Source of the DNA: Candidatus Latescibacterota bacterium
Lineage (GTDB): Bacteria; JAAXHH01
Assembly (NCBI GenBank): GCA_022823465.1
Contig: JAJEHX010000033.1
Span: 62,001 to 126,000, forward strand
DNA length: 64,000 nucleotides
Reading direction: 5' to 3'
Shown piece by piece: positions 1 to 64,000 of this stretch. The notes below the pieces were generated by a model that was not told the origin of the DNA, made no database searches, and worked only from the letters and a program-made list of their open reading frames with translations. Numbering within the stretch: position 1 is the first letter of the stretch; the number at the start of each line of letters is the position of its first letter. A program made the translations under genes and the position numbers.

Positions 1-77
1 GCGTCGTCCAGATCGGGGGTGCCGTAGAGACCGGTCCCTGTGTAAACCCGGATCGACCCGAATCCCACCTTAGTTCC

Positions 78-1154
78 ATGAATCTTGTTCTTACCCTGGC
101 CCTGACCGCAGTCTGCCTGGGTGGTGAGACCTTCTTCCACGCACCGCGGGCTTATCTGGGAGAGCGGGCTTTCTCACTCCGCCTTTCCGATGAGCGCGTG
201 GCGAACGGCCATACCCTGTTGCTGGAGTGCATCCCGGATGGTCCCGGAGTGGAAGCCGATCCGTCCTTCGAAAGGACAGCGGGCGCACCGGACGGCGTGG
301 TGGATGAATCAGCGGGCTACACCGGGGTGCAGGGCGATCTTCCTTCGGCGCGGGTCGATCTCGCCGGTCCGGCCGGTCCCGTGGCTGACCTGACCGTTTC
401 GACAGGCGCGCGGATCCTTCGCATGTACCCTCATCCCACCGGAAGCGACGGCGCCTTATTTGCCCTGATAGGCATTCCCTATCATGCGGCGCCCGGCTCG
501 GACACCGTTCACGTGGAATGGACCGAAAGCGACCGTGTCTTCGATCGGGATCTTCCTTTCACCATAGTCCCCGGGCCATATCGATCGGAGCAGATCCGGG
601 GCGTTCCGCAAAACAGGGTTACGCCCTCGGCCGCGGATTACCGCCGCATTGCGCAGGAAAGGAAGGTCATCGCAGCAGCCTACGAAGCGGTCCGGGATAG
701 CGTGATGATGGAGGACACCTTCAGCTATCCCGTGGAGAAGAAAACCATCACCAGTCCATACGGAACCCGTCGGGTGTTCAATGGACAGCTCCGCAGCTAC
801 CATGGCGGCCTCGACCTCCGGGCCTATGAAGGGACGCCGCTATACGCCGCCCAGTCCGGCGTGGTCAAGCTGGCGCAGAACCTGTTCTACTCGGGCAACC
901 ATGTCCTGATCGAACACGGCATGGGCGTTCACACCGGGTATTCTCACATGAGCAGGCTGTACGTCAAAACCGGCGACCAGGTGGTCCAGGGACAGCTATT
1001 GGGGCTTTCGGGCTCCACGGGCCGCGTGACCGCCGCACACCTGCACTGGACGGTCAACGTGAACGGCGTGGGCGTCAGCCCGCTCCAGTTCACCGAAATC
1101 CTGGCCAGACTGTATAAGAAGCCCGTCGAGGTACGCAACCGGAATGACGGCTGA
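78..1154 (+). CDS. M23-family metallopeptidase (LytM-like), secreted
   Basis: Probable secreted peptidoglycan endopeptidase or amidase activator. The first ~15 residues are a short hydrophobic segment typical of a signal peptide. The catalytic domain lies at about residues 225-340. It carries the zinc motif HxxxD (H242, D246, in YHGGLDLRA) and the second motif HLH (H321-H323). The residues before it look like an extracytoplasmic beta-rich region without a name I recognise. The ATG start lacks a visible Shine-Dalgarno, and the frame is open back to the window edge, so the start is not certain. It lies 11 bp ahead of the first solute-binding protein gene, so the two may be co-transcribed. The domain assignment is firm; the substrate is inferred from the family. 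Confidence 0.85.
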   Translation: MNLVLTLALTAVCLGGETFFHAPRAYLGERAFSLRLSDERVANGHTLLLECIPDGPGVEADPSFERTAGAPDGVVDESAGYTGVQGDLPSARVDLAGPAGPVADLTVSTGARILRMYPHPTGSDGALFALIGIPYHAAPGSDTVHVEWTESDRVFDRDLPFTIVPGPYRSEQIRGVPQNRVTPSAADYRRIAQERKVIAAAYEAVRDSVMMEDTFSYPVEKKTITSPYGTRRVFNGQLRSYHGGLDLRAYEGTPLYAAQSGVVKLAQNLFYSGNHVLIEHGMGVHTGYSHMSRLYVKTGDQVVQGQLLGLSGSTGRVTAAHLHWTVNVNGVGVSPLQFTEILARLYKKPVEVRNRNDG

Positions 1155-1165
1155 ACGAGGTTGCC

Positions 1166-2941
1166 ATGCGTCCGACGATCGCCCTGATGATCCCCGCATC
1201 GTTTCTCGTACTCACGGTCGCCCTGGCCGCGGAGATATCCACCGTATCGCCCGGCTCTCCCGGACGCGTCAACCCCGCCGATACGTCCAACTATGTCAAT
1301 GCCAGGGGCGTGACGTTGCCACCGGACGCCGCGCCGCCCTCCATGCAGGTCCTGCGGACTTTCGAGTTGAACAACCGGTACATGGACCGGGCCACGTCTT
1401 CCTACCAGAAGTCCTTCGGATTCGCACTGACGAACGAGCCCCTCAACCGGGTCGACCGCAATTTCAATCTGGTACCCGCCGCCGCCACCCACTGGGAAGT
1501 GTCTGAAGACGGCCATACCTGGACCTTTCATCTCAGGAAGGACATGGTTTTCGGTGATGGAAAACCCGTCACCGCCTATGATTACGAAGACACGTTCCGG
1601 CGGTGGGCGGACCCGGACACGGGTTTCGATTTCGAGTGGTACTACCGGTCGATCAGGAACTGGGGCGCCGTCGTCGCGCGGAAGATGCCACTGGACTCGC
1701 TGGGCGTCGAGGCACTGGACCCGCACACCATCGCTTTCACAACCACCCGGCCGGCGCCTTTCGCGCCGCTGCTGCTCAATTACAGCTGGGTGACGCCAAC
1801 GCATCAATTCGAGAAGCATGGCGCGGCGTGGTCCACCAAACCCGAAACCCACATCGGGTATGGTCCCTACCGGCTCAAGGAGTGGACGATAAACGACCGC
1901 ATCGTTCTGGAACCGAATCCCACCTACCCCGGTCCCAGCACGCCCTACCTTGAACGGATCATCGCCCGGTTGTACAACGCGGCAGCCCAGCCGCCCTTCC
2001 TGGCCTCCTACGAGGCAAACGAGGTAGACTACGTCCTACTGAACATCCCGGCTGAGATCAACCGGGTCCGTTCCGACCCGGTGCTACGCAGCCACCTGAA
2101 CACCTATACCAATTTCACCACGTACTATCTCTTCATGGACACCCGGGTTCCTCCCTTCAGCGACCTGCGCGTCCGCCAGGCCATCAGCCACGCCATCGAC
2201 CAGCCGGCCATCATGAAGTCCGCCCTGAAGGACATCGCGGTCCCCGCAGTATCCATGATGCCGGTGGGATTCCCGGCCGCAAGCCCCGAAGCGCTGGCGC
2301 ATATACAGCGGTACGACCCGGAAAAGGCCCGCCGCCTGCTCGCGGAAGCCGGTTACCCCAACGGCAGAGGATTCCCCGCGATGGCCATGTGGCTGCGCGG
2401 CGAAGCCTACCTCAGAAAGGTGGCGGCCGAGGCCATACAGGCCATGCTGAAGCAGAATCTCAATATCGAGGTCGAGGTGCTGAACGTGGAACGGAAGGTC
2501 TACACGGAAGCGATGAACGCCAAGGAAATTCCCTTCTCCATGATCGCCTACGGATGGGATTACCTGGATCCCAGCAACCTGCTCAACCTGTTTTTGTCCC
2601 GGGGCCGCCATCCATGGCGCAACGAACGATACGAGGAACTTGTGGAACAGGCCAACCAACTGGTCGGTGATCCCGAACGCCGCACCAAACTTTACCAGCA
2701 AGCGGAAGAGATCCTGGTCCGCGACGTGGGTGGGGTGTTCCTCTGGCACGACCTGGTCAACGAAATGTGGCGTCCTTACATCCGCGGCGAAGCGCTCGAA
2801 CCGAACGAATCCGGATACCGGGCGTGGCGGGGAAACCAGATGCTGAACCTGATGACGACGATTTACATTACAGAGGATGTAACCCGGGAGAAGGCGGCAC
2901 GGAAGCCCGGCGGACCGTGGAGCTGGCTGACCGGCCGTTGA
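1166..2941 (+). CDS. ABC transporter substrate-binding protein, family 5 (peptide/nickel type)
   Basis: 591-residue extracellular solute-binding protein (SBP_bac_5, DppA/OppA-like). It has an N-terminal signal peptide (about residues 1-22, ending near LAAE). The family hallmarks follow in order: an AATHWEVSEDGHTWTFHL-type segment, a YDYEDTFRRWADP segment, and a late VRQAISHAIDQ helix. The length is typical of the family. The next gene is a close paralogue. No permease or ATPase gene of a Dpp/Opp system is nearby, so its transporter must be elsewhere, or the protein may work in sensing or chaperoning. The ligand cannot be read from sequence. A short copy of its own C-terminus follows the stop codon. 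Confidence 0.9.
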   Translation: MRPTIALMIPASFLVLTVALAAEISTVSPGSPGRVNPADTSNYVNARGVTLPPDAAPPSMQVLRTFELNNRYMDRATSSYQKSFGFALTNEPLNRVDRNFNLVPAAATHWEVSEDGHTWTFHLRKDMVFGDGKPVTAYDYEDTFRRWADPDTGFDFEWYYRSIRNWGAVVARKMPLDSLGVEALDPHTIAFTTTRPAPFAPLLLNYSWVTPTHQFEKHGAAWSTKPETHIGYGPYRLKEWTINDRIVLEPNPTYPGPSTPYLERIIARLYNAAAQPPFLASYEANEVDYVLLNIPAEINRVRSDPVLRSHLNTYTNFTTYYLFMDTRVPPFSDLRVRQAISHAIDQPAIMKSALKDIAVPAVSMMPVGFPAASPEALAHIQRYDPEKARRLLAEAGYPNGRGFPAMAMWLRGEAYLRKVAAEAIQAMLKQNLNIEVEVLNVERKVYTEAMNAKEIPFSMIAYGWDYLDPSNLLNLFLSRGRHPWRNERYEELVEQANQLVGDPERRTKLYQQAEEILVRDVGGVFLWHDLVNEMWRPYIRGEALEPNESGYRAWRGNQMLNLMTTIYITEDVTREKAARKPGGPWSWLTGR

Positions 2942-2961
2942 CGGCGAAGGCGTTACTCGGC

Positions 2962-3009
2962 ATGGCCCGTAAGCCTGACGGCCTGTGGAGTTGGTTGATC
3001 GACCGTTGA
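2962..3009 (+). pseudogene. Detached copy of the solute-binding protein C-terminus
   Basis: A 16-codon ATG-to-TGA stretch encodes MARKPDGLWSWLIDR. The preceding gene ends ARKPGGPWSWLTGR followed by TGA, so 10 of 14 residues match. The two copies are 68 bp apart, which is out of frame. Several differences are synonymous (AGC/AGT, CTG/TTG), suggesting that this tail was once translated. It may be the remnant of a deleted third paralogue, or a diverged tandem duplication. No convincing ribosome site precedes it. Confidence 0.5.
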
Positions 3010-3120
3010 CGGGAGGGGTTCTCGAACGGGAGGAATTCTAGTACGGAGCGACCCGTTGGACTGAACAGGTTCTCGGCTGAAACCGGCTTCTCACGTCAAC
3101 GGTCAAAAGGATCCACATCG

Positions 3121-4974
3121 ATGCCTATGCCATCAAATATAAGAAAATGGTGTATCCTCGCCCTGGCGACCATATTGGCCGGCTCGACGGCGCTCCTGTG
3201 CGCCACCCTGTTGGGCGCCTCCGCCGACCCATCCGGCCAGGCCGTCGCCGATCTAACAGGCCAGACATCCGCGGATTCATCCGGCCAAGCCGTCATCGAT
3301 TCATCCGACCAAAAGCCTCCGGCGCGGGTCAACTCCATCGGCGTGACGCTCCCTCCGGACGCCGCGCCCGCTTCCATGCAGCACCTGCGCACCTTCGAGC
3401 TGAACAACCGGTTCATGGACCGGGCCACCTCCTCCTATCAGAAGATCTTCGGTTTCGCATTGACCAACGAGCCGCTGACCCGCGTCGACCGTGATTTCAA
3501 CCTGCTTCCCGCCGCGGCGACGCACTGGGAAGTGACCGAAGACGGCCACACCTGGATTTTCCATCTGCAGCAGGACTTGGTCTTCGGCGACGGCCGGCCC
3601 GTCACGGCCTACGACTACGAGGCGTCGTTCCTTCGCTGGGCCGATCCGAAGACCGGGTTCGATTTCGAATGGTACTACCGGCCCATAAAAAACTGGGGCG
3701 AAGTCGTGGCCGGCCGCATGCCCCTGGATTCCCTGGGCGTCGAGGCGCTGGACCGGCACACCATCGCCTTCACCACGACCCAGCCGACGCCCTACGCGCC
3801 GGAGCTGCTAAACTACAGCTGGGTGACCCCCACCCACCTGTTCGAGAAATACGGCCCTGCCTGGTCGACCCGGCCCGAGACTCACATGGGCAACGGTCCT
3901 TTCCGGCTCAGGGAATGGACGATCAACGGCCACATCGTCCTCGAGCCGAGTCCCACGTACCGGGGCCCCAACAAGCCCTACCTGGAACGTATCACGGCGC
4001 AGCTCTTCAACGCCGCGGCCCAACCTCCCTACCTCGCCGCGTACGAGGCGGGCGAAGTCGATTACATCGTGCTGAGCAACCAGGCCGAGATCAACCGGGT
4101 CAAGTCCATCCCTTCGTTGAAGGACCACCTGAACACCTACGTGGATTTTCAGACCTATTACCTGATGATGGACACCCACAACCCGCCCTTCAATGACCTG
4201 AGAGTCCGCCAGGCCTTCAGCCATGCCGTCGACCAGGCTTCGCTCATGAACTCCGCCCTGCGGGATATCGGACTGCCGGCTCCGTCCATGCTGCAACCGG
4301 GGTTTCCCGCGGCCAACACGGAAGCGCTGGCCTCAATACAACGATACGATCCCGATTTGGCTCGCAGGCTCTTGGCTGAAGCCGGATACCCGGACGGCAG
4401 GGGATTCCCCGTCGTAAGCATGTGGCTTCGGGGAGAAACGATCGTGAACGCCACAGCCGCCGAGGCAGTACAGGCCATGCTCAAACAGGTCCTGAACGTC
4501 GACGTCGGTGTACGAAACGTGGAGCGGAAGGTGTTTACGGAGGCGATGAACGCCCGGGAAATCACCCTGGCGCTCATTCCCTACCGTTACGATTACGTCG
4601 ACGCAAGCAACCTGCTCACGTTGTGGCTGTCGAACGGCAGGCATCCGTGGTATAATAAGCGATTCGAAGAACTGGTACTCCGGGCGAATGTGCTGGTGGG
4701 AGACCCGGACCGGCGCACCGCACTATACCAGGAGGCGGAGGAGATCCTCGTCCGTGACGTGGGCGGCGTGTTCCTCTGGTACACCCTGATCAATGAGATG
4801 TGGCGGCCGTACGTGCGCGGCGCCGCGCTGGAGACCAACAACTGGGGATACAAAGCGTGGCGGGGCAACCAGATGCTGAATCTGATGCCGACCCTGTATA
4901 TCTCGGAAGAAGTGCTGGAAATGACGCCCTCAGATGAACCCGCCGGCTTCTGGGACTGGCTGACTACGAGGTAA
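3121..4974 (+). CDS. ABC transporter substrate-binding protein, family 5 (tandem paralogue)
   Basis: 617-residue paralogue of the upstream gene, with long identical blocks (for example GVTLPPDAAP, RTFELNNR, FDFEWYYR, NPPF). The N-terminal hydrophobic stretch (about residues 10-33) is a signal peptide. A degenerate linker (about residues 38-60) repeats S-G-Q-A-V and D-S-S units and is absent from the first copy. Divergence is greatest in the central and late ligand-facing segments, so the two may bind different ligands. The mature protein should be periplasmic or membrane-associated. No permease lies nearby. The gene ends 33 bp before the convergent ABC ATPase gene, with no obvious terminator between them. 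Confidence 0.9.
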   Translation: MPMPSNIRKWCILALATILAGSTALLCATLLGASADPSGQAVADLTGQTSADSSGQAVIDSSDQKPPARVNSIGVTLPPDAAPASMQHLRTFELNNRFMDRATSSYQKIFGFALTNEPLTRVDRDFNLLPAAATHWEVTEDGHTWIFHLQQDLVFGDGRPVTAYDYEASFLRWADPKTGFDFEWYYRPIKNWGEVVAGRMPLDSLGVEALDRHTIAFTTTQPTPYAPELLNYSWVTPTHLFEKYGPAWSTRPETHMGNGPFRLREWTINGHIVLEPSPTYRGPNKPYLERITAQLFNAAAQPPYLAAYEAGEVDYIVLSNQAEINRVKSIPSLKDHLNTYVDFQTYYLMMDTHNPPFNDLRVRQAFSHAVDQASLMNSALRDIGLPAPSMLQPGFPAANTEALASIQRYDPDLARRLLAEAGYPDGRGFPVVSMWLRGETIVNATAAEAVQAMLKQVLNVDVGVRNVERKVFTEAMNAREITLALIPYRYDYVDASNLLTLWLSNGRHPWYNKRFEELVLRANVLVGDPDRRTALYQEAEEILVRDVGGVFLWYTLINEMWRPYVRGAALETNNWGYKAWRGNQMLNLMPTLYISEEVLEMTPSDEPAGFWDWLTTR

Positions 4975-5007
4975 GCGTTGTCGCCTGCAAACTCCCCCGG
5001 CCGCTTC

Positions 5008-5682
5008 CTACGCCGCAGCCTCATTCACGATGCGTCCGTCGAAGAGCCGGATGGTCCGGTGGGCGTGGTCGGCCAGCGCCTGGTCGTGGGTCACCATGAT
5101 GATGGTCGTCCCCGCTTCGTTCAGGCCGGTCAGGAGTTCCATCACCTCCGCGCCGTTGGCCGAGTCCAGGTTGCCCGTCGGCTCGTCGGCCAGAATCAAC
5201 TTGGGATTGCCGATGACCGCCCGCGCCACGGCCACGCGCTGCTGCTGGCCCCCGGATAGCTGCTGCGGGAAGTGGTTCCGGCGATGCGGGATCTGCATGT
5301 GTTCCATGGCCGCTTCCACCCGCTGCTTGCGTTCCTGCTTGGACGTGCCCAGGTAGATCAGGGGCAGTTCGATGTTCTCGTAGACGGTGAGTTCGTCGAT
5401 CAGGTTGAAGCTCTGGAAGACGAAGCCGATGTTGTTCTTGCGCAGGTTGGCCCGCTGCCGCTCGGAGTGGGCGGACACCTCGTTTTCCAGGAAGTAGTAT
5501 TCCCCGCCCGTGGGGTTGTCGAGGAGGCCGAGGATGTTGAGCAGGGTGGACTTGCCGCAGCCGGACGGTCCCATGATCGCCACGAACTCGCCCTTATCCA
5601 CGGCCATGCTCACGTCATTCAGCGCCGTGGTCTCCACCTCTTCGGTTGCGTACAGCTTCTTGAGATGCTCTGTCCGAATCAT
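5008..5682 (-). CDS. ABC transporter ATP-binding protein (MacB/LolD type)
   Basis: ATPase of an FtsX/MacB/LolD-type exporter. It shows Walker A GPSGCGKST, Q-loop VFQSFNLI, signature LSGGQQQR, Walker B LILADEPTGNLDS and H-loop VTHD. The ATPTGNLD-type Walker B extension is characteristic of the MacB/LolD branch. I chose the ATG at 5682 because CAGGAG lies just ahead of it; the frame stays open to 5727 without a ribosome site. The upstream gene on the same strand encodes the periplasmic adaptor, so the pair looks like part of a tripartite efflux or lipoprotein-release system. The expected FtsX-like permease is missing: downstream is the convergent solute-binding gene. Confidence 0.9.
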   Translation of the reverse strand: MIRTEHLKKLYATEEVETTALNDVSMAVDKGEFVAIMGPSGCGKSTLLNILGLLDNPTGGEYYFLENEVSAHSERQRANLRKNNIGFVFQSFNLIDELTVYENIELPLIYLGTSKQERKQRVEAAMEHMQIPHRRNHFPQQLSGGQQQRVAVARAVIGNPKLILADEPTGNLDSANGAEVMELLTGLNEAGTTIIMVTHDQALADHAHRTIRLFDGRIVNEAAA

Positions 5683-5804
5683 GGTTCGCTCCTGTGATTT
5701 ATCGATAACCTGGCCGTGCCTGGTCACGCTTGGCCGCGCTCATGCGTGCGTCGTGATGCGTTGTCATCTCTGCGAAATCGATCCTTTATCAACTGCCCGT
5801 ACCG

Positions 5805-7139
5805 CTATTTCAACACCAGTTGTTCCATGTCGCCGAAGTTGTCATACATGGACGTGATGACCTGCTCGCCCTCTTCGAGTCCCTCGAGCACCTCGAAGAA
5901 CTGGCTGTTCTGTCGTCCGAGCCGTATCGGACGCCGCGCTGCCGTTTCGCCAGCGGAGTCGAGCACGTAGATCCACCGGCCGCCCGTCTTCTGGTAGAAC
6001 CCGCCCCGGGGCACCTGCAGGGCGTCGGCCAGTTCGCCCAGGGCGATGCGCACCTGCAGCGTCTGGCCCCGGCGCAGCCCGTCGGGCATCCCCTCGGGAA
6101 ACACCATGTCCGCCTCGAACTGCCCTTCTAGTACCTCGGGATACACCCGCCGGATCACCAGGTCGTAGGTCCCCCCGGCGAAATCGAAGGAACCGGCCTG
6201 CCCCGACTGAATGCGGGCGATGTAATGCTCGTCGATGGCGGCCCGCACCTTGAACTCGTCCTCCACGTCGATCTGTCCCAGCCGTTCGCCGCGGGGCTTG
6301 GACTCGCCCACCTCGGCGATGAGGGAGGAGAGCAGCCCCGTGATCGGAGCGCGCAGCGTCAGGTTCTCCTGGTTCTGCTTGATGATCTCCAGGTTCAGCC
6401 GCAGCCGGTCGATCGATTCTTCCAGCTGCTGGATCTGGATCGTCTGGAAGAGCGAATCCTGGCGCAACGTTTCGACAGTGACCTCGTGCCTGCGCGTGTA
6501 GTATTCAAGATTGTCCTTCGCCTCGTCGTACTCCTTTCGCGAAGTCAGGTCGGCCTTGAACATCTCGTCCTGGCGCGCGTACTCCCGTTCGGCCTGACGC
6601 AACTGGTAGTCCAGTTCCACCAGTTGGGCGCGCATGTTCAGGCGCCGCTGCTCCATGGTCACCCGCGTCTCCCTGAGCCGGTTCACTTCGCGGAAGAGTT
6701 CGGCCTCGCGCTGCATGACGTTGAGCTGCAGCGTGGCGTTGGACAGGCGCAGGATGGGCGTGCCCTCCTCGATCCGCGTGCCCTCTTCGACGAAGACTTC
6801 TTCCACCCGCCCGCCTTCCACCGCGTCCAGGTAGATGGTCGTAAGCGGCATCACCGCGCCCTGCTCGACGATGTATTCCAGGAAGGGGCCGTGGGTCACC
6901 GGTGCCGTGGTCAACTTCGCGGCCTCCACGTTCAGCGAGGACGGGTTGACGCTGAGCAGCGCGTAGGCGCCGAAGGCGACCACCACAGCCGCCAAGGCGC
7001 CGATGGCGATCCGGCGCGGCGTGAAGCGCTTCTTCTCGATACGTCGGTCCATGGTGCCGTGCTGCTCACGCTGTCTTTCATCCGTGAACATATCCACCAG
7101 GCCCTTGGGATCTTCGCCGTTTTGACGCTTATCGCTCAT
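5805..7139 (-). CDS. Efflux periplasmic adaptor subunit (HlyD/MacA family)
   Basis: 444-residue membrane-fusion protein. A cytoplasmic N-terminal tail (about residues 1-43) precedes one transmembrane helix (about 44-66). A split lipoyl/barrel-sandwich region follows (GGRVEEVFVEEGTRIEEGTPIL). A long alpha-helical coiled coil rich in E, R and L (about 140-260) is followed by the returning lipoyl half (LRAPITGLLSSL) and beta-barrel segments. This is the architecture of MacA-like adaptors that link an inner-membrane ABC exporter to an outer-membrane channel. It sits upstream of the ATPase gene and probably forms an operon with it. Neither an outer-membrane factor nor a permease is present in the window. 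Confidence 0.88.
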   Translation of the reverse strand: MSDKRQNGEDPKGLVDMFTDERQREQHGTMDRRIEKKRFTPRRIAIGALAAVVVAFGAYALLSVNPSSLNVEAAKLTTAPVTHGPFLEYIVEQGAVMPLTTIYLDAVEGGRVEEVFVEEGTRIEEGTPILRLSNATLQLNVMQREAELFREVNRLRETRVTMEQRRLNMRAQLVELDYQLRQAEREYARQDEMFKADLTSRKEYDEAKDNLEYYTRRHEVTVETLRQDSLFQTIQIQQLEESIDRLRLNLEIIKQNQENLTLRAPITGLLSSLIAEVGESKPRGERLGQIDVEDEFKVRAAIDEHYIARIQSGQAGSFDFAGGTYDLVIRRVYPEVLEGQFEADMVFPEGMPDGLRRGQTLQVRIALGELADALQVPRGGFYQKTGGRWIYVLDSAGETAARRPIRLGRQNSQFFEVLEGLEEGEQVITSMYDNFGDMEQLVLK

Positions 7140-7252
7140 ATCCGATCCCCCGACTCGCCGCCACCTCCTCGATACGGTGGCGCAGTGCTATAACCCCATA
7201 CCGGATGCATCCTGCCGGCATCCTCGACTATTTCAACCGTCTATTTCAGCCG

Positions 7253-8284
7253 TCAGCCCAAAGTCGTCGCCATGACCCAGAAAGGCTTGTCTCCCACGGT
7301 ATAATCTCCGATCGGATGCAGGCTTCCGTCGGCCTGGTCCACGCGAAATGCCGTCATCACGCCGGCCGCTTCGCCCGCGCAGTAGAGAAACCGCCCATCC
7401 GGATCGGCGTTGAAGGACCGCGGACTGGCCGGAACGGAGACATGCCCGAAGGCCGTCAGCGCGCCGTCCTCCGCCACGTTGAACCCCACGATGCTGTCGT
7501 GCCCCCGGTTGGAGGCATAGGCCCACTTCCCGTTGCGATGCACCTCGACGTGCGCGGTAAATCCGCCCTCCTCGTAGCCATCGGGCAGCGTGGAGACGTT
7601 CTGAAAGATCGTAAGTGTTCCGCGTTCGGCGTCGAAGCGGTGTGCCGTGACCGTATTGCCCTGTTCGTTGACGATGTAGGCCACGTCGCCCTCCGGCCGG
7701 AAGCAGATATGCCGCGGCCCGGTTTCGTCGTCCGGCGGGTCCAGCACCGCTGGATCGTTGGGGGTGAGACGGCCCGTTTCCGCGTCGAATCGAAACTGGC
7801 TGGTCTTGTTGGTGGGACAGACGTGGGGTACGATCACGTACCGGTCCTCGACCGCCAGGTGAACGGCATGGGCTTTTTCGCCGGTGTCGATGTACTGGAC
7901 GAGTTCGCCGATCGCGCCGTCTTCACCCAGGCGGTGCACGGTGATGCCGCCGCCGCCGTAGTAGACGGTTAGCAGGAAGCGGCCCCGCCGGTCCGTCACG
8001 AGGTGCGCCGGAATCCCGATACCGGTGTCCACCTTGTTGATCAGGGTGAGTTCGCCGGAATCGGTGTCAAGTCGAAAGGCCGCGAGCGTCGTGGATTCCA
8101 CGTGCGCGTCGTACATCAGGTTTCCGGACGGGTGCAGGCACAGCGCTCCAGAAGGACCGTGGGCGTCGCTGGTGGATCGCAGGGTCAGGGAACCCATCTC
8201 GCGGTCCTGGTCGTAGACCTTTACCTGTTCGTCGCCGGTTAATGAAACGAAAACAACGGAGCGGGCTCCCGGGGAATCAGCCAT
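7253..8284 (-). CDS. Lactonase-family beta-propeller protein (Pgl-like)
   Basis: 343-residue seven-bladed beta-propeller of the YbhE/3-carboxymuconate cyclase family. Repeating blades carry motifs such as ALCLHPSGNLMYDAH, ICFRPEGDVAYIVNE, VEVHRNGKWAYASNRGHDSI and NADPDGRFLYCAGE. Members include 6-phosphogluconolactonase, but the family is broad and no pentose-phosphate neighbour supports that role here. There is no signal peptide, so it is likely cytoplasmic. The ATG is preceded by AGGAGG about 11 nt upstream. Downstream of the TGA stop lie two 13-bp tandem units (7228-7253) whose first base is part of the stop codon. Confidence 0.8.
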   Translation of the reverse strand: MADSPGARSVVFVSLTGDEQVKVYDQDREMGSLTLRSTSDAHGPSGALCLHPSGNLMYDAHVESTTLAAFRLDTDSGELTLINKVDTGIGIPAHLVTDRRGRFLLTVYYGGGGITVHRLGEDGAIGELVQYIDTGEKAHAVHLAVEDRYVIVPHVCPTNKTSQFRFDAETGRLTPNDPAVLDPPDDETGPRHICFRPEGDVAYIVNEQGNTVTAHRFDAERGTLTIFQNVSTLPDGYEEGGFTAHVEVHRNGKWAYASNRGHDSIVGFNVAEDGALTAFGHVSVPASPRSFNADPDGRFLYCAGEAAGVMTAFRVDQADGSLHPIGDYTVGDKPFWVMATTLG

Positions 8285-8433
8285 GCGCTTTCCGACCTCC
8301 TGTATATTACGTTTAAGCCAACCTTACTGGGTAAGACTCCAAAATATACTCCGAGGTTGCGCCCTCAAAGTGTATTTTGATGTTTACGTTCGTCGTCCCG
8401 GTCAAAACCCTGCGTTCTGAGGAGGCCCGTTCA

Positions 8434-9588
8434 TTGCGGATCATGATCATCGCCGGTGAAGCGTCGGGAGAATTGCACGGCGCCGGCGTGGTGGCCGCAC
8501 TCAAGGCGAGGCGGCCGGGAATCGACATACTCGGGATCGGCGGAGACCGTATGGAGGAGGCCGGCTGCGAACTGGTCTACCACATCGAACGGTTTTCGGT
8601 CATGGGGCTCACCGAGGTCGTCCGGCATCTGCCCTTCGTCCGGAGGGCATTGCGCCGCCTGGACGGTCTCCTCGAATCCCGGCGCCCCGACGTGCTGATC
8701 CTCATAGATTACCCCGACTTCAACCTCCGGCTGGCCCGCAAGGCGCGCAATCGCGGCATACCCGTGCTGTACTACATCAGTCCCCAGGTATGGGCCTGGC
8801 GGGCGCGGCGCATACACACCATCGTCAAGCTGGTCGATTGCATGGCGGTGGTCTTTCCCTTTGAAGTGACGCTGTATGAAAAGGCGGGGGGAAAAGTGGT
8901 CTTCGTCGGACATCCCCTCCTGGAAGTGCTGGAAAGCCGGCGGTCCAGGACAGATTTCTGCGCGGACGCAGGCCTGGATCCTGACCGGCCGATCATCGGG
9001 ATGCTGCCGGGCAGCCGGGACATGGAAGTGGCAGGCATGCTGCCCGCCATGATCGGTACCCTGAAGACGGTGCAAGGGGAACTGCCCGGTGTCCAGGGCG
9101 TCATCGGACTGGCGCCCACCGTATCCCGGTCCGACCTGGCGGCGCATCTCGCGGGTCAAGCGTCCCTGGAAGAAGACGCAGGGCGGGTGCCCGTGGTGGA
9201 AAACAGCACCTACGAGGTGATGAGCCACGCCGACCTGCTGCTGGTCACCTCGGGAACGGCGACCCTGGAGTCGGCGTGTTTCGGTACTCCCTTGCTGGTC
9301 CTTTACCGCATGTCCCGCCTGTCCTGGTGGATCGTCCGGCGCCTGGTCAGCATACCGGATATCGGCCTGGTGAACGTGGTGGCCGGCCGCCGCATCGCGC
9401 CGGAATTCCTCCAGGACGAAGTCGATCCGAAAGTACTTTCGCCGGTGGTCCTTGATCTGCTCAGGGAACCGGAGAAGCGGCGGGCGATGACCCGCGAACT
9501 CCGTGAAGTACGAGACCGGCTGGGCACGCCGGGCGCTTCGTCGCGCGTCGCCGACCTCGCGCTGGAAATAGCGGGCGGCGGGGAGTAA
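8434..9588 (+). CDS. lpxB: Lipid-A-disaccharide synthase
   Basis: GT19 glycosyltransferase that joins UDP-2,3-diacylglucosamine and lipid X to make the lipid A disaccharide at the inner membrane. Family landmarks are IAGEASGELHGA at the N-terminus, a YISPQVWAWR segment, GHPLLE, GMLPGSR and a late TSGTATLE sugar-nucleotide site. I place the start at TTG 8434 because TGAGGAGG (8418-8425) sits 8 nt upstream; the frame is open from an ATG at 8377 but has no ribosome site there. The protein is then 384 residues, normal for LpxB. The genes that follow encode an acyltransferase and a KdtA-LpxK fusion, forming a lipid A/Kdo cluster. Confidence 0.95.
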   Translation: MRIMIIAGEASGELHGAGVVAALKARRPGIDILGIGGDRMEEAGCELVYHIERFSVMGLTEVVRHLPFVRRALRRLDGLLESRRPDVLILIDYPDFNLRLARKARNRGIPVLYYISPQVWAWRARRIHTIVKLVDCMAVVFPFEVTLYEKAGGKVVFVGHPLLEVLESRRSRTDFCADAGLDPDRPIIGMLPGSRDMEVAGMLPAMIGTLKTVQGELPGVQGVIGLAPTVSRSDLAAHLAGQASLEEDAGRVPVVENSTYEVMSHADLLLVTSGTATLESACFGTPLLVLYRMSRLSWWIVRRLVSIPDIGLVNVVAGRRIAPEFLQDEVDPKVLSPVVLDLLREPEKRRAMTRELREVRDRLGTPGASSRVADLALEIAGGGE

Positions 9589-9595
9589 GATCAGT

Positions 9596-10234
9596 ATGTA
9601 TTCTTTGGCAGGCAAGCTGAGCGCCAGTGTCATCAGACTCCTGGGCAGGACGCTCTCCATCCGCATGATCGGGGAAGAACGCCTGGAACGGGCCCGAGAA
9701 GACGGCGGGCAGGTGTTGTACGCCTTCTGGCACGAGGGCCTGCTGGTGGCCACCTATGCCTTTCGCCGCCAGGGGATAAGGGTGCTGGTCAGCCAGCACC
9801 GGGACGGTGAGTTGATCGCCCGGGCCATCGAGAGCATGGGATATGGCACCATACGCGGATCTTCGACCCGGGGGGGCACGCGCGCCTTGTTCCGCATGGC
9901 GGCGGCCGGTGCGGCCGGCGACGACTTGGGGGTGACGGTGGACGGTCCCCGGGGTCCCCGTCTCCATGTCAAGCCGGGCACGTTGTTCATAGCCGGCAGA
10001 TCCGGCCTTCCCATCGTGCCCTTCGCGGTTGCTTCCCAGAATCCCCGCTTACTTTCGACCTGGGACCGTTTCATGATTCCCCGCCCTTTTTCCAATGCGG
10101 TGATTGCTTTCGGCGAACCGTTGCAGGTTCCTGGTGATGTATCGGCCGAGGGCCTCGAACCGTACCGGTTGGAACTCCAGCAGCGTCTGCTGGTCGCGCG
10201 GGAGACCGCCGGGCGGAGTCTCGACAAATCCTGA
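9596..10234 (+). CDS. DUF374 lysophospholipid acyltransferase-family protein
   Basis: 212-residue protein of the DUF374 branch of the lysophospholipid acyltransferase superfamily. The usual HX4D site is represented by FWHE near residue 43. Further motifs are IRGSSTRGGTRALFRM and VTVDGPRGPRLHVKPG, diagnostic of DUF374. It begins 8 bp after lpxB and sits between lpxB and kdtA-lpxK, a neighbourhood common for this family. That makes acylation of lipid A or a related lipid likely, though the exact reaction is not established for the family. The first residues are weakly hydrophobic, consistent with peripheral membrane association. Confidence 0.82.
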   Translation: MYSLAGKLSASVIRLLGRTLSIRMIGEERLERAREDGGQVLYAFWHEGLLVATYAFRRQGIRVLVSQHRDGELIARAIESMGYGTIRGSSTRGGTRALFRMAAAGAAGDDLGVTVDGPRGPRLHVKPGTLFIAGRSGLPIVPFAVASQNPRLLSTWDRFMIPRPFSNAVIAFGEPLQVPGDVSAEGLEPYRLELQQRLLVARETAGRSLDKS

Positions 10235-10316
10235 TCGTCGTATGTATTCCGGACGCTGCTTGACATGGATCGACATCAATACCGACACCGATACCGTATT
10301 TCGATCTGTTCCTGAC

Positions 10317-12743
10317 ATGATTTTTATCTATAGGCTGCTATACACCATACTGACCGTACTGCTCTCCCCGGTCCTGGCTATCCTGTCCGTCGCGGACCGC
10401 TGGGGAATGCGCCAGCGGCTCGGTCAGCGCCCTCTTGTCCCCGCCGACGAAAAGCGGCCCGTGGTCTGGTTCCACTGCGCCTCCGTAGGCGAGGCCACCG
10501 GCCTGGCGGCCGTGATCGGGGGATTCGTGGAACGCCATTCCGGATTCGCGGTGCTGGTCACCACCATGACGGAGACCGGCCTGGCCTATGTCAGGGAACA
10601 CGTACCGCGGGCCCATTTCTACGGCCTGGCGCCCTTTGACGCGCCATTCATCCTCCACCGCGTGTTCGGCCGGGTACGCCCCCGCGCGCTGATCCTGCTG
10701 GAGGGGGAACTCTGGCCGTCTATGTTGAAAGCGGCGGCGGCTCACGATTGCCCCGTGGCCCTGGTCAATGGCCGCATGTCGGACCGGAGTCTCGCGCGGA
10801 ACCGTTTCGTGAAACCCCTGTTCAGGGAGATGTTGCGGTTGCTGGCTACCATAGGCGTCCAGCACGCCCTCGACGGTGAACGGTATATCGCCTACGGCGC
10901 GGACCCGGGGCGGTTGCGCGTGACGGGCAACGTCAAATTCGACCTCGCCGCCGGACAGGATGGGCCGTCGCGGACGCAGTTGCGCCATGACCTCGGGCTG
11001 CCCGAATCCGCGTCGGTCATCATGGCGGGGTGTCCCCGGCCCGTAGAAGAGGAACGGGCGGTGCTGGCGGCCTTCCTCCAGGTGCGCGAACGACATCAAG
11101 AGGCGAAACTGATCTGGGCGCCCCGGCATCTTCCTCGCGTACCGGAGGTAGAGGAGATGTTGCGTGGGGCCGGGCTCGCGTACGCCCGCCGGACCCGACC
11201 GGACGCGCGGGATCCCGCCCATTTCGACGTGATCATCCTGGACACCATGGGCGAACTGTCGGCCATGTACGCCGCCGCGGACATGGCCTTCGTCGGGGCC
11301 ACGCTGGTGCCCCTCGGTGGGCACAACGTGCTGGAACCCGCGGCATGCGGCATACCCGTCCTCTTCGGCCCTCACACCGAGAACGTCCGGGCGAGCGCGG
11401 CGGCCCTGCTTCGAACCGGGGGCGGCATGGTCGTGCACGACGGCGACGAACTCGCACGGGAATGGCACAGATTACTGGAAGACCCGCGGAAGCGTGCGCA
11501 GACCGGTGCGGCCGCCCGACAGGCGGTGCGCATGCGCGCAAAGGCCGTGGACCGCACCCTGGAACTGGTAGACCGGTGGGTGCTGGATCCGGATCATCAC
11601 GAATCCAGGCCGCTGGACGACTTCGAAAGCGTGCCCTTGTACACCCGGCTCCTGGACCCGGACGAACGGAGCCCGGTCATACGTTTCGTGCGCTGTGCGC
11701 TCCTGCCCCTGTCCCTGATGATGGGTATCCTGGTCCGGTTCCGGAACTGGATGTACGACACGGGAATGCTCAACTCCGAAGGGCTTCCGGCGCCGGTGAT
11801 CAGCGTCGGCGCACTGACGGTGGGGGGCGCCGGTAAGACGCCTGTCGTGCGGTATCTGGCACGCCGATTCAGGGATGCCGGCTACAGGCCCGCCGTGCTG
11901 AGCCGGGGCTATGGGAGAAAGACCAGCACGATGCGACACGCGCCGCCCGGCGCCGCCTGGCAGAAAGTGGGCGACGAACCGGCCTTTCTGGCTTCGATGC
12001 TGCCGGACGTCCCGGTGATCGTCGGCCCGAGCCGCACCGCGGCGGGACGAATGGCCATCGAACAATACGATGCGAACGTGCTCCTGCTGGACGACGGATT
12101 CCAGCACAGGCGGACCGGCCGCAGTATAGACATCGTAGTGCATGACGCTTCCGGCCGGTCGAACCCGGGGCGCATGCTCCCCGCCGGCCCCTATCGCGAA
12201 CCGCTTTCCTCGCTCCAGCGCGCCCATGCGCTCGTGCTGACCAGAACGGACCAGGCCCGTTCGGACGATGTCGACTCGGCGCGATTACAGACCCGGTTCC
12301 CCCACCTGGCCATCATCGAAACCACCTACGTCCCCGCCGGCTTGAGACGGCTGGCCGACGGCGCGGCGTTACCGGGGGATTGGCTGGCCGACGATACGAC
12401 TCTGCCGTTGGATTGGCTGGCCGGCCGCGACGTCCTCGTCCTCTGCGGAATCGCCAATCCCGCCTCCTTCGCACAGACCGTCGCGGACGCCGGGGGCCGG
12501 GTACACCGGGTCCTGGCGTACCCGGATCATTACCCTTTCACCCCGTCGGACCTGGACCGGGCAACGTCCCTGGCTGCAGCAACAGGCGCTTCCTGCATCG
12601 TCACGACGGAAAAGGACGCCGTCCGCGTCCCGCCGGACCACGCCATCGTAAACCACCTGGCCGTGCTGGATATCACGCTCCGGTTGATCTCGGGTGAAAA
12701 CGCGCTTGAAAATATACTTTCTGCGCTGGACGAAACGAAATGA
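10317..12743 (+). CDS. Fused Kdo transferase - tetraacyldisaccharide 4'-kinase (KdtA-LpxK)
   Basis: One uninterrupted reading frame joins two enzymes that are normally separate. Residues 1-430 are KdtA/WaaA, a GT30 enzyme: an N-terminal membrane anchor is followed by the conserved WFHCASVGEATG site, an LLEGELWPSML segment and GGHNVLEPAACG. After a ~20-residue linker, LpxK runs from about residue 450 to 808 with its membrane-proximal helix, VGGAGKTP Walker A (about 501-508), LSRGYGRK and LLDDGFQHR. LpxK phosphorylates lipid A disaccharide to lipid IVA, which KdtA then glycosylates, so the fusion couples consecutive steps. I start at ATG 10317, where the membrane anchor begins; the frame runs upstream inside the acyltransferase gene. 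An 11-codon duplication (12378 and 12411, DWLA units) lies in the LpxK half. Confidence 0.92.
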   Translation: MIFIYRLLYTILTVLLSPVLAILSVADRWGMRQRLGQRPLVPADEKRPVVWFHCASVGEATGLAAVIGGFVERHSGFAVLVTTMTETGLAYVREHVPRAHFYGLAPFDAPFILHRVFGRVRPRALILLEGELWPSMLKAAAAHDCPVALVNGRMSDRSLARNRFVKPLFREMLRLLATIGVQHALDGERYIAYGADPGRLRVTGNVKFDLAAGQDGPSRTQLRHDLGLPESASVIMAGCPRPVEEERAVLAAFLQVRERHQEAKLIWAPRHLPRVPEVEEMLRGAGLAYARRTRPDARDPAHFDVIILDTMGELSAMYAAADMAFVGATLVPLGGHNVLEPAACGIPVLFGPHTENVRASAAALLRTGGGMVVHDGDELAREWHRLLEDPRKRAQTGAAARQAVRMRAKAVDRTLELVDRWVLDPDHHESRPLDDFESVPLYTRLLDPDERSPVIRFVRCALLPLSLMMGILVRFRNWMYDTGMLNSEGLPAPVISVGALTVGGAGKTPVVRYLARRFRDAGYRPAVLSRGYGRKTSTMRHAPPGAAWQKVGDEPAFLASMLPDVPVIVGPSRTAAGRMAIEQYDANVLLLDDGFQHRRTGRSIDIVVHDASGRSNPGRMLPAGPYREPLSSLQRAHALVLTRTDQARSDDVDSARLQTRFPHLAIIETTYVPAGLRRLADGAALPGDWLADDTTLPLDWLAGRDVLVLCGIANPASFAQTVADAGGRVHRVLAYPDHYPFTPSDLDRATSLAAATGASCIVTTEKDAVRVPPDHAIVNHLAVLDITLRLISGENALENILSALDETK

Positions 12744-12755
12744 ACCGGCTATATT
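12727..12755 (+). promoter_or_regulatory. Putative sigma-70-type promoter for guaA
   Basis: TGGACG (12727-12732), a 17-bp spacer and TATATT (12750-12755), ending 59 bp before guaA. The -35 matches the consensus at four of six positions. The site overlaps the last codons of kdtA-lpxK. Confidence 0.45.
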
Positions 12756-12814
12756 ATGCAACCTGTTCATTTACTTCACGACACCCGTCTTTTCACATCT
12801 CTGAAACCCGTTAA

Positions 12815-14356
12815 ATGGCTGACTCGAACTGGATTGCCATTCTCGATTTCGGCGCGCAATACACGCAGCTTATCGCGCGGCGCATACGGGAGAGCCACGT
12901 CTACTGCGAGGTGCTGCCCTACGATACGCCGGCGTCCGAATTGACGGCACGCAACGTCACCGGCATCGTCCTTTCGGGCGGTCCGGCCAGCGTGTACGGG
13001 GAAGACGCGCCTCATCCCGATCCGGCCATATTCGAGACGGGCAAGCCGATCCTGGGGATCTGCTACGGCCTGCAGCTGATGGGGCATTACCACGAAGCCG
13101 AGGTCTCTCACGCCGGGACCCGCGAGTACGGCAACGCGGGGATCCGGACAACGGGCGGCACGCCCCTGTTCCGCGACCTGCCCGAACGCATGATGGTCTG
13201 GATGAGTCACGGTGACGAGCTCAAGGCGCCACCGCCGGATTTCGAGGTCATCGCACGCTCCGACAACGGACACATCGCCGCCGTTGCCCGGCCCGAACGC
13301 CGGATCTACGGTGTGCAGTTCCATCCCGAAGTCGTGCACACGGTCCATGGCCGCGAGATCCTGGAGAACTTCGTATTCGCCATTTGCGGCTGCGAGGGTA
13401 GCTGGACGCCGCGGACCTTCATCGACGAGGCCCTGGCCTCAATCCGGGAGACCGTGGGCGAGCGCCGCGTGGCCTGCTTCGCCAGCGGCGGCGTGGACTC
13501 CTCGGTCGTGGCGGCGCTGATCGGACGGGCCATCGGAGACCGCCTGACCTGCGTCTTCGTGGACACGGGCATGCTCAGGAAAGACGAAGCCGCACAGGTC
13601 GAAGAGACCTACCGGCGGACCATCAACGCCCGTTTCCGCTTCGTGGACGCCTCTGACCGGTTCCTCGACCGGTTGAAAGGCGTGGAAGAACCAGAACAGA
13701 AGCGCAAGATCATCGGCGACGAGTTCATCCGGGTGCTCGAAAGCGAACTGACTTCACTGCGCGGCGTGCACATCCTGGCCCAGGGCACGCTCTACCCCGA
13801 CGTGATCGAAAGCGCCTCCGTGAAGGGGCCGGCCAGCGTCATCAAGACCCACCACAACGTGGGCGGACTTCCCGACGACCTGGAACTCGAACTGCTGGAA
13901 CCGGTCCGCAACCTGTTCAAGGACGAAGTGCGCACCGTGGGCCGGGAGCTTGGCCTGCCGGACGAGATCATCGACCGGCATCCCTTTCCGGGACCGGGCC
14001 TGGGCATCCGCGTGCTGGGGGAAGTGACCCGGGAACGGGTGTCCATTCTGCAGGAAGCGGACAAGATATTCATCGACGAACTGCGCAATGCGGACCTCTA
14101 CGACGAGGTTTCCCAGGCGCTGGCCGTGCTGCTTCCGGTCAAGACCGTCGGCGTGATGGGCGACGCCCGGACCTACGAGAGCGTCATCGCCCTCCGGGCG
14201 GTGACCACGCTGGACTTCATGACGGCCGACTGGGCCCGTCTGCCCGCCGATTTCCTGGCGCACGTGTCAAGCCGCATCATCAACGAAGTAAGAGGCGTGA
14301 ACCGCGTGGTCTACGACCTCAGTTCCAAGCCCCCCGGCACCATCGAATGGGAATGA
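12815..14356 (+). CDS. guaA: GMP synthase (glutamine-hydrolysing)
   Basis: 513-residue cytosolic enzyme converting XMP to GMP with glutamine and ATP. The class I amidotransferase domain occupies about residues 7-190 with GICYGLQL (nucleophile C83) and the H170/E172 pair in FHPE. The ATP-pyrophosphatase domain follows with the PP-loop SGGVDSS (224-230). The C-terminal dimerisation domain includes the HPFPGPGLGIR segment and ends in the typical SSKPPGTIEWE. Length and order are standard. It is followed after 4 bp by the helicase-associated/WYL gene, which may be translationally coupled. It is the only purine gene here not in the pur cluster at 57-61 kb. Confidence 0.97.
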   Translation: MADSNWIAILDFGAQYTQLIARRIRESHVYCEVLPYDTPASELTARNVTGIVLSGGPASVYGEDAPHPDPAIFETGKPILGICYGLQLMGHYHEAEVSHAGTREYGNAGIRTTGGTPLFRDLPERMMVWMSHGDELKAPPPDFEVIARSDNGHIAAVARPERRIYGVQFHPEVVHTVHGREILENFVFAICGCEGSWTPRTFIDEALASIRETVGERRVACFASGGVDSSVVAALIGRAIGDRLTCVFVDTGMLRKDEAAQVEETYRRTINARFRFVDASDRFLDRLKGVEEPEQKRKIIGDEFIRVLESELTSLRGVHILAQGTLYPDVIESASVKGPASVIKTHHNVGGLPDDLELELLEPVRNLFKDEVRTVGRELGLPDEIIDRHPFPGPGLGIRVLGEVTRERVSILQEADKIFIDELRNADLYDEVSQALAVLLPVKTVGVMGDARTYESVIALRAVTTLDFMTADWARLPADFLAHVSSRIINEVRGVNRVVYDLSSKPPGTIEWE

Positions 14357-14360
14357 ACCG

Positions 14361-16388
14361 GTGATCCTCCAGGAATACCTCGCCGCCCTGCCCATGGGCG
14401 ACTTGAAATCCATCGCCTTCACCCTCGGCGTGCAACCCGGCATGATCTCCCGGGCCCGTCTGATCCGGGAAATCATGGACCAGATCTTCCAGCCCGGATA
14501 CATCGACCAATCCCTGGACGATCTGACCGAAGAAGGGCGGGAGATTCTGCTGGCCGTGCTTGCGGCCGGAGCATCGGGACGGGTTTACGATACGAGAAAG
14601 CCCGGCAACGCCGAATTGATCGAGCAGCTTCACGGACTGCTGACCCGTGGACTCGTTGTGGGCCGGCGCCGGGCGTACCGTACCGTCGACTTCATCGTTC
14701 CCGAAGATCTCCGCGATATGCTGATCCGCTACTACACGGACCGGCTGGCGGGCTTCTTTCAGGCGGAAGCGGCGAACTCGGAAGAGGACGAGAGCCGGGA
14801 TCTCACCGCCGTCCGGAATGTCTTCGCCCTGGTGAATGGCCTGCGCCACAATCCGGCGCGGCTCACGGACCGCGGCGCGCCCTATAAAAGAGCGCTCGAC
14901 GCCATGGTGGATCGGCAGGAAGCCGCCGCGAACGGCATGCCGGATTCGCCAGAGGACATCAACGAACAGCTGCGCTTTGTGATGGAGTATGCGCGCTGGC
15001 GCGGACTGACGCGTGAAGAGGACGGGCGTCTGCGGGCTACGGCCGAATTCGAGTCGTGGCTGGGACTGCCCACGTCCGAGAAGCTCGAAGACCTGCTGTC
15101 TTTCTGGCACGTACGGGAACGGGCGCGTTCCCCCGCGGTTTCCGCGCTCCCAGGCATCCTTCAACTGTGCGTGGGATTCGCCCACGTGGATCTGGACCAG
15201 ATCATGCGCTGCGTGCTGACCTGTTCCTCTCCTCACGTGCGGACGGATTCATTCAGCGACCAGGAAAGAGCTGAAATCCACGCCGCGCTGCGCGAACTGG
15301 AATGGATCGGTCTCCTGCGCCGGTACGGCGGGAAGAACGGTTCCGGCGCCGGCCTGGTAATCACCCCGGCGGGCAGACACGTACTCGGCGGGCAGGACTG
15401 GTCGGACGAGCAGGCGTGGAGCGACCGGTTCATCGTTCAGCCCACGTTCGAAATCATCGCGCCCCGGGACCTGGATCTGATGATCCGGGAAAGACTCGAG
15501 CGGTTCGCCGACCTGGAAAGGGTCGATCTCACGCTGACCTACCGCGTCAACCGCGATACCATCTACCGGGCCGCCAATGCGGACCTGTCCGGCGAGGAGG
15601 TCATCGATTTTCTGGCGGACCATTCCGAAAAGGACCTGCCGCAGAACGTCGCGTACTCGATACAATCCTGGGGCGACGCGTACGGGCAGGTGTATTTCAT
15701 GGAAACTTTCCTCCTGCGGACCGCGAGCGCCGAGATCGCCAGCCACATCAAGGCCCACGGGGAACTCGCGCCATACATAAAAGGCGAAGTGGGGCCCGAC
15801 GCGCTGATCGTGGAGCGCAAGAAGTACCGGGAGCTGATGGACCTGCTGCAGAGACAGGGCTACATGCCGAAGTCCGAAGTCGTCGGATCATCTGAGCGGA
15901 CTGCCGGCCGTAACGCCGGCCAGCGGGCGCAGTCCGGCGAAGGGGACAACGGAAAGGCGGAAACGCGCGACGGAAGCAGTCCTTCCGGGAACGGGGAGCA
16001 GCCGCGTACACCTGCGTCTTCCGATCAGAAACCGGTGCTCGGGTTCGGAGACTGTCTGCCGGGCTACCAACTGCACCGGGGTTCGGGCAGGGCAGACCGG
16101 AACGCGCCGCACATCGAACAGGCCGGAAACCTGCAGTACCTGGCTCCGGGGCAGACGGAAGAGCTTCTGGAAATGGCGGTGCAGCACAACCACCGGGCCG
16201 TCATCGACTACTACCTGGGGAACCGGAGCCGCAGCTTCCTGCACCGGATCAAGCCCGTCCGTATCGAGCGGACCCGGGGCACCCCATTCGTCGAGGCGCA
16301 CCGCATACCCGAGGGCGACGTGCATGCCTTCAAGATCGCCAACATCAGGGCGATCCGGATCGTGTACGAGAACGAAGAAAACGAATAA
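14361..16388 (+). CDS. Helicase-associated (Helicase_C_3) and WYL domain protein without a helicase motor
   Basis: 675-residue protein starting at GTG 14361, 4 bp after guaA. The N-terminal half is helical and resembles the SAP/winged-helix region of XPB/Ssl2-associated proteins. About residues 350-495 contain the Helicase_C_3 signature, beginning FIVQPTFEIIAP and continuing through an LTYRVNRDTIYRA segment to the VERKKYRELMDLLQRQGY end. A disordered linker rich in G, S, E and Q (about 500-580) follows. The last ~85 residues (AVQHNHRAVIDYYLGNRS onward) resemble a WYL ligand-sensing domain. No Walker A or DEAD-type motif is present, so it is not itself a helicase. The role is unknown; it may partner an XPB-like helicase or regulate DNA repair. 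Confidence 0.75.
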   Translation: MILQEYLAALPMGDLKSIAFTLGVQPGMISRARLIREIMDQIFQPGYIDQSLDDLTEEGREILLAVLAAGASGRVYDTRKPGNAELIEQLHGLLTRGLVVGRRRAYRTVDFIVPEDLRDMLIRYYTDRLAGFFQAEAANSEEDESRDLTAVRNVFALVNGLRHNPARLTDRGAPYKRALDAMVDRQEAAANGMPDSPEDINEQLRFVMEYARWRGLTREEDGRLRATAEFESWLGLPTSEKLEDLLSFWHVRERARSPAVSALPGILQLCVGFAHVDLDQIMRCVLTCSSPHVRTDSFSDQERAEIHAALRELEWIGLLRRYGGKNGSGAGLVITPAGRHVLGGQDWSDEQAWSDRFIVQPTFEIIAPRDLDLMIRERLERFADLERVDLTLTYRVNRDTIYRAANADLSGEEVIDFLADHSEKDLPQNVAYSIQSWGDAYGQVYFMETFLLRTASAEIASHIKAHGELAPYIKGEVGPDALIVERKKYRELMDLLQRQGYMPKSEVVGSSERTAGRNAGQRAQSGEGDNGKAETRDGSSPSGNGEQPRTPASSDQKPVLGFGDCLPGYQLHRGSGRADRNAPHIEQAGNLQYLAPGQTEELLEMAVQHNHRAVIDYYLGNRSRSFLHRIKPVRIERTRGTPFVEAHRIPEGDVHAFKIANIRAIRIVYENEENE

Positions 16389-16397
16389 GGGGTAACC

Positions 16398-17255
16398 ATG
16401 CACACCACGCTGATCGACGTCCACGCGTTGCACCGGCATCTCCAGGATCCGGACTGGCGCGTGATCGACGCCCGGTTCTCCCTGGCCGATGCGGGGCAGG
16501 GCGCAAGGGAATACGCGGAAGGCCACGTACCCGGAGCGGTGTACGCCCACCTGGACGATGATCTTTCCGGTCCCATCATCCGCGGAGAAACCGGCCGGCA
16601 TCCGCTGCCATCGGTGGACCGGGCCGCCGAGGTATTCTCACGATTGGGGATCGACGAAAACGTGCAGGTCGCGGTCTATGACGGCGCGGGCGGTTCAGTG
16701 GCCGCCAGGGTGTGGTGGATGCTCCGCTGGCTGGGACACGACGCCGTCGCCGTGGTGGATGGCGGCTGGCCGGCCTGGACCGGCGCGGGATTGCCGGTGA
16801 CGCGGGAGGTACCGGAGGTGACACCGCGGACATTCACGGCCAACGTTCGGGAGCATCTGGTCACCGACGTGGAAGGCGTGGACAGATACCGGAAGGATGC
16901 GGACTGGGCCGTCCTGGATGCCCGCACGCCGGAGCGATTCCGTGGCGAGCAGGAACCCATAGACCCCTTGGCCGGCCACATTCCCGGGGCACGGTGCGCG
17001 ACATTCGATGAGAATCTGGGAGAAGACGGGTACTTTCTCGCGCCTGAGGAACTGCGACGGCGATTTGAGGGGCTATTTGGCGGCGTCCCCGTAGAGCGCG
17101 CCGTAAACTACTGTGGTTCAGGAGTCTCGGCCTGCCATAACCTGCTCGCCATTACCCACGCCGGACTGGGCGACGCCGTGCTCTACCCCGGTTCCTGGAG
17201 TGAATGGATTATCGACGAAGACCGGCCGATCGGATTGGGGGAGGGGACGGAGTGA
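16398..17255 (+). CDS. Sulfurtransferase with tandem rhodanese domains (mercaptopyruvate type)
   Basis: 285-residue protein with two rhodanese domains. The N-terminal inactive copy covers about 5-130 (VIDARF, GHVPGAV, VAVYDGAGG) and the C-terminal active copy about 150-275 (VLDARTPERF, GHIPGAR). The catalytic loop CGSGVSAC (cysteine 239) matches the CG[S/T]GVT-type loop of 3-mercaptopyruvate sulfurtransferases rather than the CRKGVT loop of thiosulfate rhodanese. It would transfer sulfane sulfur to cyanide or thiol acceptors in the cytosol. It lies 9 bp after the WYL-domain gene and converges with the glycosyltransferase gene 3 bp later. Confidence 0.9.
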   Translation: MHTTLIDVHALHRHLQDPDWRVIDARFSLADAGQGAREYAEGHVPGAVYAHLDDDLSGPIIRGETGRHPLPSVDRAAEVFSRLGIDENVQVAVYDGAGGSVAARVWWMLRWLGHDAVAVVDGGWPAWTGAGLPVTREVPEVTPRTFTANVREHLVTDVEGVDRYRKDADWAVLDARTPERFRGEQEPIDPLAGHIPGARCATFDENLGEDGYFLAPEELRRRFEGLFGGVPVERAVNYCGSGVSACHNLLAITHAGLGDAVLYPGSWSEWIIDEDRPIGLGEGTE

Positions 17256-17258
17256 TAT

Positions 17259-17972
17259 TCATTCCGGCCGCCTCACCGCATACCGAAACGTCACCCACAG
17301 GATCTTCACGCCCGCTCTCACCGCGCCGGACAGCGTCCCCGTGATCTTGGAAACTCCGACCCGTTTGCGGTAGCGCACAGGCACGTCTAGCGTTCTATAT
17401 CCCTTCTGCGCGGCCTTGATCTGCATTTCGACGGTCCAGCCGAAATTCTGATCGGCCATGCCCAGTGCAAGCAGCCGGTCGTAGCGTATGGCGCGGAACG
17501 GTCCCAGGTCGGTGTACCGGTGGCCGTAGAGACAGCGGATGATCGCGGGCACCATTGTGTTCCCGATCAACGACTGGACCGGCATGGCGCCCGGCGCGCG
17601 GTCACCCAGCATCCGGGATCCGATCACCATGTCGTACCCGTCTTCCACGATCGGCCGCACCAGGTCGGCCATCTCTTCCGGGTAATCGCTGTAGTCGCCG
17701 TCCAGAAACACGATGACGTCCGGTTTGAACCGGGCGGCCTCGGCCATGCCGCGCAGGCACGCGGCCCCGTACCCGCGCCGGGGTTCCCGCACCACGACGG
17801 CGCCGCCCTCCTCGGCCACGGCGCCGGTCCGGTCCGTGGAGCCGTTGTCCACGACGATCACGGCCGCGGCCAGTCCCTCCGGGATATGCGACAGGACCAG
17901 CCCGATCGAATCCTCTTCGTTCAGGACCGGTATGATGACCACGATGGTCGGGTGATCTACTGATCTTCCCAT
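17259..17972 (-). CDS. Family 2 glycosyltransferase (dolichol/polyprenyl-phosphate type)
   Basis: GT-A fold inverting glycosyltransferase, about 237 residues from the ATG at 17972 (MGRSVDHP). It has VVIIPVLNEEDSIG at the start of the fold, VDNGSTDRTG, FLDGDYSDYPE as the DxD-type metal site, and a QNFGWTVEMQIKAA segment with the acceptor-side EMQ motif. The sequence is closest in style to polyprenyl-phosphate mannosyl/glucosyltransferases, but no C-terminal membrane helices are present. The frame continues to 18008, where the extra residues (MARIGRDLARAE) come from a short DNA repeat upstream (GGCGCGGxxxGAA). The sugar and acceptor are unknown. Confidence 0.85.
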   Translation of the reverse strand: MGRSVDHPTIVVIIPVLNEEDSIGLVLSHIPEGLAAAVIVVDNGSTDRTGAVAEEGGAVVVREPRRGYGAACLRGMAEAARFKPDVIVFLDGDYSDYPEEMADLVRPIVEDGYDMVIGSRMLGDRAPGAMPVQSLIGNTMVPAIIRCLYGHRYTDLGPFRAIRYDRLLALGMADQNFGWTVEMQIKAAQKGYRTLDVPVRYRKRVGVSKITGTLSGAVRAGVKILWVTFRYAVRRPE

Positions 17973-18068
17973 TTCAGCCCGCGCCAAATCCCTTCCGATC
18001 CGCGCCAAACCCCTGTCTGTCCGCGCTCATAGCGGATACCCACCCGCCGTACATGATGTATAAATCGC

Positions 18069-18096
18069 TTGACAAGCCCCCTACATATACTAATAT
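18069..18096 (+). promoter_or_regulatory. Promoter for smc
   Basis: TTGACA (18069-18074), a 16-bp spacer and TAATAT (18091-18096). It lies in a locally AT-rich stretch of an otherwise GC-rich region, about 90 bp ahead of smc. Confidence 0.65.
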
Positions 18097-18189
18097 ATCC
18101 CCTTTATAGTCTCCTGTAACCGAATTTAAACCCGATCTCACTTCGCAGCCCCTAATTCAGGCAGTCTTCGCCACCAGGATTCGTCTGCG

Positions 18190-21100
18190 ATGCGTCTTTC
18201 CCATCTTGAAATCATCGGATTCAAGTCATTCTCCACCCGGCTGAAGGTGAAGTTCAGCGACGGCATCACGGCCGTGGTCGGACCGAACGGCTGCGGGAAG
18301 TCCAATATTGTCGACGCCATTCGCTGGGCGCTGGGGGAGCACCGCGCGACCTCGCTGCGGGGCGACCGGATGGAAGACATCATCTTCAACGGCACGGCCG
18401 CCCGCAAACCCCTCGGCATGGCGGAGGTGTCGCTGACGATCGACAACAGCGAGCAGATGCTGCCCGTCGAATACAGCGAAGTGACGATCACGCGCCGCTA
18501 TTTCCGCTCCGGCGCGAGCGAGTACCAGATCAACAAGGTGCCCTGCCGCCTCAAGGACATCACCAACCTCCTGCTGGATACGGGCATGGGCGCCCACGCC
18601 TACTCCATCATCGAGCAGGGCATGGTGGAATCGGTGGTCAACGGCAGTCCGCTGGAACGGCGCCAGCTCATCGAGGAAGCCGCCGGCATCAACAAGTACA
18701 AGACGCGGCGGCGCCTGGCGCAGCGGAAGCTGGAAGGGACCGAGCACGATCTGATCCGCATCGCCGACCTCCTGGACGAAGTGGAACGCAGCGTGAATTC
18801 ACTGCGGCGCCAGGTGCGCAAATACGAACGGTACGACCGGCTGATGCAGCAGATGAAGGACGTGGAGATCGTGGCCGCCTGTCACGAGTTCCTCCATCTG
18901 CGCCGGCAGACCGAACCCGTCCGGGACCGGATCCGGAAACTGTCGGACGAGAAAGAGACCCTCCTCGCGCGCATCAGGACCGCCGAAGCCGCCGTCGAAG
19001 AGAACAAGGCCGCCCAGCTGGAGAAGGAAACGCAGCTGCAGGACCGCCAGGGAGCCGTGAACCGGATCGACGAACAGATCCGTACGCTCAACGAGGAACT
19101 CCTGGTAAGCAAGGAGCGTAGCGCCGGCCTGGAGCAGCGGGCGACGTCCGCGTCGGAGGAAGCGCAGGAAGCCGAGACCGAGCAGAAGCGCATCCGCGGC
19201 GACCTGTCGCAGATCGGCAGCGACCGCAAGACGCTGGACATTGCGCTGGAGCAGGCGCGCACCACCTTCGCGGCGCGGGACGCGGAAGCCAGGGATTTCG
19301 CCGGGCGGATCGCCGCGCAGAAGGAATCCTCCCAGGTGCTGCGGAACCACAGCATGGCGCTCATTCAGAAGCACTCCGACGAGCAGGCCGAAATCAGTAC
19401 TCTGCAGGCCCGCGAGGAGACCATGCGGAACAGGATGGGCGAGATCGGCGCCGCCCGGAAGCGGCTCGCGGAAGAACTGGATACGAATAAGCAGGCGGCC
19501 GAAGCCGTCATGAAGGAACTGGGCGAGGCAAGGAAGGCGGTGGCGGAAAACACCTCGCTGAACGCCACCCTGCAGGAGTCCGCGCAGGACGCGCAAAACT
19601 GTCTCGAATCCGCCCGGGAAGCGTTGTCCGGTATCGAGACCGCCCTGGCCACGGCGGAAAAGGAACGGGCGCTGCTCGACCGCATGCACCGGCAGTACGA
19701 GGGATACGGCCAGGGAGTCAAGGCGCTTTTGACCAACGGCGCGCAGATCGATGGATTCCGCGGCGTCCTGGCCGACCAGATCAAGATCGACAAGCAATAC
19801 GAATCGGTCATCGCGGCCTACCTGGACGACATGCTGCAGTACGTCGTGGCCGAGCGCATGGAAGCCGCCGAAGCGGGCATCGGCTATCTCCGGGAAAAGG
19901 AATCCGGGCAGGTCTCCTTCATTCTCCTCGACCGGATGAAGCCCCGTCCGGCTCCGTCGGAACTGCCTTTCGAGGACAAAGGCATCATCGGACGGGCGAG
20001 TTCCTTCGTCACCTCCGGCGAGGAGGTCAGCCCGGCGGTTATCCACCTGCTTTCCAGGGTGGTGCTCGTCAACGACCTCGAGACGGCATACCGCCTGTCG
20101 CCGCTTTTTGACACCGAGCAGGACTGGAAACTGTTGACGGCCGGCGGCGAGGTCGTGGATCCGGCCGGCCTGCTGACCGGGGGATCGGCGGTGGAGGATG
20201 AATCGGACCTGCTTCGGCGGGCGGAACGGATCGAAGCGCTGGACGGGGAAATAGCCGCCGGCCGTTCCGAGCGCGAGAAGACCCGGGAAGAAATCGAGGG
20301 GCTTTCCGCGGAACTGGCCGCTTTGACGGAGCGTCAGTCGTCCGTCGGACAGGTCCTCGGCGAATCCCAGCGCGAGTTAATGGAACTGGAAGCCCGCGGG
20401 CGCCAGTGCGAATTCGAACTCGCGCGGTTGGGCGAACAGGACGGGGAGCTCGAAGGGGAATCGGAGTCCCTGGCCGGACAGGTCGAGTCGGCGGCCGCGG
20501 ACCGTGAACAACGGAAGAAGGAACTGGAAAAACTGGCGCGGGACCGCTCCGCGGCCGAGGAGGAGGTAGGGGCGCACCAGGATGCCCTCGACGAACTGGA
20601 AGGGGAACGCCAGCGCCTTGCGGAATCGGCGCACGAGGCCCGGATCGCCCTCGTCAACCTGGAAAGCAAGAGCAACGAACTGAATACGTCGGGCGAATTC
20701 CTCGCCCAGGAGAACGAGCGTCTGTCGAGGCTCCTCGAGCAACGGAAGACCGAGGCGGTGGAGGCCGGGAGCCAGACGAAGGAACTGAAGCAGAACCAGG
20801 AGCGCCACGAGAAACAGCTGGAGGTCCTCTACAAGTCCAGGCGGGAACGGGAAGTGGACCGCGACGCCGTGTTCGAGGAACACCGGAACCTGCAGGACGA
20901 AGAACGGGGGATGCAGCAGGGGCTTGGCGAAAGCCGGAACGGACTGACCCAGGTGCAGGAGCAGGTGCACCAGGCGGAGCTGGAAGACGCCGAACTCTAC
21001 ATGAAGAGCAACGAGATCCGGCGCCAGTTGATGGAGAAATACGACACCGATCCCGATAACGTGGAGGAACTTCCCGAGATCGCGGAAATGGAGGAATACT

Positions 21101-21819
21101 CGTCCGACGCCGCGCAGAACCTCCGGCACGACCTCCAGCGGAAGGTGGACGACCTGGGTCCCATCAACATGGCGGCGGTGGAAGAGTACCGGGCGAGCAA
21201 GGAGCGGCTCGATTTTCTCCAGCAGCAGCAGAACGACCTCATCGAGGCCAAGGAGAACCTGGAAAAGACCATCGTCAAGATGAACAAGGCCGCCCGCGAC
21301 CGCTTCATGACCACCTTCGAAGACGTCCGGACCAACTTCATGACCACGTTTCAGACGCTGTTCGAAGGGGGAGAGGCCGACCTCAAGCTAGAAGAAGGGG
21401 ACCCCCTCGAGACAGGCATCGAAATCATGGCGCGCCCCGGTGGGAAGCGGCTTCAGAGCCTGGCCCTCCTGTCCGGCGGCGAGACGGCCCTCACGGCCAT
21501 CGCCCTGCTCTTCGCCATCTATCTCGTGAAGCCCAGCCCCTTCTGCGTGTTCGACGAAGTGGACGCGCCCCTGGACGACGCGAACGTCCGGCGATTCGCC
21601 AGCGCCATTCGCCAGTTTACCAGCGACACGCAGTTCCTGGTGGTCACCCACAACAAGCGGACCATGGAAGCCGCCGATTACCTCTACGGCATTACCATGG
21701 AAGAACCCGGCCTGTCCAAGATGGTCTCCGTGCGCCTCGAGGATGCCGAGCCGGACGAGCTGGAACCGGCGGCCGCCCCTGGCGAAGAAGCCAACGGCGC
21801 CGGAACGGTCGGGGTATAG
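18190..21819 (+). CDS. smc: Chromosome segregation protein SMC
   Basis: 1209-residue SMC ATPase that organises and segregates chromosomes, normally as a dimer with ScpA/ScpB. The N-terminal head has Walker A GPNGCGKSN (31-39). A long coiled coil rich in E, K, Q and R follows. The hinge lies at about 510-660 (YGQGVKALL, FRGVLADQIKID, QYVVAERMEAAEAG). A second coiled coil returns to the C-terminal head, with signature LLSGGETAL (near 1093) and Walker B FCVFDEVDAPLDDANV. Length and order are standard. coaE begins 8 bp after its stop. No scpA or scpB lies in the window. Confidence 0.97.
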   Translation: MRLSHLEIIGFKSFSTRLKVKFSDGITAVVGPNGCGKSNIVDAIRWALGEHRATSLRGDRMEDIIFNGTAARKPLGMAEVSLTIDNSEQMLPVEYSEVTITRRYFRSGASEYQINKVPCRLKDITNLLLDTGMGAHAYSIIEQGMVESVVNGSPLERRQLIEEAAGINKYKTRRRLAQRKLEGTEHDLIRIADLLDEVERSVNSLRRQVRKYERYDRLMQQMKDVEIVAACHEFLHLRRQTEPVRDRIRKLSDEKETLLARIRTAEAAVEENKAAQLEKETQLQDRQGAVNRIDEQIRTLNEELLVSKERSAGLEQRATSASEEAQEAETEQKRIRGDLSQIGSDRKTLDIALEQARTTFAARDAEARDFAGRIAAQKESSQVLRNHSMALIQKHSDEQAEISTLQAREETMRNRMGEIGAARKRLAEELDTNKQAAEAVMKELGEARKAVAENTSLNATLQESAQDAQNCLESAREALSGIETALATAEKERALLDRMHRQYEGYGQGVKALLTNGAQIDGFRGVLADQIKIDKQYESVIAAYLDDMLQYVVAERMEAAEAGIGYLREKESGQVSFILLDRMKPRPAPSELPFEDKGIIGRASSFVTSGEEVSPAVIHLLSRVVLVNDLETAYRLSPLFDTEQDWKLLTAGGEVVDPAGLLTGGSAVEDESDLLRRAERIEALDGEIAAGRSEREKTREEIEGLSAELAALTERQSSVGQVLGESQRELMELEARGRQCEFELARLGEQDGELEGESESLAGQVESAAADREQRKKELEKLARDRSAAEEEVGAHQDALDELEGERQRLAESAHEARIALVNLESKSNELNTSGEFLAQENERLSRLLEQRKTEAVEAGSQTKELKQNQERHEKQLEVLYKSRREREVDRDAVFEEHRNLQDEERGMQQGLGESRNGLTQVQEQVHQAELEDAELYMKSNEIRRQLMEKYDTDPDNVEELPEIAEMEEYSSDAAQNLRHDLQRKVDDLGPINMAAVEEYRASKERLDFLQQQQNDLIEAKENLEKTIVKMNKAARDRFMTTFEDVRTNFMTTFQTLFEGGEADLKLEEGDPLETGIEIMARPGGKRLQSLALLSGGETALTAIALLFAIYLVKPSPFCVFDEVDAPLDDANVRRFASAIRQFTSDTQFLVVTHNKRTMEAADYLYGITMEEPGLSKMVSVRLEDAEPDELEPAAAPGEEANGAGTVGV

Positions 21820-21826
21820 GTGATAC

Positions 21827-22420
21827 TTGATCGTTATCGGAGTGGCCGGCGGCATTGCCTCGGGTAAGTCGACGGTGGCCCGGGTATTCGAGGAACTCGG
21901 GGCCCGCGTCTTGGATGCCGACGCCATCGGCCACGATCTGCTGCGGACCGACCGGCTGCGCGGCCGCATCCGGGAGGCCTTCGGGGAAGACGTCCTGACG
22001 CCGGAAGGGGACGTGGACCGGCGCGCCCTGGGCCGCCTGGTCTTCGGCGACGAACAGGCCAGGCAGCGGCTGAATCGCCTGGTACGGCCCGCCATCCGCG
22101 GAGAGATACGCCGCCGGATCGCCGGTATGCGAGGCGAAGGCTACGACGGGGCCGTCGTGGTCGACGCGCCCCTGCTGGTCGACACCGGCCCCACCGACCT
22201 GGCCGACCGGGTCGTCCTCGTCACCGCGCCCGCCACCACGCGAAAAGAACGGATCATCCGTCGCAGCGGCCTTTCCGAGGAAGAAGCCGAGCAGCGTATC
22301 GCCGCCCAGGTGCCCGATGAGAAGCAGGCGAGATGGGCGGATTATGTGCTGGAAAACAGCGGTACCCAGGATGAGTTGACCGCAGAGGCCGAAGCGCTCT
22401 GGAAGCGTATCGTTACCTGA
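21827..22420 (+). CDS. coaE: Dephospho-CoA kinase
   Basis: 197-residue kinase catalysing the last step of coenzyme A synthesis. It has the P-loop GGIASGKST (8-16), the LDADAIGHDLLR segment and LVRPAIRGEIRRRI, followed by VVDAPLLVDTG and the RRSGLSEEEAEQRIAAQ lid helix. The start is TTG at 21827, 8 bp after smc, giving MIVIGVAGG exactly as the family begins; an ATG is not available. The 3' end overlaps that of the convergent nadD gene by 8 bp, so both cofactor genes share their terminal bases. Confidence 0.94.
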   Translation: MIVIGVAGGIASGKSTVARVFEELGARVLDADAIGHDLLRTDRLRGRIREAFGEDVLTPEGDVDRRALGRLVFGDEQARQRLNRLVRPAIRGEIRRRIAGMRGEGYDGAVVVDAPLLVDTGPTDLADRVVLVTAPATTRKERIIRRSGLSEEEAEQRIAAQVPDEKQARWADYVLENSGTQDELTAEAEALWKRIVT

Positions 22421-23012
22421 TGTCCCTGTAGAGACCGCGTGCTTCTATGTAATCCGCCACTTCTTCCGGGACCAGGTGGGCAATGGGAAGTCCTGCCCCC
22501 GCGCGACGGCGTATGTCCGTGGAGGAGATGTCGATTTCGGGGAGATGGATGGTGACGACGCGGTCTCTCCAGCGCGGGTCCACCCCGGTGAGGTCTTTGC
22601 CCGGCCTCGGGACCGTCACGACCGTGGCCAGGTCGAATACCCGGTCCGGCGCATACCAGGTGTCGATCTCGAGCAGGCTGTCGGCCCCGATGACGAGATA
22701 GATTTCACCGGACGCGCCGTGGATCTTCCGCACCTCTTCCAGCGTGTCCACGGTGTAGGAAAGCCCCGGACGGTTGATCTCCATGTCCGAGACTTCGAAA
22801 TGGGGATCATGCCGCGCGGCCAGTTCCGCCATGCGGTACCGGTCGTCCGGCGGGGCGATGGCGTGACCCTGCTTGTGCGGGGGACGGGCGGAAGGGACGA
22901 ACAGGAGCCGGTCGAGGTCGCAGTGCGCGACAACGCCACGGGCAATGGCCAGATGGCCGGCGTGAACCGGGTCGAACGTCCCCCCGTAAACACCGAGCCG
23001 GCGGATTTTCAC
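22413..23012 (-). CDS. nadD: Nicotinate-nucleotide adenylyltransferase
   Basis: 199-residue enzyme that adenylates nicotinate mononucleotide in NAD synthesis. It shows the nucleotidyltransferase motif GGTFDPVHAGHL, the pocket residues PPHKQGH, a LSYTVDTLEE segment and the C-terminal ISSTDIRRR motif typical of NadD. Its start codon overlaps the bamD stop by 4 bp (ATGA arrangement), indicating translational coupling. It is the last gene of the lolA-rimO-bamD-nadD operon. Confidence 0.95.
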   Translation of the reverse strand: MKIRRLGVYGGTFDPVHAGHLAIARGVVAHCDLDRLLFVPSARPPHKQGHAIAPPDDRYRMAELAARHDPHFEVSDMEINRPGLSYTVDTLEEVRKIHGASGEIYLVIGADSLLEIDTWYAPDRVFDLATVVTVPRPGKDLTGVDPRWRDRVVTIHLPEIDISSTDIRRRAGAGLPIAHLVPEEVADYIEARGLYRDIR

Positions 23013-23968
23013 GGTGAGTTGCCGCTCCCGGAAGCACCCGGCGCGCCGCCGTCCTGGGCCTGATCGTAGGTTGCGGCCGGCTTGGACCGCTTGGCCGGAT
23101 CGGCCGGATCGGCCGGATCGGACTGCTCAGGCGGCTCGGACGGACCGGTTGGTTCCACGTAGTTGCTTTTCAGGCTCTCGAGCCGCTGTCCGGCCTCCGC
23201 CGACAGTTCGTTACCGGGAAAGCTCTGGATGAAGATCTCGAACTGCTCAATGGCCTCCCGGTATTTCCCTTCCCTCGCATAGCTCTCGGCGATTTCGTAC
23301 TGCGCCCGGGAAGCCCAGTTGCTCATGGGATACATTTCCAGCAATTCCCCGAAATAGAGGCGGGCCGCTTCCCAGTCCTTCATCTTGTAGTAGAGGTTGC
23401 CGATGCGATAGTCTTTCTCGGCGACCTTGTCGAAACACTCCTGCAGCAACGCATGGACTTCCGCGCTCCACTCGCTGTCGGGATACTGGTCCAGGAAGAA
23501 CTGGAGTTCGCGGATGGCTTCGAAGGTCTTGTCCTGCGTGAGATGGGCCGGATTGGACTGAAGAAACGTGGCGTAGGCCAGCTTGTACAGGCTTTCATCG
23601 GCATAGGGACTCTGGGGAAAATCGCTGATCAACCGGCGGAACACGACCACGGCAAGGGGGTATTCCTTCAGTTTGATGTGCGCTTCGCCCTGGTAGTACA
23701 GGGCATCGTCTACGATGTCATTTCCGGAATGACTGAGGGTGATGGCCCTGAAGGCGTCCAGGGCGTCCAGCCAGTCTTCCTGTTCCATGCGCTGCGTCCC
23801 GTAGTCGAACAGTTCTTCCGCGGTCCAGGTCGGATCGAAATCAGGCGGACTGCATGCCGGAAGGACGAACAGGGCGAATTGGGCGAGGAAGATCCCCATG
23901 ACGGGCATCTTTATGCGGCGTACAGGCAAGAGGCGTGCGAGCGGAATCATCATACCGGCGGCCCCCAT
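23009..23968 (-). CDS. bamD: Outer membrane protein assembly factor BamD (TPR lipoprotein)
   Basis: 319-residue lipoprotein of the BAM complex that inserts outer-membrane beta-barrels. A basic n-region and hydrophobic core end in the lipobox LPAC (lipidated C39). Then come tetratricopeptide-like repeats: an EELFDYGTQRMEQEDWLDAL helix pair, DDALYYQGEAHIKLKEYPLA, an outer-membrane-assembly FPQSPYADESLYKLAYA segment and later RAQYEIAESYAREGKYREA. The C-terminal ~55 residues are low complexity (SDPADPADPAK). The frame overlaps the end of rimO by 19 bp; shorter starts at internal ATGs (e.g. 23908) would still keep the lipobox. The proline/aspartate tail comes from a GGCCGGATC microrepeat. Confidence 0.9.
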   Translation of the reverse strand: MGAAGMMIPLARLLPVRRIKMPVMGIFLAQFALFVLPACSPPDFDPTWTAEELFDYGTQRMEQEDWLDALDAFRAITLSHSGNDIVDDALYYQGEAHIKLKEYPLAVVVFRRLISDFPQSPYADESLYKLAYATFLQSNPAHLTQDKTFEAIRELQFFLDQYPDSEWSAEVHALLQECFDKVAEKDYRIGNLYYKMKDWEAARLYFGELLEMYPMSNWASRAQYEIAESYAREGKYREAIEQFEIFIQSFPGNELSAEAGQRLESLKSNYVEPTGPSEPPEQSDPADPADPAKRSKPAATYDQAQDGGAPGASGSGNSP

Positions 23969-25371
23969 TGGACGGGGATCGCTTTTTCGGCATGCCCGCC
24001 GGATACCGGAATCGTTCGATCGTCATGCCTGCCGGGTATCGGAATCGCGGTCGAGGCCGTACCGATCAGATCGTATTCCATGGCGTCGGTGATGTCCACG
24101 GAAGCGAAGTCGCCGGGGGTGAGATGCTCACCGGTGACCAGCACCTCGTTGTCGACCTCCGGCGCATCGGCGGCGGTGCGTCCGCGGTAATGCCCTTCTT
24201 CCGTCCGCTCGTCGATCAGCACGTCGAGCGTCTTTCCCACAAAGGCCTGGTTGCGATCGAGCGAGATCTTGCGCTGCAGGGCCATGAGGCGGTTGTATCG
24301 TTCCTGCTTGACGGGTTCGGGAACCTGCCCGTCGTAACGGGCGGCCGGCGTCTGCTCTTCCCTCGAATACATGAATACGCCCATGCGGTCGAATCGTGTT
24401 TCTTCCACGAAGTCGAACAGCGCTTCGAAGTCCTCTTCCGTCTCTCCCGGAAAGCCTACGATGAAGGTGGTCCGAAGCGTCGCATCCGGTATCCGGGCGC
24501 GGATCCGTTTCAACAGCGCGCGCGTTTCCTTCGAGGTCGTTTCCCGGTTCATGCGCTCGAGCATGGGATCCGATATGTGCTGCAGCGGCATATCGATGTA
24601 GTTGCACACCTGTTCCAGGTCGGCGAAGGCATGGATCAACCCGTCGGTGAACCGCACGGGGTGATTGTACAGCGCCCGGATCCAGCGTACGCCCTCCACG
24701 CCGTTCAGCGCGGCAAGCAGGTCTTCCAGCCTGGCGGGTTCCGGCAGGTCTTTGCCGTACCAGGTGGTGTCCTGGGAGATCAGGTTCAGTTCCACGGCGC
24801 CCTGACCGGCAAGTGTCCGGGCCTCATCCACGAGGGAATCGACGGTCCGGCTTCTCTGGCCGCCCCGGATGGCCGGGATGATGCAGAATGTGCATCTCCG
24901 GTCGCAACCCTCGGCGATCTTCAGGTAGACGGAATGCCGGGGCGTGGCAATGAGCCTGGGATAGGAATAGTCGGTGGGCAGCGGCTGCCTGCGTATCTCC
25001 CGCAGGGTCTCGTGCCGGTCCTGCAGGCGGTCCAGCAGTTGAACGATCCGCGGGTATTGATGCACGCCTATGACGGCGTCCACTTCCGGCATCTCGGCGA
25101 CCAGGCTATGGGCGTACCGCTGCGCCATGCATCCGGTGACTACGAGTGAACTGCACCGGCCGTCTTCTTTGAACCGCGCCAGGTCCAGTATCGTTTCGAT
25201 GGACTCTTCCTTGGCGGGACCGATGAACGCGCAGGTGTTCACGATGATGACGTCCGCGTCTCCGTGGTCGGTCACCACGTCGTAGCCGGCCCGTGCCAAT
25301 TGGCCCAGCATGACCTCGGAATCCACCAGGTTCTTCGAACAGCCCAGGCTGGCGAGACTGATGTTGGGCAA
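23950..25371 (-). CDS. rimO: Ribosomal protein S12 methylthiotransferase
   Basis: Radical-SAM enzyme that methylthiolates the conserved aspartate of ribosomal protein S12. The N-terminal UPF0004 domain has its three cluster cysteines (about 11, 47 and 81). The radical-SAM motif CDRRCTFC supplies cysteines 156, 160 and 163. A C-terminal TRAM region (LDVLIDERTEEGHYRGRT to YDLIG) follows. I start at TTG 25371, preceded 8 nt upstream by GGAG, because family members begin right at the ISLASLGCSKN block; an in-frame ATG at 25428 lies inside lolA. The last ~33 residues beyond TRAM are three degenerate 11-residue repeats (AIPIPGRHDDR, TIPVSGGHAEK, AIPVQWGPPV), an unusual tail. Confidence 0.92.
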   Translation of the reverse strand: MPNISLASLGCSKNLVDSEVMLGQLARAGYDVVTDHGDADVIIVNTCAFIGPAKEESIETILDLARFKEDGRCSSLVVTGCMAQRYAHSLVAEMPEVDAVIGVHQYPRIVQLLDRLQDRHETLREIRRQPLPTDYSYPRLIATPRHSVYLKIAEGCDRRCTFCIIPAIRGGQRSRTVDSLVDEARTLAGQGAVELNLISQDTTWYGKDLPEPARLEDLLAALNGVEGVRWIRALYNHPVRFTDGLIHAFADLEQVCNYIDMPLQHISDPMLERMNRETTSKETRALLKRIRARIPDATLRTTFIVGFPGETEEDFEALFDFVEETRFDRMGVFMYSREEQTPAARYDGQVPEPVKQERYNRLMALQRKISLDRNQAFVGKTLDVLIDERTEEGHYRGRTAADAPEVDNEVLVTGEHLTPGDFASVDITDAMEYDLIGTASTAIPIPGRHDDRTIPVSGGHAEKAIPVQWGPPV

Positions 25372-25402
25372 AACCTTATCTCCGCGCGCTACCCGGCGTC
25401 TC

Positions 25403-26053
25403 TCAACGCAGGTCGACCCATTCGACATTCTCGGGCGTAGTCATCGTGAACAACCCGGGAGGGAGCTTCGTGTTCAACTTGAAATCCATGAAACGCAGGG
25501 TGGTTTCGGACCCCATATCGTCTGAATATACGACCTGCTTCGTTAGCCAGGTCCCTTCGTCCACCCATATGCGCAACGCGGGAATTCCGTCCGTCGGCGC
25601 GACGGCGGTAAGCCCGAGTACGTAACAGGGCGTGCCGTCGACCGGTTCCATGCCCTCCAGATCATACCGGTACTGGTTCGAGTAGTTGAAAATGAACTCG
25701 TCCGGCCGCGTCCCCGCCGCGCCTTCCTGCGCCGGCGACACGATTACCTGCCTGTTTCCATGCACATAGGTCCATAATGATTCGCCGTCGGAAACAATGG
25801 TCTGGCCGGCTTCTTCAAGGCGCAGGCGGTTCTTGTCCCGCTGCAGAAAAAGACGGCCCTCGCTCTCGTTTCTCTGGTCGAGCACGGCCGCGTACGTCGT
25901 AACGGAATACCGGGCCGCCAGCGACCGCACGCCGTCCGCCCGCTCACGCATCTTTCCGGTGATGTCTTCCGCCGTATGAAGCTGCGCCGGCGTTTCAGAT
26001 CCCTGAAACGCTATCAGGCCGGTAAACAGGCAGAACCAGAGATGCGCGGCCAC
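25403..26053 (-). CDS. lolA: Outer-membrane lipoprotein carrier protein LolA
   Basis: Periplasmic carrier that ferries lipoproteins from the inner to the outer membrane. An N-terminal hydrophobic signal (AHLWFCLFTGLIAF) is followed by LolA-fold segments: the MRERADGVRSLAARY helix, the IVSDGESLWTYVHGNRQV strand pair typical of LolA and a LPPGLFTMTTPENVEWVDL C-terminus. I favour GTG 26053 because AAGGGAGG ends 4 nt ahead; TTG 26083 is an alternative with a more basic N-terminus but no ribosome site. It is the first gene of the lolA-rimO-bamD-nadD operon, which mixes envelope and housekeeping functions. Confidence 0.88.
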   Translation of the reverse strand: MAAHLWFCLFTGLIAFQGSETPAQLHTAEDITGKMRERADGVRSLAARYSVTTYAAVLDQRNESEGRLFLQRDKNRLRLEEAGQTIVSDGESLWTYVHGNRQVIVSPAQEGAAGTRPDEFIFNYSNQYRYDLEGMEPVDGTPCYVLGLTAVAPTDGIPALRIWVDEGTWLTKQVVYSDDMGSETTLRFMDFKLNTKLPPGLFTMTTPENVEWVDLR

Positions 26054-26106
26054 GCCGCCTCCCTTCGCGAGATACCCGTGCAAATCACTGCGGACACAAG
26101 CCCCGA

Positions 26107-26135
26107 AATATGCACCGGATACGCGCCTGCGTCAA
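26107..26135 (-). promoter_or_regulatory. Promoter for the lolA operon
   Basis: On the minus strand: TTGACG (26135-26130), a 17-bp spacer and CATATT (26112-26107). A start site near 26100 would leave a ~45-nt leader before GTG 26053. Confidence 0.55.
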
Positions 26136-26239
26136 GCTTTACCGCCGGCAAGCGGACGGTGAACAACCGTGTCGACGGCTGCTTCGATCTATCGACAGGC
26201 GCGCTGACATTGGGCGCCCTGATATATACCGCTTCTGAT

Positions 26240-26282
26240 ATTATAAAGAACGGGGAAAGCCCCCGTCGGTTCCCTCCCCGTT
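26240..26282 (-). terminator. Possible weak terminator after the amidohydrolase gene
   Basis: On the minus strand, AACGGGGA (26282-26275) can pair with TCCCCGTT (26256-26249) across an 18-nt loop, followed by CTTTAT. The T tract is short, so termination may be partial. Confidence 0.35.
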
Positions 26283-26319
26283 CCCTGCGCAACTGGTTTG
26301 TGAACTGCGGCCGGCCCTT

Positions 26320-28026
26320 TCAGGGCATGGCGGCCCGTCCTCTTTCGTACCGTACCTTGCCGTCCACGATGGTATACAGGATTTCCGTATCCAGGATCTC
26401 GTTCTCCGGTACGGTCATGATGTCCTTGGACAGCGCCGTGAAATCCGCGAGCTTGCCCTGCTCGATGGAACCGAGCACGTCTTCGTGAAACGAACCGTAA
26501 GCGGCGTCGAGGGTATAGGACCTCAGGGCTTCCTGGCGCGACATGCGCTGGTCGCCGAACATCCCTCCCTCCGGGGTCCCGTCCGGCAGTTCCCGGGTCA
26601 CACTGGCGTAAAACGAAGCGATGGGACTGACGTGTTCGACCGGCGCGTCGGTCCCGTTGATGATCTTCACGCCTTCCTTCAACAGCTTCTGCCAGACGTA
26701 GCCGCCTTCTACCGTGCGTGCGTGGCCGAGCCGGTCCGGCGCCCAGGGCAGGTCCGAAGTCGCATGTATCCCCTGCATCGAGGCGATCACGCCCAGCCTG
26801 GCGAACCTGGGGATGTCGGCCTCGTCCAGGATCTGGGTGTGTTCGTCACGGAAACGGTGGTCTTTTACGTGGGGGAATTCCTTCATCGCCTTCTCGTACA
26901 TATCCAGCATCATGCGGTTGCCCCGGTCGCCGATGGCGTGGGTGCATACCTGCCAGCCGTGCTCGAGCCCGTATCGCGCGGCCTCGTAAATGGAATCGGG
27001 CGGAGTGGTGTAGAATCCGGAATTCCCCGGATCGTCTGCGTAGGGCTCCAGCAGCCAGGCGCCCCGCGAGCCGAGCGCCCCGTCGCCGTACATCTTGACG
27101 GCGCGGACGGTCAGGAATCCATCGGGGTGGGACCATGGTTTTTTCAAGGCGCGCATGGTATGCAGATTCGAGGCCATCACGTAGACCCGCATGTCCAGCT
27201 TGCCCTGTTCCGCGTATTCCTTGTACAGATCGATCCCGTCCACGCCGACCCCGGCGTCGTCGAACATGGTGATGCCGTTGGCCAGGCATTCCTGGATGCC
27301 GAGCTCAAGGGCCTGCCGCCGCTGGTTTTCGGTGAACCCGGGCACACGTACCAGGCCCATGGCCTTGTCGACCAGAATGCCCGTGGGATTGCCGTCCGCA
27401 TCCTTGATGATGTCTCCGCCGTCGGGAGACTGCGTCGTGCCGTCGATGCCCATCAGCTCCATGGCCCTGGCGTTGGCAAAGGCGGCGTGGCCGTCGGCCC
27501 TTCGCACGTACACGGGGATATCGGGCACGGCCTCACTCAGCTTGTGATGGGTCATGAAACCGCGGACGGTGAGGGAACTCCGGTCCGTCCATTTTTCTTC
27601 GTGCCAACCACGGCCGGTGATCCACTCCCCTTCCTCTTTGCCTTCGGCCGCCGCCAGCACCCGTTCGATCAACTCGTCGTATCCTGAAATACCGACCAGG
27701 TTGACCGTCATCTTCGCGACCCCGATGCCCATGAGGTGTCCGTGGCTCTCTTTCAAGCCGGGAACCAGGGTCTGTCCCTCCAGGTCGATTACCCGGGTAT
27801 CGGGACCGATAAAGGGCTCCACGTCTTCGTTTACGCCCACGACGGCGATCCGGTTTCCGATGACGGCCACGGCCTGCGCCTTGGGCCGGCTGTCGTCCAT
27901 CGTGTATACCGTGCCGTTGATCAGCGCCAGGTCCGCGGTCGACTTGCGTACCTGGGCCTCGCCGCCTGCAACCCAACTCAGTGTCATCAAGCCTGCGATT
28001 GCCACCGCCAGTAAAGATCTCCGCAT
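26320..28026 (-). CDS. Secreted amidohydrolase family protein (YtcJ-like)
   Basis: 568-residue metal-dependent amidohydrolase. I start at ATG 28026 because GGAGG lies 5 nt upstream; the frame is open to 28095. The first ~25 residues form a signal peptide (LLAVAIAGLMTLSWVAGGEAQ). The composite-domain strand ADLALINGTVYTMDD is followed by metal-site motifs ESHGHL (HxH), later CTHAIGDRGN and DEHTQ, and INGTDAPVEHV carrying the final aspartate. The C-terminal QGKLADFTALSKDIMTVPE is typical of the YtcJ branch. The substrate is unknown; members act on N-substituted amides or imides. It stands alone on the minus strand. Confidence 0.88.
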   Translation of the reverse strand: MRRSLLAVAIAGLMTLSWVAGGEAQVRKSTADLALINGTVYTMDDSRPKAQAVAVIGNRIAVVGVNEDVEPFIGPDTRVIDLEGQTLVPGLKESHGHLMGIGVAKMTVNLVGISGYDELIERVLAAAEGKEEGEWITGRGWHEEKWTDRSSLTVRGFMTHHKLSEAVPDIPVYVRRADGHAAFANARAMELMGIDGTTQSPDGGDIIKDADGNPTGILVDKAMGLVRVPGFTENQRRQALELGIQECLANGITMFDDAGVGVDGIDLYKEYAEQGKLDMRVYVMASNLHTMRALKKPWSHPDGFLTVRAVKMYGDGALGSRGAWLLEPYADDPGNSGFYTTPPDSIYEAARYGLEHGWQVCTHAIGDRGNRMMLDMYEKAMKEFPHVKDHRFRDEHTQILDEADIPRFARLGVIASMQGIHATSDLPWAPDRLGHARTVEGGYVWQKLLKEGVKIINGTDAPVEHVSPIASFYASVTRELPDGTPEGGMFGDQRMSRQEALRSYTLDAAYGSFHEDVLGSIEQGKLADFTALSKDIMTVPENEILDTEILYTIVDGKVRYERGRAAMP

Positions 28027-28138
28027 GTATTCCTCCATGGTGTTTTCCGTTACGCCGAATCCACGATCCGCAGTCCTGCGCGTCGTGAATCTCATACTTC
28101 GCTATTCTGCGCTCCGCTTACCCCGCGCCTGCGCTTCC

Positions 28139-28216
28139 CTGTCCTGCGCGGCCTGGATTCCGTCCCCGGCCATTCAGCGCGTCCTGCCATTTACCTTTCG
28201 CTGTCCTGCGCGGCCT
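28139..28216. repeat. 16-bp direct repeats after the B12-binding gene
   Basis: CTGTCCTGCGCGGCCT occurs at 28139-28154 and again at 28201-28216, 62 bp apart. The second copy includes two bases of the minus-strand stop codon at 28215-28217. Additional CCTGCGC words fill the spacer. Confidence 0.7.
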
Positions 28217-28631
28217 ATATCTCATCCTCCACGCGGCGCCGGTCCACTTCCTCCTGGATATAGGCGATGATGTCGCGCGTCGAAGTGCCCGGGCCGAACA
28301 ACGTACCCACACCCAGTGCCGCCAGCTCCTCCGCATCGGTCCTGGGGATGATCCCGCCGCCGGTGAGGAGCATGTGGTGGACGCCCTTTTCCCGCAGCAG
28401 GTTCATTACGCGGGGGAAGATGGTCATGTGGGCGCCGGACAGGATGCTGAGGGCGACCACGTCCACGTCCTCCTGGATAGCCGCTTCCACGATCATTTCG
28501 GGCGTTTGCCGGAGGCCGGTATAGATCACCTCCATGCCGGCGTCCCTGAGCGCGCTGGCGACCACCTTGGCGCCGCGGTCATGGCCGTCCAGGCCCGGTT
28601 TGGCTACGAGAACGCGAATGTTTTCTGCCAT
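28215..28631 (-). CDS. Cobalamin-binding subunit of methylmalonyl-CoA mutase family
   Basis: 138-residue stand-alone B12-binding domain. The cobalamin motif is DGHDRG (15-20, lower axial ligand H17), followed by the SILSGAH and LLTGGGIIP loops of the same fold. Stand-alone domains of this size pair with a separate catalytic subunit in two-gene methylmalonyl-CoA or isobutyryl-CoA mutases. meaB lies directly upstream on the same strand, which supports acyl-CoA mutase metabolism (propionate/methylmalonyl route). The catalytic TIM-barrel subunit is not in the window. Confidence 0.9.
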
Positions 28632-28665
28632 GATCGATCTCTCTCGACCTGCACGGTCCCGCGCA

Positions 28666-28762
28666 GATGCGAAGGCCCGAAACCTCGCGGATGCGAAGGC
28701 CGCGTCATATCGACGTCCCGCCGCGTCATGTCACCCACACGCCGCGTCATATCGACGTCCCG
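28666..28762. repeat. Short tandem repeats between meaB and the B12-binding gene
   Basis: Two copies of GATGCGAAGGCC (28666 and 28690, 24 bp apart) are followed by three 21-bp units starting at 28700, 28721 and 28742, each beginning CCGCGTCAT. Units 1 and 3 are identical and unit 2 is diverged. The array fills the intergenic gap and begins 8 bp from the meaB stop. Confidence 0.8.
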
Positions 28763-28769
28763 CCTGGCG

Positions 28770-29717
28770 TCAATTCGACAGGCCGTCCATGCCGTCCATG
28801 ATCTCCCGGGCGGCCGCGAGGGGCTGGATTTCCCTGCGGGCCACGCGTTCGGACAACCGGTCAAGCGTATCGTCCCTTTCGCGACGCTCAGTCAGTCTGC
28901 CGCGCCACAACTCGCCGAGCGCTTTCTCGATGGCCGAGCGGCCCTGGCGGAGCCGTCGCTTACCCAGATGGCCCTCGCCGGCGAGGTAGTCCCCGTGGGC
29001 ATCCAGCTGTTCGTACAGAGCGTCCATCCCCGTGTCGTCCCGCGCGCTCACCCGCAGGACGGGCGGTTTCCAGTCTTCCTCCCACCGCCCCATGTCCACG
29101 ACCATCTTGAGTTCGGAGGCGAAACGGTCCGCGCCTTCCCGGTCGGCCTTGTTGACGACCAGCACGTCGGCGATCTCCATCAGACCGGCCTTCATGGCCT
29201 GTACGCTGTCGCCCGATTCCGGCGTGAGCAGGACGACGGTGGTATCGCTGACCTCGGACACGTCGAGGGCGGATTGGCCCACGCCCACGGTCTCCACAAT
29301 GATAACGTCTTTGCCGAAGGCGTCAAGGGCCGTCATCGCGTGGGGAGTCGCCTCCGACAGGCCGCCAGCGTGGCTTCGGTCGGCCTGGCTGCGCACGTAG
29401 ACTTCCGGGTCGTCCCACGAACCCTGCATGCGTAGCCGGTCGCCGAGCAGCGCCCCGCCGCTGAAGGGGCTGGTCGGGTCCACGGCGATCACGCCGACGG
29501 TGCGACCGTCCTTGCGCAACTGGGAAGTCAGGCGGTCCGAAAGGGTGCTCTTTCCGGCTCCGGGCGGACCCGTAATGCCGATGCGCCGGGCCTTTCCGGA
29601 CAGGGGATACAGCGAGTCCAGAATCTCGGAACGCCGGTCCCGGTCGTTTTCCAGCAGGGTGATGACGCGGGAAAGGGCGATCCGGTCGCCGTCGAGGAAA
29701 CGATCGAGTAGCTTCAT
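28770..29717 (-). CDS. meaB: Methylmalonyl-CoA mutase-associated GTPase MeaB
   Basis: 315-residue G3E-family GTPase that loads and protects adenosylcobalamin in acyl-CoA mutases. It shows Walker A GPPGAGKST (50-58), VIAVDPTSPFSGGALLGDR, the ETVGVGQS switch segment and the NKAD guanine-specificity motif. The C-terminal dimerisation helices are present. The B12-binding subunit gene lies downstream on the same strand, so both probably serve the same mutase. Its start is about 14 bp from the recJ stop, and recJ is transcribed in the same direction, so an operon recJ-meaB-B12 subunit is possible. Confidence 0.94.
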   Translation of the reverse strand: MKLLDRFLDGDRIALSRVITLLENDRDRRSEILDSLYPLSGKARRIGITGPPGAGKSTLSDRLTSQLRKDGRTVGVIAVDPTSPFSGGALLGDRLRMQGSWDDPEVYVRSQADRSHAGGLSEATPHAMTALDAFGKDVIIVETVGVGQSALDVSEVSDTTVVLLTPESGDSVQAMKAGLMEIADVLVVNKADREGADRFASELKMVVDMGRWEEDWKPPVLRVSARDDTGMDALYEQLDAHGDYLAGEGHLGKRRLRQGRSAIEKALGELWRGRLTERRERDDTLDRLSERVARREIQPLAAAREIMDGMDGLSN

Positions 29718-29731
29718 AGCGGGAACGGAGG

Positions 29732-31441
29732 CTAGACCGAGGCGGTCTTTATGTCTTTAATGCGCAACTGGAGGCTGGTTTCGCCCCGGAAGGTGTTTTC
29801 CTCGAGGGTATAGGCCAGGTCGAGCTGATCCCGGCTGTCGTTGACTCGATCGGCGTAGTCCGCCATGCCGAATCCGATGGCGTCCATGACGCGGTTATGC
29901 TGTCTCACCCTGAATTTCAGATGTTTTTTCTCTGCTCCGATGATCCTTGTGGAACCCACGAGACTCAGATTGCGCGTTACGAGTACCGGGTGGTGGTTCG
30001 CCGGACCGAAGGGCCCGAGCATTTTCATCAGCTTGACCATGCGCGGCGTCACTTCGTCGAGTTCGATTACCGAGTCGATTTCGAGCCGGGGAACGAAATC
30101 CGCGGGAGTCGCCCGCGCCGCCACCACCTCGTGGAACTTTTGCCTGAAGTCCTCAATGCGGTCCTTTTCGATGGAAAGGCCCGCCGCGTGGTGGTGTCCG
30201 CCGAATTGTACCAGCAGGTCGGAGCACTCCTTGATGGCGTTGTACAGATGGAAGTCGCCCACGGTCCGCGCCGAGCCGCGTCCCCGTTCGCCCGCCGTCG
30301 AAATCATGACGACCGGCCGGTTGAAGGCCTCCACCATGCGGGACGCGACGATGCCGATGATGCCGGGATGCCAGGTGTCCGAATCGAGTACGAGGCCCTT
30401 TGCCTCCCGGAGAAACGGGTCCTTTTCCACGACGTCCCTGGCCGCTTCGAAGGTGAGGGTGTCTTCCTTGCGCCTTCGCAGGTTCTCCTCGTTCAGTTCC
30501 TTCGCCAGGTCCGCCGCTTCCCGCTGGTCTTCGGTGGTCAGCAGATCGACCACGCGCGTGGCGTCGCCCATGCGGCCGGCGGCGTTGATACGGGGCGCGA
30601 GCATGAAGAGCATGTGTCCCGTCGACAGTTCCTTCTCCCTCAGGCCCGCTACGTCGAGCAGCGCCAGCAGGCCGGATTTGTGCGTCTGCTGCATCATGTC
30701 CAGGCCGTACTTGGTCAGCACCCGGTTCTCGTCCCGCAGGGGGACGATGTCCGCCGTCGTGCCCAGGGCCACGAGATCCATGTGCGTGTACACCGCGTTC
30801 TCCGGCAGCCCCACGTGCTCGGCCAGCGCCTGCGCCACCTTGTAAGCCAGCCCGACGCCGCAGAGCTCCTTGAAGGGGTATCCGCAGTCGTCCCGCTTGG
30901 GATTCAGTATGGCCACGCCCTTCGGCAGGGTCTCGCCCGGGACGTGGTGATCGATGATGACGACGTCGATGCCCATTTCGCGGGCCTGGTCCACTTCAGC
31001 GTTGGCGGTGATCCCGCAGTCGACGGCCAGGATCAGCGTCACGCCGCGGCTTCTGGCTTCCTCCAGCCCTTCTATGGACAGTCCGTACCCATCCTTCAGG
31101 CGATTGGGGATGTAAGAGGAAATGTGATCCGTAAGCAACTTGATCGTGAGGTACAGCAGGGTCGTCGCCGTCGTCCCGTCCACATCGTAATCGCCGAAGA
31201 CCATGATGTGTTCTTTGCGTTCGATGGCGTCGGCGATCCGCTCGACGGCCAGATCCATGTCCTCCATGAGGAAGGGACTGTGCAGATCGTCGAGGGTGGG
31301 CTTCAGGAAATACCGCGCGTCGTCGAAAGTCGAAACGCCCCGGTTGAGCAGAATCTGCGCGATCACGCGCGGGACGTTGATCAGCTCCATCATCCGGGGA
31401 ACCTGGGGATGTTCGTCGTGTAGGACCCAGCGGCTGTTCAT
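29732..31441 (-). CDS. recJ: Single-stranded-DNA-specific 5'-3' exonuclease RecJ
   Basis: 569-residue DHH-family nuclease acting in recombinational and mismatch repair. Motifs in order: DYDVDG (84-89), an AVDCGITANAE segment, IDHHVPG with the DHH triad (164-166), and LVALGTTADIVPL. The DHHA1 region has WHPGIIGIVASR and GGHHHAAG. The C-terminal OB-fold follows (about 460-569). Length is typical. It is transcribed in the same direction as rnpB, which ends about 87 bp upstream; read-through from the rnpB promoter could contribute. Confidence 0.95.
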   Translation of the reverse strand: MNSRWVLHDEHPQVPRMMELINVPRVIAQILLNRGVSTFDDARYFLKPTLDDLHSPFLMEDMDLAVERIADAIERKEHIMVFGDYDVDGTTATTLLYLTIKLLTDHISSYIPNRLKDGYGLSIEGLEEARSRGVTLILAVDCGITANAEVDQAREMGIDVVIIDHHVPGETLPKGVAILNPKRDDCGYPFKELCGVGLAYKVAQALAEHVGLPENAVYTHMDLVALGTTADIVPLRDENRVLTKYGLDMMQQTHKSGLLALLDVAGLREKELSTGHMLFMLAPRINAAGRMGDATRVVDLLTTEDQREAADLAKELNEENLRRRKEDTLTFEAARDVVEKDPFLREAKGLVLDSDTWHPGIIGIVASRMVEAFNRPVVMISTAGERGRGSARTVGDFHLYNAIKECSDLLVQFGGHHHAAGLSIEKDRIEDFRQKFHEVVAARATPADFVPRLEIDSVIELDEVTPRMVKLMKMLGPFGPANHHPVLVTRNLSLVGSTRIIGAEKKHLKFRVRQHNRVMDAIGFGMADYADRVNDSRDQLDLAYTLEENTFRGETSLQLRIKDIKTASV

Positions 31442-31527
31442 GAACAGGACCGGATGTTGAAGTTGAGGGTGAGCGTGGCGCCCGGCATGGTGAACCGATT
31501 GCTGGAAACAGGAACGCCGGGAACCGT

Positions 31528-31918
31528 AAAACGTCCAAGCCGGCCGTAAGCCGAGTTCTGTGCCTTCGTGGCGAAGGTGGCGATCATCTATCTGGGACGG
31601 CTGTCGCCAGCCGCCTCTTGCGACCTTACCCGAGAGTCTCCGGTTGCCCGGCGGGCGAGACGGGCCGTCTCTCCTCTCCTATTCGGTCTTGCACCAGATG
31701 GGGTTTGTCCTGCCGGCCCGGTTGCCCGGACCGCGGTGAGCTCTTACCTCGCCTTTTCACCTTTGCCTCCCCGAAGGGATCGGCCGTGTGTTTTCTGTGA
31801 CACTTTCCGTGGCATCACTGCCCCCTGCCGTTAGCAGGCATCCTGCCCTGCGGTGCTCGGACTTTCCTCGCCCGCACGTTGGCGGACGCGATCGCCTGGA
31901 CGACTTGGGACGTTTTAC
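31528..31918 (-). ncRNA. rnpB: RNase P RNA, bacterial type A
   Basis: Catalytic RNA that matures tRNA 5' ends. On the minus strand the conserved 5' block GAGGAAAGTCCGAGC appears near 31875, followed by a GGCAGGGGGCAGTGA stretch, ACAGAAAACA, GGTGAAAAGG and GGTAAGAGCTCACC. Near the 3' end come GGTCGCAAGAGG, ATAGATGATCGCC and ACAGAACTCGGCTTA. The ends pair: AAAACGTC plus CAAG (31916-31905) with CTTG plus GACGTTTT (31539-31528) form helix P1 with a single bulged C. The size (about 390 nt) is normal. A promoter immediately upstream predicts a start at about 31918. Plus-strand frames here are shadows. Confidence 0.95.
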
Positions 31919-31924
31919 ACCGTT

Positions 31925-31953
31925 AATATACCCAATGGCGCGTCGCGGTTCAA
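31925..31953 (-). promoter_or_regulatory. Promoter of rnpB
   Basis: On the minus strand: TTGAAC (31953-31948), a 17-bp spacer and TATATT (31930-31925). It ends 7 bp before the predicted 5' end of RNase P RNA. The -35 box lies in the last unit of the 25-bp repeat array. Confidence 0.7.
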
Positions 31954-32044
31954 GTCCGGAGCAGGATAAGCGATTCAAGTCCCGAGCAGGATAGGCGGTT
32001 CAAGCCCGGCACAGGATGAAGTGTTCAACCCCGGCGCGGGCTGG
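31945..32044. repeat. Four 25-bp tandem repeats upstream of rnpB
   Basis: TTCAAG or TTCAAC recurs at 31949, 31974, 31999 and 32024, exactly 25 bp apart. The units share CCCGGxxCAGGAT-like cores, diverging towards 32044. Read on the minus strand, each unit offers a TTGAA word; only the rnpB-proximal one has a -10 box at the correct distance. Confidence 0.85.
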
Positions 32045-32086
32045 TTGGATGGGCGCCCCGGGCGGCGCGCAACGGGCAGACGCGTT

Positions 32087-32803
32087 TCAGAACTCAGGGC
32101 CGTCTTCCGTAATCAGGATCCGGCCGCAACCTTCACAGGAAACAAGCCTCTGTGCCTGCCGGATCTGCAGCATGACCTGCAGCGGAATCACGTGGAAACA
32201 GCCGGAGCAGGCCCCTTTCTTTACGGGCACGACGGTCATCCCCCGCAGGTTCCGCCGTATGCGGTCGTATACCTTGAGGACCTGGTTCTCCACGCGCATG
32301 GACATTCGCTTTCGCTCATCCATTTTGACGGTGACGTCTTCGTCCACCGCCGAAAGCCTGGTCTTGAGCGCCGTGCGCTCTTCGTCCAGGCGCTCGATCA
32401 GCGAATCGGTCTCGCCGCGCATGGACTCCAGCGCTTCACTCTCCGTCTCGGTCTCGGTGATTAACTGCAGAATCGCGTCTTCGAGTTCCGAGATGAGGGT
32501 CTTCTGCGCCTGGATCTCCGTCTGGAGCGCGTCGTACTCCTTGTTGGTCTTTACGCTGTAAAGCTGGCCCTGGTACTTCTTGACCTGTTCCTGGGCGGTC
32601 TGCAGGTCCCGCTCGCGCTGACGCCGGTCTTTTTCGATGTCCGCGACCTTCGTTTCCTGGTCCGCGAGCCTGGTTTCCGCTTCGGCCTGGACGGTGCCCA
32701 TCGTCTCCAACTGATTGGGAATGTCTACCTTGTACTGTTCGAGTTCGTGCAGGTCCTGATCCGTCTTCTGAAGTTCCAACAGCGCTCTCAAGCTCTCCTG
32801 CAT
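32087..32803 (-). CDS. Coiled-coil zinc-ribbon protein (CdsZ/zf-RING_7 family)
   Basis: 238-residue protein: an N-terminal region is followed by a long charged coiled coil (about residues 5-165, rich in E, Q, R, D) and a C-terminal zinc ribbon. The ribbon cysteines are in GACSGC and SCEGCG (CxxC plus CxxC). This is the bacterial and chlamydial C4-type zinc-ribbon family, whose cellular role is uncertain. I start at ATG 32803 (MQESLRALLELQK), where homologous sequences begin; the frame opens to 32881 but that extension reads through a terminator hairpin. It is transcribed from a promoter near 33030 through a leader that contains the hairpin, so expression may depend on read-through. Confidence 0.82.
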   Translation of the reverse strand: MQESLRALLELQKTDQDLHELEQYKVDIPNQLETMGTVQAEAETRLADQETKVADIEKDRRQRERDLQTAQEQVKKYQGQLYSVKTNKEYDALQTEIQAQKTLISELEDAILQLITETETESEALESMRGETDSLIERLDEERTALKTRLSAVDEDVTVKMDERKRMSMRVENQVLKVYDRIRRNLRGMTVVPVKKGACSGCFHVIPLQVMLQIRQAQRLVSCEGCGRILITEDGPEF

Positions 32804-32839
32804 GCGACCTTGACCCTCCATGGAGATGAAAAGGCGGAC

Positions 32840-32869
32840 AAAAAAAAATGCACTCTGACAGTGCATTTT
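32840..32869 (-). terminator. Intrinsic terminator in the leader of the zinc-ribbon gene
   Basis: On the minus strand a perfect 10-bp stem AAAATGCACT / AGTGCATTTT encloses loop GTCAG. The stem's terminal Ts extend into a run of nine Ts (32848-32840). It lies 37 bp upstream of the start codon, not after a gene. Confidence 0.8.
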
Positions 32870-32997
32870 CCTTCGTTTCAATCTGGTTTTACCGGGCCCC
32901 GGGTCCGAAGAGGCAATTGCAGCCGGACCATGCAGACAATCGGGCTCGTAGACATATCCATCCTTTTCCTAATACTACTTGCTTTATTCGATTATAG
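32840..32997 (-). ncRNA. Candidate leader RNA or small RNA ending at an intrinsic terminator
   Basis: A transcript from the TTGACA-17-TATTTT promoter at 33032-33004 would start near 32997 and end at the hairpin about 155 nt later. Inside it, GGTCCG and CGGACC can pair across 16 nt. A GC-rich near-palindrome CCCGGGGCCCGG follows, then an AT-rich stretch before the terminator. I do not recognise it as SRP RNA, 6S RNA, tmRNA or a known riboswitch. It contains no convincing open frame. It may be an attenuator for the zinc-ribbon gene or an independent small RNA. Confidence 0.45.
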
Positions 32998-33008
32998 ATC
33001 TTTAAAAT
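32979..33008 (+). promoter_or_regulatory. Promoter of the anchored RidA-like gene (shares -10 with the divergent promoter)
   Basis: TTGCTT (32979-32984), an 18-bp spacer and TAAAAT (33003-33008). The same AT-rich element is the -10 of the minus-strand promoter. The RidA-like gene starts at 33054 after a strong GAGGAGG. Confidence 0.5.
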
Positions 33009-33032
33009 AATGCCGGAAGCGCGTGGTGTCAA
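33004..33032 (-). promoter_or_regulatory. Promoter of the leader RNA / zinc-ribbon gene
   Basis: On the minus strand: TTGACA (33032-33027), exactly 17 bp, then TATTTT (33009-33004). The -10 overlaps the -10 (TAAAAT) of the plus-strand promoter. Confidence 0.65.
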
Positions 33033-33053
33033 CCAAAATCAGAGGAGGGTATC

Positions 33054-33572
33054 ATGGGTTCGATCATACGATTACGCGGCAATAAAACGGAAGAAACGGT
33101 CGAATTGAGCATTGCCGTTTCCAAGTGGCTGTTCGCCGGCTTCCTGGCGCTGCTCGTCGCCGCTGTTTCCCTGGGTTACGCCGTGCTGCCCGCCCAGTCG
33201 CAGGACGACCGGGGCCGCAAGGCCATCGCGCCGGGACAGAACTACAGCGAGGCCATTGAGGCGGGTGACTTCGTGTTCCTTTCCGGCAAGATCGCCGCCG
33301 TTCGCGGCCGGATCATCCCGGGTGGCATCCAGGCGGAAACGAAGATGGTCATGGACAACCTGCAGAAGGCGCTGGCCAAGTCCGGGCTGACGATGGACGA
33401 CGTCGTGAAGGCCACGGTGTTTCTAAGCGACCTGAATGACTTTGCCGCCATGAACGAAGTGTACCGGTCCTACTACACGGGCGATCCGCCCGCCCGTTCC
33501 ACCGTTCAATCGGGGGTCGTCCTCAACGCCGGTATCGAAATCGACCTGATCGCCTACCGCGGCGGCAAGTAG
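33054..33572 (+). CDS. Membrane-anchored RidA/YjgF-family protein
   Basis: 172-residue member of the RidA (Rid/YER057c/UK114) family, whose cytosolic members deaminate reactive enamines and imines. The Rid domain covers about residues 55-170 with an AGDFVFLSGKI strand, ALAKSGLTMDDVVKATVFL and the active-site PPARSTVQ segment containing the conserved arginine; it ends IEIDLIAYRGGK. Unusually, an N-terminal extension of ~50 residues contains one hydrophobic helix (about 24-46), likely a signal or anchor, which would place the domain outside the cytosol. The ATG follows AGAGGAGG. Its stop codon lies inside a 23-bp tandem repeat. Confidence 0.88.
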   Translation: MGSIIRLRGNKTEETVELSIAVSKWLFAGFLALLVAAVSLGYAVLPAQSQDDRGRKAIAPGQNYSEAIEAGDFVFLSGKIAAVRGRIIPGGIQAETKMVMDNLQKALAKSGLTMDDVVKATVFLSDLNDFAAMNEVYRSYYTGDPPARSTVQSGVVLNAGIEIDLIAYRGGK

Positions 33573-33618
33573 TCGCCTACCGCGGCGGCAAGCAGTCGCC
33601 TACCGCGGCGGCAAGTAG
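33550..33618. repeat. Three 23-bp tandem repeats spanning the RidA-like stop codon
   Basis: Units begin at 33550, 33573 and 33596 with TCGCCTACCGCGGCGGCAAG. The first unit ends with the gene's TAG stop. The second has CAG at that position and the third TAG again. Because 23 is not a multiple of three, each copy is read in a different frame. Confidence 0.9.
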
Positions 33619-33642
33619 TCGCCGGGCCGCTCCGGAGAGCGA

Positions 33643-34662
33643 ATGGAAGAAAAAACGAAGGTTGGCGTGATCGGACTGGGGCTGGGGCAGGCTCATCTCG
33701 CCGGTTACCTGAAGAACGAAAAGGTCGAAGTCATCGGACTGGCTGACCTGGACACGGGGCTGGTCGAGCGAACCGCGTCGGAGCACGACGTGCCCCACGC
33801 GGTCTCCGACTACCGGGACCTGTTCGCCCTGGGACCCGATCTCGTCAGCGTCTGCCTGCCGAATTTCCTTCACGCTCCCGTGACCATCGACATCCTGGAT
33901 GCCGGCGTCCACGTCCTGTGCGAAAAGCCCATGGCGCTGAACGCGGTCCAGGCGCGGGACATGGTGGCGGCCGCCCGGCGCAACGGCCGGTACCTGATGA
34001 TCGCCCTGAACAACCGTTTCCGCACCGAGACGCAGATCCTGAAGAAGCTCGTCGAACAGGACGTGCTGGGCGACATCTATTACGCAAAGACCGGATGGCT
34101 GAGGCGGAGCGGCATTCCCGGACCGGGGACCTGGTTTACCCGCAAATCCCAGGCCGGAGGCGGCCCCTTGATCGACCTCGGCGTCCATATGATCGATCTC
34201 ACGAGATGGCTCATGGGCAACCCCCGTCCCGCGTCCGTGGCAGGCGCCACCTTCTCCCGGCTGAGCGACGCGGTGGAAGGCGTTTTCGACGTGGAAGACC
34301 TTGCGGCGGCCTTCATCCGGTTCGAAGGCGGGATCACGCTCGTCGCGGAGACGAGCTGGGCCTCCCACGTCCCCTCGGAGGGTTCATACGTCAAGCTGAT
34401 GGGCACCCGGGGCGGCGCCGAGATCACGGGCAACGACCTGACCGTATATACCGATCTGCACGGCGAACAGGTGGATATCACGCCCGCCTACGCGCCGCGT
34501 GAATGGTCGGACTGCATCGCGGCCGAGATCGCCCATTTCGTGGACTGCATCCGGGCCGGGCGCACCCCCATGTCGACGGGCGAACAGGGCGTCGAAATCA
34601 TGCAGATCCTGGATGGCATCTACGAGTCGGCCTCGGAAAACCGGATGGTCCATATCGCCTAG
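33643..34662 (+). CDS. Gfo/Idh/MocA-family oxidoreductase
   Basis: 339-residue NAD(P)-dependent sugar or cyclitol dehydrogenase-like protein. The Rossmann domain starts with KVGVIGLGLGQAHL (dinucleotide motif) and reaches the family EKP motif (E94-K95-P96). The C-terminal domain has GGGPLIDLGVHMIDLTRWLMG, which supplies the aspartate/histidine pair typical of the family. The substrate cannot be read from sequence. It starts 24 bp after the repeats following the RidA-like gene and is probably co-transcribed with it. Its end is 12 bp from the convergent lipoprotein gene. Confidence 0.9.
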   Translation: MEEKTKVGVIGLGLGQAHLAGYLKNEKVEVIGLADLDTGLVERTASEHDVPHAVSDYRDLFALGPDLVSVCLPNFLHAPVTIDILDAGVHVLCEKPMALNAVQARDMVAAARRNGRYLMIALNNRFRTETQILKKLVEQDVLGDIYYAKTGWLRRSGIPGPGTWFTRKSQAGGGPLIDLGVHMIDLTRWLMGNPRPASVAGATFSRLSDAVEGVFDVEDLAAAFIRFEGGITLVAETSWASHVPSEGSYVKLMGTRGGAEITGNDLTVYTDLHGEQVDITPAYAPREWSDCIAAEIAHFVDCIRAGRTPMSTGEQGVEIMQILDGIYESASENRMVHIA

Positions 34663-34674
34663 CGATCGCCCGGC

Positions 34675-35688
34675 CTACCTGTCCGGTTCATCGTCCGTGG
34701 CGAGACCGAATTCCCGGTTGTTCGACCTTATCGTCCTGTCGCCCGGTCTTGCGGCCAGGGCGCTGCGGTAGGCCGCCTCGGCATCAGTCCTGCGGCCGGA
34801 CCTTTCATAGGCGACTGCCAGGTTGTTCCACGCCGGCGCGTTGTGCGGGTCCTCCGCCACGAGGCCTTCCCAGATCGTCACCGCCCCGGACCAGTCTCCC
34901 GCCCGCGCCGCGGAGAGCGCCCGGCTGTCGCGGGTGACGATCAGTCGGCGGGTCACCTGAGTCTGTTCCCGGACCAGCGCGGACAACAGCCGGTCCACGA
35001 TGCGCCGGGCCAGGACTTCGGTCAGCACCGGCGATACGAACTCGACGGAGACGGCCCCCTCCGGCGGGGCTTCGGCGGGTTCGGGCAGCACCGTGCGATA
35101 GGTTTCGGATTCCGTAACGGAATAGCTGCCGATCAACCTCTTCGATCCGACCCGGTAAGCCCTGAGCGTGGCCGTAATGACCGCTGTCTGATCGATGTGC
35201 GGCAGGATATAGGCCTTGTTTATGAAGCGGACGTTAGGTCTCCCGAGTCCCACCCCGATGGATTCTTCCTCACGAAAGACCTTCACTTCTCCGTATTCTT
35301 CGGTATAAGCTCTTTCGAGATCGCCGATCAGCATGATTTCGGCGCCTATTTCTCTTCCCACGACCAGCGCGAGAGCATTGGACACCTGTCCGGCCTCGTG
35401 GGGATGACGCGCCAGCGTCCGAAGCACCGGACGCATTTCTATCGTCGGCAGGGTGGCATCCGATACCAGGGCGCGGGCGAACAGATACCCGGTCAGGTTG
35501 TTCAGGGCCAGGTCGCTCCCGTTGAAACCCACGAAGGAGATCGTCCCGTCTTCGTCGGGAAGGCCGATCAGGGGCGACCGGTAAACGTCGAACCGGACGG
35601 AGAGAGAAGACGCGGCGCATCCGGGAATAAACGTCAGGGTTGCCGCGGCCAGGAGCGGCAGGATCGTTCTGTAAGATGAGGTGGCCAT
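34675..35688 (-). CDS. Lipoprotein with C-terminal TPR repeats, function unknown
   Basis: 337-residue predicted lipoprotein with lipobox FIPGC (C24). The central part (about 60-225) is a mixed alpha/beta region with ALALVVGREIGAEIMLIGDLERAY and an EFVSPVLTEVLARRIVDRLL helix. It resembles envelope lipoproteins of the GNA1162/CsgG-like curli-associated type only in general character, so I do not name it. The last ~80 residues contain tetratricopeptide-like repeats (ARAGDWSGAVTIWEGLVA, AWNNLAVAYERSGRRTDAEAAYRSAL). It is divergent from the bc-complex operon, with 160 bp between them. Confidence 0.7.
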   Translation of the reverse strand: MATSSYRTILPLLAAATLTFIPGCAASSLSVRFDVYRSPLIGLPDEDGTISFVGFNGSDLALNNLTGYLFARALVSDATLPTIEMRPVLRTLARHPHEAGQVSNALALVVGREIGAEIMLIGDLERAYTEEYGEVKVFREEESIGVGLGRPNVRFINKAYILPHIDQTAVITATLRAYRVGSKRLIGSYSVTESETYRTVLPEPAEAPPEGAVSVEFVSPVLTEVLARRIVDRLLSALVREQTQVTRRLIVTRDSRALSAARAGDWSGAVTIWEGLVAEDPHNAPAWNNLAVAYERSGRRTDAEAAYRSALAARPGDRTIRSNNREFGLATDDEPDR

Positions 35689-35785
35689 GGTACCTGGATA
35701 GGTACGCCCTTTTATCCCCGTATGTCAAGCCGATTCGGGGCGGGCGCACGTCCGCCCGAACCCCGTCCGAACCCCCCGAAAGAGG

Positions 35786-35814
35786 TTGACAGTCAGGCCG
35801 GCGGCCCTTAATCT
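35786..35814 (+). promoter_or_regulatory. Promoter of the Rieske/cytochrome b operon
   Basis: TTGACA (35786-35791), a 17-bp spacer and TAATCT (35809-35814), 33 bp before the Rieske start codon. Confidence 0.6.
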
Positions 35815-35847
35815 ACGCATGATCAGAAGCCACGTCAGTACGGGTTA

Positions 35848-36348
35848 ATGAACATGTCCTCTTCACAGAAACCGCCCGGGTCCGCGGTACCCGGCAAGAA
35901 GACCGGCAAGACATCCGGGAAGACGCGTCCCGACCCGGTCCGCCGCCGCCGGTTCCTGCAGAAATGCCTTGGCGTGCTGGGCGGTATCGGTTCCCTGATG
36001 GCCGTCTATCCGCTCATCCGATACGTCGAACCGCCCCCCGAGGCCGAAGGCGGCAGCCGGGTTGAAATCGACCGGGCGTCCGTTCCTCCAGGCACGTCCC
36101 GGACGGTGATCTACCGGGGCCGGCCGACCATCGTGGTCAACACGTCTGACGGTTACATCGCCTACAACGCCGTATGTCCCCACCTGGGTTGCGTCGTCAA
36201 GTGGGAGGGTATGACGCAGAGCCTGGTCTGTCCCTGTCACGGCGGCAAATTCGGCACCGACGGCAGCGTCCAGGGCGGACCGATTCCCGGTCCCCTGACC
36301 GCGGTTGAGCTGTCCGTCACCGACGACACGATCATCATCGGCGTGTAA
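35848..36348 (+). CDS. Rieske iron-sulfur subunit of a cytochrome bc complex
   Basis: 166-residue quinol:cytochrome c reductase iron-sulfur protein. A basic N-terminal tail with RRRRFLQ, a Tat-like twin arginine, precedes the single membrane helix (about 38-56). The Rieske domain has its ligand boxes CPHLGC (C110, H112, C115) and CPCHGG (C128, C130, H131). C110/H112 and C128/H131 bind the 2Fe-2S cluster, and C115/C130 would form the disulfide. It accepts electrons from quinol at the P-side. ATGs at 35848 and 35854 are both possible. It is the first gene of a three-gene operon with cytochrome b and a pentaheme cytochrome. Confidence 0.95.
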   Translation: MNMSSSQKPPGSAVPGKKTGKTSGKTRPDPVRRRRFLQKCLGVLGGIGSLMAVYPLIRYVEPPPEAEGGSRVEIDRASVPPGTSRTVIYRGRPTIVVNTSDGYIAYNAVCPHLGCVVKWEGMTQSLVCPCHGGKFGTDGSVQGGPIPGPLTAVELSVTDDTIIIGV

Positions 36349-36395
36349 CCGGTGTCCGGACGGCTCTTTCTACGCGGAGCAAGAAACCAGCCACT

Positions 36396-37595
36396 ATGAT
36401 CAGACGCCTGTTCAACCGGTTGTACCACTGGCTCGATGATCGCGTGGAAATATCGGTCGTCGTCGATTTCTGCAGCCGCCAGCTGACCAAGCCCGTCCCC
36501 CGCCACCTCAACTGGCTGTTTTCCTTCGGGACGGTCACCCTGGTTTTCTTTCTCTCCCAGGCCGTCACCGGCGTCCTCCTGATGATCTATTACGAGGCCT
36601 CTGCCGATTCGGCCTACGAGAGCGTCAGGTACATCATGGAGGAGGTGCGCTTCGGCTGGCTCATGCGCCAGGTACATTCCTACGGCGCCAATTTCATGAT
36701 CGCCTTCCTGCTGCTGCACTCGGTCCGCGTTTTCTTCTACGGAGGTTACAAGAAGCCCAGGGAGCTTACCTGGCTCTTCGGATTCGGCCTGCTGGCCATA
36801 ACCCTGGCCTTCGGTTTCACGGGCTATCTCCTGCCCTGGGACCAGCTCTCCTACTGGGGAACGACCGTGGGGACGGAAATCGCCGCAGCGACCCCGCTCG
36901 TCGGCGAGTATCTGCTGATTCTCATGCGGGGCGGAGAGATCATTTCCGACGTCACCCTCACCCGGTTCTTCGTGGCGCACGTCGTGCTCCTGCCCTGGGC
37001 GTTCGTCGCCCTGGTAACCGCGCACCTGATCCTTATCCGGTACAAGGGCATCTCGCCCCTCGAAGGAACGGACGTGCCGGAGAAGACCCCGGAGGAACTG
37101 AAGCGAGCCGGCGGCAAGCCTTTCTACCCCCATCACGTGATGAAAGAAGCCATCGTGGTCCTGCTGGTGCTGGTATCCATGATCTTCATGATCATATACT
37201 ACCCCCTGCCGCTGCACGAAAAGGCCGATCCTTTCAACACGCCGGTCGGGGTCAAGCCGGAATGGTATTTCCTCTCTTCCTACCAGGCGTTGAAATACCT
37301 CCCGAAAACCATCGGCATCATCGGCTCCGGCCTGGTCGTCCTGGCCATCTGCCTGTTGCCCTTCTGGGACAGGACGCCGGCCCGCAAACCGTCCCGCCGG
37401 CCCATAGCCACGTCCCTCGGTATCCTCTTCATCGTCCTGAACATCGTCCTGGCGCTGCTCGGCAAGATCTCGGAAACGGAAATGACCATCATGGGTACGA
37501 GGTACCATTTCGACATCTATGGCTGGCCCCACGCCATCGCGCCGGTCGAGGAACCGGCAGCCGAACCGGATTCCGGCAGCGAGGGGGCCGAATGA
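36396..37595 (+). CDS. Cytochrome b subunit of bc complex (b6/subunit IV fused)
   Basis: 399-residue integral membrane cytochrome b. Two pairs of heme histidines are visible: H94 and H108 in VHSYGANFMIAFLLLH, and H195 and H210 in AHVVLLPWAFVALVTAH. The second pair has 14 intervening residues, as in b6-type proteins. The Qo-site PEWYF motif lies at 288-292. The chain continues past the b6 part, so it includes the subunit IV-like helices. It follows the Rieske gene by 47 bp. Its stop overlaps the start of the pentaheme cytochrome gene (ATGA). Confidence 0.95.
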   Translation: MIRRLFNRLYHWLDDRVEISVVVDFCSRQLTKPVPRHLNWLFSFGTVTLVFFLSQAVTGVLLMIYYEASADSAYESVRYIMEEVRFGWLMRQVHSYGANFMIAFLLLHSVRVFFYGGYKKPRELTWLFGFGLLAITLAFGFTGYLLPWDQLSYWGTTVGTEIAAATPLVGEYLLILMRGGEIISDVTLTRFFVAHVVLLPWAFVALVTAHLILIRYKGISPLEGTDVPEKTPEELKRAGGKPFYPHHVMKEAIVVLLVLVSMIFMIIYYPLPLHEKADPFNTPVGVKPEWYFLSSYQALKYLPKTIGIIGSGLVVLAICLLPFWDRTPARKPSRRPIATSLGILFIVLNIVLALLGKISETEMTIMGTRYHFDIYGWPHAIAPVEEPAAEPDSGSEGAE

Positions 37596-38488
37596 GCGAC
37601 CGGATGCAGGCCGGACATCAAACGCGCGTTGGAAAGGGAAGCTTCCTGTCCGTCGAAACAGTGGGATATCCCGTGAAGGCCGCGTTCGTTCTCCTGGCGG
37701 TCCTCTGCCTCTCCTGGACGCCTGCCGGTTCCGCGGCGGCGCAGCAGGCCGCGGTGCCCAACACCTGCGTCTCCTGCCACGCCGGCCTGGACGACGAGGA
37801 CATGAGCCTGCCGGTGGCCGAATGGCGGCGCAGCGTGCATAATCCCGCCGGGATTTTCTGCCAGGACTGCCACGGCGGCAACCCCGCCACCATGGTGGAG
37901 GACGAAGCCCACGACGTCGAAAGGGATTTCGTGGGTTTGCCGGATCCCTATGTCTTGCACGAACTGTGCGGCGAATGTCACCAGGTCCAGATGGAAAACT
38001 ACGTGCCCAGCCCCCATGGTCTCGAGGGGGATTTCTGGCCCAACTGCGCGGACTGCCACGAGAACCACGAAGTGGTCTTCCCCCAGGCATCGCTGATTTC
38101 CATACCCGACAACTGCGAGGACTGTCACGAGCAGGAAACGATGGACGACTTCATCGCCCTGACCGACCGGGGCCTGGAGCCCGTGAACGAGTTCCGCCTC
38201 GCGGCGGCGGAAATCGGGGCGGCGGGCGTCCCGGTCGACATGATCCTGGCCCAGGCGGCCCTGGCGCGGGATGCCTACATCCAGCGGGCCTCTCACGTAT
38301 TCGTACTCGAGGAGATGGTCGCCGTCGTCGATTCGCTGGAGCAGATCTATCCGCGCATTCAGAAGGAAGTGGATGTCGCACGCACCGAAGTCGATACCCG
38401 GCGCCGATTCGGATGGATGTTCATCGGTCTGTTCCTGGTGCTGGCGGCTGTCCTGTGGCTGTACCGCCGGTCCCTGCCGGACGCCTGA
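37592..38488 (+). CDS. Pentaheme c-type cytochrome, membrane-anchored
   Basis: 298-residue multiheme cytochrome. I start at ATG 37592, overlapping the cytochrome b stop by 4 bp, so translation is coupled. A hydrophobic signal/anchor (about 28-48) is followed by five CxxCH sites: CVSCH (59-63), CQDCH (90-94), CGECH (126-130), CADCH (152-156) and CEDCH (175-179). Several other histidines could act as distal ligands. A helical region (about 195-265) precedes a C-terminal membrane helix (about 272-291). It presumably replaces cytochrome c1 as the electron acceptor of the Rieske/cytochrome b pair and passes electrons to periplasmic partners. Its family resembles cytochrome c3/NrfH-type proteins only in heme-binding pattern. 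Confidence 0.9.
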   Translation: MSDRMQAGHQTRVGKGSFLSVETVGYPVKAAFVLLAVLCLSWTPAGSAAAQQAAVPNTCVSCHAGLDDEDMSLPVAEWRRSVHNPAGIFCQDCHGGNPATMVEDEAHDVERDFVGLPDPYVLHELCGECHQVQMENYVPSPHGLEGDFWPNCADCHENHEVVFPQASLISIPDNCEDCHEQETMDDFIALTDRGLEPVNEFRLAAAEIGAAGVPVDMILAQAALARDAYIQRASHVFVLEEMVAVVDSLEQIYPRIQKEVDVARTEVDTRRRFGWMFIGLFLVLAAVLWLYRRSLPDA

Positions 38489-38573
38489 CCAGGTGAGGCC
38501 GCAACCGTATCGTAATCCGCCCGGGGCGGTACGTCCGCGGCATCATCCTTTCAATTGACCAGGACCCATACAC

Positions 38574-41294
38574 ATGTATACACGTCATATCCTTTACATC
38601 CTGCTTGGCTGCATGCTGCTCGGGGTCTCCGTCCCCCAAGTCGCCGCCAGTACCTCCGGTACCATCCGGCCCGTGCCCGACGGCAAGGGCACGGCCACGC
38701 TGGCCCAGGCCGTGCTGCGCCTGCCCGTCGTCGCCAGCATGCTGCACACCGGCGCCCATCCCGATGACGAAAACAGCGCCCTGGTCGCCTATGTAAGCCG
38801 CGGGTTGCACGCCCGGACGGCCTACCTGTCGCTCAACCGGGGCGAAGGCGGCCAGAACCTCATCGGCCCCGAACTGTACGACGCCATCGGCGTGATCCGG
38901 ACGGAAGAGCTGCTGAGCGCCCGTCGTTTCGACGGAGCGGAGCAGTTCTTTACGCGGACCTACGACTTCGGTTTTTCCAAATCCGCCGGGGAAACCCTGG
39001 AATACTGGAACGGGGATGAGATGCTGCTGTCGGACGTGGTGCGCGTCATACGCCGCTTTCGCCCCGACGTGATCGTATCCGTCTTCGCCGATTCGCCTCG
39101 CGACGGACACGGCCATCACCAGGCGGCAGGGCGGATCACTCGCGAAGCCTTTTACGCCGCCGCCGACCCGGACCGCTTCCCGGAACACCTGCGGGACGGG
39201 CTCCGTCCCTGGCAGGCCCGAAAGCTGTATATCAACAACACGCGGGCCTCCTTCGACAGCATCGATTCCCTCGTGGTCGACGTGGGGTCCTACAGTCCCG
39301 TGCTGGATCGATCCTACCGGGAACTCGGACTGGCGGGGCGCAGCATGCATCGCTCCCAGGACATGGGGACCCTCCAGCCCAAGGGCCCGGCGACCACGAA
39401 GATCAAACTGGTCGCCCGCGCGGGCATGGCGGATTCGGACGGAGACGGCCACCTGTTCGACGGACTGGACACGACCTTCATGCGGTTCCACGCCATGGCG
39501 GGTCCGGATGCCGACGCGATCCCGGAATTCAAGGCGCGTCTCGGCCGGCTGGACGCGCTGGCCCGGGACGCCGTGGACGCCTACAGGCCGCTGGATCCTC
39601 CCGCCCTGCTGGAACCCGTGCTGGAAGGCCTGCGGACCATCCGGGCGCTCAGGGAAGATCTCGTTCAAAGCGCACTGCCGCGTAACGCGCTCGCCGACGT
39701 CCTCTTTCGGCTCGACCAGAAGGAAGAAGACTTCGCCAACGTGGCGGTCCTGGCCCTCGGCATCGCCTTCGAAGTGCTTGCCGTCGACGACCGTGTGGTT
39801 CCGGGCGAAACGCTCGGCGTGGACCTGGTCTTGTTGAACCGCAGTGCGCGATCCGTCCGCGTAACGCGCCTCGGCCTGGACGTCCCGGAAGGATGGACCG
39901 CCACGTCCGGTCCGGTCCAGCCCGAACCGGCCGAACCGACCGAACTGGCCAAGCCGACCAGGCTGATCAGGCCGGCCGCGGACATCGGGTATAATGAAAG
40001 TGTGATGGGGGCATGGCGGGTATACGTTCCCCCCGATGCCCGGCTCACCCGGCCCTACTGGCATCGCCGTTCCCTTAACGACCGGCGCGTCGAGGTAGAA
40101 GAATCGGCGTGGATCGGGCTGCCCTGGAGTCCCCAGCCCGTCGTCGGCCGGGCCGGATTCTCGGTGGACGGCGTGGATATCGAAATCCGGCAATCCGCGC
40201 AGTACCGGTTCGCCGACCGGGCCTTCGGTGAGATCCGGCGTGAGATCCAGGTGGTGCCCGCGCTTTCGGTCATCATGGACCCCCAGGTGGTGGTCGCCAA
40301 ATCAGGGCGGGAAAGTCCCCTGCAGTTCAACGTATCCGTGCTCAGCAACGTGGACGGGACGATCGAAGGCGGCCTGTCACTCGAAGCGCCGGACGGATGG
40401 GAGGTTTCCCCGTCCGATGTTTCCCTGTCTTTTTCGGGAAAGGGCCAGACGGCCACGTACCGCTACACGGTAACTCCGGCTCCGGGAGCGCCGGCCGGCG
40501 CCCACGAAGTACGGGCGGTGGCGAGGTCCGACGGAAATGAATACCGCGAGGGATACGAGGTGATCGCCTACCCCCACATCGAGCCCAGGCACCTGTACCG
40601 AGAGACGGTTTCGACCGTCCAGGTCGTCCAGGTCGAACTGCCGGAGGGTCTGGCCGTGGGCTACATCATGGGTACGGGCGACCAGGTGCCCCTCGCGCTG
40701 GAGCGGATGGGTGTCCGGGTGCGGTTGCTGACGAAGGAGGATCTCGCCACGGCGGACCTGGGCGTCTTCGACCTGATCATCGCGGGCATCCGCGCCTACG
40801 AAGTCCGGCCGGATCTCGTCGCCGTGAACCGCCGCCTGCTGGATTACGTGGAGGCCGGTGGCGTATATATCGTCCAGTACAACAAGTACGCTTTCAACGC
40901 GAGCCAGTACGGCCCCTACCCCTTCCGGATCAACCGTCCCCATGACCGGGTAACCCGGGAGGACGCGCCGGTGGACATCCTGGTACCGGATCATCCCGTT
41001 TTCAACCGGCCCAACCGGATAACGGACGCGGATTTCGAAGGGTGGGTGCAGGAACGCGGCCTGTATTTCCTGCGAGAATGGGATCCTCGCTACACGCCGC
41101 TCATGGCCTCGCAGGACCCGGGGGAAACGCCCAGGGCCGGCGGACTCGTAGAAGCCCGCTACGGCAAGGGGCGGTATATCTACACGGGTTACGCCTGGTT
41201 CCGTCAGCTTCCCGCGGGCGTGCCCGGGGCTGTGAGACTGTTCGCAAACCTGGTCAGCCTGGCGAAGCCGGCCGGCGAAAACCGGGATCCTTAG
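38574..41294 (+). CDS. PIG-L family deacetylase with large extracellular C-terminal region
   Basis: 906-residue secreted protein. A signal peptide (LYILLGCMLLGVSVPQVAA) is followed by a LmbE/PIG-L zinc deacetylase domain with AHPDDE (61-66) and later SPRDGHGHHQAAG. The central part contains a beta-sandwich region (about 390-650) resembling NEW3-like alpha-galactosidase-associated domains. The C-terminal ~220 residues have a flavodoxin/amidotransferase-like pattern (GVRVRLLTKEDLATADLGV, ILVPDHPVFNRPNRITDADFEGW) and end in GRYIYTGYAWFRQLPAGVPG. Such proteins are typical of secreted polysaccharide or N-acetyl-sugar processing, but the substrate here is unknown. No glycan cluster surrounds it. 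Confidence 0.85.
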   Translation: MYTRHILYILLGCMLLGVSVPQVAASTSGTIRPVPDGKGTATLAQAVLRLPVVASMLHTGAHPDDENSALVAYVSRGLHARTAYLSLNRGEGGQNLIGPELYDAIGVIRTEELLSARRFDGAEQFFTRTYDFGFSKSAGETLEYWNGDEMLLSDVVRVIRRFRPDVIVSVFADSPRDGHGHHQAAGRITREAFYAAADPDRFPEHLRDGLRPWQARKLYINNTRASFDSIDSLVVDVGSYSPVLDRSYRELGLAGRSMHRSQDMGTLQPKGPATTKIKLVARAGMADSDGDGHLFDGLDTTFMRFHAMAGPDADAIPEFKARLGRLDALARDAVDAYRPLDPPALLEPVLEGLRTIRALREDLVQSALPRNALADVLFRLDQKEEDFANVAVLALGIAFEVLAVDDRVVPGETLGVDLVLLNRSARSVRVTRLGLDVPEGWTATSGPVQPEPAEPTELAKPTRLIRPAADIGYNESVMGAWRVYVPPDARLTRPYWHRRSLNDRRVEVEESAWIGLPWSPQPVVGRAGFSVDGVDIEIRQSAQYRFADRAFGEIRREIQVVPALSVIMDPQVVVAKSGRESPLQFNVSVLSNVDGTIEGGLSLEAPDGWEVSPSDVSLSFSGKGQTATYRYTVTPAPGAPAGAHEVRAVARSDGNEYREGYEVIAYPHIEPRHLYRETVSTVQVVQVELPEGLAVGYIMGTGDQVPLALERMGVRVRLLTKEDLATADLGVFDLIIAGIRAYEVRPDLVAVNRRLLDYVEAGGVYIVQYNKYAFNASQYGPYPFRINRPHDRVTREDAPVDILVPDHPVFNRPNRITDADFEGWVQERGLYFLREWDPRYTPLMASQDPGETPRAGGLVEARYGKGRYIYTGYAWFRQLPAGVPGAVRLFANLVSLAKPAGENRDP

Positions 41295-41315
41295 AGCGCC
41301 ACGCAGAGCGCCGCG

Positions 41316-42257
41316 CTACAGGGGCACCTCGGTGCGCCATTCGGGGAAGCGTTGGTCGATCCCCCGGATGAGATCGTTGTAGGCCTTGCGGAATCGTTGC
41401 GTATCCGGGCCGATCGACCCGTCCCCGATGTCGTAGTTGTCTATGGAAGAAACGGGCGTCACCTCCGCGCCCGTCCCGCACAGGAACACCTCGTCGGCCG
41501 TATATAGTTCCGTACGGTCGACCTCCCGTTCCACGACAGGCATCTCAAGGACGTCCCGCCCGATCTTCAATATCGTGTCCCGGGTGACGCTCACCAGGAT
41601 ATCGGCCGTCACCGGCGGCGTGATCAGGACGCCGTCCTGGATCATCATCAGGCAGGCGCCCGGCGCCTCGCAGACCTTGCCGCGGTTGTTCAGCATGATC
41701 GTCTCGTCGAAACCCTTGAGCGTGGCGTCCGTCCACGCGATGGCGCTGTTCCGGTAGTTGGCCCAGCACTTGATGCGGGCGGGGAGCGTGTTGTCCGAAA
41801 TGCGCGTCCAGGAACTGACCGAGCATTTGGCGCCGTCTTTTCTGCGCAGGTTCGAGCCGTAGGGAAAGGTGTGGACGTAGACGTGGGCCGGACCGGCCAT
41901 CTTGTTGAGATACACGTCCGGAGAGAAATACACGGTCGGGAAGACGTAGACGTCCTCCCGGTACCCGTGGACCCGGCACAGTTCGAGGGAGCCGTTCCAC
42001 ACCTCTTCCAGCGTGTACGGCGTTTCCATGCGCATCAGCTTGATCGATCGGTACAGGCGTTTCAGATGGTCTTCGAACCGGAAGACGAAGAGTTTGTCGC
42101 GGTCCTCGTTCCAGTAGGCCCGGATCCCCTCGAATATGGCGTGGGCGAAGATATGGCCCTGCGTGACGTGCACCGTGCCCTGGTCCCAGGGGATCTGCTC
42201 CCCGTCAAGCCAGATGTATTTCGAATGCTCCTCGCCCCACATTTTCTTCTTGGCCAT
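41316..42257 (-). CDS. ilvE: Branched-chain amino acid aminotransferase
   Basis: 313-residue class IV PLP aminotransferase that interconverts leucine, isoleucine and valine with their keto acids. The PLP lysine is K163 in RIKCWANYRNS. Further motifs are HVTQGHIFAHAIFEGIRAY, ETIMLNNRGKVCEAPGACLMM, ITPPVT with the DTILKIG phosphate loop, and FLCGTGAEVTPV. Length and motifs match group I BCATs. AAGGAG precedes the ATG. It stands alone on the minus strand between the PIG-L gene and a small zinc-site protein. Confidence 0.93.
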   Translation of the reverse strand: MAKKKMWGEEHSKYIWLDGEQIPWDQGTVHVTQGHIFAHAIFEGIRAYWNEDRDKLFVFRFEDHLKRLYRSIKLMRMETPYTLEEVWNGSLELCRVHGYREDVYVFPTVYFSPDVYLNKMAGPAHVYVHTFPYGSNLRRKDGAKCSVSSWTRISDNTLPARIKCWANYRNSAIAWTDATLKGFDETIMLNNRGKVCEAPGACLMMIQDGVLITPPVTADILVSVTRDTILKIGRDVLEMPVVEREVDRTELYTADEVFLCGTGAEVTPVSSIDNYDIGDGSIGPDTQRFRKAYNDLIRGIDQRFPEWRTEVPL

Positions 42258-42389
42258 GCCCGTGCTCCTTCGATGATTTGATCCGTTATCCGGGTGTACC
42301 GTTGTTTCGTGTCCGACCGATTCCGCCTACGCGCTGCCGGTTCCGCCTATGCACGGTCGGCCGGGCCGTTTCCTGCCATCTGATTTCGC

Positions 42390-42698
42390 CTATGCACGGT
42401 CCAGGCGGTCCGGTTCCCGCCGGTCAGGGCGGTCACGCGCTTCGTCCTTCCACAACTCCGCAAGGTGCGCGCGCCAGTCATACTCATCTTGCCGGAGGAC
42501 GTCCACCCGCCGGCAAGACATGCACCACTGCAGGACCAGCGGCTCGTCATCCCGGGAAACCGTGCGTATCGTTACCCAGAACTCGACCCCATGGGGACAG
42601 CCCGCCCGGGTCCTCTGAAACTCGGGGAGGATGTGGTGGACCTTGTCATCGGAAGGCGTCAGGTCGACGAAGGATTCCTCGTAGGACCGGATGGGCAT
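42390..42698 (-). CDS. Small putative zinc-binding protein, function unknown
   Basis: 102-residue protein with no family I recognise. It has a C-x-H site (C34, P, H36 in GCPHGVEFW) and a CxxC pair (C59, C62 in WCMSCRRV), a likely single zinc site. The N-terminal ~30 residues are mixed polar and the C-terminal ~30 are highly charged (DEARDRPDRREPDRLDRA). No membrane segment or signal is present. Codon use is similar to neighbouring genes. The stop codon lies within a direct repeat: CGCCTATGCACGGTC occurs at 42387 and 42344. It could be an accessory factor for ilvE, which lies downstream on the same strand, but that is only a guess. Confidence 0.55.
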   Translation of the reverse strand: MPIRSYEESFVDLTPSDDKVHHILPEFQRTRAGCPHGVEFWVTIRTVSRDDEPLVLQWCMSCRRVDVLRQDEYDWRAHLAELWKDEARDRPDRREPDRLDRA

Positions 42699-42811
42699 GC
42701 GCAGGGATCCTGATAATGAGGCGAAAAGGGGCCGCGAAATGCTGAGTATTTAATAGACCGGGACCGCCGTCGTGTCAAGGGATATCCCGTCGCAGAAGAC
42801 ACGGATTAACC

Positions 42812-42841
42812 TTGACCGCCCGCGCCGCATCTTGTTATTCT
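42812..42841 (+). promoter_or_regulatory. Promoter of the acetamidase/formamidase gene
   Basis: TTGACC (42812-42817), an 18-bp spacer and TATTCT (42836-42841), about 60 bp ahead of ATG 42901. Confidence 0.5.
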
Positions 42842-42900
42842 TACCGGCGAAAACCGCACGATTACCTGCGAATGCCATATCCGGAAAAACAGGAGCGATC

Positions 42901-43869
42901 ATGGTCCACCACTTCGAACCCGTCCGCTATTACTCCACTATGGGTGCTCATGAACCCGCCTTGCGCGTGAAGGACGGGGATACCGTCATCACCTCTACGG
43001 TCGACGCCCGGGGGAAGGACCGCACGGACACGCCCGTGACGCCCCCCGGCAACCCGCAGACGGGGCCCTTTCACGTCGAAGGCGCCGAACCGGGGGATAC
43101 GCTCGCCGTGCACCTGGACAGGCTGACGCCCAATCGTCCCTTCGGCTGGACCCGGCCGACCGTGGCGCCGAACGTGCTCGACCCCGACTACGTGCGGGAA
43201 ACCGCGGGGGAAATCGGGAGCAGGGACGAGCTCTGCAGGTGGGAGGTGGACCCGGACCGGAGGACGGTCACGCTGGTCGAACCGGACGACACCCGGCTCG
43301 GCCGGCTGACCCTGCCCATGGCGCCCATGACGGGATGTTTCGGCGTCGCGCCGGACAAGGGGCAGGCGATCTCGACGGCCACGTCCGCCAGCCACGGCGG
43401 AAACATGGACTACCGCGGATTCGTGGAAGGAGTCACCGCGTACTTCCCGGTGTTCGCGCCCGGCGCACTGTTTCACATCGGCGACGGCCACGCCGTGCAG
43501 GGAGACGGCGAGATCGTCGGGACCGGCGTGGAAATCTCCTTCGACGTGCAGTTCACCTTTCGCGTGCTCAAGGGAAAGCAAAGCGCCTGGCCCCGAGGAG
43601 AGAACGCTGACTACCTGTTCACGGCGGGCAACGCACGGCCCCTCGACCAGTGTGTCCAGCACGCGACCACGGAGATGCTGCGCTGGCTGCAGGCCGACTA
43701 CGGTCTCGACACCAGGGCGGCCCATACGCTGCTCGGCCAATGCGTCGAGTACGACATGGGGAACGTGTTCGATCCCGCGTATACCATGGTATGCAAGGTC
43801 AGGAAAGACCTGCTCGCGGGACTGGGCATCGACACCCGGTCGGTTCACGCCGAGCTGGCCGAGGCCTGA
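42901..43869 (+). CDS. Acetamidase/formamidase family protein
   Basis: 322-residue cytosolic hydrolase of the FmdA/AmdA family, which hydrolyses small amides to ammonia and acid. I start at ATG 42901 because AGGAG lies 6 nt upstream; the frame is open from 42772. Family landmarks are NPQTGPFHVEGAEPGDTLAV, PMAPMTGCFGVAPDKGQ, SASHGGNMDYR, FHIGDGHAVQGDGEI and a C-terminal GQCVEYDMGNVFDP. Short CAGAC-rich repeats follow the stop (43880-43945). The SDR gene begins about 116 bp later and may be co-transcribed. Confidence 0.9.
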   Translation: MVHHFEPVRYYSTMGAHEPALRVKDGDTVITSTVDARGKDRTDTPVTPPGNPQTGPFHVEGAEPGDTLAVHLDRLTPNRPFGWTRPTVAPNVLDPDYVRETAGEIGSRDELCRWEVDPDRRTVTLVEPDDTRLGRLTLPMAPMTGCFGVAPDKGQAISTATSASHGGNMDYRGFVEGVTAYFPVFAPGALFHIGDGHAVQGDGEIVGTGVEISFDVQFTFRVLKGKQSAWPRGENADYLFTAGNARPLDQCVQHATTEMLRWLQADYGLDTRAAHTLLGQCVEYDMGNVFDPAYTMVCKVRKDLLAGLGIDTRSVHAELAEA

Positions 43870-43985
43870 TCGACTCAGACAGGCACAGACAGGCACAGAC
43901 CAGCCCAGACCGGCCCGGATCGGTCCAGACCCGGTCCAGACTGGCCAGCGCATTCGTTTAAACAACCCGGAAAATGGAGACTGTC

Positions 43986-44735
43986 ATGAACAGACTGGAA
44001 GGACAGGTGGCCTGGATCACCGGCGCGGGTACGGGCATCGGACGCGGCATCGCACGGGCCCTGGCCCGGGAAGGCGCGGACGTAATCCTTTCAAGCAGGC
44101 GGCGCGAGCCCCTGGAGGAAGTCGCCGCGGAAGTGGCGTCCGCCGGGCGCCGCGCGGTTATCGCCCCCCTCGACGTGACCGACCGGGAACAGACAGGCGA
44201 GGCTGTCGCTAAGGCGGCGGAACAGATGGGCGCCGTGTCGATCCTGGTGAACAACGCGGGCGTCAATACGCCCCTGCGCACGGCCACCGAAATGGCGGTG
44301 GAAGACTGGGACCTCGTGGTGGACATCAATCTCACGGGCGCCTTCAACTGCTTTCGCGCGGTCTACGAACAGATGAAGGCCCGGGGCGCGGGCAACGTCA
44401 TTAACGTGGCGTCCATGGCCGGGCGCCAGGTCTCCCTCCTCGGCGGAGCCGCCTATTGCGCGTCCAAGCACGGCATGGTTTCGCTGACCCATTCGATCAA
44501 CCTGGAAGCCGCCGAGTTTGGGCTCCGCGCCTGCGCCATCCTGCCGGGCGAGGTGAAAACACCCATCCTCAAGAACAGACCCCAGCCCGTGTCGGAGAAG
44601 CGCCTGGCCCTGATGCTCACGCCCGAAGACATCGCGGATACGGTCGTTTTCGTCCTCTGCCAGCCCGCCCACGTGGTCATACCCGAAATGTGGGTCATGC
44701 CCGCCTACCAGGTGTCGGCACAACCGCTCCCTTAA
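43986..44735 (+). CDS. Short-chain dehydrogenase/reductase (SDR)
   Basis: 249-residue NAD(P)-dependent oxidoreductase. The cofactor motif TGAGTGIG is at 12-19 and NNAG at 89-92. The catalytic set is S143, Y157 and K161 (YCASK). The C-terminal substrate loop is followed by FVLCQPAHVVIPEMWVMP, typical of classical SDRs. I place the start at ATG 43986, preceded by GGAG; an in-frame ATG at 43974 is also possible. The substrate is unknown. It follows the acetamidase gene on the same strand. Confidence 0.9.
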   Translation: MNRLEGQVAWITGAGTGIGRGIARALAREGADVILSSRRREPLEEVAAEVASAGRRAVIAPLDVTDREQTGEAVAKAAEQMGAVSILVNNAGVNTPLRTATEMAVEDWDLVVDINLTGAFNCFRAVYEQMKARGAGNVINVASMAGRQVSLLGGAAYCASKHGMVSLTHSINLEAAEFGLRACAILPGEVKTPILKNRPQPVSEKRLALMLTPEDIADTVVFVLCQPAHVVIPEMWVMPAYQVSAQPLP

Positions 44736-44794
44736 GGCCGTCGCGCTGCGCGGAGGAGTTCCTCTCCGAGTCGCCCGCCTGTCCGGTTTAGCGA

Positions 44795-44823
44795 TTGACA
44801 GCGACCCGCGGATGGCGTAATTT
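44795..44823 (+). promoter_or_regulatory. Promoter of the activator gene pair
   Basis: TTGACA (44795-44800), exactly 17 bp, then TAATTT (44818-44823), 60 bp before the first activator gene. Confidence 0.65.
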
Positions 44824-44882
44824 CGAGTGGACGCCGAATCGGCCGGGATCCCGCTCACGATGATTGATCGTCGAAGGGCGGC

Positions 44883-46649
44883 ATGTTCGTCGCAGGCTGG
44901 CATGTCGCCGCCGTGTCTGAAGCAGCGTCCCGGCACGAGACCGCGTCATCCGGTTCCGCGCCTTCCGATCCCGCGCCTTCTGATCCCTATACCATGAACA
45001 GTCCGACAGAATCCGCCATCCTGCTGGCCGAAGGTTCCTCCCGCGGACGGGACGAGAAACACTACGGCCTGACCCAGCGCGGTCACCGGGTGATCGCCGT
45101 GGAAACCAGCGACCAGGCGCTCAACGTCCTGGCCGCGGAACCCACGAGCGTCATCATCTCGGACCTGCGCGCGCCGGGAATAGACGGGCTGCGGCTGATG
45201 AGCGTCGCCCTCGGCAGGAATCCCGAGGTCGGCGTCATCCTGATGATGGAACCCGGTTCCATGGGCCTGGCCGTCGCCGCCATGAAGGAGGGGGCGTACG
45301 ACGTACTTGAAAAACCGGTCTACGTGGAGAAGCTCGCGGCGGAGATCGAAAAGATCCTGGACCGGCAGCGCATCGTGCAGGAAAACCAGAAGCTGATGCA
45401 CCAGCTGGACACCCGCTATGGATTCGAGAACATCGTGGGGCGGTCCGCTTCCATGCAACGCATCCGGGAGCAGATTCTCCAGATCGCCGACACCCAGTCT
45501 ACGGTGCTGATCTTCGGCGAGAGCGGCACGGGCAAGGAACTGGTGGCCCACGCCCTGCACCAGGCCAGTTCCCGCCGGGACAGGTCCTTCGTGCCGGTCT
45601 TTTGCAACGCCCTCTCGGAAGGGGTGATCGAAAGCGAACTGTTCGGTCACGAGAGAGGAGCCTTCACGAACGCCGTCAAGACCTACAAGGGCCGGTTCGA
45701 ACTGGCCGACGGAGGCACGCTTTTTCTCGACGAGGTGGGCGAACTGGCTCCGTCCACGCAGGTTAAACTGCTTCGGGTCCTCCAGGAGCGCAAATTCCAG
45801 CGGGTGGGCAGCGGAGACTGGCTGCAGACGGACACCAGGGTCATCGCGGCGACGAACCGCGACCTGGAAGCCGAGATCGAGAAGGGACGCTTCCGGGAAG
45901 ACCTCTATTACCGGCTCCGCGTGGTGACTCTTTCCCTCCCGCCCCTGCGAGACCGGAAAGAGGATCTTCCCCTGCTGATCGACCACTGCATCCGCCGGTT
46001 CGGCGAACGGGAGAAGAAGCCGATCGAGCGCATCGACCCGCGGGCACTGGAGTTGCTCTCGACCTACCACTGGCCGGGCAACGTCCGCCAGCTGGAGAAC
46101 TGTATCGAGGGCATGATCGTCATGGGAACGGGGGAAGCCCTGACCGTGGCGGACGTCCCGGAGTTCATACGGCACACCCAGCCGGAATCCGCGGCGGTCC
46201 CGCTGAACGGCGGTCCGGAACGCCAGGAAGACCTGTCGCCGGACTTCATCCGGTACCTCGGCCTGAAGATCGCCGAACAACGCAACGTGCCCATACGGAG
46301 CATCACCGACGGCGCGCTGGCCTTACTGGCCTCTGTCGACTGGTCCGAAGACGGCGGATCGCTGCGCCGCTGCCTGGAAACCATGGTGTTGCTCGCCGAC
46401 GGACCCGACCTGGACGTGGAGGACATCCCGGCGGAGTTTCTGCCCCACCGGTCCGAGAAATCCGGCCCGGACGACGAGGATGAAGACGGCGTTGACATCC
46501 GGGTCGGCATGTCGATGAAGGAAAGCGAACGCAGGCTGATCGCCGCGACCCTGGCCGCGTGCGGGCAGAACAAGGCGCGGACGGCCCGGGTACTGAAGAT
46601 CGGTCAGCGTACCCTCTTTCGGAAAATCAAGACCTATCACCTGGAGTAG
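44883..46649 (+). CDS. Sigma-54-type response regulator (NtrC family), GAFTNA loop
   Basis: 588-residue regulator. A low-complexity N-terminus (SAPSDPAPSDP) comes first, then a receiver domain (about 40-155) with phospho-acceptor aspartate in IISDLRAPG. The AAA+ domain (about 180-410) has FGESGTGKE (Walker A) and ESELFGHERGAFTNA, where the normally conserved GAFTGA loop reads G259-A-F-T-N263-A. LFLDEVGEL (Walker B), an arginine finger-region LPPLRDRKEDLP and the WPGNVRQL helix follow. The Fis-type helix-turn-helix ends the protein (KARTARVLKIGQRTLFRKIK). AAGGGC precedes ATG 44883; ATG 44994 is an alternative. Its partner sits directly downstream. No sensor kinase is in the window. Confidence 0.9.
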   Translation: MFVAGWHVAAVSEAASRHETASSGSAPSDPAPSDPYTMNSPTESAILLAEGSSRGRDEKHYGLTQRGHRVIAVETSDQALNVLAAEPTSVIISDLRAPGIDGLRLMSVALGRNPEVGVILMMEPGSMGLAVAAMKEGAYDVLEKPVYVEKLAAEIEKILDRQRIVQENQKLMHQLDTRYGFENIVGRSASMQRIREQILQIADTQSTVLIFGESGTGKELVAHALHQASSRRDRSFVPVFCNALSEGVIESELFGHERGAFTNAVKTYKGRFELADGGTLFLDEVGELAPSTQVKLLRVLQERKFQRVGSGDWLQTDTRVIAATNRDLEAEIEKGRFREDLYYRLRVVTLSLPPLRDRKEDLPLLIDHCIRRFGEREKKPIERIDPRALELLSTYHWPGNVRQLENCIEGMIVMGTGEALTVADVPEFIRHTQPESAAVPLNGGPERQEDLSPDFIRYLGLKIAEQRNVPIRSITDGALALLASVDWSEDGGSLRRCLETMVLLADGPDLDVEDIPAEFLPHRSEKSGPDDEDEDGVDIRVGMSMKESERRLIAATLAACGQNKARTARVLKIGQRTLFRKIKTYHLE

Positions 46650-46652
46650 CGT

Positions 46653-48284
46653 TTGCCAACGAGTCCCGGAGTGGAAGAGCGGACGATTCTCGTCGTGGAC
46701 GGCGAAACGGACAGCCGGCGTCACGCGGTGCGCATCCTGCGGGACGCGGGATACGACGTTCGGGAGACCGGTGTCGCGGCCGAAGCGCTGAGCGAGATGC
46801 GGAAGGATCCGCCCGACGCCGTCCTCGTCGATCTCGCCCTGAACGACTCGGATCCCGAGCGGCTGATACGCACCATGTCGGGAAAACATCCCGATACCGA
46901 CATCATCCTCACCACGCGGCAGCGCCAGCCTCCCAGGCAGTACCGGCTGCTCGACGTCGGCGACTATATCGAGAAACCCGTCGACGCCGAAGAACTGCTG
47001 ACGAAGATGCGCATGCTGGACATCCGCCGGGAGTTTCACCAGCGGTTCCAGCTCGTGGGCAGGGACGAGCGTTTCATCGCCGCCATGGAGTCGGTGCTCC
47101 AGGTGGCGCCCACGGGCATCCAGGTCCTGCTCACCGGTGAGAGCGGCACTGGCAAGGAAGGGTTTTCCCGGGCGATCCACCACTACAGCGACCGGCGGGA
47201 CGGGCCCTTCATTCCGATCAACTGCGGCGCCATCGCCGAAGGCGTGCTGGAAAGCGAACTGTTCGGCCACGAAAGAGGCGCCTTCACGGACGCCAAGGGC
47301 CAGCGGAAGGGCTACTTCGAACAGGCGGACGGCGGCACGCTGCTCCTCGACGAGATCGGCGAGATGCCCCGCGGCACCCAGGTTAAACTGCTGCGCGTCC
47401 TGGAGCAGCAGGAGTTCATCCGGGTCGGCGGATCGACGCCGGTGAAGACCGACGTCCGCCTGATCGCGTCGACCAACCGGGATCTCGCGGGAGAAATACG
47501 CGACGGCACGTTCCGCCAGGATCTGTACTACCGGCTCAACGCCGTGCATATCCATCTGCCGGCCCTGCGGGAACGCCGCGAAGACATTCCCAGGCTGATC
47601 AGCCATTTCATCCGCGAGGCCGGGGAAAAGCGCGGCGCGTCTCTCCCCGTCTTCACGGAGGAAGCCCTGGCGGCCCTCACGGACTACGCATGGCCAGGCA
47701 ACATCCGGGAACTGCGAAACCTTGTCGAAAGGCTGATGGTCACCTCCGGCAAGTCCCGGATCGACGCGGACGACCTGCCGGACAGCATCTATACGCCGCC
47801 CGTGTCGAACCGCGCCCTGCCCGTCCCGCAGAACCGGAACCCGGAGGACATGGACCGGGAGATGTTCTACAAGATCCTCTGGCAGATCCTTACCGCCATC
47901 CAGGAGCTCCCGTCCAAGATCGTAACCGCCTTCGGCGGCGGCCATCCCGGCCAACTCCCCGAACGCTTTGAGCTGCCACCCTCCGCGGAGGCGGCGCAGG
48001 GACTCGTGCCTCCCGCCGCGGAAGGTGGGCAGAACCAGGGTGGGCAGCGCCTCGGGCCCTCCGTAGTGGAGCAGGATCAGGGTACCGAATCCCTCGCCGT
48101 GGCGGTACCGGGCGATGACGACCTGGACCGGTTGCGCACGATGGGCGACTGGGAGCGGGAAGCCATACGGCGCGCCCTCGAACGCAACGGCGGGCACCGG
48201 GGCAGGGCCGCCCGTGAACTCGGTATCAGCGAGCGGTCCATCTACCGCAAGATCAGGGACTACGGACTGGACGACTATGCCTGA
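46653..48284 (+). CDS. Sigma-54-type response regulator (NtrC family), GAFTDA loop
   Basis: 543-residue paralogue of the upstream regulator, starting at TTG 46653, 3 bp after its stop. A receiver domain (about 10-125, VLVDLALNDSDP) is followed by an AAA+ domain with TGESGTGKE and ESELFGHERGAFTDA, the loop reading G209-A-F-T-D213-A. LLLDEIGEM and a TNRDLAGEIRDG sensor region follow. The linker to the C-terminal HTH is long and low complexity (about 395-505, repeated G, Q, E). The Fis-type helix-turn-helix is GHRGRAARELGISERSIYRKIR. Adjacent homologous activators suggest a duplication and may form mixed oligomers. No rpoN lies in the window. Confidence 0.9.
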   Translation: MPTSPGVEERTILVVDGETDSRRHAVRILRDAGYDVRETGVAAEALSEMRKDPPDAVLVDLALNDSDPERLIRTMSGKHPDTDIILTTRQRQPPRQYRLLDVGDYIEKPVDAEELLTKMRMLDIRREFHQRFQLVGRDERFIAAMESVLQVAPTGIQVLLTGESGTGKEGFSRAIHHYSDRRDGPFIPINCGAIAEGVLESELFGHERGAFTDAKGQRKGYFEQADGGTLLLDEIGEMPRGTQVKLLRVLEQQEFIRVGGSTPVKTDVRLIASTNRDLAGEIRDGTFRQDLYYRLNAVHIHLPALRERREDIPRLISHFIREAGEKRGASLPVFTEEALAALTDYAWPGNIRELRNLVERLMVTSGKSRIDADDLPDSIYTPPVSNRALPVPQNRNPEDMDREMFYKILWQILTAIQELPSKIVTAFGGGHPGQLPERFELPPSAEAAQGLVPPAAEGGQNQGGQRLGPSVVEQDQGTESLAVAVPGDDDLDRLRTMGDWEREAIRRALERNGGHRGRAARELGISERSIYRKIRDYGLDDYA

Positions 48285-48314
48285 TCGTCTCCCTGATCGG
48301 CCAGGCGAAAATGC

Positions 48315-48344
48315 TTGACAAGTCCCTCCCGAAATGCCCAATTT
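48315..48344 (+). promoter_or_regulatory. Possible promoter of the thioredoxin gene
   Basis: TTGACA (48315-48320), an 18-bp spacer and CAATTT (48339-48344), 46 bp before the start codon. The -10 is weak. The TTG of this -35 also opens a spurious longer reading frame for the gene. Confidence 0.45.
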
Positions 48345-48389
48345 GGCTGGGAGCGATTTAATCCAATAACTGTGAAAGGAGCAGCGAAA

Positions 48390-48713
48390 GTGGGACAACC
48401 AACACCGATCACGGACGATCAGTTCGAGTCCGAGGTAATTAACAGCAACACGCCTGTTCTGGTCGATTTCTGGGCGGAGTGGTGCGGGCCCTGCAAGGCC
48501 GTCGCCCCCACCCTGGAAGAGCTTGCGGGCGACTACGACGGGCGCCTGAAAGTCGTCAAGGTCGACGTGGACGAAAACCGCGAAGCGGCCACCCGTTTCG
48601 GCATCAGGAGCATACCGAGCCTGTTGATATTCAAGGACGGCGCCGAGGTGGACCGCATCATCGGCGCGCTCCCAAAGCAGCAACTCGCCGAAAAAATCGA
48701 TGGCCATCTGTAA
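48390..48713 (+). CDS. trxA: Thioredoxin
   Basis: 107-residue thioredoxin with the active site WCGPC (C32, C35) after VDFWAE. The cis-proline IRSIPSLLIF lies opposite the active site, and the KDGAEVDRIIGAL strand-helix is standard. The start is GTG 48390, with AAAGGAG 8 nt upstream; this gives the normal family length, whereas the longer frame from 48315 adds a non-conserved leader. Its stop is followed by degenerate GCGGCCATACGG repeats and then a strong terminator. It acts as a cytosolic disulfide reductase. Confidence 0.93.
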   Translation: MGQPTPITDDQFESEVINSNTPVLVDFWAEWCGPCKAVAPTLEELAGDYDGRLKVVKVDVDENREAATRFGIRSIPSLLIFKDGAEVDRIIGALPKQQLAEKIDGHL

Positions 48714-48821
48714 GCGGACCAGGCGCGGCCATACGGGCCAGACGGACCATACGCGGCCATACGGACCGGGCACGGCCTGGCAGGCCGCGCGGACCTATTA
48801 GCGCGGAACGGGATTTACACG

Positions 48822-48859
48822 AAAACCGGGAAGGCTGACCACTGCTCTCCCGGTTTTTT
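48822..48859 (+). terminator. Intrinsic terminator after thioredoxin
   Basis: AAAACCGGGA (48822-48831) pairs with TCCCGGTTTT (48848-48857) across a 16-nt loop, and the T run extends to six (48854-48859). It ends transcription from the thioredoxin promoter before ftsY. Confidence 0.85.
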
Positions 48860-48906
48860 GTATGTGATCCGATGCCGGGAGAACGAAAGGCACCAGGGGA
48901 CGGGAC

Positions 48907-49818
48907 ATGCTGGGTGTTGTACGCAGACTGAAGGACGGGTTGGCCAGGACGCGGGACGGACTGGTGCGCAGGATCGACCAGGCCGTGGGACGATACGACC
49001 GCATCGACGAGGACCTGCTGGAGGAAATCGAATCCATTCTCCTGCAGACCGATGTGGGCATGGAAACCACCATGCGGATCATCGACGGTCTCCGGGACCG
49101 GGCGGTCGACCGGCGGACCCGGAATCCCCAGGATCTCATGGGGCTGCTCCGAGAAGAGATGGCGGGTATCCTGGGCGACGCACCGGCCCCGGAACCGGCC
49201 GGCCGGCCCCACGTCATCATGATCGTGGGCGTCAACGGGACGGGCAAGACGACGACCGCCGGCAAGATGGCGGCCCGTTATGCCGCGGAGGGCAAGAAAG
49301 TCCTGCTGGCCGCGGCCGATACCTTCCGCGCGGCGGCCATAGACCAGCTGGAAGTCTGGGCGCGCCGCGCCCATGCCGATATCATCCGGCACCAGGATGG
49401 TTCCGATCCTTCGGCCGTGGTCTTCGACGCGATGCAGGCCGCCCTCGCCCGGAAGACGGATGTCGTGATCATCGATACGGCGGGCCGGTTGCACACCAAG
49501 GACAACCTGATGGAAGAACTGAAGAAGATCAAGCGCACCCTGGGCAAGCAACTGGACGGCGCGCCCCACGAGGTGCTGCTCGTCCTCGACGGGACGACGG
49601 GCCAGAACGCGCTTTCCCAGGCCCGCGTCTTCAGCGAAGCCCTGGGGGGACTGACGGGCATCGCGCTGACGAAGCTGGACGGGACCGCCCGGGGCGGGAT
49701 CGTGTTCGCCATCGGCGTCCAGCTGGCCATCCCGGTTAAACTCATCGGCGTGGGCGAAAGCATCGAGGATCTGCAGGACTTCGACGCCCCTGCCTTCGTG
49801 GAAGCCCTCTTCGACTGA
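48907..49818 (+). CDS. ftsY: Signal recognition particle receptor FtsY
   Basis: 303-residue SRP receptor GTPase that docks the ribosome-SRP complex at the membrane. The N domain (about 1-95) and G domain follow without the long acidic A domain found in some FtsY proteins. The G1 motif is GVNGTGKTT (108-116). Further motifs are DTFRAAAIDQLEVW, DTAGRLHTKDNLMEEL, TKLDGTARGG and LIGVGESIEDLQDF at the C-terminus. The length is compact but normal for A-domain-less members. It starts after the thioredoxin terminator. Confidence 0.96.
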   Translation: MLGVVRRLKDGLARTRDGLVRRIDQAVGRYDRIDEDLLEEIESILLQTDVGMETTMRIIDGLRDRAVDRRTRNPQDLMGLLREEMAGILGDAPAPEPAGRPHVIMIVGVNGTGKTTTAGKMAARYAAEGKKVLLAAADTFRAAAIDQLEVWARRAHADIIRHQDGSDPSAVVFDAMQAALARKTDVVIIDTAGRLHTKDNLMEELKKIKRTLGKQLDGAPHEVLLVLDGTTGQNALSQARVFSEALGGLTGIALTKLDGTARGGIVFAIGVQLAIPVKLIGVGESIEDLQDFDAPAFVEALFD

Positions 49819-49834
49819 CACCCTGGAGCATATC

Positions 49835-51070
49835 ATGCCCCGACTCGCCATAAACGGAGCCGAACCGGTTCGGACGGAACCCTTCCCCGCCTGGCCCATG
49901 GACCTGGAGGAAAGCGCGCGGGCCGCCGCCGAGACCGTGCGGTCGGGACAGTGGGGAAGCATCCAGGGCGAGAAAGTACGCGGCCTGGAAAGGCGTTTTG
50001 CCGCGTTTCAAGATGCCGCCCACGGCATCGCCGTAAGCAATGGCACCACGGCGCTGTGCCTCGCCCTGCAGGCGGTCGGCATCGAACCCGGCGACGAGGT
50101 CATCGTACCGGCCTATACGTTCATCGCGTCGGCCAGTTCGATCGTGATGTCAAACGCCGTGCCCGTGTTCGTCGACATCGATCCCGATACCTACAACCTG
50201 GATCCCGGCCGGGTCGAGCAGGCGATAACGCCGCGGACCAGGGCCGTGGTGGCGGTACACTTCGCGGGGCTGCCCGCGGACATGGACCGCCTCGGAGAAA
50301 TCGCAGCAAGACACGGCCTGGCCGTAATCGAAGACGCGGCACAGGCCCACTGCGCGCGTTGGGGAGGCCGGGGCGTGGGCGGTCTCGGCGCGATGGGGGC
50401 CTTCAGCTTCCAGTCATCCAAGAACCTGAACGCCGGCGAGGGGGGCATCATGCTCACCAACGACGACGGCCTGGCGGCGGCCGCGCGGTCCCTCGCCGAC
50501 TGCGGGCACGTCGCTCCGGGACCCCGGTACAACCACTACCGCGTGGCCGGCAACAACCGGATGACCGAAGTCCAGGGCGCGCTGCTCCTGGTGCAGATGG
50601 AGCGCCTGGAGGCGCGTGCGGAACGGCGCCACGACAACGGCGAGTACCTGACCGAACGTCTCGGGGCCCTTGACGGCATCGTACCGGTGTCCAGGCCCGC
50701 GAAGGCCGACCGCCATGCGCGTCATATCTACATGTTCAAGTACAGCGACGAAGCCTTCGGAGGGATCCCGAAGACCAGGTTCATCGAGGCGCTGCGCGCC
50801 GAGGGGATTCCCGCCAGTCCCGGCTATTCCATTCCTCTCTACAATCAGCCGGTGTTCAGGGAACGCAACTACGGCATCTACCAGAGTCAGGCGCTGTCGG
50901 CCGTTGACTACGACGGGATGCATCTGCCTGTAACGGAGCGGGCCTGTTACTCGGAGGCGGTCTGGTTCACGCAGAACGTGATGCTGGGCAGCCGGGGAGA
51001 CATGGACGATATCGTCCGGGCCGTCGCAAAGATCGGGGATCACCGCGACGAGTTACGGGAGACCGGTTAG
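49835..51070 (+). CDS. DegT/DnrJ/EryC1/StrS-family aminotransferase
   Basis: 411-residue PLP-dependent sugar aminotransferase or dehydratase. The PLP-lysine is K196 in FSFQSSKNLNAGEGG. Other landmarks are VSNGTTALCLALQAVGI, VIVPAYTFIASASSI, DIDPDTYNLDP and IEDAAQAHCARWGG. It may make an amino sugar for a surface glycan, but no dTDP-sugar genes are near, so the substrate is open. GGAG precedes the ATG 6 nt upstream. It lies 16 bp after ftsY. Confidence 0.9.
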   Translation: MPRLAINGAEPVRTEPFPAWPMDLEESARAAAETVRSGQWGSIQGEKVRGLERRFAAFQDAAHGIAVSNGTTALCLALQAVGIEPGDEVIVPAYTFIASASSIVMSNAVPVFVDIDPDTYNLDPGRVEQAITPRTRAVVAVHFAGLPADMDRLGEIAARHGLAVIEDAAQAHCARWGGRGVGGLGAMGAFSFQSSKNLNAGEGGIMLTNDDGLAAAARSLADCGHVAPGPRYNHYRVAGNNRMTEVQGALLLVQMERLEARAERRHDNGEYLTERLGALDGIVPVSRPAKADRHARHIYMFKYSDEAFGGIPKTRFIEALRAEGIPASPGYSIPLYNQPVFRERNYGIYQSQALSAVDYDGMHLPVTERACYSEAVWFTQNVMLGSRGDMDDIVRAVAKIGDHRDELRETG

Positions 51071-51156
51071 ACGCGCCGGCGCGCTGCCTGGCCGCGGGAA
51101 TTCTCTACCAGTGTGCGTGCCGACTGCCGATGCGCGCATCGGCCATGGGCGACAGC

Positions 51157-52272
51157 CTACCGTCGCGCACCGCTCCCCGTTCCCGCCGCCTCCTCCACCG
51201 TGGAAAGCAGGTGGGCCGGCTTGCCGCCGGAACGCCGGAACTCGATCAACTCGGCCATGATGCTGACCGCGATCTCCTCGGGGGTATCGGCCTGAATCTC
51301 CATGCCGATCGGCGCGTGCACCTGGTCCAGCAGGTGCCGGGGCACGCCTTTTTCTTCCAGGTTCTTCCACATCAGGGCGATCTTTCGCCGGCTTCCGATC
51401 ATGCCGATGTATGCGGCGTCGGTCCACACCGCCTGCTCGATGACGGGCTGATCCCACTGGTGGCCCCGGGTCACGGCGACCAGGTAGGACGAGCCGTCGA
51501 TGGGCAGCTTGCCCACGACCTCGTCGAAGGCGTCCACGACGACCTCGTCCGCCTCGGGAAACCGTTCATGGTTCGCGAAGGCCGGCCGGTCGTCCACCAC
51601 GATGATTCGGAACCCCACGGTATGGGCGATCCGGGCAATGGCCCTGGCGACGTGGCCGCCGCCGAAGAGGAACAGTTGCGGCGCCGGCCAGATGGACTCC
51701 ATGAAGATCCGGGTCTCCACCCCTTCGTGCTCCAGCGTGACCACCCGCAGCAGGTTTTCGGTGATTTCGGTATCTGAATCCAGCCTGATCCGGTCGTCCA
51801 GGGCGGGGTCTCCCAGCGTACCGATGGTTTCTCCGGACCCCGTGACCAGCATTTTAGCGCCTTCTTTGCCGGCCCGGCCCGACACCAGCGTGGCGAGCAG
51901 ACCGATACCCCGCGTGTCGTGGAGCCGGCGGATCGCCTCGAAGACCTCCTGCATGGGGCCCGCCTTGATCGGTTCCGTGAAGATCTCCACGTTGCCGCCG
52001 CAGTTCAGGCCCTCGTCGCCGGCGTGTTTCTCGGTCAGAATGAAGTGCTGCAGCCGGGGCGCCGCCCGGTCCATCACCTCGCGCGCCTCGGCCCAGACAT
52101 CGGCTTCCAGGCATCCTCCGCCCACCGTGCCGGTGAACGTGCCGTCGCGCTTGACGAGCATTTTAGCCTTCTTGCTCATCGGCAGCGATCCCTTGCTCGA
52201 TACGATGGTGGAAAGCGCCGCCCCTTCCCCCCGAGACAGAATTTCCACGACTTCGTCGAATACTTCTTTCAT
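51157..52272 (-). CDS. XdhC/CoxI-family protein
   Basis: 371-residue protein of the XdhC family, which inserts or sulfurates the molybdenum cofactor of xanthine dehydrogenase or CO dehydrogenase-like enzymes. The N-terminal XdhC_CoxI domain has STIVSSKGSLPMSKKAKMLV and TVGGGCLEADVW. The C-terminal Rossmann domain starts LFLFGGGHVARAIARIA, followed by VVDDRPAFANHERFPEAD, an AVTRGHQWDQPVIE segment and AYIGMIGSRRK. No molybdoenzyme subunit is in the window, so the client enzyme is elsewhere. It lies last in a minus-strand group with ErpA, Mrp and JAMM genes. Confidence 0.9.
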   Translation of the reverse strand: MKEVFDEVVEILSRGEGAALSTIVSSKGSLPMSKKAKMLVKRDGTFTGTVGGGCLEADVWAEAREVMDRAAPRLQHFILTEKHAGDEGLNCGGNVEIFTEPIKAGPMQEVFEAIRRLHDTRGIGLLATLVSGRAGKEGAKMLVTGSGETIGTLGDPALDDRIRLDSDTEITENLLRVVTLEHEGVETRIFMESIWPAPQLFLFGGGHVARAIARIAHTVGFRIIVVDDRPAFANHERFPEADEVVVDAFDEVVGKLPIDGSSYLVAVTRGHQWDQPVIEQAVWTDAAYIGMIGSRRKIALMWKNLEEKGVPRHLLDQVHAPIGMEIQADTPEEIAVSIMAELIEFRRSGGKPAHLLSTVEEAAGTGSGARR

Positions 52273-52293
52273 AGGCCTGTCCCCGCTGCGGGA

Positions 52294-52755
52294 TCATACC
52301 AGCTCTACGGGTATCTCCCTGAATCCGGTTTCATCGTCGATCCACCGGTACATCCTGATTTCGCCCACGGTCTCGCCCGTGACGGACAGGACCAGGTAGC
52401 CCGGTTCCGGGTCCAGCCAGTCCGTCAGGGCTTCCATCCGGTCCTTTTCCGAGAAATACGCCGGCGAATCGGGGTGCGAATGATAGAATCCCAGGACCCG
52501 TGCGCCCGATGGTTCGAAGGCGCCGAAGAACAGCCGCTCCATATCCTCCCGGCTGAACATGTATGCGGTCCGGGCATCCCGGGGATACTGCGCCGGGTCT
52601 TTCGCGTGCAACTCGTCCTGTATGTTCCTGCACCGGTGAACCCGCCAGGAATCCGGATCGTCCGTTCCGGTCAGAAATCCACAGCACTCCCGGGGATACG
52701 CTTCGACCGCGTGGGCTGCCATGTGGTCATAGACCGACCGGGGAAGCCGCAGCAT
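52294..52755 (-). CDS. JAMM/MPN domain metallopeptidase (M67 family)
   Basis: 153-residue M67-family protein. The zinc motif is complete: E23, then H92-S-H94-P and D105 with S102 (HSHP-x7-Sx2D). In bacteria such proteins are often isopeptidases acting on sulfur-carrier or ubiquitin-like proteins, for example removing amino acids from ThiS/MoaD-like tails. The start overlaps the mrp stop by one base (TGATG). Its neighbours are Fe-S and molybdenum-cofactor genes, which fits a role in sulfur-carrier processing, but no ThiS-like gene is visible. Confidence 0.88.
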   Translation of the reverse strand: MLRLPRSVYDHMAAHAVEAYPRECCGFLTGTDDPDSWRVHRCRNIQDELHAKDPAQYPRDARTAYMFSREDMERLFFGAFEPSGARVLGFYHSHPDSPAYFSEKDRMEALTDWLDPEPGYLVLSVTGETVGEIRMYRWIDDETGFREIPVELV

Positions 52756-53606
52756 CAGGATCGGACCGGATTGGGCAGGGCCGCCGACTGGTTCTCGATC
52801 TCGGTTTCGACGGCCGTCCGAATACGGTTGAAGGCCGCCGTTTCAACGGTACTTTCCGGCTCGAGGAAAATCGGTTCGCCCGCGTCTCCTCCCGCGCAGA
52901 CGGCCGGCGAAAGAGGAATCTCGCCCAGGAAGGGCAGGCCGAGTTCATCGCTTAACGCAACGCCGCCGCCCCGGCCGAAGATGTGAGTCCGTTCGCCCGT
53001 CCCGGTATTGACGTAGTAGCTCATGTTTTCGACGATGCCCAGCACGGGGACCCGCAGCCGCTGAAACATGGTAATCGACTTGCGCACGTCCGACAGGGCG
53101 ACCTGCTGGGGTGTCGTGACGATGACGGCCCCGGTAAGTTCTGTGGACTGGGCCAGGGTCAGCGCCGCGTCGCCGGTACCGGGCGGGAGGTCTACCACCA
53201 GGTAGTCCAGTTCCCCCCAGGCCACGTTCCCCAGAAACCCCTTCACCATCTTTCCGACCAGGGGGCCTCGATAGATTACCGCGTCCGAGGGTCCCGCGAC
53301 GAAACCGACGGACACCAGCCGGATGCCATGCCGAATAATGGGTTGGATTCTGCCTGCAGGGTCTTTCTCGAGGGACCCGGTGACCCCCATCATCTGGGGG
53401 ACGTTCGGGCCGTACACGTCTGCGTCGAGCAGACCGGCCGCGTGGCCTGCTTCCGCGAGGGCCAGGGCCAGGTTGACGCTGACCGTCGACTTGCCCACGC
53501 CACCTTTGCCGCTGGCCACGGCGATGACGTGGCGGATACCGGTCAGTAACGCACGGGGGTTTTCAGATTCCGAAGCCAAAGCGCTCGATCCGCGTGAACG
53601 GAACAC
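52755..53606 (-). CDS. Mrp/NBP35-type Fe-S carrier ATPase lacking CxxC
   Basis: 283-residue P-loop ATPase (Mrp/ApbC) that normally delivers Fe-S clusters. The deviant Walker A is SGKGGVGKS (32-40), followed by LLDADVYGPNVPQMMG and VVDLPPGTGDAALTL. The expected bridging CPxC motif after ENMSYYV is absent: residues 200-203 read N-T-G-T, followed by GERTHIFGRGGG exactly as in the family. There is also no N-terminal MIP18/DUF59 domain. It may bind a cluster differently or work as a non-cluster ATPase. The start is a GTG at 53606 with a weak ribosome site. It lies between erpA-like and JAMM genes. Confidence 0.88.
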   Translation of the reverse strand: MFRSRGSSALASESENPRALLTGIRHVIAVASGKGGVGKSTVSVNLALALAEAGHAAGLLDADVYGPNVPQMMGVTGSLEKDPAGRIQPIIRHGIRLVSVGFVAGPSDAVIYRGPLVGKMVKGFLGNVAWGELDYLVVDLPPGTGDAALTLAQSTELTGAVIVTTPQQVALSDVRKSITMFQRLRVPVLGIVENMSYYVNTGTGERTHIFGRGGGVALSDELGLPFLGEIPLSPAVCAGGDAGEPIFLEPESTVETAAFNRIRTAVETEIENQSAALPNPVRS

Positions 53607-53635
53607 CCGGGTTCCGCCTGCGCGTCATAACGGGC

Positions 53636-53959
53636 CTATACGTGAAAAGACTCTCCGCAGCCGCAGGTACCCTTGGCATTGGGATTGACGACCTTGAACC
53701 CTGCGCCCATCAGTCCTTCTACATAATCCAGTTCCGCACCCATCAGGTAGATGGCGCTCTTGTTGTCGACGAAAACCTTGATGCCGTTCTGCTCGATAAT
53801 CTGGTCGTTGTCGGTCGCCTGCTTGTCGAAAGCGAGCCGGTACTGAAAACCGGAGCATCCTCCGCCGGCGATCATGACGCGCAGTCCGAGATCAGGATTT
53901 TCCTGGTCCTCGATCATGGTTTTAATCTTGTCGGCGGCGATGTCCGTCACGGTGACCAT
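53636..53959 (-). CDS. Iron-sulfur cluster insertion/assembly protein (IscA/ErpA type)
   Basis: 107-residue A-type carrier that passes Fe-S clusters to apo-proteins. The three ligand cysteines are present: C35 in GGGCSGFQY and C99, C101 in GTCGCGESF. I start at ATG 53959, which has AAGGGGGG upstream; a TTG at 53980 would add seven residues. It heads the erpA-mrp-JAMM-xdhC group on the minus strand, all close together and probably one transcript. Whether it is IscA, SufA or ErpA cannot be decided from sequence alone. Confidence 0.92.
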   Translation of the reverse strand: MVTVTDIAADKIKTMIEDQENPDLGLRVMIAGGGCSGFQYRLAFDKQATDNDQIIEQNGIKVFVDNKSAIYLMGAELDYVEGLMGAGFKVVNPNAKGTCGCGESFHV

Positions 53960-54058
53960 GATGTCCAACCCCCCTTGCAAATGGCGTAAGTAGGCCGATT
54001 ATCCTTGACTTGCGTCCGTTTTTCACGACTGGAAACATCTACTGCGTTCTGCTCAGTT

Positions 54059-54087
54059 ATATAACCACAACCCGTTTCGAATGTCAA
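54059..54087 (-). promoter_or_regulatory. Promoter of the Fe-S operon
   Basis: On the minus strand: TTGACA (54087-54082), 17 bp, then TTATAT (54064-54059); at 18 bp the -10 would read TATATA. A leader of about 90 nt precedes the first gene. Confidence 0.6.
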
Positions 54088-54177
54088 CCTCTTTATCCAG
54101 GATCGCCGGCCTGTCGGCCTCACCGTTTCCATGGGCCCGTGACCTGGCGATGCGACCCGGGAGCAAGCCGCCCTCAC

Positions 54178-54244
54178 CGCAGCAGCATCCTGCCGCACCT
54201 GCCGCAGTAGCAGCATCTTGCCGTCCTCAGCGCAGTAGCAGCAT
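54178..54244. repeat. Tandem repeats copying the end of the subtilase gene
   Basis: CGCAGTAGCAGCAT occurs at 54231-54244 (inside the subtilase end, spelling its LLLR tail) and again at 54203-54216, 28 bp later in the direction of transcription. A degenerate third copy CGCAGCAGCAT lies at 54178-54188. The copies fall after the subtilase stop codon. Confidence 0.75.
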
Positions 54245-56299
54245 TTTATCGCCCGCTTCGATCGCGCCCGCGGTCATGCGGTACAGGTATACGCCGCTGG
54301 GCACGGTGCGCCCGTCTTCGTCCGTGCCGTTCCAGGTCCGCGTGTATCTGCCCGGCCCATGGGTTTCATCGACCAGCACCCGTACCTTTCTGCCAAGCAG
54401 GTCGTATATCGTCAAGGTAACGTGCGCCGGCTCCGACAGTTCGAAGCGTATACTCGTGCTGGCGGCAAAGGGATTCGGCGCGTTCGGAAAAAGGACCGCC
54501 GCCGGGCCGTCGGCCGCGCCGGGCGTGTAATCGATACGGGTAACGGCGGGTTCCGCCGTCAACGCCAGTCCCGCGCGGCCCACGGGCTGCAACCAGTACT
54601 CGTAGGACGTTCCCGGCTGGACGTCCGTATCCGTGTAGTCATAGGCCTTCGAACCCTGGGGATCACCCCCTGACGGGGCTACCGGTACGGAGGCCAGCGA
54701 TTCGAACGGCCCATCGGGATAGGTCCGACGCTCGATCTGGTAGGAAAGCAGGTTGATTTCCAACCCCGCTGTCCAGGCGAGGAACACGCCGCCCGGGCCG
54801 CTCTCGGCGGCGAATGACCGCACGACCCCCCGCGATTCGGTCATCAGGGCGTCGGCGGCGCGGACGATGCCATACCCGTTCAGGGTATCCGGAGCGGCGG
54901 CCTGGCCGGCAGTCCGGCGGAGTACACTTTGCACCTTTTCAGGCGTCCAGTGGGGATAGGCTTCCAGCAGCAACGCGACCACACCGGCCACCAGGGGCGC
55001 GGCAAAAGACGTGCCGTCGCTGCGGGTATAGCCGTCGACGGACGGCGCGTCCACGGTGTAGACGCCCTGGCCCATGGCCATCACGTCCGGCTTGATGCGT
55101 CCGTCGAAGGTGGGGCCGATGGCGGAGAACTCCGCGCGCCTGCCCGCGGCATCGACGCCGCCGACGGATATGACCTGCTCCGCGTCGGCGGGCGCCGCCA
55201 TCTTTTCATAGGATTCGCCGCCCTGGTTACCCATGACGTTGACGACCACGATGCCCCGGTCCGCCGCCATGGAAGCCGCCCGGGTGATCATGGCGGTTTC
55301 GCCGTCCATGTCTTCATAGGTATACCAGTCGAGATAACCGAGCGAACTGCTGATCACGTCCACGCCGAGGCTGTCGGCCCACTCCACGGCGGCCACCCAC
55401 CAGTCCTCCTCGATCTGGTGTTCGAACGCCACGGCCTCGGTACTCGCGAGGAGATAACGGGCGCCGTATGCCGGCCCGACCAGTTGACCCGGCGCATATC
55501 CGCCGATGGTCGAGAGCACCTGCGTGCCGTGTGGGTGGAAGGGGAAACCCGAGACGCCCATGTGATCCTCCAGGAAAACACGTTGGGCCTCCACCCGGGT
55601 CCTCAGGCTGTCGAAGGCCGCGTGGTCCAGGTCGAACCCCGTATCGAACAGCGCCACCAGCACGCCCTGGCCCGACAGGCCGAGATCGTGCAGTGCAGGC
55701 ACCTGCAACTGGTCCGCCTGGACGAAAGAAGGTCCGTAGTCGAACCGGGTGGCGCGGGTCCGGCGGGGTCTTGCCGTTGTTTCCGACGGCGCGAACTGCC
55801 CCGGCGGGACCGGCCGAGGACGCCGCAGCGTGTTGACCGCTTCGATTTTAAGAACGAAGGGCAGTTCGACGAGGCGAAGGATCACCTCCGGACTCCCGGA
55901 TACGCTCACCGCGTTGCTCCACCGGGACACGTGGTGGATCTGTCCCCCCAGTTCCGCTATACGGTCGACATAGGGCGCGTGGACCGGGATGTCCTCCCAT
56001 CCCGCCAGGCTGCCCCTTCTCATGGCGAGCCGTCGCCGGGCGCGGGGGGTCAGGCGGTCTTCCGCCGCGTTCAGGGCCGCGGCATATCCGGTACGGTCGG
56101 CATCTCCCTTGTCCGCCAGGTATATCCAGACCTTGAGGCGATCCCCGGACAACCGCGCCGAAAGCGCTTCCTGAAGGCGGTCGGATATCTTCGACGCGGC
56201 CGGGACGGCGTCAGTTCCAAAGGGCCGCTGGTCGAGGGGCCCCGCCTCGATTGCCAGGGAGGCAACGAGGACGAGCAGCAGCGTTACGCTTCGCTTCAT
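54227..56299 (-). CDS. Secreted subtilisin-like protease (S8) with FlgD/T9SS-type C-terminal domain
   Basis: 690-residue secreted serine protease. I start at ATG 56299 (MKRSVTLLLVLVASLAIEAG, a signal peptide); the frame opens upstream to 56413 without one. The catalytic triad is visible: aspartate in VALFDTGFDLDHAAF, histidine in HPHGTQVLSTIG and serine in DGTSFAAPLVAG. A fibronectin-like segment (SGPGGVFLAWTAG to RTYPDGPFESL) follows. The C-terminus is a FlgD/T9SS-like sorting Ig domain: LFPNAPNPFAASTSIRF, LTIYDLLGRKVRVL, TVPSGVYLYRM. Such tails are common in FCB bacteria and direct secretion or cell-surface attachment. Confidence 0.93.
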   Translation of the reverse strand: MKRSVTLLLVLVASLAIEAGPLDQRPFGTDAVPAASKISDRLQEALSARLSGDRLKVWIYLADKGDADRTGYAAALNAAEDRLTPRARRRLAMRRGSLAGWEDIPVHAPYVDRIAELGGQIHHVSRWSNAVSVSGSPEVILRLVELPFVLKIEAVNTLRRPRPVPPGQFAPSETTARPRRTRATRFDYGPSFVQADQLQVPALHDLGLSGQGVLVALFDTGFDLDHAAFDSLRTRVEAQRVFLEDHMGVSGFPFHPHGTQVLSTIGGYAPGQLVGPAYGARYLLASTEAVAFEHQIEEDWWVAAVEWADSLGVDVISSSLGYLDWYTYEDMDGETAMITRAASMAADRGIVVVNVMGNQGGESYEKMAAPADAEQVISVGGVDAAGRRAEFSAIGPTFDGRIKPDVMAMGQGVYTVDAPSVDGYTRSDGTSFAAPLVAGVVALLLEAYPHWTPEKVQSVLRRTAGQAAAPDTLNGYGIVRAADALMTESRGVVRSFAAESGPGGVFLAWTAGLEINLLSYQIERRTYPDGPFESLASVPVAPSGGDPQGSKAYDYTDTDVQPGTSYEYWLQPVGRAGLALTAEPAVTRIDYTPGAADGPAAVLFPNAPNPFAASTSIRFELSEPAHVTLTIYDLLGRKVRVLVDETHGPGRYTRTWNGTDEDGRTVPSGVYLYRMTAGAIEAGDKMLLLR

Positions 56300-56351
56300 G
56301 GCCAGGGCTCCGGTTCGAGCCGGACAGGACCGCGGGCGGACCTCGCCGGGT

Positions 56352-56897
56352 TCAAGGTTCTGATGCCTTCGCCTGGCGTGCGGCGCGTCGTCTGGCCAGA
56401 TACGCCATGACACAGGGGATGGCCAGAAAAACCAGGCCGCCCGCGACGAGCGCGAGGTCCACGCCCAGGACGCCGCCCATTTGCCTTCCGAGGTAGAATC
56501 CCAGCGCGCCCCCGATTTTGAACCGAAGGTATTCGGGAAAAATCGGGATCAGGCTTGCGGTGGCGATGCCGGTCGTCGTGAGCACGAGGAGCCAGCCGGA
56601 CTGCGCGAGCAGAATCAAGAGACGCCGCCCCCGGATCCGGTTCCAGGCGAGCAGGCCAATGAGAATGGGGACGACGTATCCCCCGTATCCCAGGGCGAGC
56701 ATCACGCCGTAGGAAACCAGGGCGCCGGGCAGGCCTCCCCGGTTGGCCACTTCCTCCGGTCCCAGGCTGGAGTTCGGATAGTCGTTTTCCGAATGGGTGA
56801 CGAGACTGAGCAGGACGAACGCCGCGACGGGCACCAGGAGAAGCCCGATCGCGTGCATGCGGCGTTCGATGGCTCGGCTGAACGGGGGGAAGCTCAA
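56352..56897 (-). CDS. Stand-alone FtsK 4TM-domain membrane protein (no motor)
   Basis: 181-residue membrane protein matching the N-terminal four-helix domain of FtsK/SpoIIIE. Predicted helices lie at about residues 16-36, 58-85, 95-117 and 144-168. The family-typical EVANRGGLPGALVSYGVMLALGYGGYV segment is present between helices 1 and 2, and RIRGRR before helix 3. In FtsK a long linker and the RecA-like motor with a gamma domain follow; here the chain ends after AYLARRRAARQAKASEP and no Walker motif exists. The subtilase gene starts about 50 bp downstream. It may be a split or vestigial divisome component. Confidence 0.8.
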   Translation of the reverse strand: MSFPPFSRAIERRMHAIGLLLVPVAAFVLLSLVTHSENDYPNSSLGPEEVANRGGLPGALVSYGVMLALGYGGYVVPILIGLLAWNRIRGRRLLILLAQSGWLLVLTTTGIATASLIPIFPEYLRFKIGGALGFYLGRQMGGVLGVDLALVAGGLVFLAIPCVMAYLARRRAARQAKASEP

Positions 56898-56918
56898 ACG
56901 ATATGCTCCCGTCAGGTG

Positions 56919-57719
56919 CTATTGGATCCCGCGGGCATAGTCCACGGCGTTCCGGAAGATGTGCAGTCCGTCGGGTTCCCGGCGGCCCTCCCGGGTCCAC
57001 CGCGGATGATGGGTCGGATGGGTATATCGCTCCGGATGGGGCATGAGTCCGAAGATCCGGCCGGTCGCGTCGCACATCCCGGCGATGGCGTCCACCGAAC
57101 CGTTCGGGCTCCAGGGATACCCGGCCTCGTCGCCTTCCACCCAGGGCGGATTGGCATACCGAAGGGCGACCTGGCCGCCGGAAACGACCCGTTCCCGCAC
57201 GCCCCGCGAAGCGAGCATAACCTTCCCTTCTCCATTGGCGACGGGTATGTAAATGGTCTCCGGCATGTTCCGGGTGAAGACGCACGGACTCTCCGGGTCC
57301 CTTCGCAGGTAGACCCAGCGGCATTCGAATTTGCCGGAGTCGTTGTAGAACACCGTCGCTTCCTGTAACCTTCCGCCCGGCTTCGTCCCGGGAAGGAGGC
57401 CCATCTTGACGAGCACCTGGAATCCGTTGCAGATGCCGAGGATGAGTTTGCCGTCCTCCATGAAGGCTTCCACGTCGTCCATCAGCCTGCACTGCAGTTC
57501 GTTGGCGAGCACTTTGCCGCCGGAGATGTCGTCGCCGTAGGAAAAGCCGCCGGACAGGACCAGGATGTCGTATTCGGACAGGCTGCGCCGTCCCTGGATG
57601 AATGCGTTGATATGAACCGGATCCACCCGCGACGCGCCGGCAAGCCGGAAAGCATGGGCCGTTTCTTCATCGCAGTTGATCCCCGCGGCTCGAAGGATCA
57701 GGACAGAGGCAGCAGGCAT
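56919..57719 (-). CDS. purQ: Phosphoribosylformylglycinamidine synthase subunit PurQ
   Basis: 266-residue glutaminase subunit that feeds ammonia to PurL in purine synthesis. The nucleophile is C97 in ILGICNGFQVL, and the C-terminal histidine/glutamate pair appears as MPHPERYTHP. N-terminal ILRAAGINCDEETAHAF and the FSYGDDISGGKVLAN motif are standard. GGAG precedes its start. It follows purL, separated by about 120 bp of a low-complexity CCGCCCGG-rich stretch, in the order purS-purL-purQ. Confidence 0.96.
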   Translation of the reverse strand: MPAASVLILRAAGINCDEETAHAFRLAGASRVDPVHINAFIQGRRSLSEYDILVLSGGFSYGDDISGGKVLANELQCRLMDDVEAFMEDGKLILGICNGFQVLVKMGLLPGTKPGGRLQEATVFYNDSGKFECRWVYLRRDPESPCVFTRNMPETIYIPVANGEGKVMLASRGVRERVVSGGQVALRYANPPWVEGDEAGYPWSPNGSVDAIAGMCDATGRIFGLMPHPERYTHPTHHPRWTREGRREPDGLHIFRNAVDYARGIQ

Positions 57720-57840
57720 GTATACTCCCGGATCGGAAAGGATGTGAAAGACGACTCGCCCGGGCCGCCTGGACCGCCCAGGCCACTCAGGACGTCTGGA
57801 TCGCCCGGCCCGCCCGGGCCGCCCGGACCGACAGGGCGCG

Positions 57841-60273
57841 TCACCATCTCAGCGGACGCTGCCAGGCTTCCTTCAGGGTACTGAGGTCCGCCGATATGAT
57901 TTCGTCGCCGCCGAGGCCGCGTACGACCAGGCGGTCCTCTTCGGTTACGCCGCCCACGCGGCCGAGCGGACTGCCGGCCATTTGGGCTTCGAAGTCGGCT
58001 TCCCGTCCCCGGGGCACTTCCACCACGAAACGGCTGTTCGATTCGGAGAAGAGGACGATGTCGTCGCGGTCCGCGCGTTCGTCCCGGGGTACGGCATCGA
58101 GATCGATCGTCATGCCTGATCCGCCCGCGAAGGCCATTTCCGCGGCGGCCACGGCCAGGCCGCCCTCGGAGCAGTCGTGGCAGGCGGCCACGAGCCCCCG
58201 CGATATGGCCTGGTGCAGCCGGTTCATGTTCCCGCCCCCGGCGGCCGGGTCCACGGTCGGCACGTCACGTCCGATGAATCCGAGCATGCGGTAGTACCGG
58301 GAACCCCCCAGTTCGTCGCGGGTAAGTCCCACCACGTAGATCGTGTTACCCGGTGACTTGACGTCCATGCTGACCGCCCGGCTTACGTCGTCCATTACGC
58401 AAATGGCGGATATGAGCAGCGTGGGCGGAATGGCGATGGTCCGGTTCCCGTCGGAGAATTCGTTGTAGAAGCTGTCCTTCCCCGAGATGAACGGCGTGCC
58501 GTAGGCCACCGCGATATCGTAACAGGCCTGCGCCGCGCGCACCAGCGCGGCGAGGCGGTCCGGCTTGTCCGGATTGCCCCAGCAGAAATTGTCCAGCAAC
58601 GCGGTCCGGTCGACGCTGCCGCCCACGCAGGTGATCTGCCGGAGGGCTTCGTCGATGGCGGAAGCCGCCATCCAGTACGGATCGATGTCGGCGTAGGACG
58701 GGTTGATGCCGTTGGCGACGACGACGCCCCTGTCCGAGGTCAGCACGGGACGCACGATGGCGGCGTCGCCGGGTCCGTCGTTGCGCGCGCCCTGGAGGGG
58801 CTTCAGTACGCTGCCGCCCTGTACCTCGTGATCGTATTGACGGATGACCCATTCCTTGCTTGCCACGTTCCAGGACGACAGCAGTCCCGTCAGGCTCGCC
58901 GAGGGATCGGGACGCCCCGTTTCGGGGGGCTCGGGATGGGCCTCCGGCTCCCACCGGGCTTCCCGGACGATGCGCGGCACCCCTCCGTGCAGGAATTCCA
59001 TGTCCAGGTCGGCCACGGTGGTCCGCTCTCCGCCGGCCTGATCGTCCCTGTAGGTGACCCGCAACCGTCCGTCGCCGGTAAAGGCGCCGATCTCCGAGGC
59101 CTCGACGTCCTCGCTAGCGCATAGATCCCGCAGCGCATCGATGCGGTCGGGCGGGACGGCCAGGATCATGCGCTCCTGGGATTCGGAGAGGAAGATCTCC
59201 CACGGTTTCAATCCGCCGTACTTCAGAGGCGCCTTCTCCAGGTGCACCTCCGCGCCCGTATCCCGGCCCATTTCCCCGATGGCCGAGGAAAACCCTCCGG
59301 CGCCGCAGTCGGTGATATTCCGGTAGAGCATGCGGTCCCGGGCCTGCATCAGCACGTCGAGGATCTTCTTCTCCTCGATGGGATTGCCGATTTGAACCGC
59401 CTGCGTGGAGGTGGATTCGGATGTTTCGGTCAGTTCGATGGACGAGAACGTGGCGCCGTGGATGCCGTCCCTGCCCGTCTTCCCTCCGATGGAAACGATG
59501 AGGTCTCCGGGTTCTGCCGACTTCTCGACCCGGTCGACCGGGATGATGGCCGCCGTGCCGCAGTATACCAGCGGGTTGCCCAGGTACCGCTCGTCGAAGA
59601 GGATCGCCCCGTTGACGGTCGGTATGCCCATGCGGTTGCCGTAGTCCCTGACCCCCGCAACGACGCCCTTGAAGATCCGCTTCGGGTGCAGCACGCCTTC
59701 GGGCAGTTCCTCGTAGGGAAAGTCCGGCGGCGCAAAGCAGAACACGTCCGTATTGAAGATGGGCTTGCCGCCAAGCCCCGTGCCGAGGGGATCTCGGATG
59801 ACGCCGCCGATACCCGTATTCGCCCCGCCGTAGGGATCGAGGGCCGATGGATGGTTGTGGGTCTCGACCTTGAAGACGAGATGGAAGTCTTCGTCGAATT
59901 CGATGATGCCCGCGTTGTCGATAAACACGGATACGCACCGGTCCTTTTCACCCTTGCTCCGGCGGATATCCTCGGTTGCCTTCCTGATGGTGTGGGCGAA
60001 GAGGTTGTCTATGCGTTTCGAACCGCCCTCCGCCGCGTAGTCGATGACCCCGTTGAAGACCTTGTGCTTGCAGTGCTCGGACCAGGTCTGCGCCAGCGTT
60101 TCAATCTCCACGTCGGTCGGTTCGCGCCCGATCGAGGCGAAATACCGGCGGATCGATCGCATTTCCTCCAGGTTCAGCGCCAGCATGCCGTCCCGGCTCA
60201 GCCGTATCATCTCTTCGTCGGAAGCATCCAGCAACGGGAGGATGTCTACCATGGTATCGGCAAAGGAAGTCAT
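57841..60273 (-). CDS. purL: Phosphoribosylformylglycinamidine synthase subunit PurL
   Basis: 810-residue synthetase subunit forming FGAM from FGAR with ammonia from PurQ. Motifs include TLAQTWSEHCKHKVF, VFKVETHNHPSALDPYGGANTGIGG, NGAILFDERYLG and ADIDPYWMAASAIDEALRQITCVGG. It is of the small PurL type, which needs separate PurS and PurQ; its length is at the upper end of that class. Its ATG overlaps the purS stop by 4 bp (ATGA), implying coupled translation. No frame disruption is seen. Confidence 0.96.
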   Translation of the reverse strand: MTSFADTMVDILPLLDASDEEMIRLSRDGMLALNLEEMRSIRRYFASIGREPTDVEIETLAQTWSEHCKHKVFNGVIDYAAEGGSKRIDNLFAHTIRKATEDIRRSKGEKDRCVSVFIDNAGIIEFDEDFHLVFKVETHNHPSALDPYGGANTGIGGVIRDPLGTGLGGKPIFNTDVFCFAPPDFPYEELPEGVLHPKRIFKGVVAGVRDYGNRMGIPTVNGAILFDERYLGNPLVYCGTAAIIPVDRVEKSAEPGDLIVSIGGKTGRDGIHGATFSSIELTETSESTSTQAVQIGNPIEEKKILDVLMQARDRMLYRNITDCGAGGFSSAIGEMGRDTGAEVHLEKAPLKYGGLKPWEIFLSESQERMILAVPPDRIDALRDLCASEDVEASEIGAFTGDGRLRVTYRDDQAGGERTTVADLDMEFLHGGVPRIVREARWEPEAHPEPPETGRPDPSASLTGLLSSWNVASKEWVIRQYDHEVQGGSVLKPLQGARNDGPGDAAIVRPVLTSDRGVVVANGINPSYADIDPYWMAASAIDEALRQITCVGGSVDRTALLDNFCWGNPDKPDRLAALVRAAQACYDIAVAYGTPFISGKDSFYNEFSDGNRTIAIPPTLLISAICVMDDVSRAVSMDVKSPGNTIYVVGLTRDELGGSRYYRMLGFIGRDVPTVDPAAGGGNMNRLHQAISRGLVAACHDCSEGGLAVAAAEMAFAGGSGMTIDLDAVPRDERADRDDIVLFSESNSRFVVEVPRGREADFEAQMAGSPLGRVGGVTEEDRLVVRGLGGDEIISADLSTLKEAWQRPLRW

Positions 60274-60758
60274 TTGCCCCCTTCGTAAATTGCGTATCTT
60301 TCGATCACGTCGTTAGCCAGCAGCCGGCGGCATATGGTGTCGACCTGCGGCCGGGTAAGCGGTCCCGCCAGGATGTAGCCCCGCCCTGTATCCACCGAGT
60401 CGATCCCGGTGATACCCAGGTCGCGGCCGCCTTTCAGCGTCGTCTCGCCCACGGCGTCGGTCACGCCCGTTCTGAACCAGACCTCCACGCCCCATTCGCC
60501 GGGGTCGACGGGCAGGCCCGCGTCTTCGATTTTCAGATGTTCCTGGGTGACCGGATCGGCGAGCAGATCAGTGGTGATCCGGTCGAGTTCGGCCGTCGAC
60601 AGTTCGCCGCGGAGCGCGTAGAGCCGGACGTGCCGCACACGTTCGACCCCATTGATGCCCAGGTCGAGGATGTCTCCCCGGAGTCCTTCGCCCACGGCGT
60701 CCACCACGTCTGTCCGATTCGCGACGGCAATACGCCATGTTTTCGATTCCGCGGCCAT
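60270..60758 (-). CDS. purS: Tandem-duplicated PurS (FGAM synthase small subunit)
   Basis: 162-residue protein containing two PurS domains in one chain. Domain 1 (about 8-78) runs WRIAVANRTDVVDAVGEGL to LLADPVTQEHLKIE; domain 2 (about 89-160) runs WGVEVWFRTGVTDAVGETTL to LLANDVIERYAIYE. Both share the TDxVGE, GDxxDLGI and LLAxxVxE patterns. Usual PurS proteins are about 80-90 residues with one domain and form dimers or tetramers with PurL and PurQ. I start at ATG 60758, preceded by AAGGA; the frame is open to 60917, where the sequence is promoter DNA. It is first in purS-purL-purQ. Confidence 0.9.
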   Translation of the reverse strand: MAAESKTWRIAVANRTDVVDAVGEGLRGDILDLGINGVERVRHVRLYALRGELSTAELDRITTDLLADPVTQEHLKIEDAGLPVDPGEWGVEVWFRTGVTDAVGETTLKGGRDLGITGIDSVDTGRGYILAGPLTRPQVDTICRRLLANDVIERYAIYEGGK

Positions 60759-60821
60759 CCGCTGTTTCCTTGCGGGAAGGATCTCCGGTCCTGGGAGTAT
60801 GCGTCCGATTTTGAGAGTGCC

Positions 60822-60850
60822 AATGTATCCACCGGTACTTCGCCTGTCAA
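60822..60850 (-). promoter_or_regulatory. Promoter of the purS-purL-purQ operon
   Basis: On the minus strand: TTGACA (60850-60845), exactly 17 bp, then TACATT (60827-60822). About 60 nt of leader precede purS; no PurR-box or riboswitch signature is evident. Confidence 0.65.
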
Positions 60851-60867
60851 TCTTAAAGGGAAAACAC

Positions 60868-60896
60868 TTGACTTGGCGGCCTTTTTGATTTATTTT
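60868..60896 (+). promoter_or_regulatory. Promoter of the SigA-type gene
   Basis: TTGACT (60868-60873), 17 bp, then TATTTT (60891-60896). It is back to back with the purS promoter, only 17 bp apart. Confidence 0.6.
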
Positions 60897-61204
60897 AACT
60901 CCACTGGGAACTGTCACCCAGGCAGAGCCATCTAGTAAGCCTGTCCGCGCTGGATTCCGGTTTTATTCGATGGCGACCCTTACTCAGTTCCCGCTGTCCG
61001 AGCAACGACGCAATTCCAGTTTTCGAACGCGCACCCGCCGGATTGTCCTTTCCGTTTGTCTGACGACGGCGTCTTTGCCGCTCTCATTATTAGAACAGGG
61101 TCCTGTATGGCACGCATCGTTCGGCACGCCGTTGACACCGCAAAGGATCGCGCTGTAACGGGAACCGGACCTGCATAGGCCGGAGCGGAAGGGATGCGCC
61201 GCGC
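60897..61204 (+). other. Long untranslated leader upstream of the sigma factor gene
   Basis: About 300 nt between the promoter and the sigma factor gene with no convincing gene. It contains a 62-codon ATG frame (60970-61158) without a ribosome site or recognisable protein, and a second TTGACA (61132-61137) lacking a good -10. No riboswitch or strong hairpin stands out by eye. The end holds GGAAGGGAGG just before the likely translation start. Confidence 0.5.
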
Positions 61205-62113
61205 GTGGCGCATGGCGTGGAAGGGAGGTGGAGCAAGATCGGCACATCATATCAAGAGTCCTATGGCAACGGGGCGCGATACGAGCAGGCGCTGTACCGC
61301 TACCTGGCCGAAATGTCCAAATATCCCTTGATAACGGCTGAGGAGGAGGTCAGGCTGGCCCGCCTGATCAAACAGGGCGACCAGAATGCCCTGGACAAGC
61401 TGGTGAAGGCCAACCTGAGATTCGTCGTCAGCGTGGCACGGCAGTACCAGAACTACGGCTTGCCCCTGCTGGACATGATCAACGAAGGCAACATGGGCCT
61501 GATGCGGGCCGCCAAGAAGTTCGACGAAACCAGGGGGTACAAGTTCATATCCTATGCCGTCTGGTGGATACGCCAGGCCATCATACAGTCCATAGCCAAC
61601 CAGTCGAGGACCGTTCGCGTCCCGGTAAACCGCTCCGAAGAGCTTCGCCGTATCAAGCAGACCTCCAAGCATCTGCAGCACGAACTCGGCCGCAAGCCCG
61701 ATATAGATGAAATCGCCGAGGAAATGGATATATCGGTCGAAGAAATCAACGAGGCCCTCAGTTCATTCAGCCACTGCATCTCCCTTGACGTTCCCTTCAA
61801 TCATGACGACGACCGCAGCCTGCTCGACCTCCTGCCCGATGAAATGCAGACGGCGCCGGACGAGAGCACCATGCTGCAGTTCCTGAAATCGGACGTCGGC
61901 AAGGTACTGGACACCCTTCCGCCCCGCGAGGCGGAAGTGATCCGCCTGTATTTCGGCGTAGGGTCGGAAAGGGCTCACACGCTCGAGGAAATCGGCATCC
62001 GTTTCGGCCTGACGCGGGAACGGATACGCCAGATCAAGGAACGGGCGCTGCAGCGTCTGCGGCACGCGACCCGCAGCGGGAAGCTCAGCCCCTATCTCCG
62101 GGATGACGACTGA
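61205..62113 (+). CDS. RNA polymerase sigma factor, SigA/RpoD family (short form)
   Basis: 302-residue sigma-70 protein without region 1.1 or the long non-conserved region, as in primary sigma factors of Bacteroidota and relatives. Region 1.2 begins ALYRYLAEMSKYPLITAEEEVRLA; region 2 has NLRFVVSVARQYQNYGLPLLDMI and KFISYAVWWIRQAI; region 3 holds RVPVNRSEELRRI; region 4 ends with the HTH GLTRERIRQIKERALQRL. The predicted GTG start at 61205 has no ribosome site; the strong GGAAGGGAGG lies inside the frame and is followed 7-8 nt later by ATC rather than ATG, so the true start is uncertain. It is probably the housekeeping or a group 2 sigma. Confidence 0.9.
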   Translation: MAHGVEGRWSKIGTSYQESYGNGARYEQALYRYLAEMSKYPLITAEEEVRLARLIKQGDQNALDKLVKANLRFVVSVARQYQNYGLPLLDMINEGNMGLMRAAKKFDETRGYKFISYAVWWIRQAIIQSIANQSRTVRVPVNRSEELRRIKQTSKHLQHELGRKPDIDEIAEEMDISVEEINEALSSFSHCISLDVPFNHDDDRSLLDLLPDEMQTAPDESTMLQFLKSDVGKVLDTLPPREAEVIRLYFGVGSERAHTLEEIGIRFGLTRERIRQIKERALQRLRHATRSGKLSPYLRDDD

Positions 62114-62143
62114 GGGGGCGTTACCCTTCGAACACAGTACCAG

Positions 62144-62179
62144 CCCCGGCGCGGCCACGCTTTCCCGCCGGGGTTTTTT
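62144..62179 (+). terminator. Intrinsic terminator after the sigma factor gene
   Basis: CCCCGGCG (62144-62151) pairs with CGCCGGGG (62166-62173) around a 14-nt loop and is followed by six Ts (62174-62179). Confidence 0.9.
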
Positions 62180-62190
62180 CTTGAGAAATG

Positions 62191-62215
62191 GAACCGGAAG
62201 CGGCCGCTCCGGTTC
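62191..62215. repeat. 25-bp inverted repeat upstream of the secA promoter
   Basis: GAACCGGA (62191-62198) and TCCGGTTC (62208-62215) flank a central GCGGCCGC, giving a near-perfect dyad. It lies 11 bp upstream of the secA -35 box, where an operator could sit; it could instead be a second weak hairpin after the terminator. Confidence 0.6.
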
Positions 62216-62226
62216 AAAGAAAAGAG

Positions 62227-62255
62227 TTGTTCCAGGCCAGCCGCGCCTGTAAGTT
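62227..62255 (+). promoter_or_regulatory. Promoter of secA
   Basis: TTGTTC (62227-62232), exactly 17 bp, then TAAGTT (62250-62255), 63 bp before the ATG. Confidence 0.5.
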
Positions 62256-62318
62256 TCATCGTTGGCATATCAACCGATCGAATCCGCCTCCACGGCACGG
62301 AACGAAGGACGAAACACC

Positions 62319-64000
62319 ATGTTCACACGGTTCAAGAACCTGATCGCCGGTTCCTTCGGGACCAAGCATGACAGGGACGTCAAGCGGTTGGAACCGATCG
62401 TCGAAGCCGTCAATGAATGGGCCGACGAATACCAGACGCTTGACGAAGACCAGTTCCCCGAAAAGACGAGGGAGTTCCGTTCCAGATGGGAGGACGGCGA
62501 AGAACTGGACGAAATCCTGCCCGAGGCCTTTGGCCTGGTCAAGGAAGCATGCCGGCGCATGATCGGCAAATCGTGGGTCGTCCCCGGCCAGGGCGAGATG
62601 GTCTGGGACATGATCCCCTACGACGTGCAGATCATCGGCGGAGTCGTGCTTCACGAAGGCAAGATCGCCGAAATGGCGACGGGAGAGGGCAAGACCCTTG
62701 TGGCCCTCTTCCCCATGTACCTCAACGGGCTGACCGGCCAGGGCGCCCACCTGGTGACGCACAACGAGTTCCTCGCCAAGCGCGACCGGGCCTGGATGGG
62801 ACCGGTATTCGAATTCCTCGGGCTGACAGTCGAATGTCTCGAGAACAACGATCCCGACGTAGAGCGCAAGAAAGCGGGCTACCAGGCGGACGTGACCTAC
62901 GGGACCACCAATGAATTCGGTTTCGACTACCTCCGGGACAACATGAAGTGGCGCCTGGAGGACCGCGTGCAGCGGGGGCACCCATACGCGATCGTGGACG
63001 AGGTGGATTCCATCCTGATCGATGAAGCGCGTACGCCGCTCATTATCGCGGGGCAGGTTAGCGAATCGAACAGCGGCAAGTACGCCGAATCGCTGCCGGA
63101 CGTTCAGAAACTGATGCGCGCCCAGACCCGCTTCGCGGCGAAGATCATCGCGGAGGCGGAGGCGTTGCTGGATAACGAGGACGACGATTACGACGCCGGG
63201 ACCAGGCTGTTGCAGGCCCAGCGGGGCATGCCGAAGAACAAGAAGCTCCTGAAACTGCAGCAGGAACCCGGCATCAAGAAGCTCATACAGCAGGTGGAGG
63301 GAGATTACATCCGGGAAAAGAAGATGCCCGTGCTGGACGACGATCTCTTCTTCACGGTCGATGAGAAGACCCGCCACACCGAGATCAACGAGAAGGGCCG
63401 GGAACTGCTGTCGCCAGGCGAACAGGAGCTTTTCATCATTCCCGATCTCAGCGAAGGCATCGTGGAAATCGATTCGGACGAGCGTCTGACCGATGAGCAG
63501 AAGAATGAGAAGAAGGCCGCGCTGGAGAAACTCTACGCCGAACGCAGCGAACGCATCCACAACATGCACCAGCTGCTCCAGGCCTACGCGATCTACGAGA
63601 AAGACATCGATTACGTCATCGAGAACGGGAAGGTCGTCCTGGTCGACACCTTTACGGGCAGGCTGATGTACGGGCGGCGGCTGGCCGAAGGCCTCCACCA
63701 GGCTATAGAGGCCAAGGAAGGCGTGAAGATCGAGCAGGAGACGCGCACCGTCGCTTCCATAACGATCCAGAATTACTTCCGCATGTACGAGAAGCTGGCG
63801 GGCATGACCGGAACGGCCGTGACCGAAGCGAGCGAGTTCTTCGCGATCTACAAGATGGACGTGGTGGAAATCCCCACAAACAAGCCGGTGCAGCGCACGG
63901 ATTACGAAGATGTCGTCTACCGTACCCGCCGGGAGAAGTACAACGCGGTCCTGGACGAAATCGAGGAACTGAACGGGAAGCGCCAGCCCATCCTGATCGG
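62319..64000 (+). CDS. secA: Preprotein translocase ATPase SecA (5' part, runs off window)
   Basis: First ~560 residues of the Sec motor ATPase that drives proteins across the inner membrane through SecYEG. NBD1 has Walker A ATGEGKT (120-126), VTYGTTNEFGFDYLRDNM and VDEVDSILIDEARTPLI. An insertion (roughly residues 300-400, QRGMPKNKKLLKL, LDDDLFFTVDEKTRHTEI) typical of Chlorobi/Bacteroidota-like SecA follows in the cross-linking region. VDTFTGRLMYGRRLAEGLHQAIEAKEGV and NYFRMYEKLAGMTGTAVTE are standard. AAGGA lies upstream of ATG 62319. The gene continues beyond the window. Confidence 0.96.
   Translation, partial: MFTRFKNLIAGSFGTKHDRDVKRLEPIVEAVNEWADEYQTLDEDQFPEKTREFRSRWEDGEELDEILPEAFGLVKEACRRMIGKSWVVPGQGEMVWDMIPYDVQIIGGVVLHEGKIAEMATGEGKTLVALFPMYLNGLTGQGAHLVTHNEFLAKRDRAWMGPVFEFLGLTVECLENNDPDVERKKAGYQADVTYGTTNEFGFDYLRDNMKWRLEDRVQRGHPYAIVDEVDSILIDEARTPLIIAGQVSESNSGKYAESLPDVQKLMRAQTRFAAKIIAEAEALLDNEDDDYDAGTRLLQAQRGMPKNKKLLKLQQEPGIKKLIQQVEGDYIREKKMPVLDDDLFFTVDEKTRHTEINEKGRELLSPGEQELFIIPDLSEGIVEIDSDERLTDEQKNEKKAALEKLYAERSERIHNMHQLLQAYAIYEKDIDYVIENGKVVLVDTFTGRLMYGRRLAEGLHQAIEAKEGVKIEQETRTVASITIQNYFRMYEKLAGMTGTAVTEASEFFAIYKMDVVEIPTNKPVQRTDYEDVVYRTRREKYNAVLDEIEELNGKRQPILI

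Follow-up and report, generated by a model that had tools for sequence, protein, structure and literature searches.

A conserved, locus-specific terminator hairpin before the zinc-ribbon gene of a Candidatus Latescibacterota bacterium, and its probable role as an attenuator

What is the role of an intrinsic terminator that stands between a gene and the only promoter found for that gene? This question is raised by a gene encoding a zinc-ribbon protein on the minus strand of a 64,000-nt stretch of DNA from a Candidatus Latescibacterota bacterium, referred to here as the window (Table 1). The product has a coiled-coil hairpin and a C-terminal C4 zinc ribbon (CxxC...CxxC). It matched two Pfam families above cut-off, PF24481 (CT398_CC, E 1.5e-13) and PF02591 (Zn_ribbon_9, E 1.8e-8), and its best PDB matches were 4ilo (CT398, E 7.5e-15) and 3na7 (HP0958, E 7.7e-12). 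All four cysteines of the ribbon are invariant, and ten relatives have a VKTNKEYDA motif in common. Zinc-ribbon proteins of the CT398/HP0958 type are widespread and their known roles are in flagella and type III secretion.

Table 1. Positions of the features at the zinc-ribbon locus, numbered from the first nucleotide of the window.
Feature	Position	Strand	Basis or remark
Sigma-70-type promoter, TTGACA-17-TATTTT	33004..33032	-	Promoter scan, 10/12 matches
Leader RNA ahead of terminator	32870..32997	-	Start inferred about 7 nt past the -10
Upstream open reading frame, MDMSTSPIVCMVRLQLPLRTRGPVKPD and stop, with AGGAAAAGG ahead of it	32878..32961	-	12-genome comparison
Predicted intrinsic terminator / attenuator, AAAATGCACT-GTCAG-AGTGCATTTT then TTTTT	32840..32869	-	Folding and conservation
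Spacer from terminator to start codon	32804..32839	-	Shine-Dalgarno GGAGGG
Zinc-ribbon gene, CT398/HP0958 family, 238 aa	32087..32803	-	PF24481, PF02591 and PDB matches
rnpB promoter-like site, TTGAAC-17-TATATT	31953-31925	-	Promoter scan
rnpB (class A RNase P RNA), gene following on the downstream side	31532..31907	-	RF00010, 269.8 bits

The original prediction had placed a promoter upstream of a perfect 10-bp hairpin with a nine-T run ahead of the start codon, and both elements were confirmed by direct reading of the minus strand. The promoter hexamers TTGACA (33032-33027) and TATTTT (33009-33004) are separated by 17 nt. The hairpin itself, located between this promoter and the coding region, occupies 32869-32845 with ten perfect pairs and is followed by nine consecutive T, the last of them at 32840. 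From the T-run to the ATG (32803) the distance is 36 nt, with GGAGGG upstream of the ATG. When the minus strand was scanned for promoters from 31500 to 34500, one further promoter-like site was detected, namely that before rnpB; no other promoter for the zinc-ribbon gene was found in this range, and none in the spacer between the hairpin and the gene. Folded in isolation, the hairpin reached -11.1 kcal/mol (z = -4.3 compared to shuffles). A terminator scan of the region listed the stem only once, with its plus-strand tail, and this count of 1 was below the shuffle mean of 3.1. As the scan did not rise above shuffles, the case rests on the comparison between genomes.

The phylum of the window is small and 16 of its genomes were compared, 12 of which belong to the same genus. 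Promoter, leader and hairpin are all kept in the 12 genus genomes, most of which have TATCTT as the -10 of the promoter. The other four (L012, L014, L015 and L016) are more distant, with 50-60% protein identity, and have a leader that looks unrelated, and in each of them direct reading revealed a TTGACA promoter and, at the same position, the hairpin AAGTGCAC...GTGCACTT with a T-run. The hairpin is found at the zinc-ribbon gene in 16 of 16 genomes. Sites that fit TGCACN3-9GTGCAYTTTT number one to three per genome in this set, with one per genome at the zinc-ribbon gene.

Loci labelled Calditrichota, KSB1 and Latescibacteria also have this hairpin ahead of the zinc-ribbon gene; the labels come from the record titles of related loci, and some MAGs may have been mislabelled. 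Whole-genome searches with the exact pattern located sites directly upstream of the gene and on its strand, with 21 of 40 genomes positive in the phylum of L086 and 27 of 81 in the phylum of L067; for the phylum of L046 and L068 the numbers were 9 + 11 of 64 genomes. Altogether, the terminator stands directly upstream of the zinc-ribbon gene in at least 84 genomes from four phyla (16 + 21 + 27 + 20), the exact-pattern counts being lower bounds. Many genomes of these phyla have no exact match at the gene; some of them carry variants, such as GTGTAC/GTACAC in L064 and L077, and in others nothing was found. With the bare hairpin AAGTGCAYN3-12RTGCACTT, for which no T-run was required, exactly one site was obtained in each of 29 of the 81 genomes. 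Twenty-seven of these sites lie 29-168 nt upstream of the zinc-ribbon gene on the same strand and all have a T-run, while the remaining two are away from the gene and lack it. A control pattern, read backward, matched in one genome of the same 81-genome search. Judged from these comparisons, the hairpin is raised above chance by its conservation and is a locus-specific element, not a generic or house-style terminator. A second short palindrome, GCATGCACCCGGTGCAYTTTT, was observed away from the zinc-ribbon gene in many genomes of their phylum (L094, L095, L098, L105, L108, L111, L113, L119 and L120, at about 1501) and is probably coding sequence.

The part of the terminator that is conserved can be written as AAGUGCAY-loop-RUGCACUU followed by the T-run. 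Among 42 aligned hairpins, 95.9% of the cells of the ten-pair stem were paired and seven of the ten pairs had changed on both sides, with a covariation score of 0.320 compared to 0.179 +/- 0.015 for shuffled and at most 0.151 for slid alignments. The inner stem and the loop length vary freely, but the letters at the stem base, AAGTGCA/TGCACTT, hardly change. Among 67 hairpins, two pairs of the GUGCAC core are invariant, and in the asymmetric GUGCAU/GUGCAC form the letters are kept at the expense of a G-U pair. Since any complementary stem would terminate, the fixed letters suggest recognition of the sequence; letters kept beyond the needs of pairing suggest that the stem base is read by a sequence-specific factor. 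In the Latescibacteria form of the hairpin, AAGGTGCACCTGYTCAGGGTAGCACCTTTT, a single bulged base is kept in 11 genomes (L232-L242) and may mark a protein contact. This conserved stem, specific to its locus, had been passed over by the original prediction, as had the 27-codon reading frame in the leader and the rnpB gene downstream.

The attenuator layout that had been proposed is strongly supported by the promoter and terminator in the 12 genus genomes and four distant relatives and by the terminator across phyla, and we consider an attenuator reading of these sequences well supported and probable. RNA polymerase would start at the TTGACA promoter, transcribe about 155 nt of leader and stop at the GUGCAC-type hairpin, with termination in vivo predicted near 32840. 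Where the hairpin is kept from forming, the polymerase would read through, and only read-through transcripts would give the zinc-ribbon protein. A search with the 5' arm of the stem against 55 leaders revealed no antiterminator helix (mean z 0.09), and a third copy of the arm was present in one leader. As leader segments showed no more pairing with this arm than shuffled leaders did, a protein or the ribosome is left as the switch.

The best explanation, to which we would give somewhat less than an even chance, is a dedicated attenuator with a stem that is read by a trans-acting factor, most likely the product of the gene itself. Such an RNA-binding factor would read the AAGUGCA/UGCACUU stem base and alter termination; with the zinc-ribbon protein as the most likely factor, control would be autogenous, and either more or less read-through could result. 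The gene's own product is the prime candidate because the Borrelia protein BB0713, which also combines a coiled coil with a C4 zinc ribbon, strongly antiterminated at the trpL terminator in E. coli RL211 and unwound it moderately in vitro (PMC13285594), and because HP0958 binds flaA mRNA via its zinc ribbon (PMC5947703). In the BB0713 assay other RNA chaperones likewise antiterminated (PMC13285594), and trpL is unrelated to the GUGCAC hairpin. Since the family can open intrinsic terminators and the present gene stands behind a unique, conserved one, autogenous control appears to be the most economical reading and moderately likely. The broader proposal, that across multiple phyla proteins of the CT398/HP0958 type control their own genes by antitermination, recognising the GUGCAC stem of the terminator and either melting or stabilising it, is put forward tentatively and with lower confidence.

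The other candidate for the switch is the ribosome, which at the end of a short reading frame in the leader would cover the 5' arm and allow read-through, so that the translation status would set expression. The upstream frame of the window has 27 codons (84 nt) and its stop codon is 8 nt before the hairpin. It is ungapped and free of internal stops in 12 of 12 genus genomes, with TGA swapped for TAA in one of them, and the changes within it are mildly synonymous (16 of 40, against an expected fraction of 0.274, P = 0.057). A related frame, MSPIFAITLSLLLQRWTRQNRFMS and stop, was detected in L012, whereas no frame of this type was found in L014. The GGTCCG/CGGACC stem and the CCCGGGGCCCGG element, in which the original prediction had seen possible alternative structures, are indeed present; they are inside this frame and are not conserved outside the genus. 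In a set of 61 loci, 26 had an ATG frame ending from -15 to +3 of the hairpin, compared to 9.2 in dinucleotide shuffles. However, in a stricter control, which combined the distal leader from one locus with the proximal part from a second one and so left the A-rich hairpin flank intact, the excess shrank to 23 versus 17.5 +/- 3.1 frames, or 9 versus 6.4 for those with a Shine-Dalgarno sequence. A universal upstream frame was demoted to a rival explanation because its excess mostly vanished once this flank was kept. Moreover, the peptides show no sequence conservation from clade to clade, and the fixed letters of the stem would be left unexplained. We consider control by the ribosome rather unlikely as the account of this element, with leader-peptide control plausible in the genus of the window and unproven elsewhere. 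In a separate observation outside the genus, short frames that end at the hairpin or within it, such as MLRYLAFLSTTETRTCKPESALR and MLRFLAFLLTTETRHFKLQSALP, resemble each other in close pairs among L055, L057, L086, L090 and L162-L164.

The hairpin could also be a plain, partial terminator without any regulation, derived from the terminator of an ancestral tRNA-Met gene and doing no more than fix how much upstream RNA is made relative to zinc-ribbon mRNA. A tRNA-Met(CAT) or tRNA-Val gene is located just upstream in many relatives, where the hairpin could end the tRNA transcript, and it may therefore have begun as a tRNA terminator. However, no tRNA gene precedes it in the window, in the order of the window or in nine KSB1-type loci, and the hairpin is still present there, which is not predicted for a mere tRNA terminator. 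A plain terminator also gives no reason why the AAGUGCA letters should be the same from phylum to phylum when those of the inner stem are not. This explanation is, in our view, an unlikely one.

Two further readings of the leader had been offered by the original prediction, a terminating riboswitch and an independent ~155-nt small RNA, together with the statement that the leader matches no known RNA family. The last of these held when the Rfam search was run, as the leader gave no match at gathering score and chance-level matches only at E up to 10. The whole 195-nt leader folded no better than its shuffles (z = -0.35), and it can be aligned across the 12 genus genomes, but not between phyla. 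A riboswitch or T-box aptamer finds no counterpart in this fold, in the alignments between clades or in Rfam, and with neither a conserved leader structure nor an antiterminator helix the terminating riboswitch is not supported. The independent small RNA would end at the hairpin and be unrelated to the downstream gene. Promoter and terminator do bound a short transcript, but from one clade to the next the leader is entirely different in sequence and the terminator alone stays; the poor fold, the lack of an Rfam match and the failure to find a second promoter for the zinc-ribbon gene also speak against it. With a leader that lacks both conservation beyond the family and any alternative pairing with the terminator, a riboswitch is unlikely and a stand-alone small RNA very improbable. 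Equally improbable is a DNA operator, a GTGCAC inverted repeat bound by a repressor, for which the near-palindromic arms would speak; the spacing of the arms varies widely with the loop and thereby disfavours it, the inner stem shows RNA-type covariation, and the gene-linked sites listed have a T-run behind them.

Of the 20 relatives that were scanned, 19 have the zinc-ribbon gene followed by rnpB. We considered the hairpin as a mimic of a hairpin in RNase P RNA and rejected this, as ten rnpB genes examined contained no GUGCA/UGCAC match; a second copy of the hairpin is absent in genomes of one phylum, which also speaks against such mimicry. As a control, a simple finder was applied to terminators after rnpB and gave only 1 candidate in 22 loci, too few to be informative. 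The literature was searched for rnpB with DUF164 or a zinc-ribbon leader, for the CT398 zinc ribbon domain and for Zn_ribbon_9, and nothing was found. Between the zinc-ribbon gene and rnpB there is also a tandem 25-bp repeat (31945-32017, reaching to about 32040), with one copy in most genus relatives read and two in L007. The -35-like hexamer TTGAAC of the rnpB promoter is contained in every unit, and the -35 region therefore seems to be amplified. Another tandem repeat, of 23 bp (33550-33623, 3.2 copies, 96% match), starts at the end of a RidA-like gene (33054-33572, plus strand) and runs into the gap behind it, its first copy encoding the C-terminus of the RidA-like protein.

Several known systems can be compared with the proposed attenuator. 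The trp and whiB7 types are leader-peptide attenuators with an intrinsic terminator, and CspA-family antitermination is a read-through of terminators brought about by RNA chaperones. LicT/SacY RAT, PyrR and HutP use a trans-acting RNA-binding protein and a sequence-specific RNA site near the terminator; in these systems a separate antiterminator structure overlaps the terminator, whereas here the terminator stem is the conserved site. The vmlR leader-peptide attenuator (PMC9226507) is alike in having a short frame before the terminator and a gene expressed via read-through. In comparison to it, the present element has no conserved peptide or antiterminator helix across clades, and the terminator stem is its conserved part. 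The action of BB0713 on trpL (PMC13285594) is similar in that a member of this family, with coiled coil and Zn_ribbon_9, antiterminates at and unwinds an intrinsic hairpin, but the terminator there was artificial and unrelated, while here it is natural, conserved in sequence and located before the family's own gene. HP0958 (FlgZ) and flaA mRNA share with our locus the protein family and the binding of RNA through the zinc ribbon; the available portion of that report names flagellin mRNA as the target and reports no attenuator at the protein's own gene (PMC5947703).

The conserved cis element before the zinc-ribbon gene is real and apparently undescribed. It is also unusual as a conserved RNA element, because conservation falls on the terminator stem itself and involves neither an aptamer nor an antiterminator. 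A terminator kept nearly to the letter at this gene in several phyla, and close to absent from the rest of those genomes, provides a concrete RNA target and ties the CT398/HP0958-type family to the control of transcription termination. If the proposed autogenous control is true, this would be the first natural cis target for the family, and its core function would be that of a specific transcription termination or antitermination factor.
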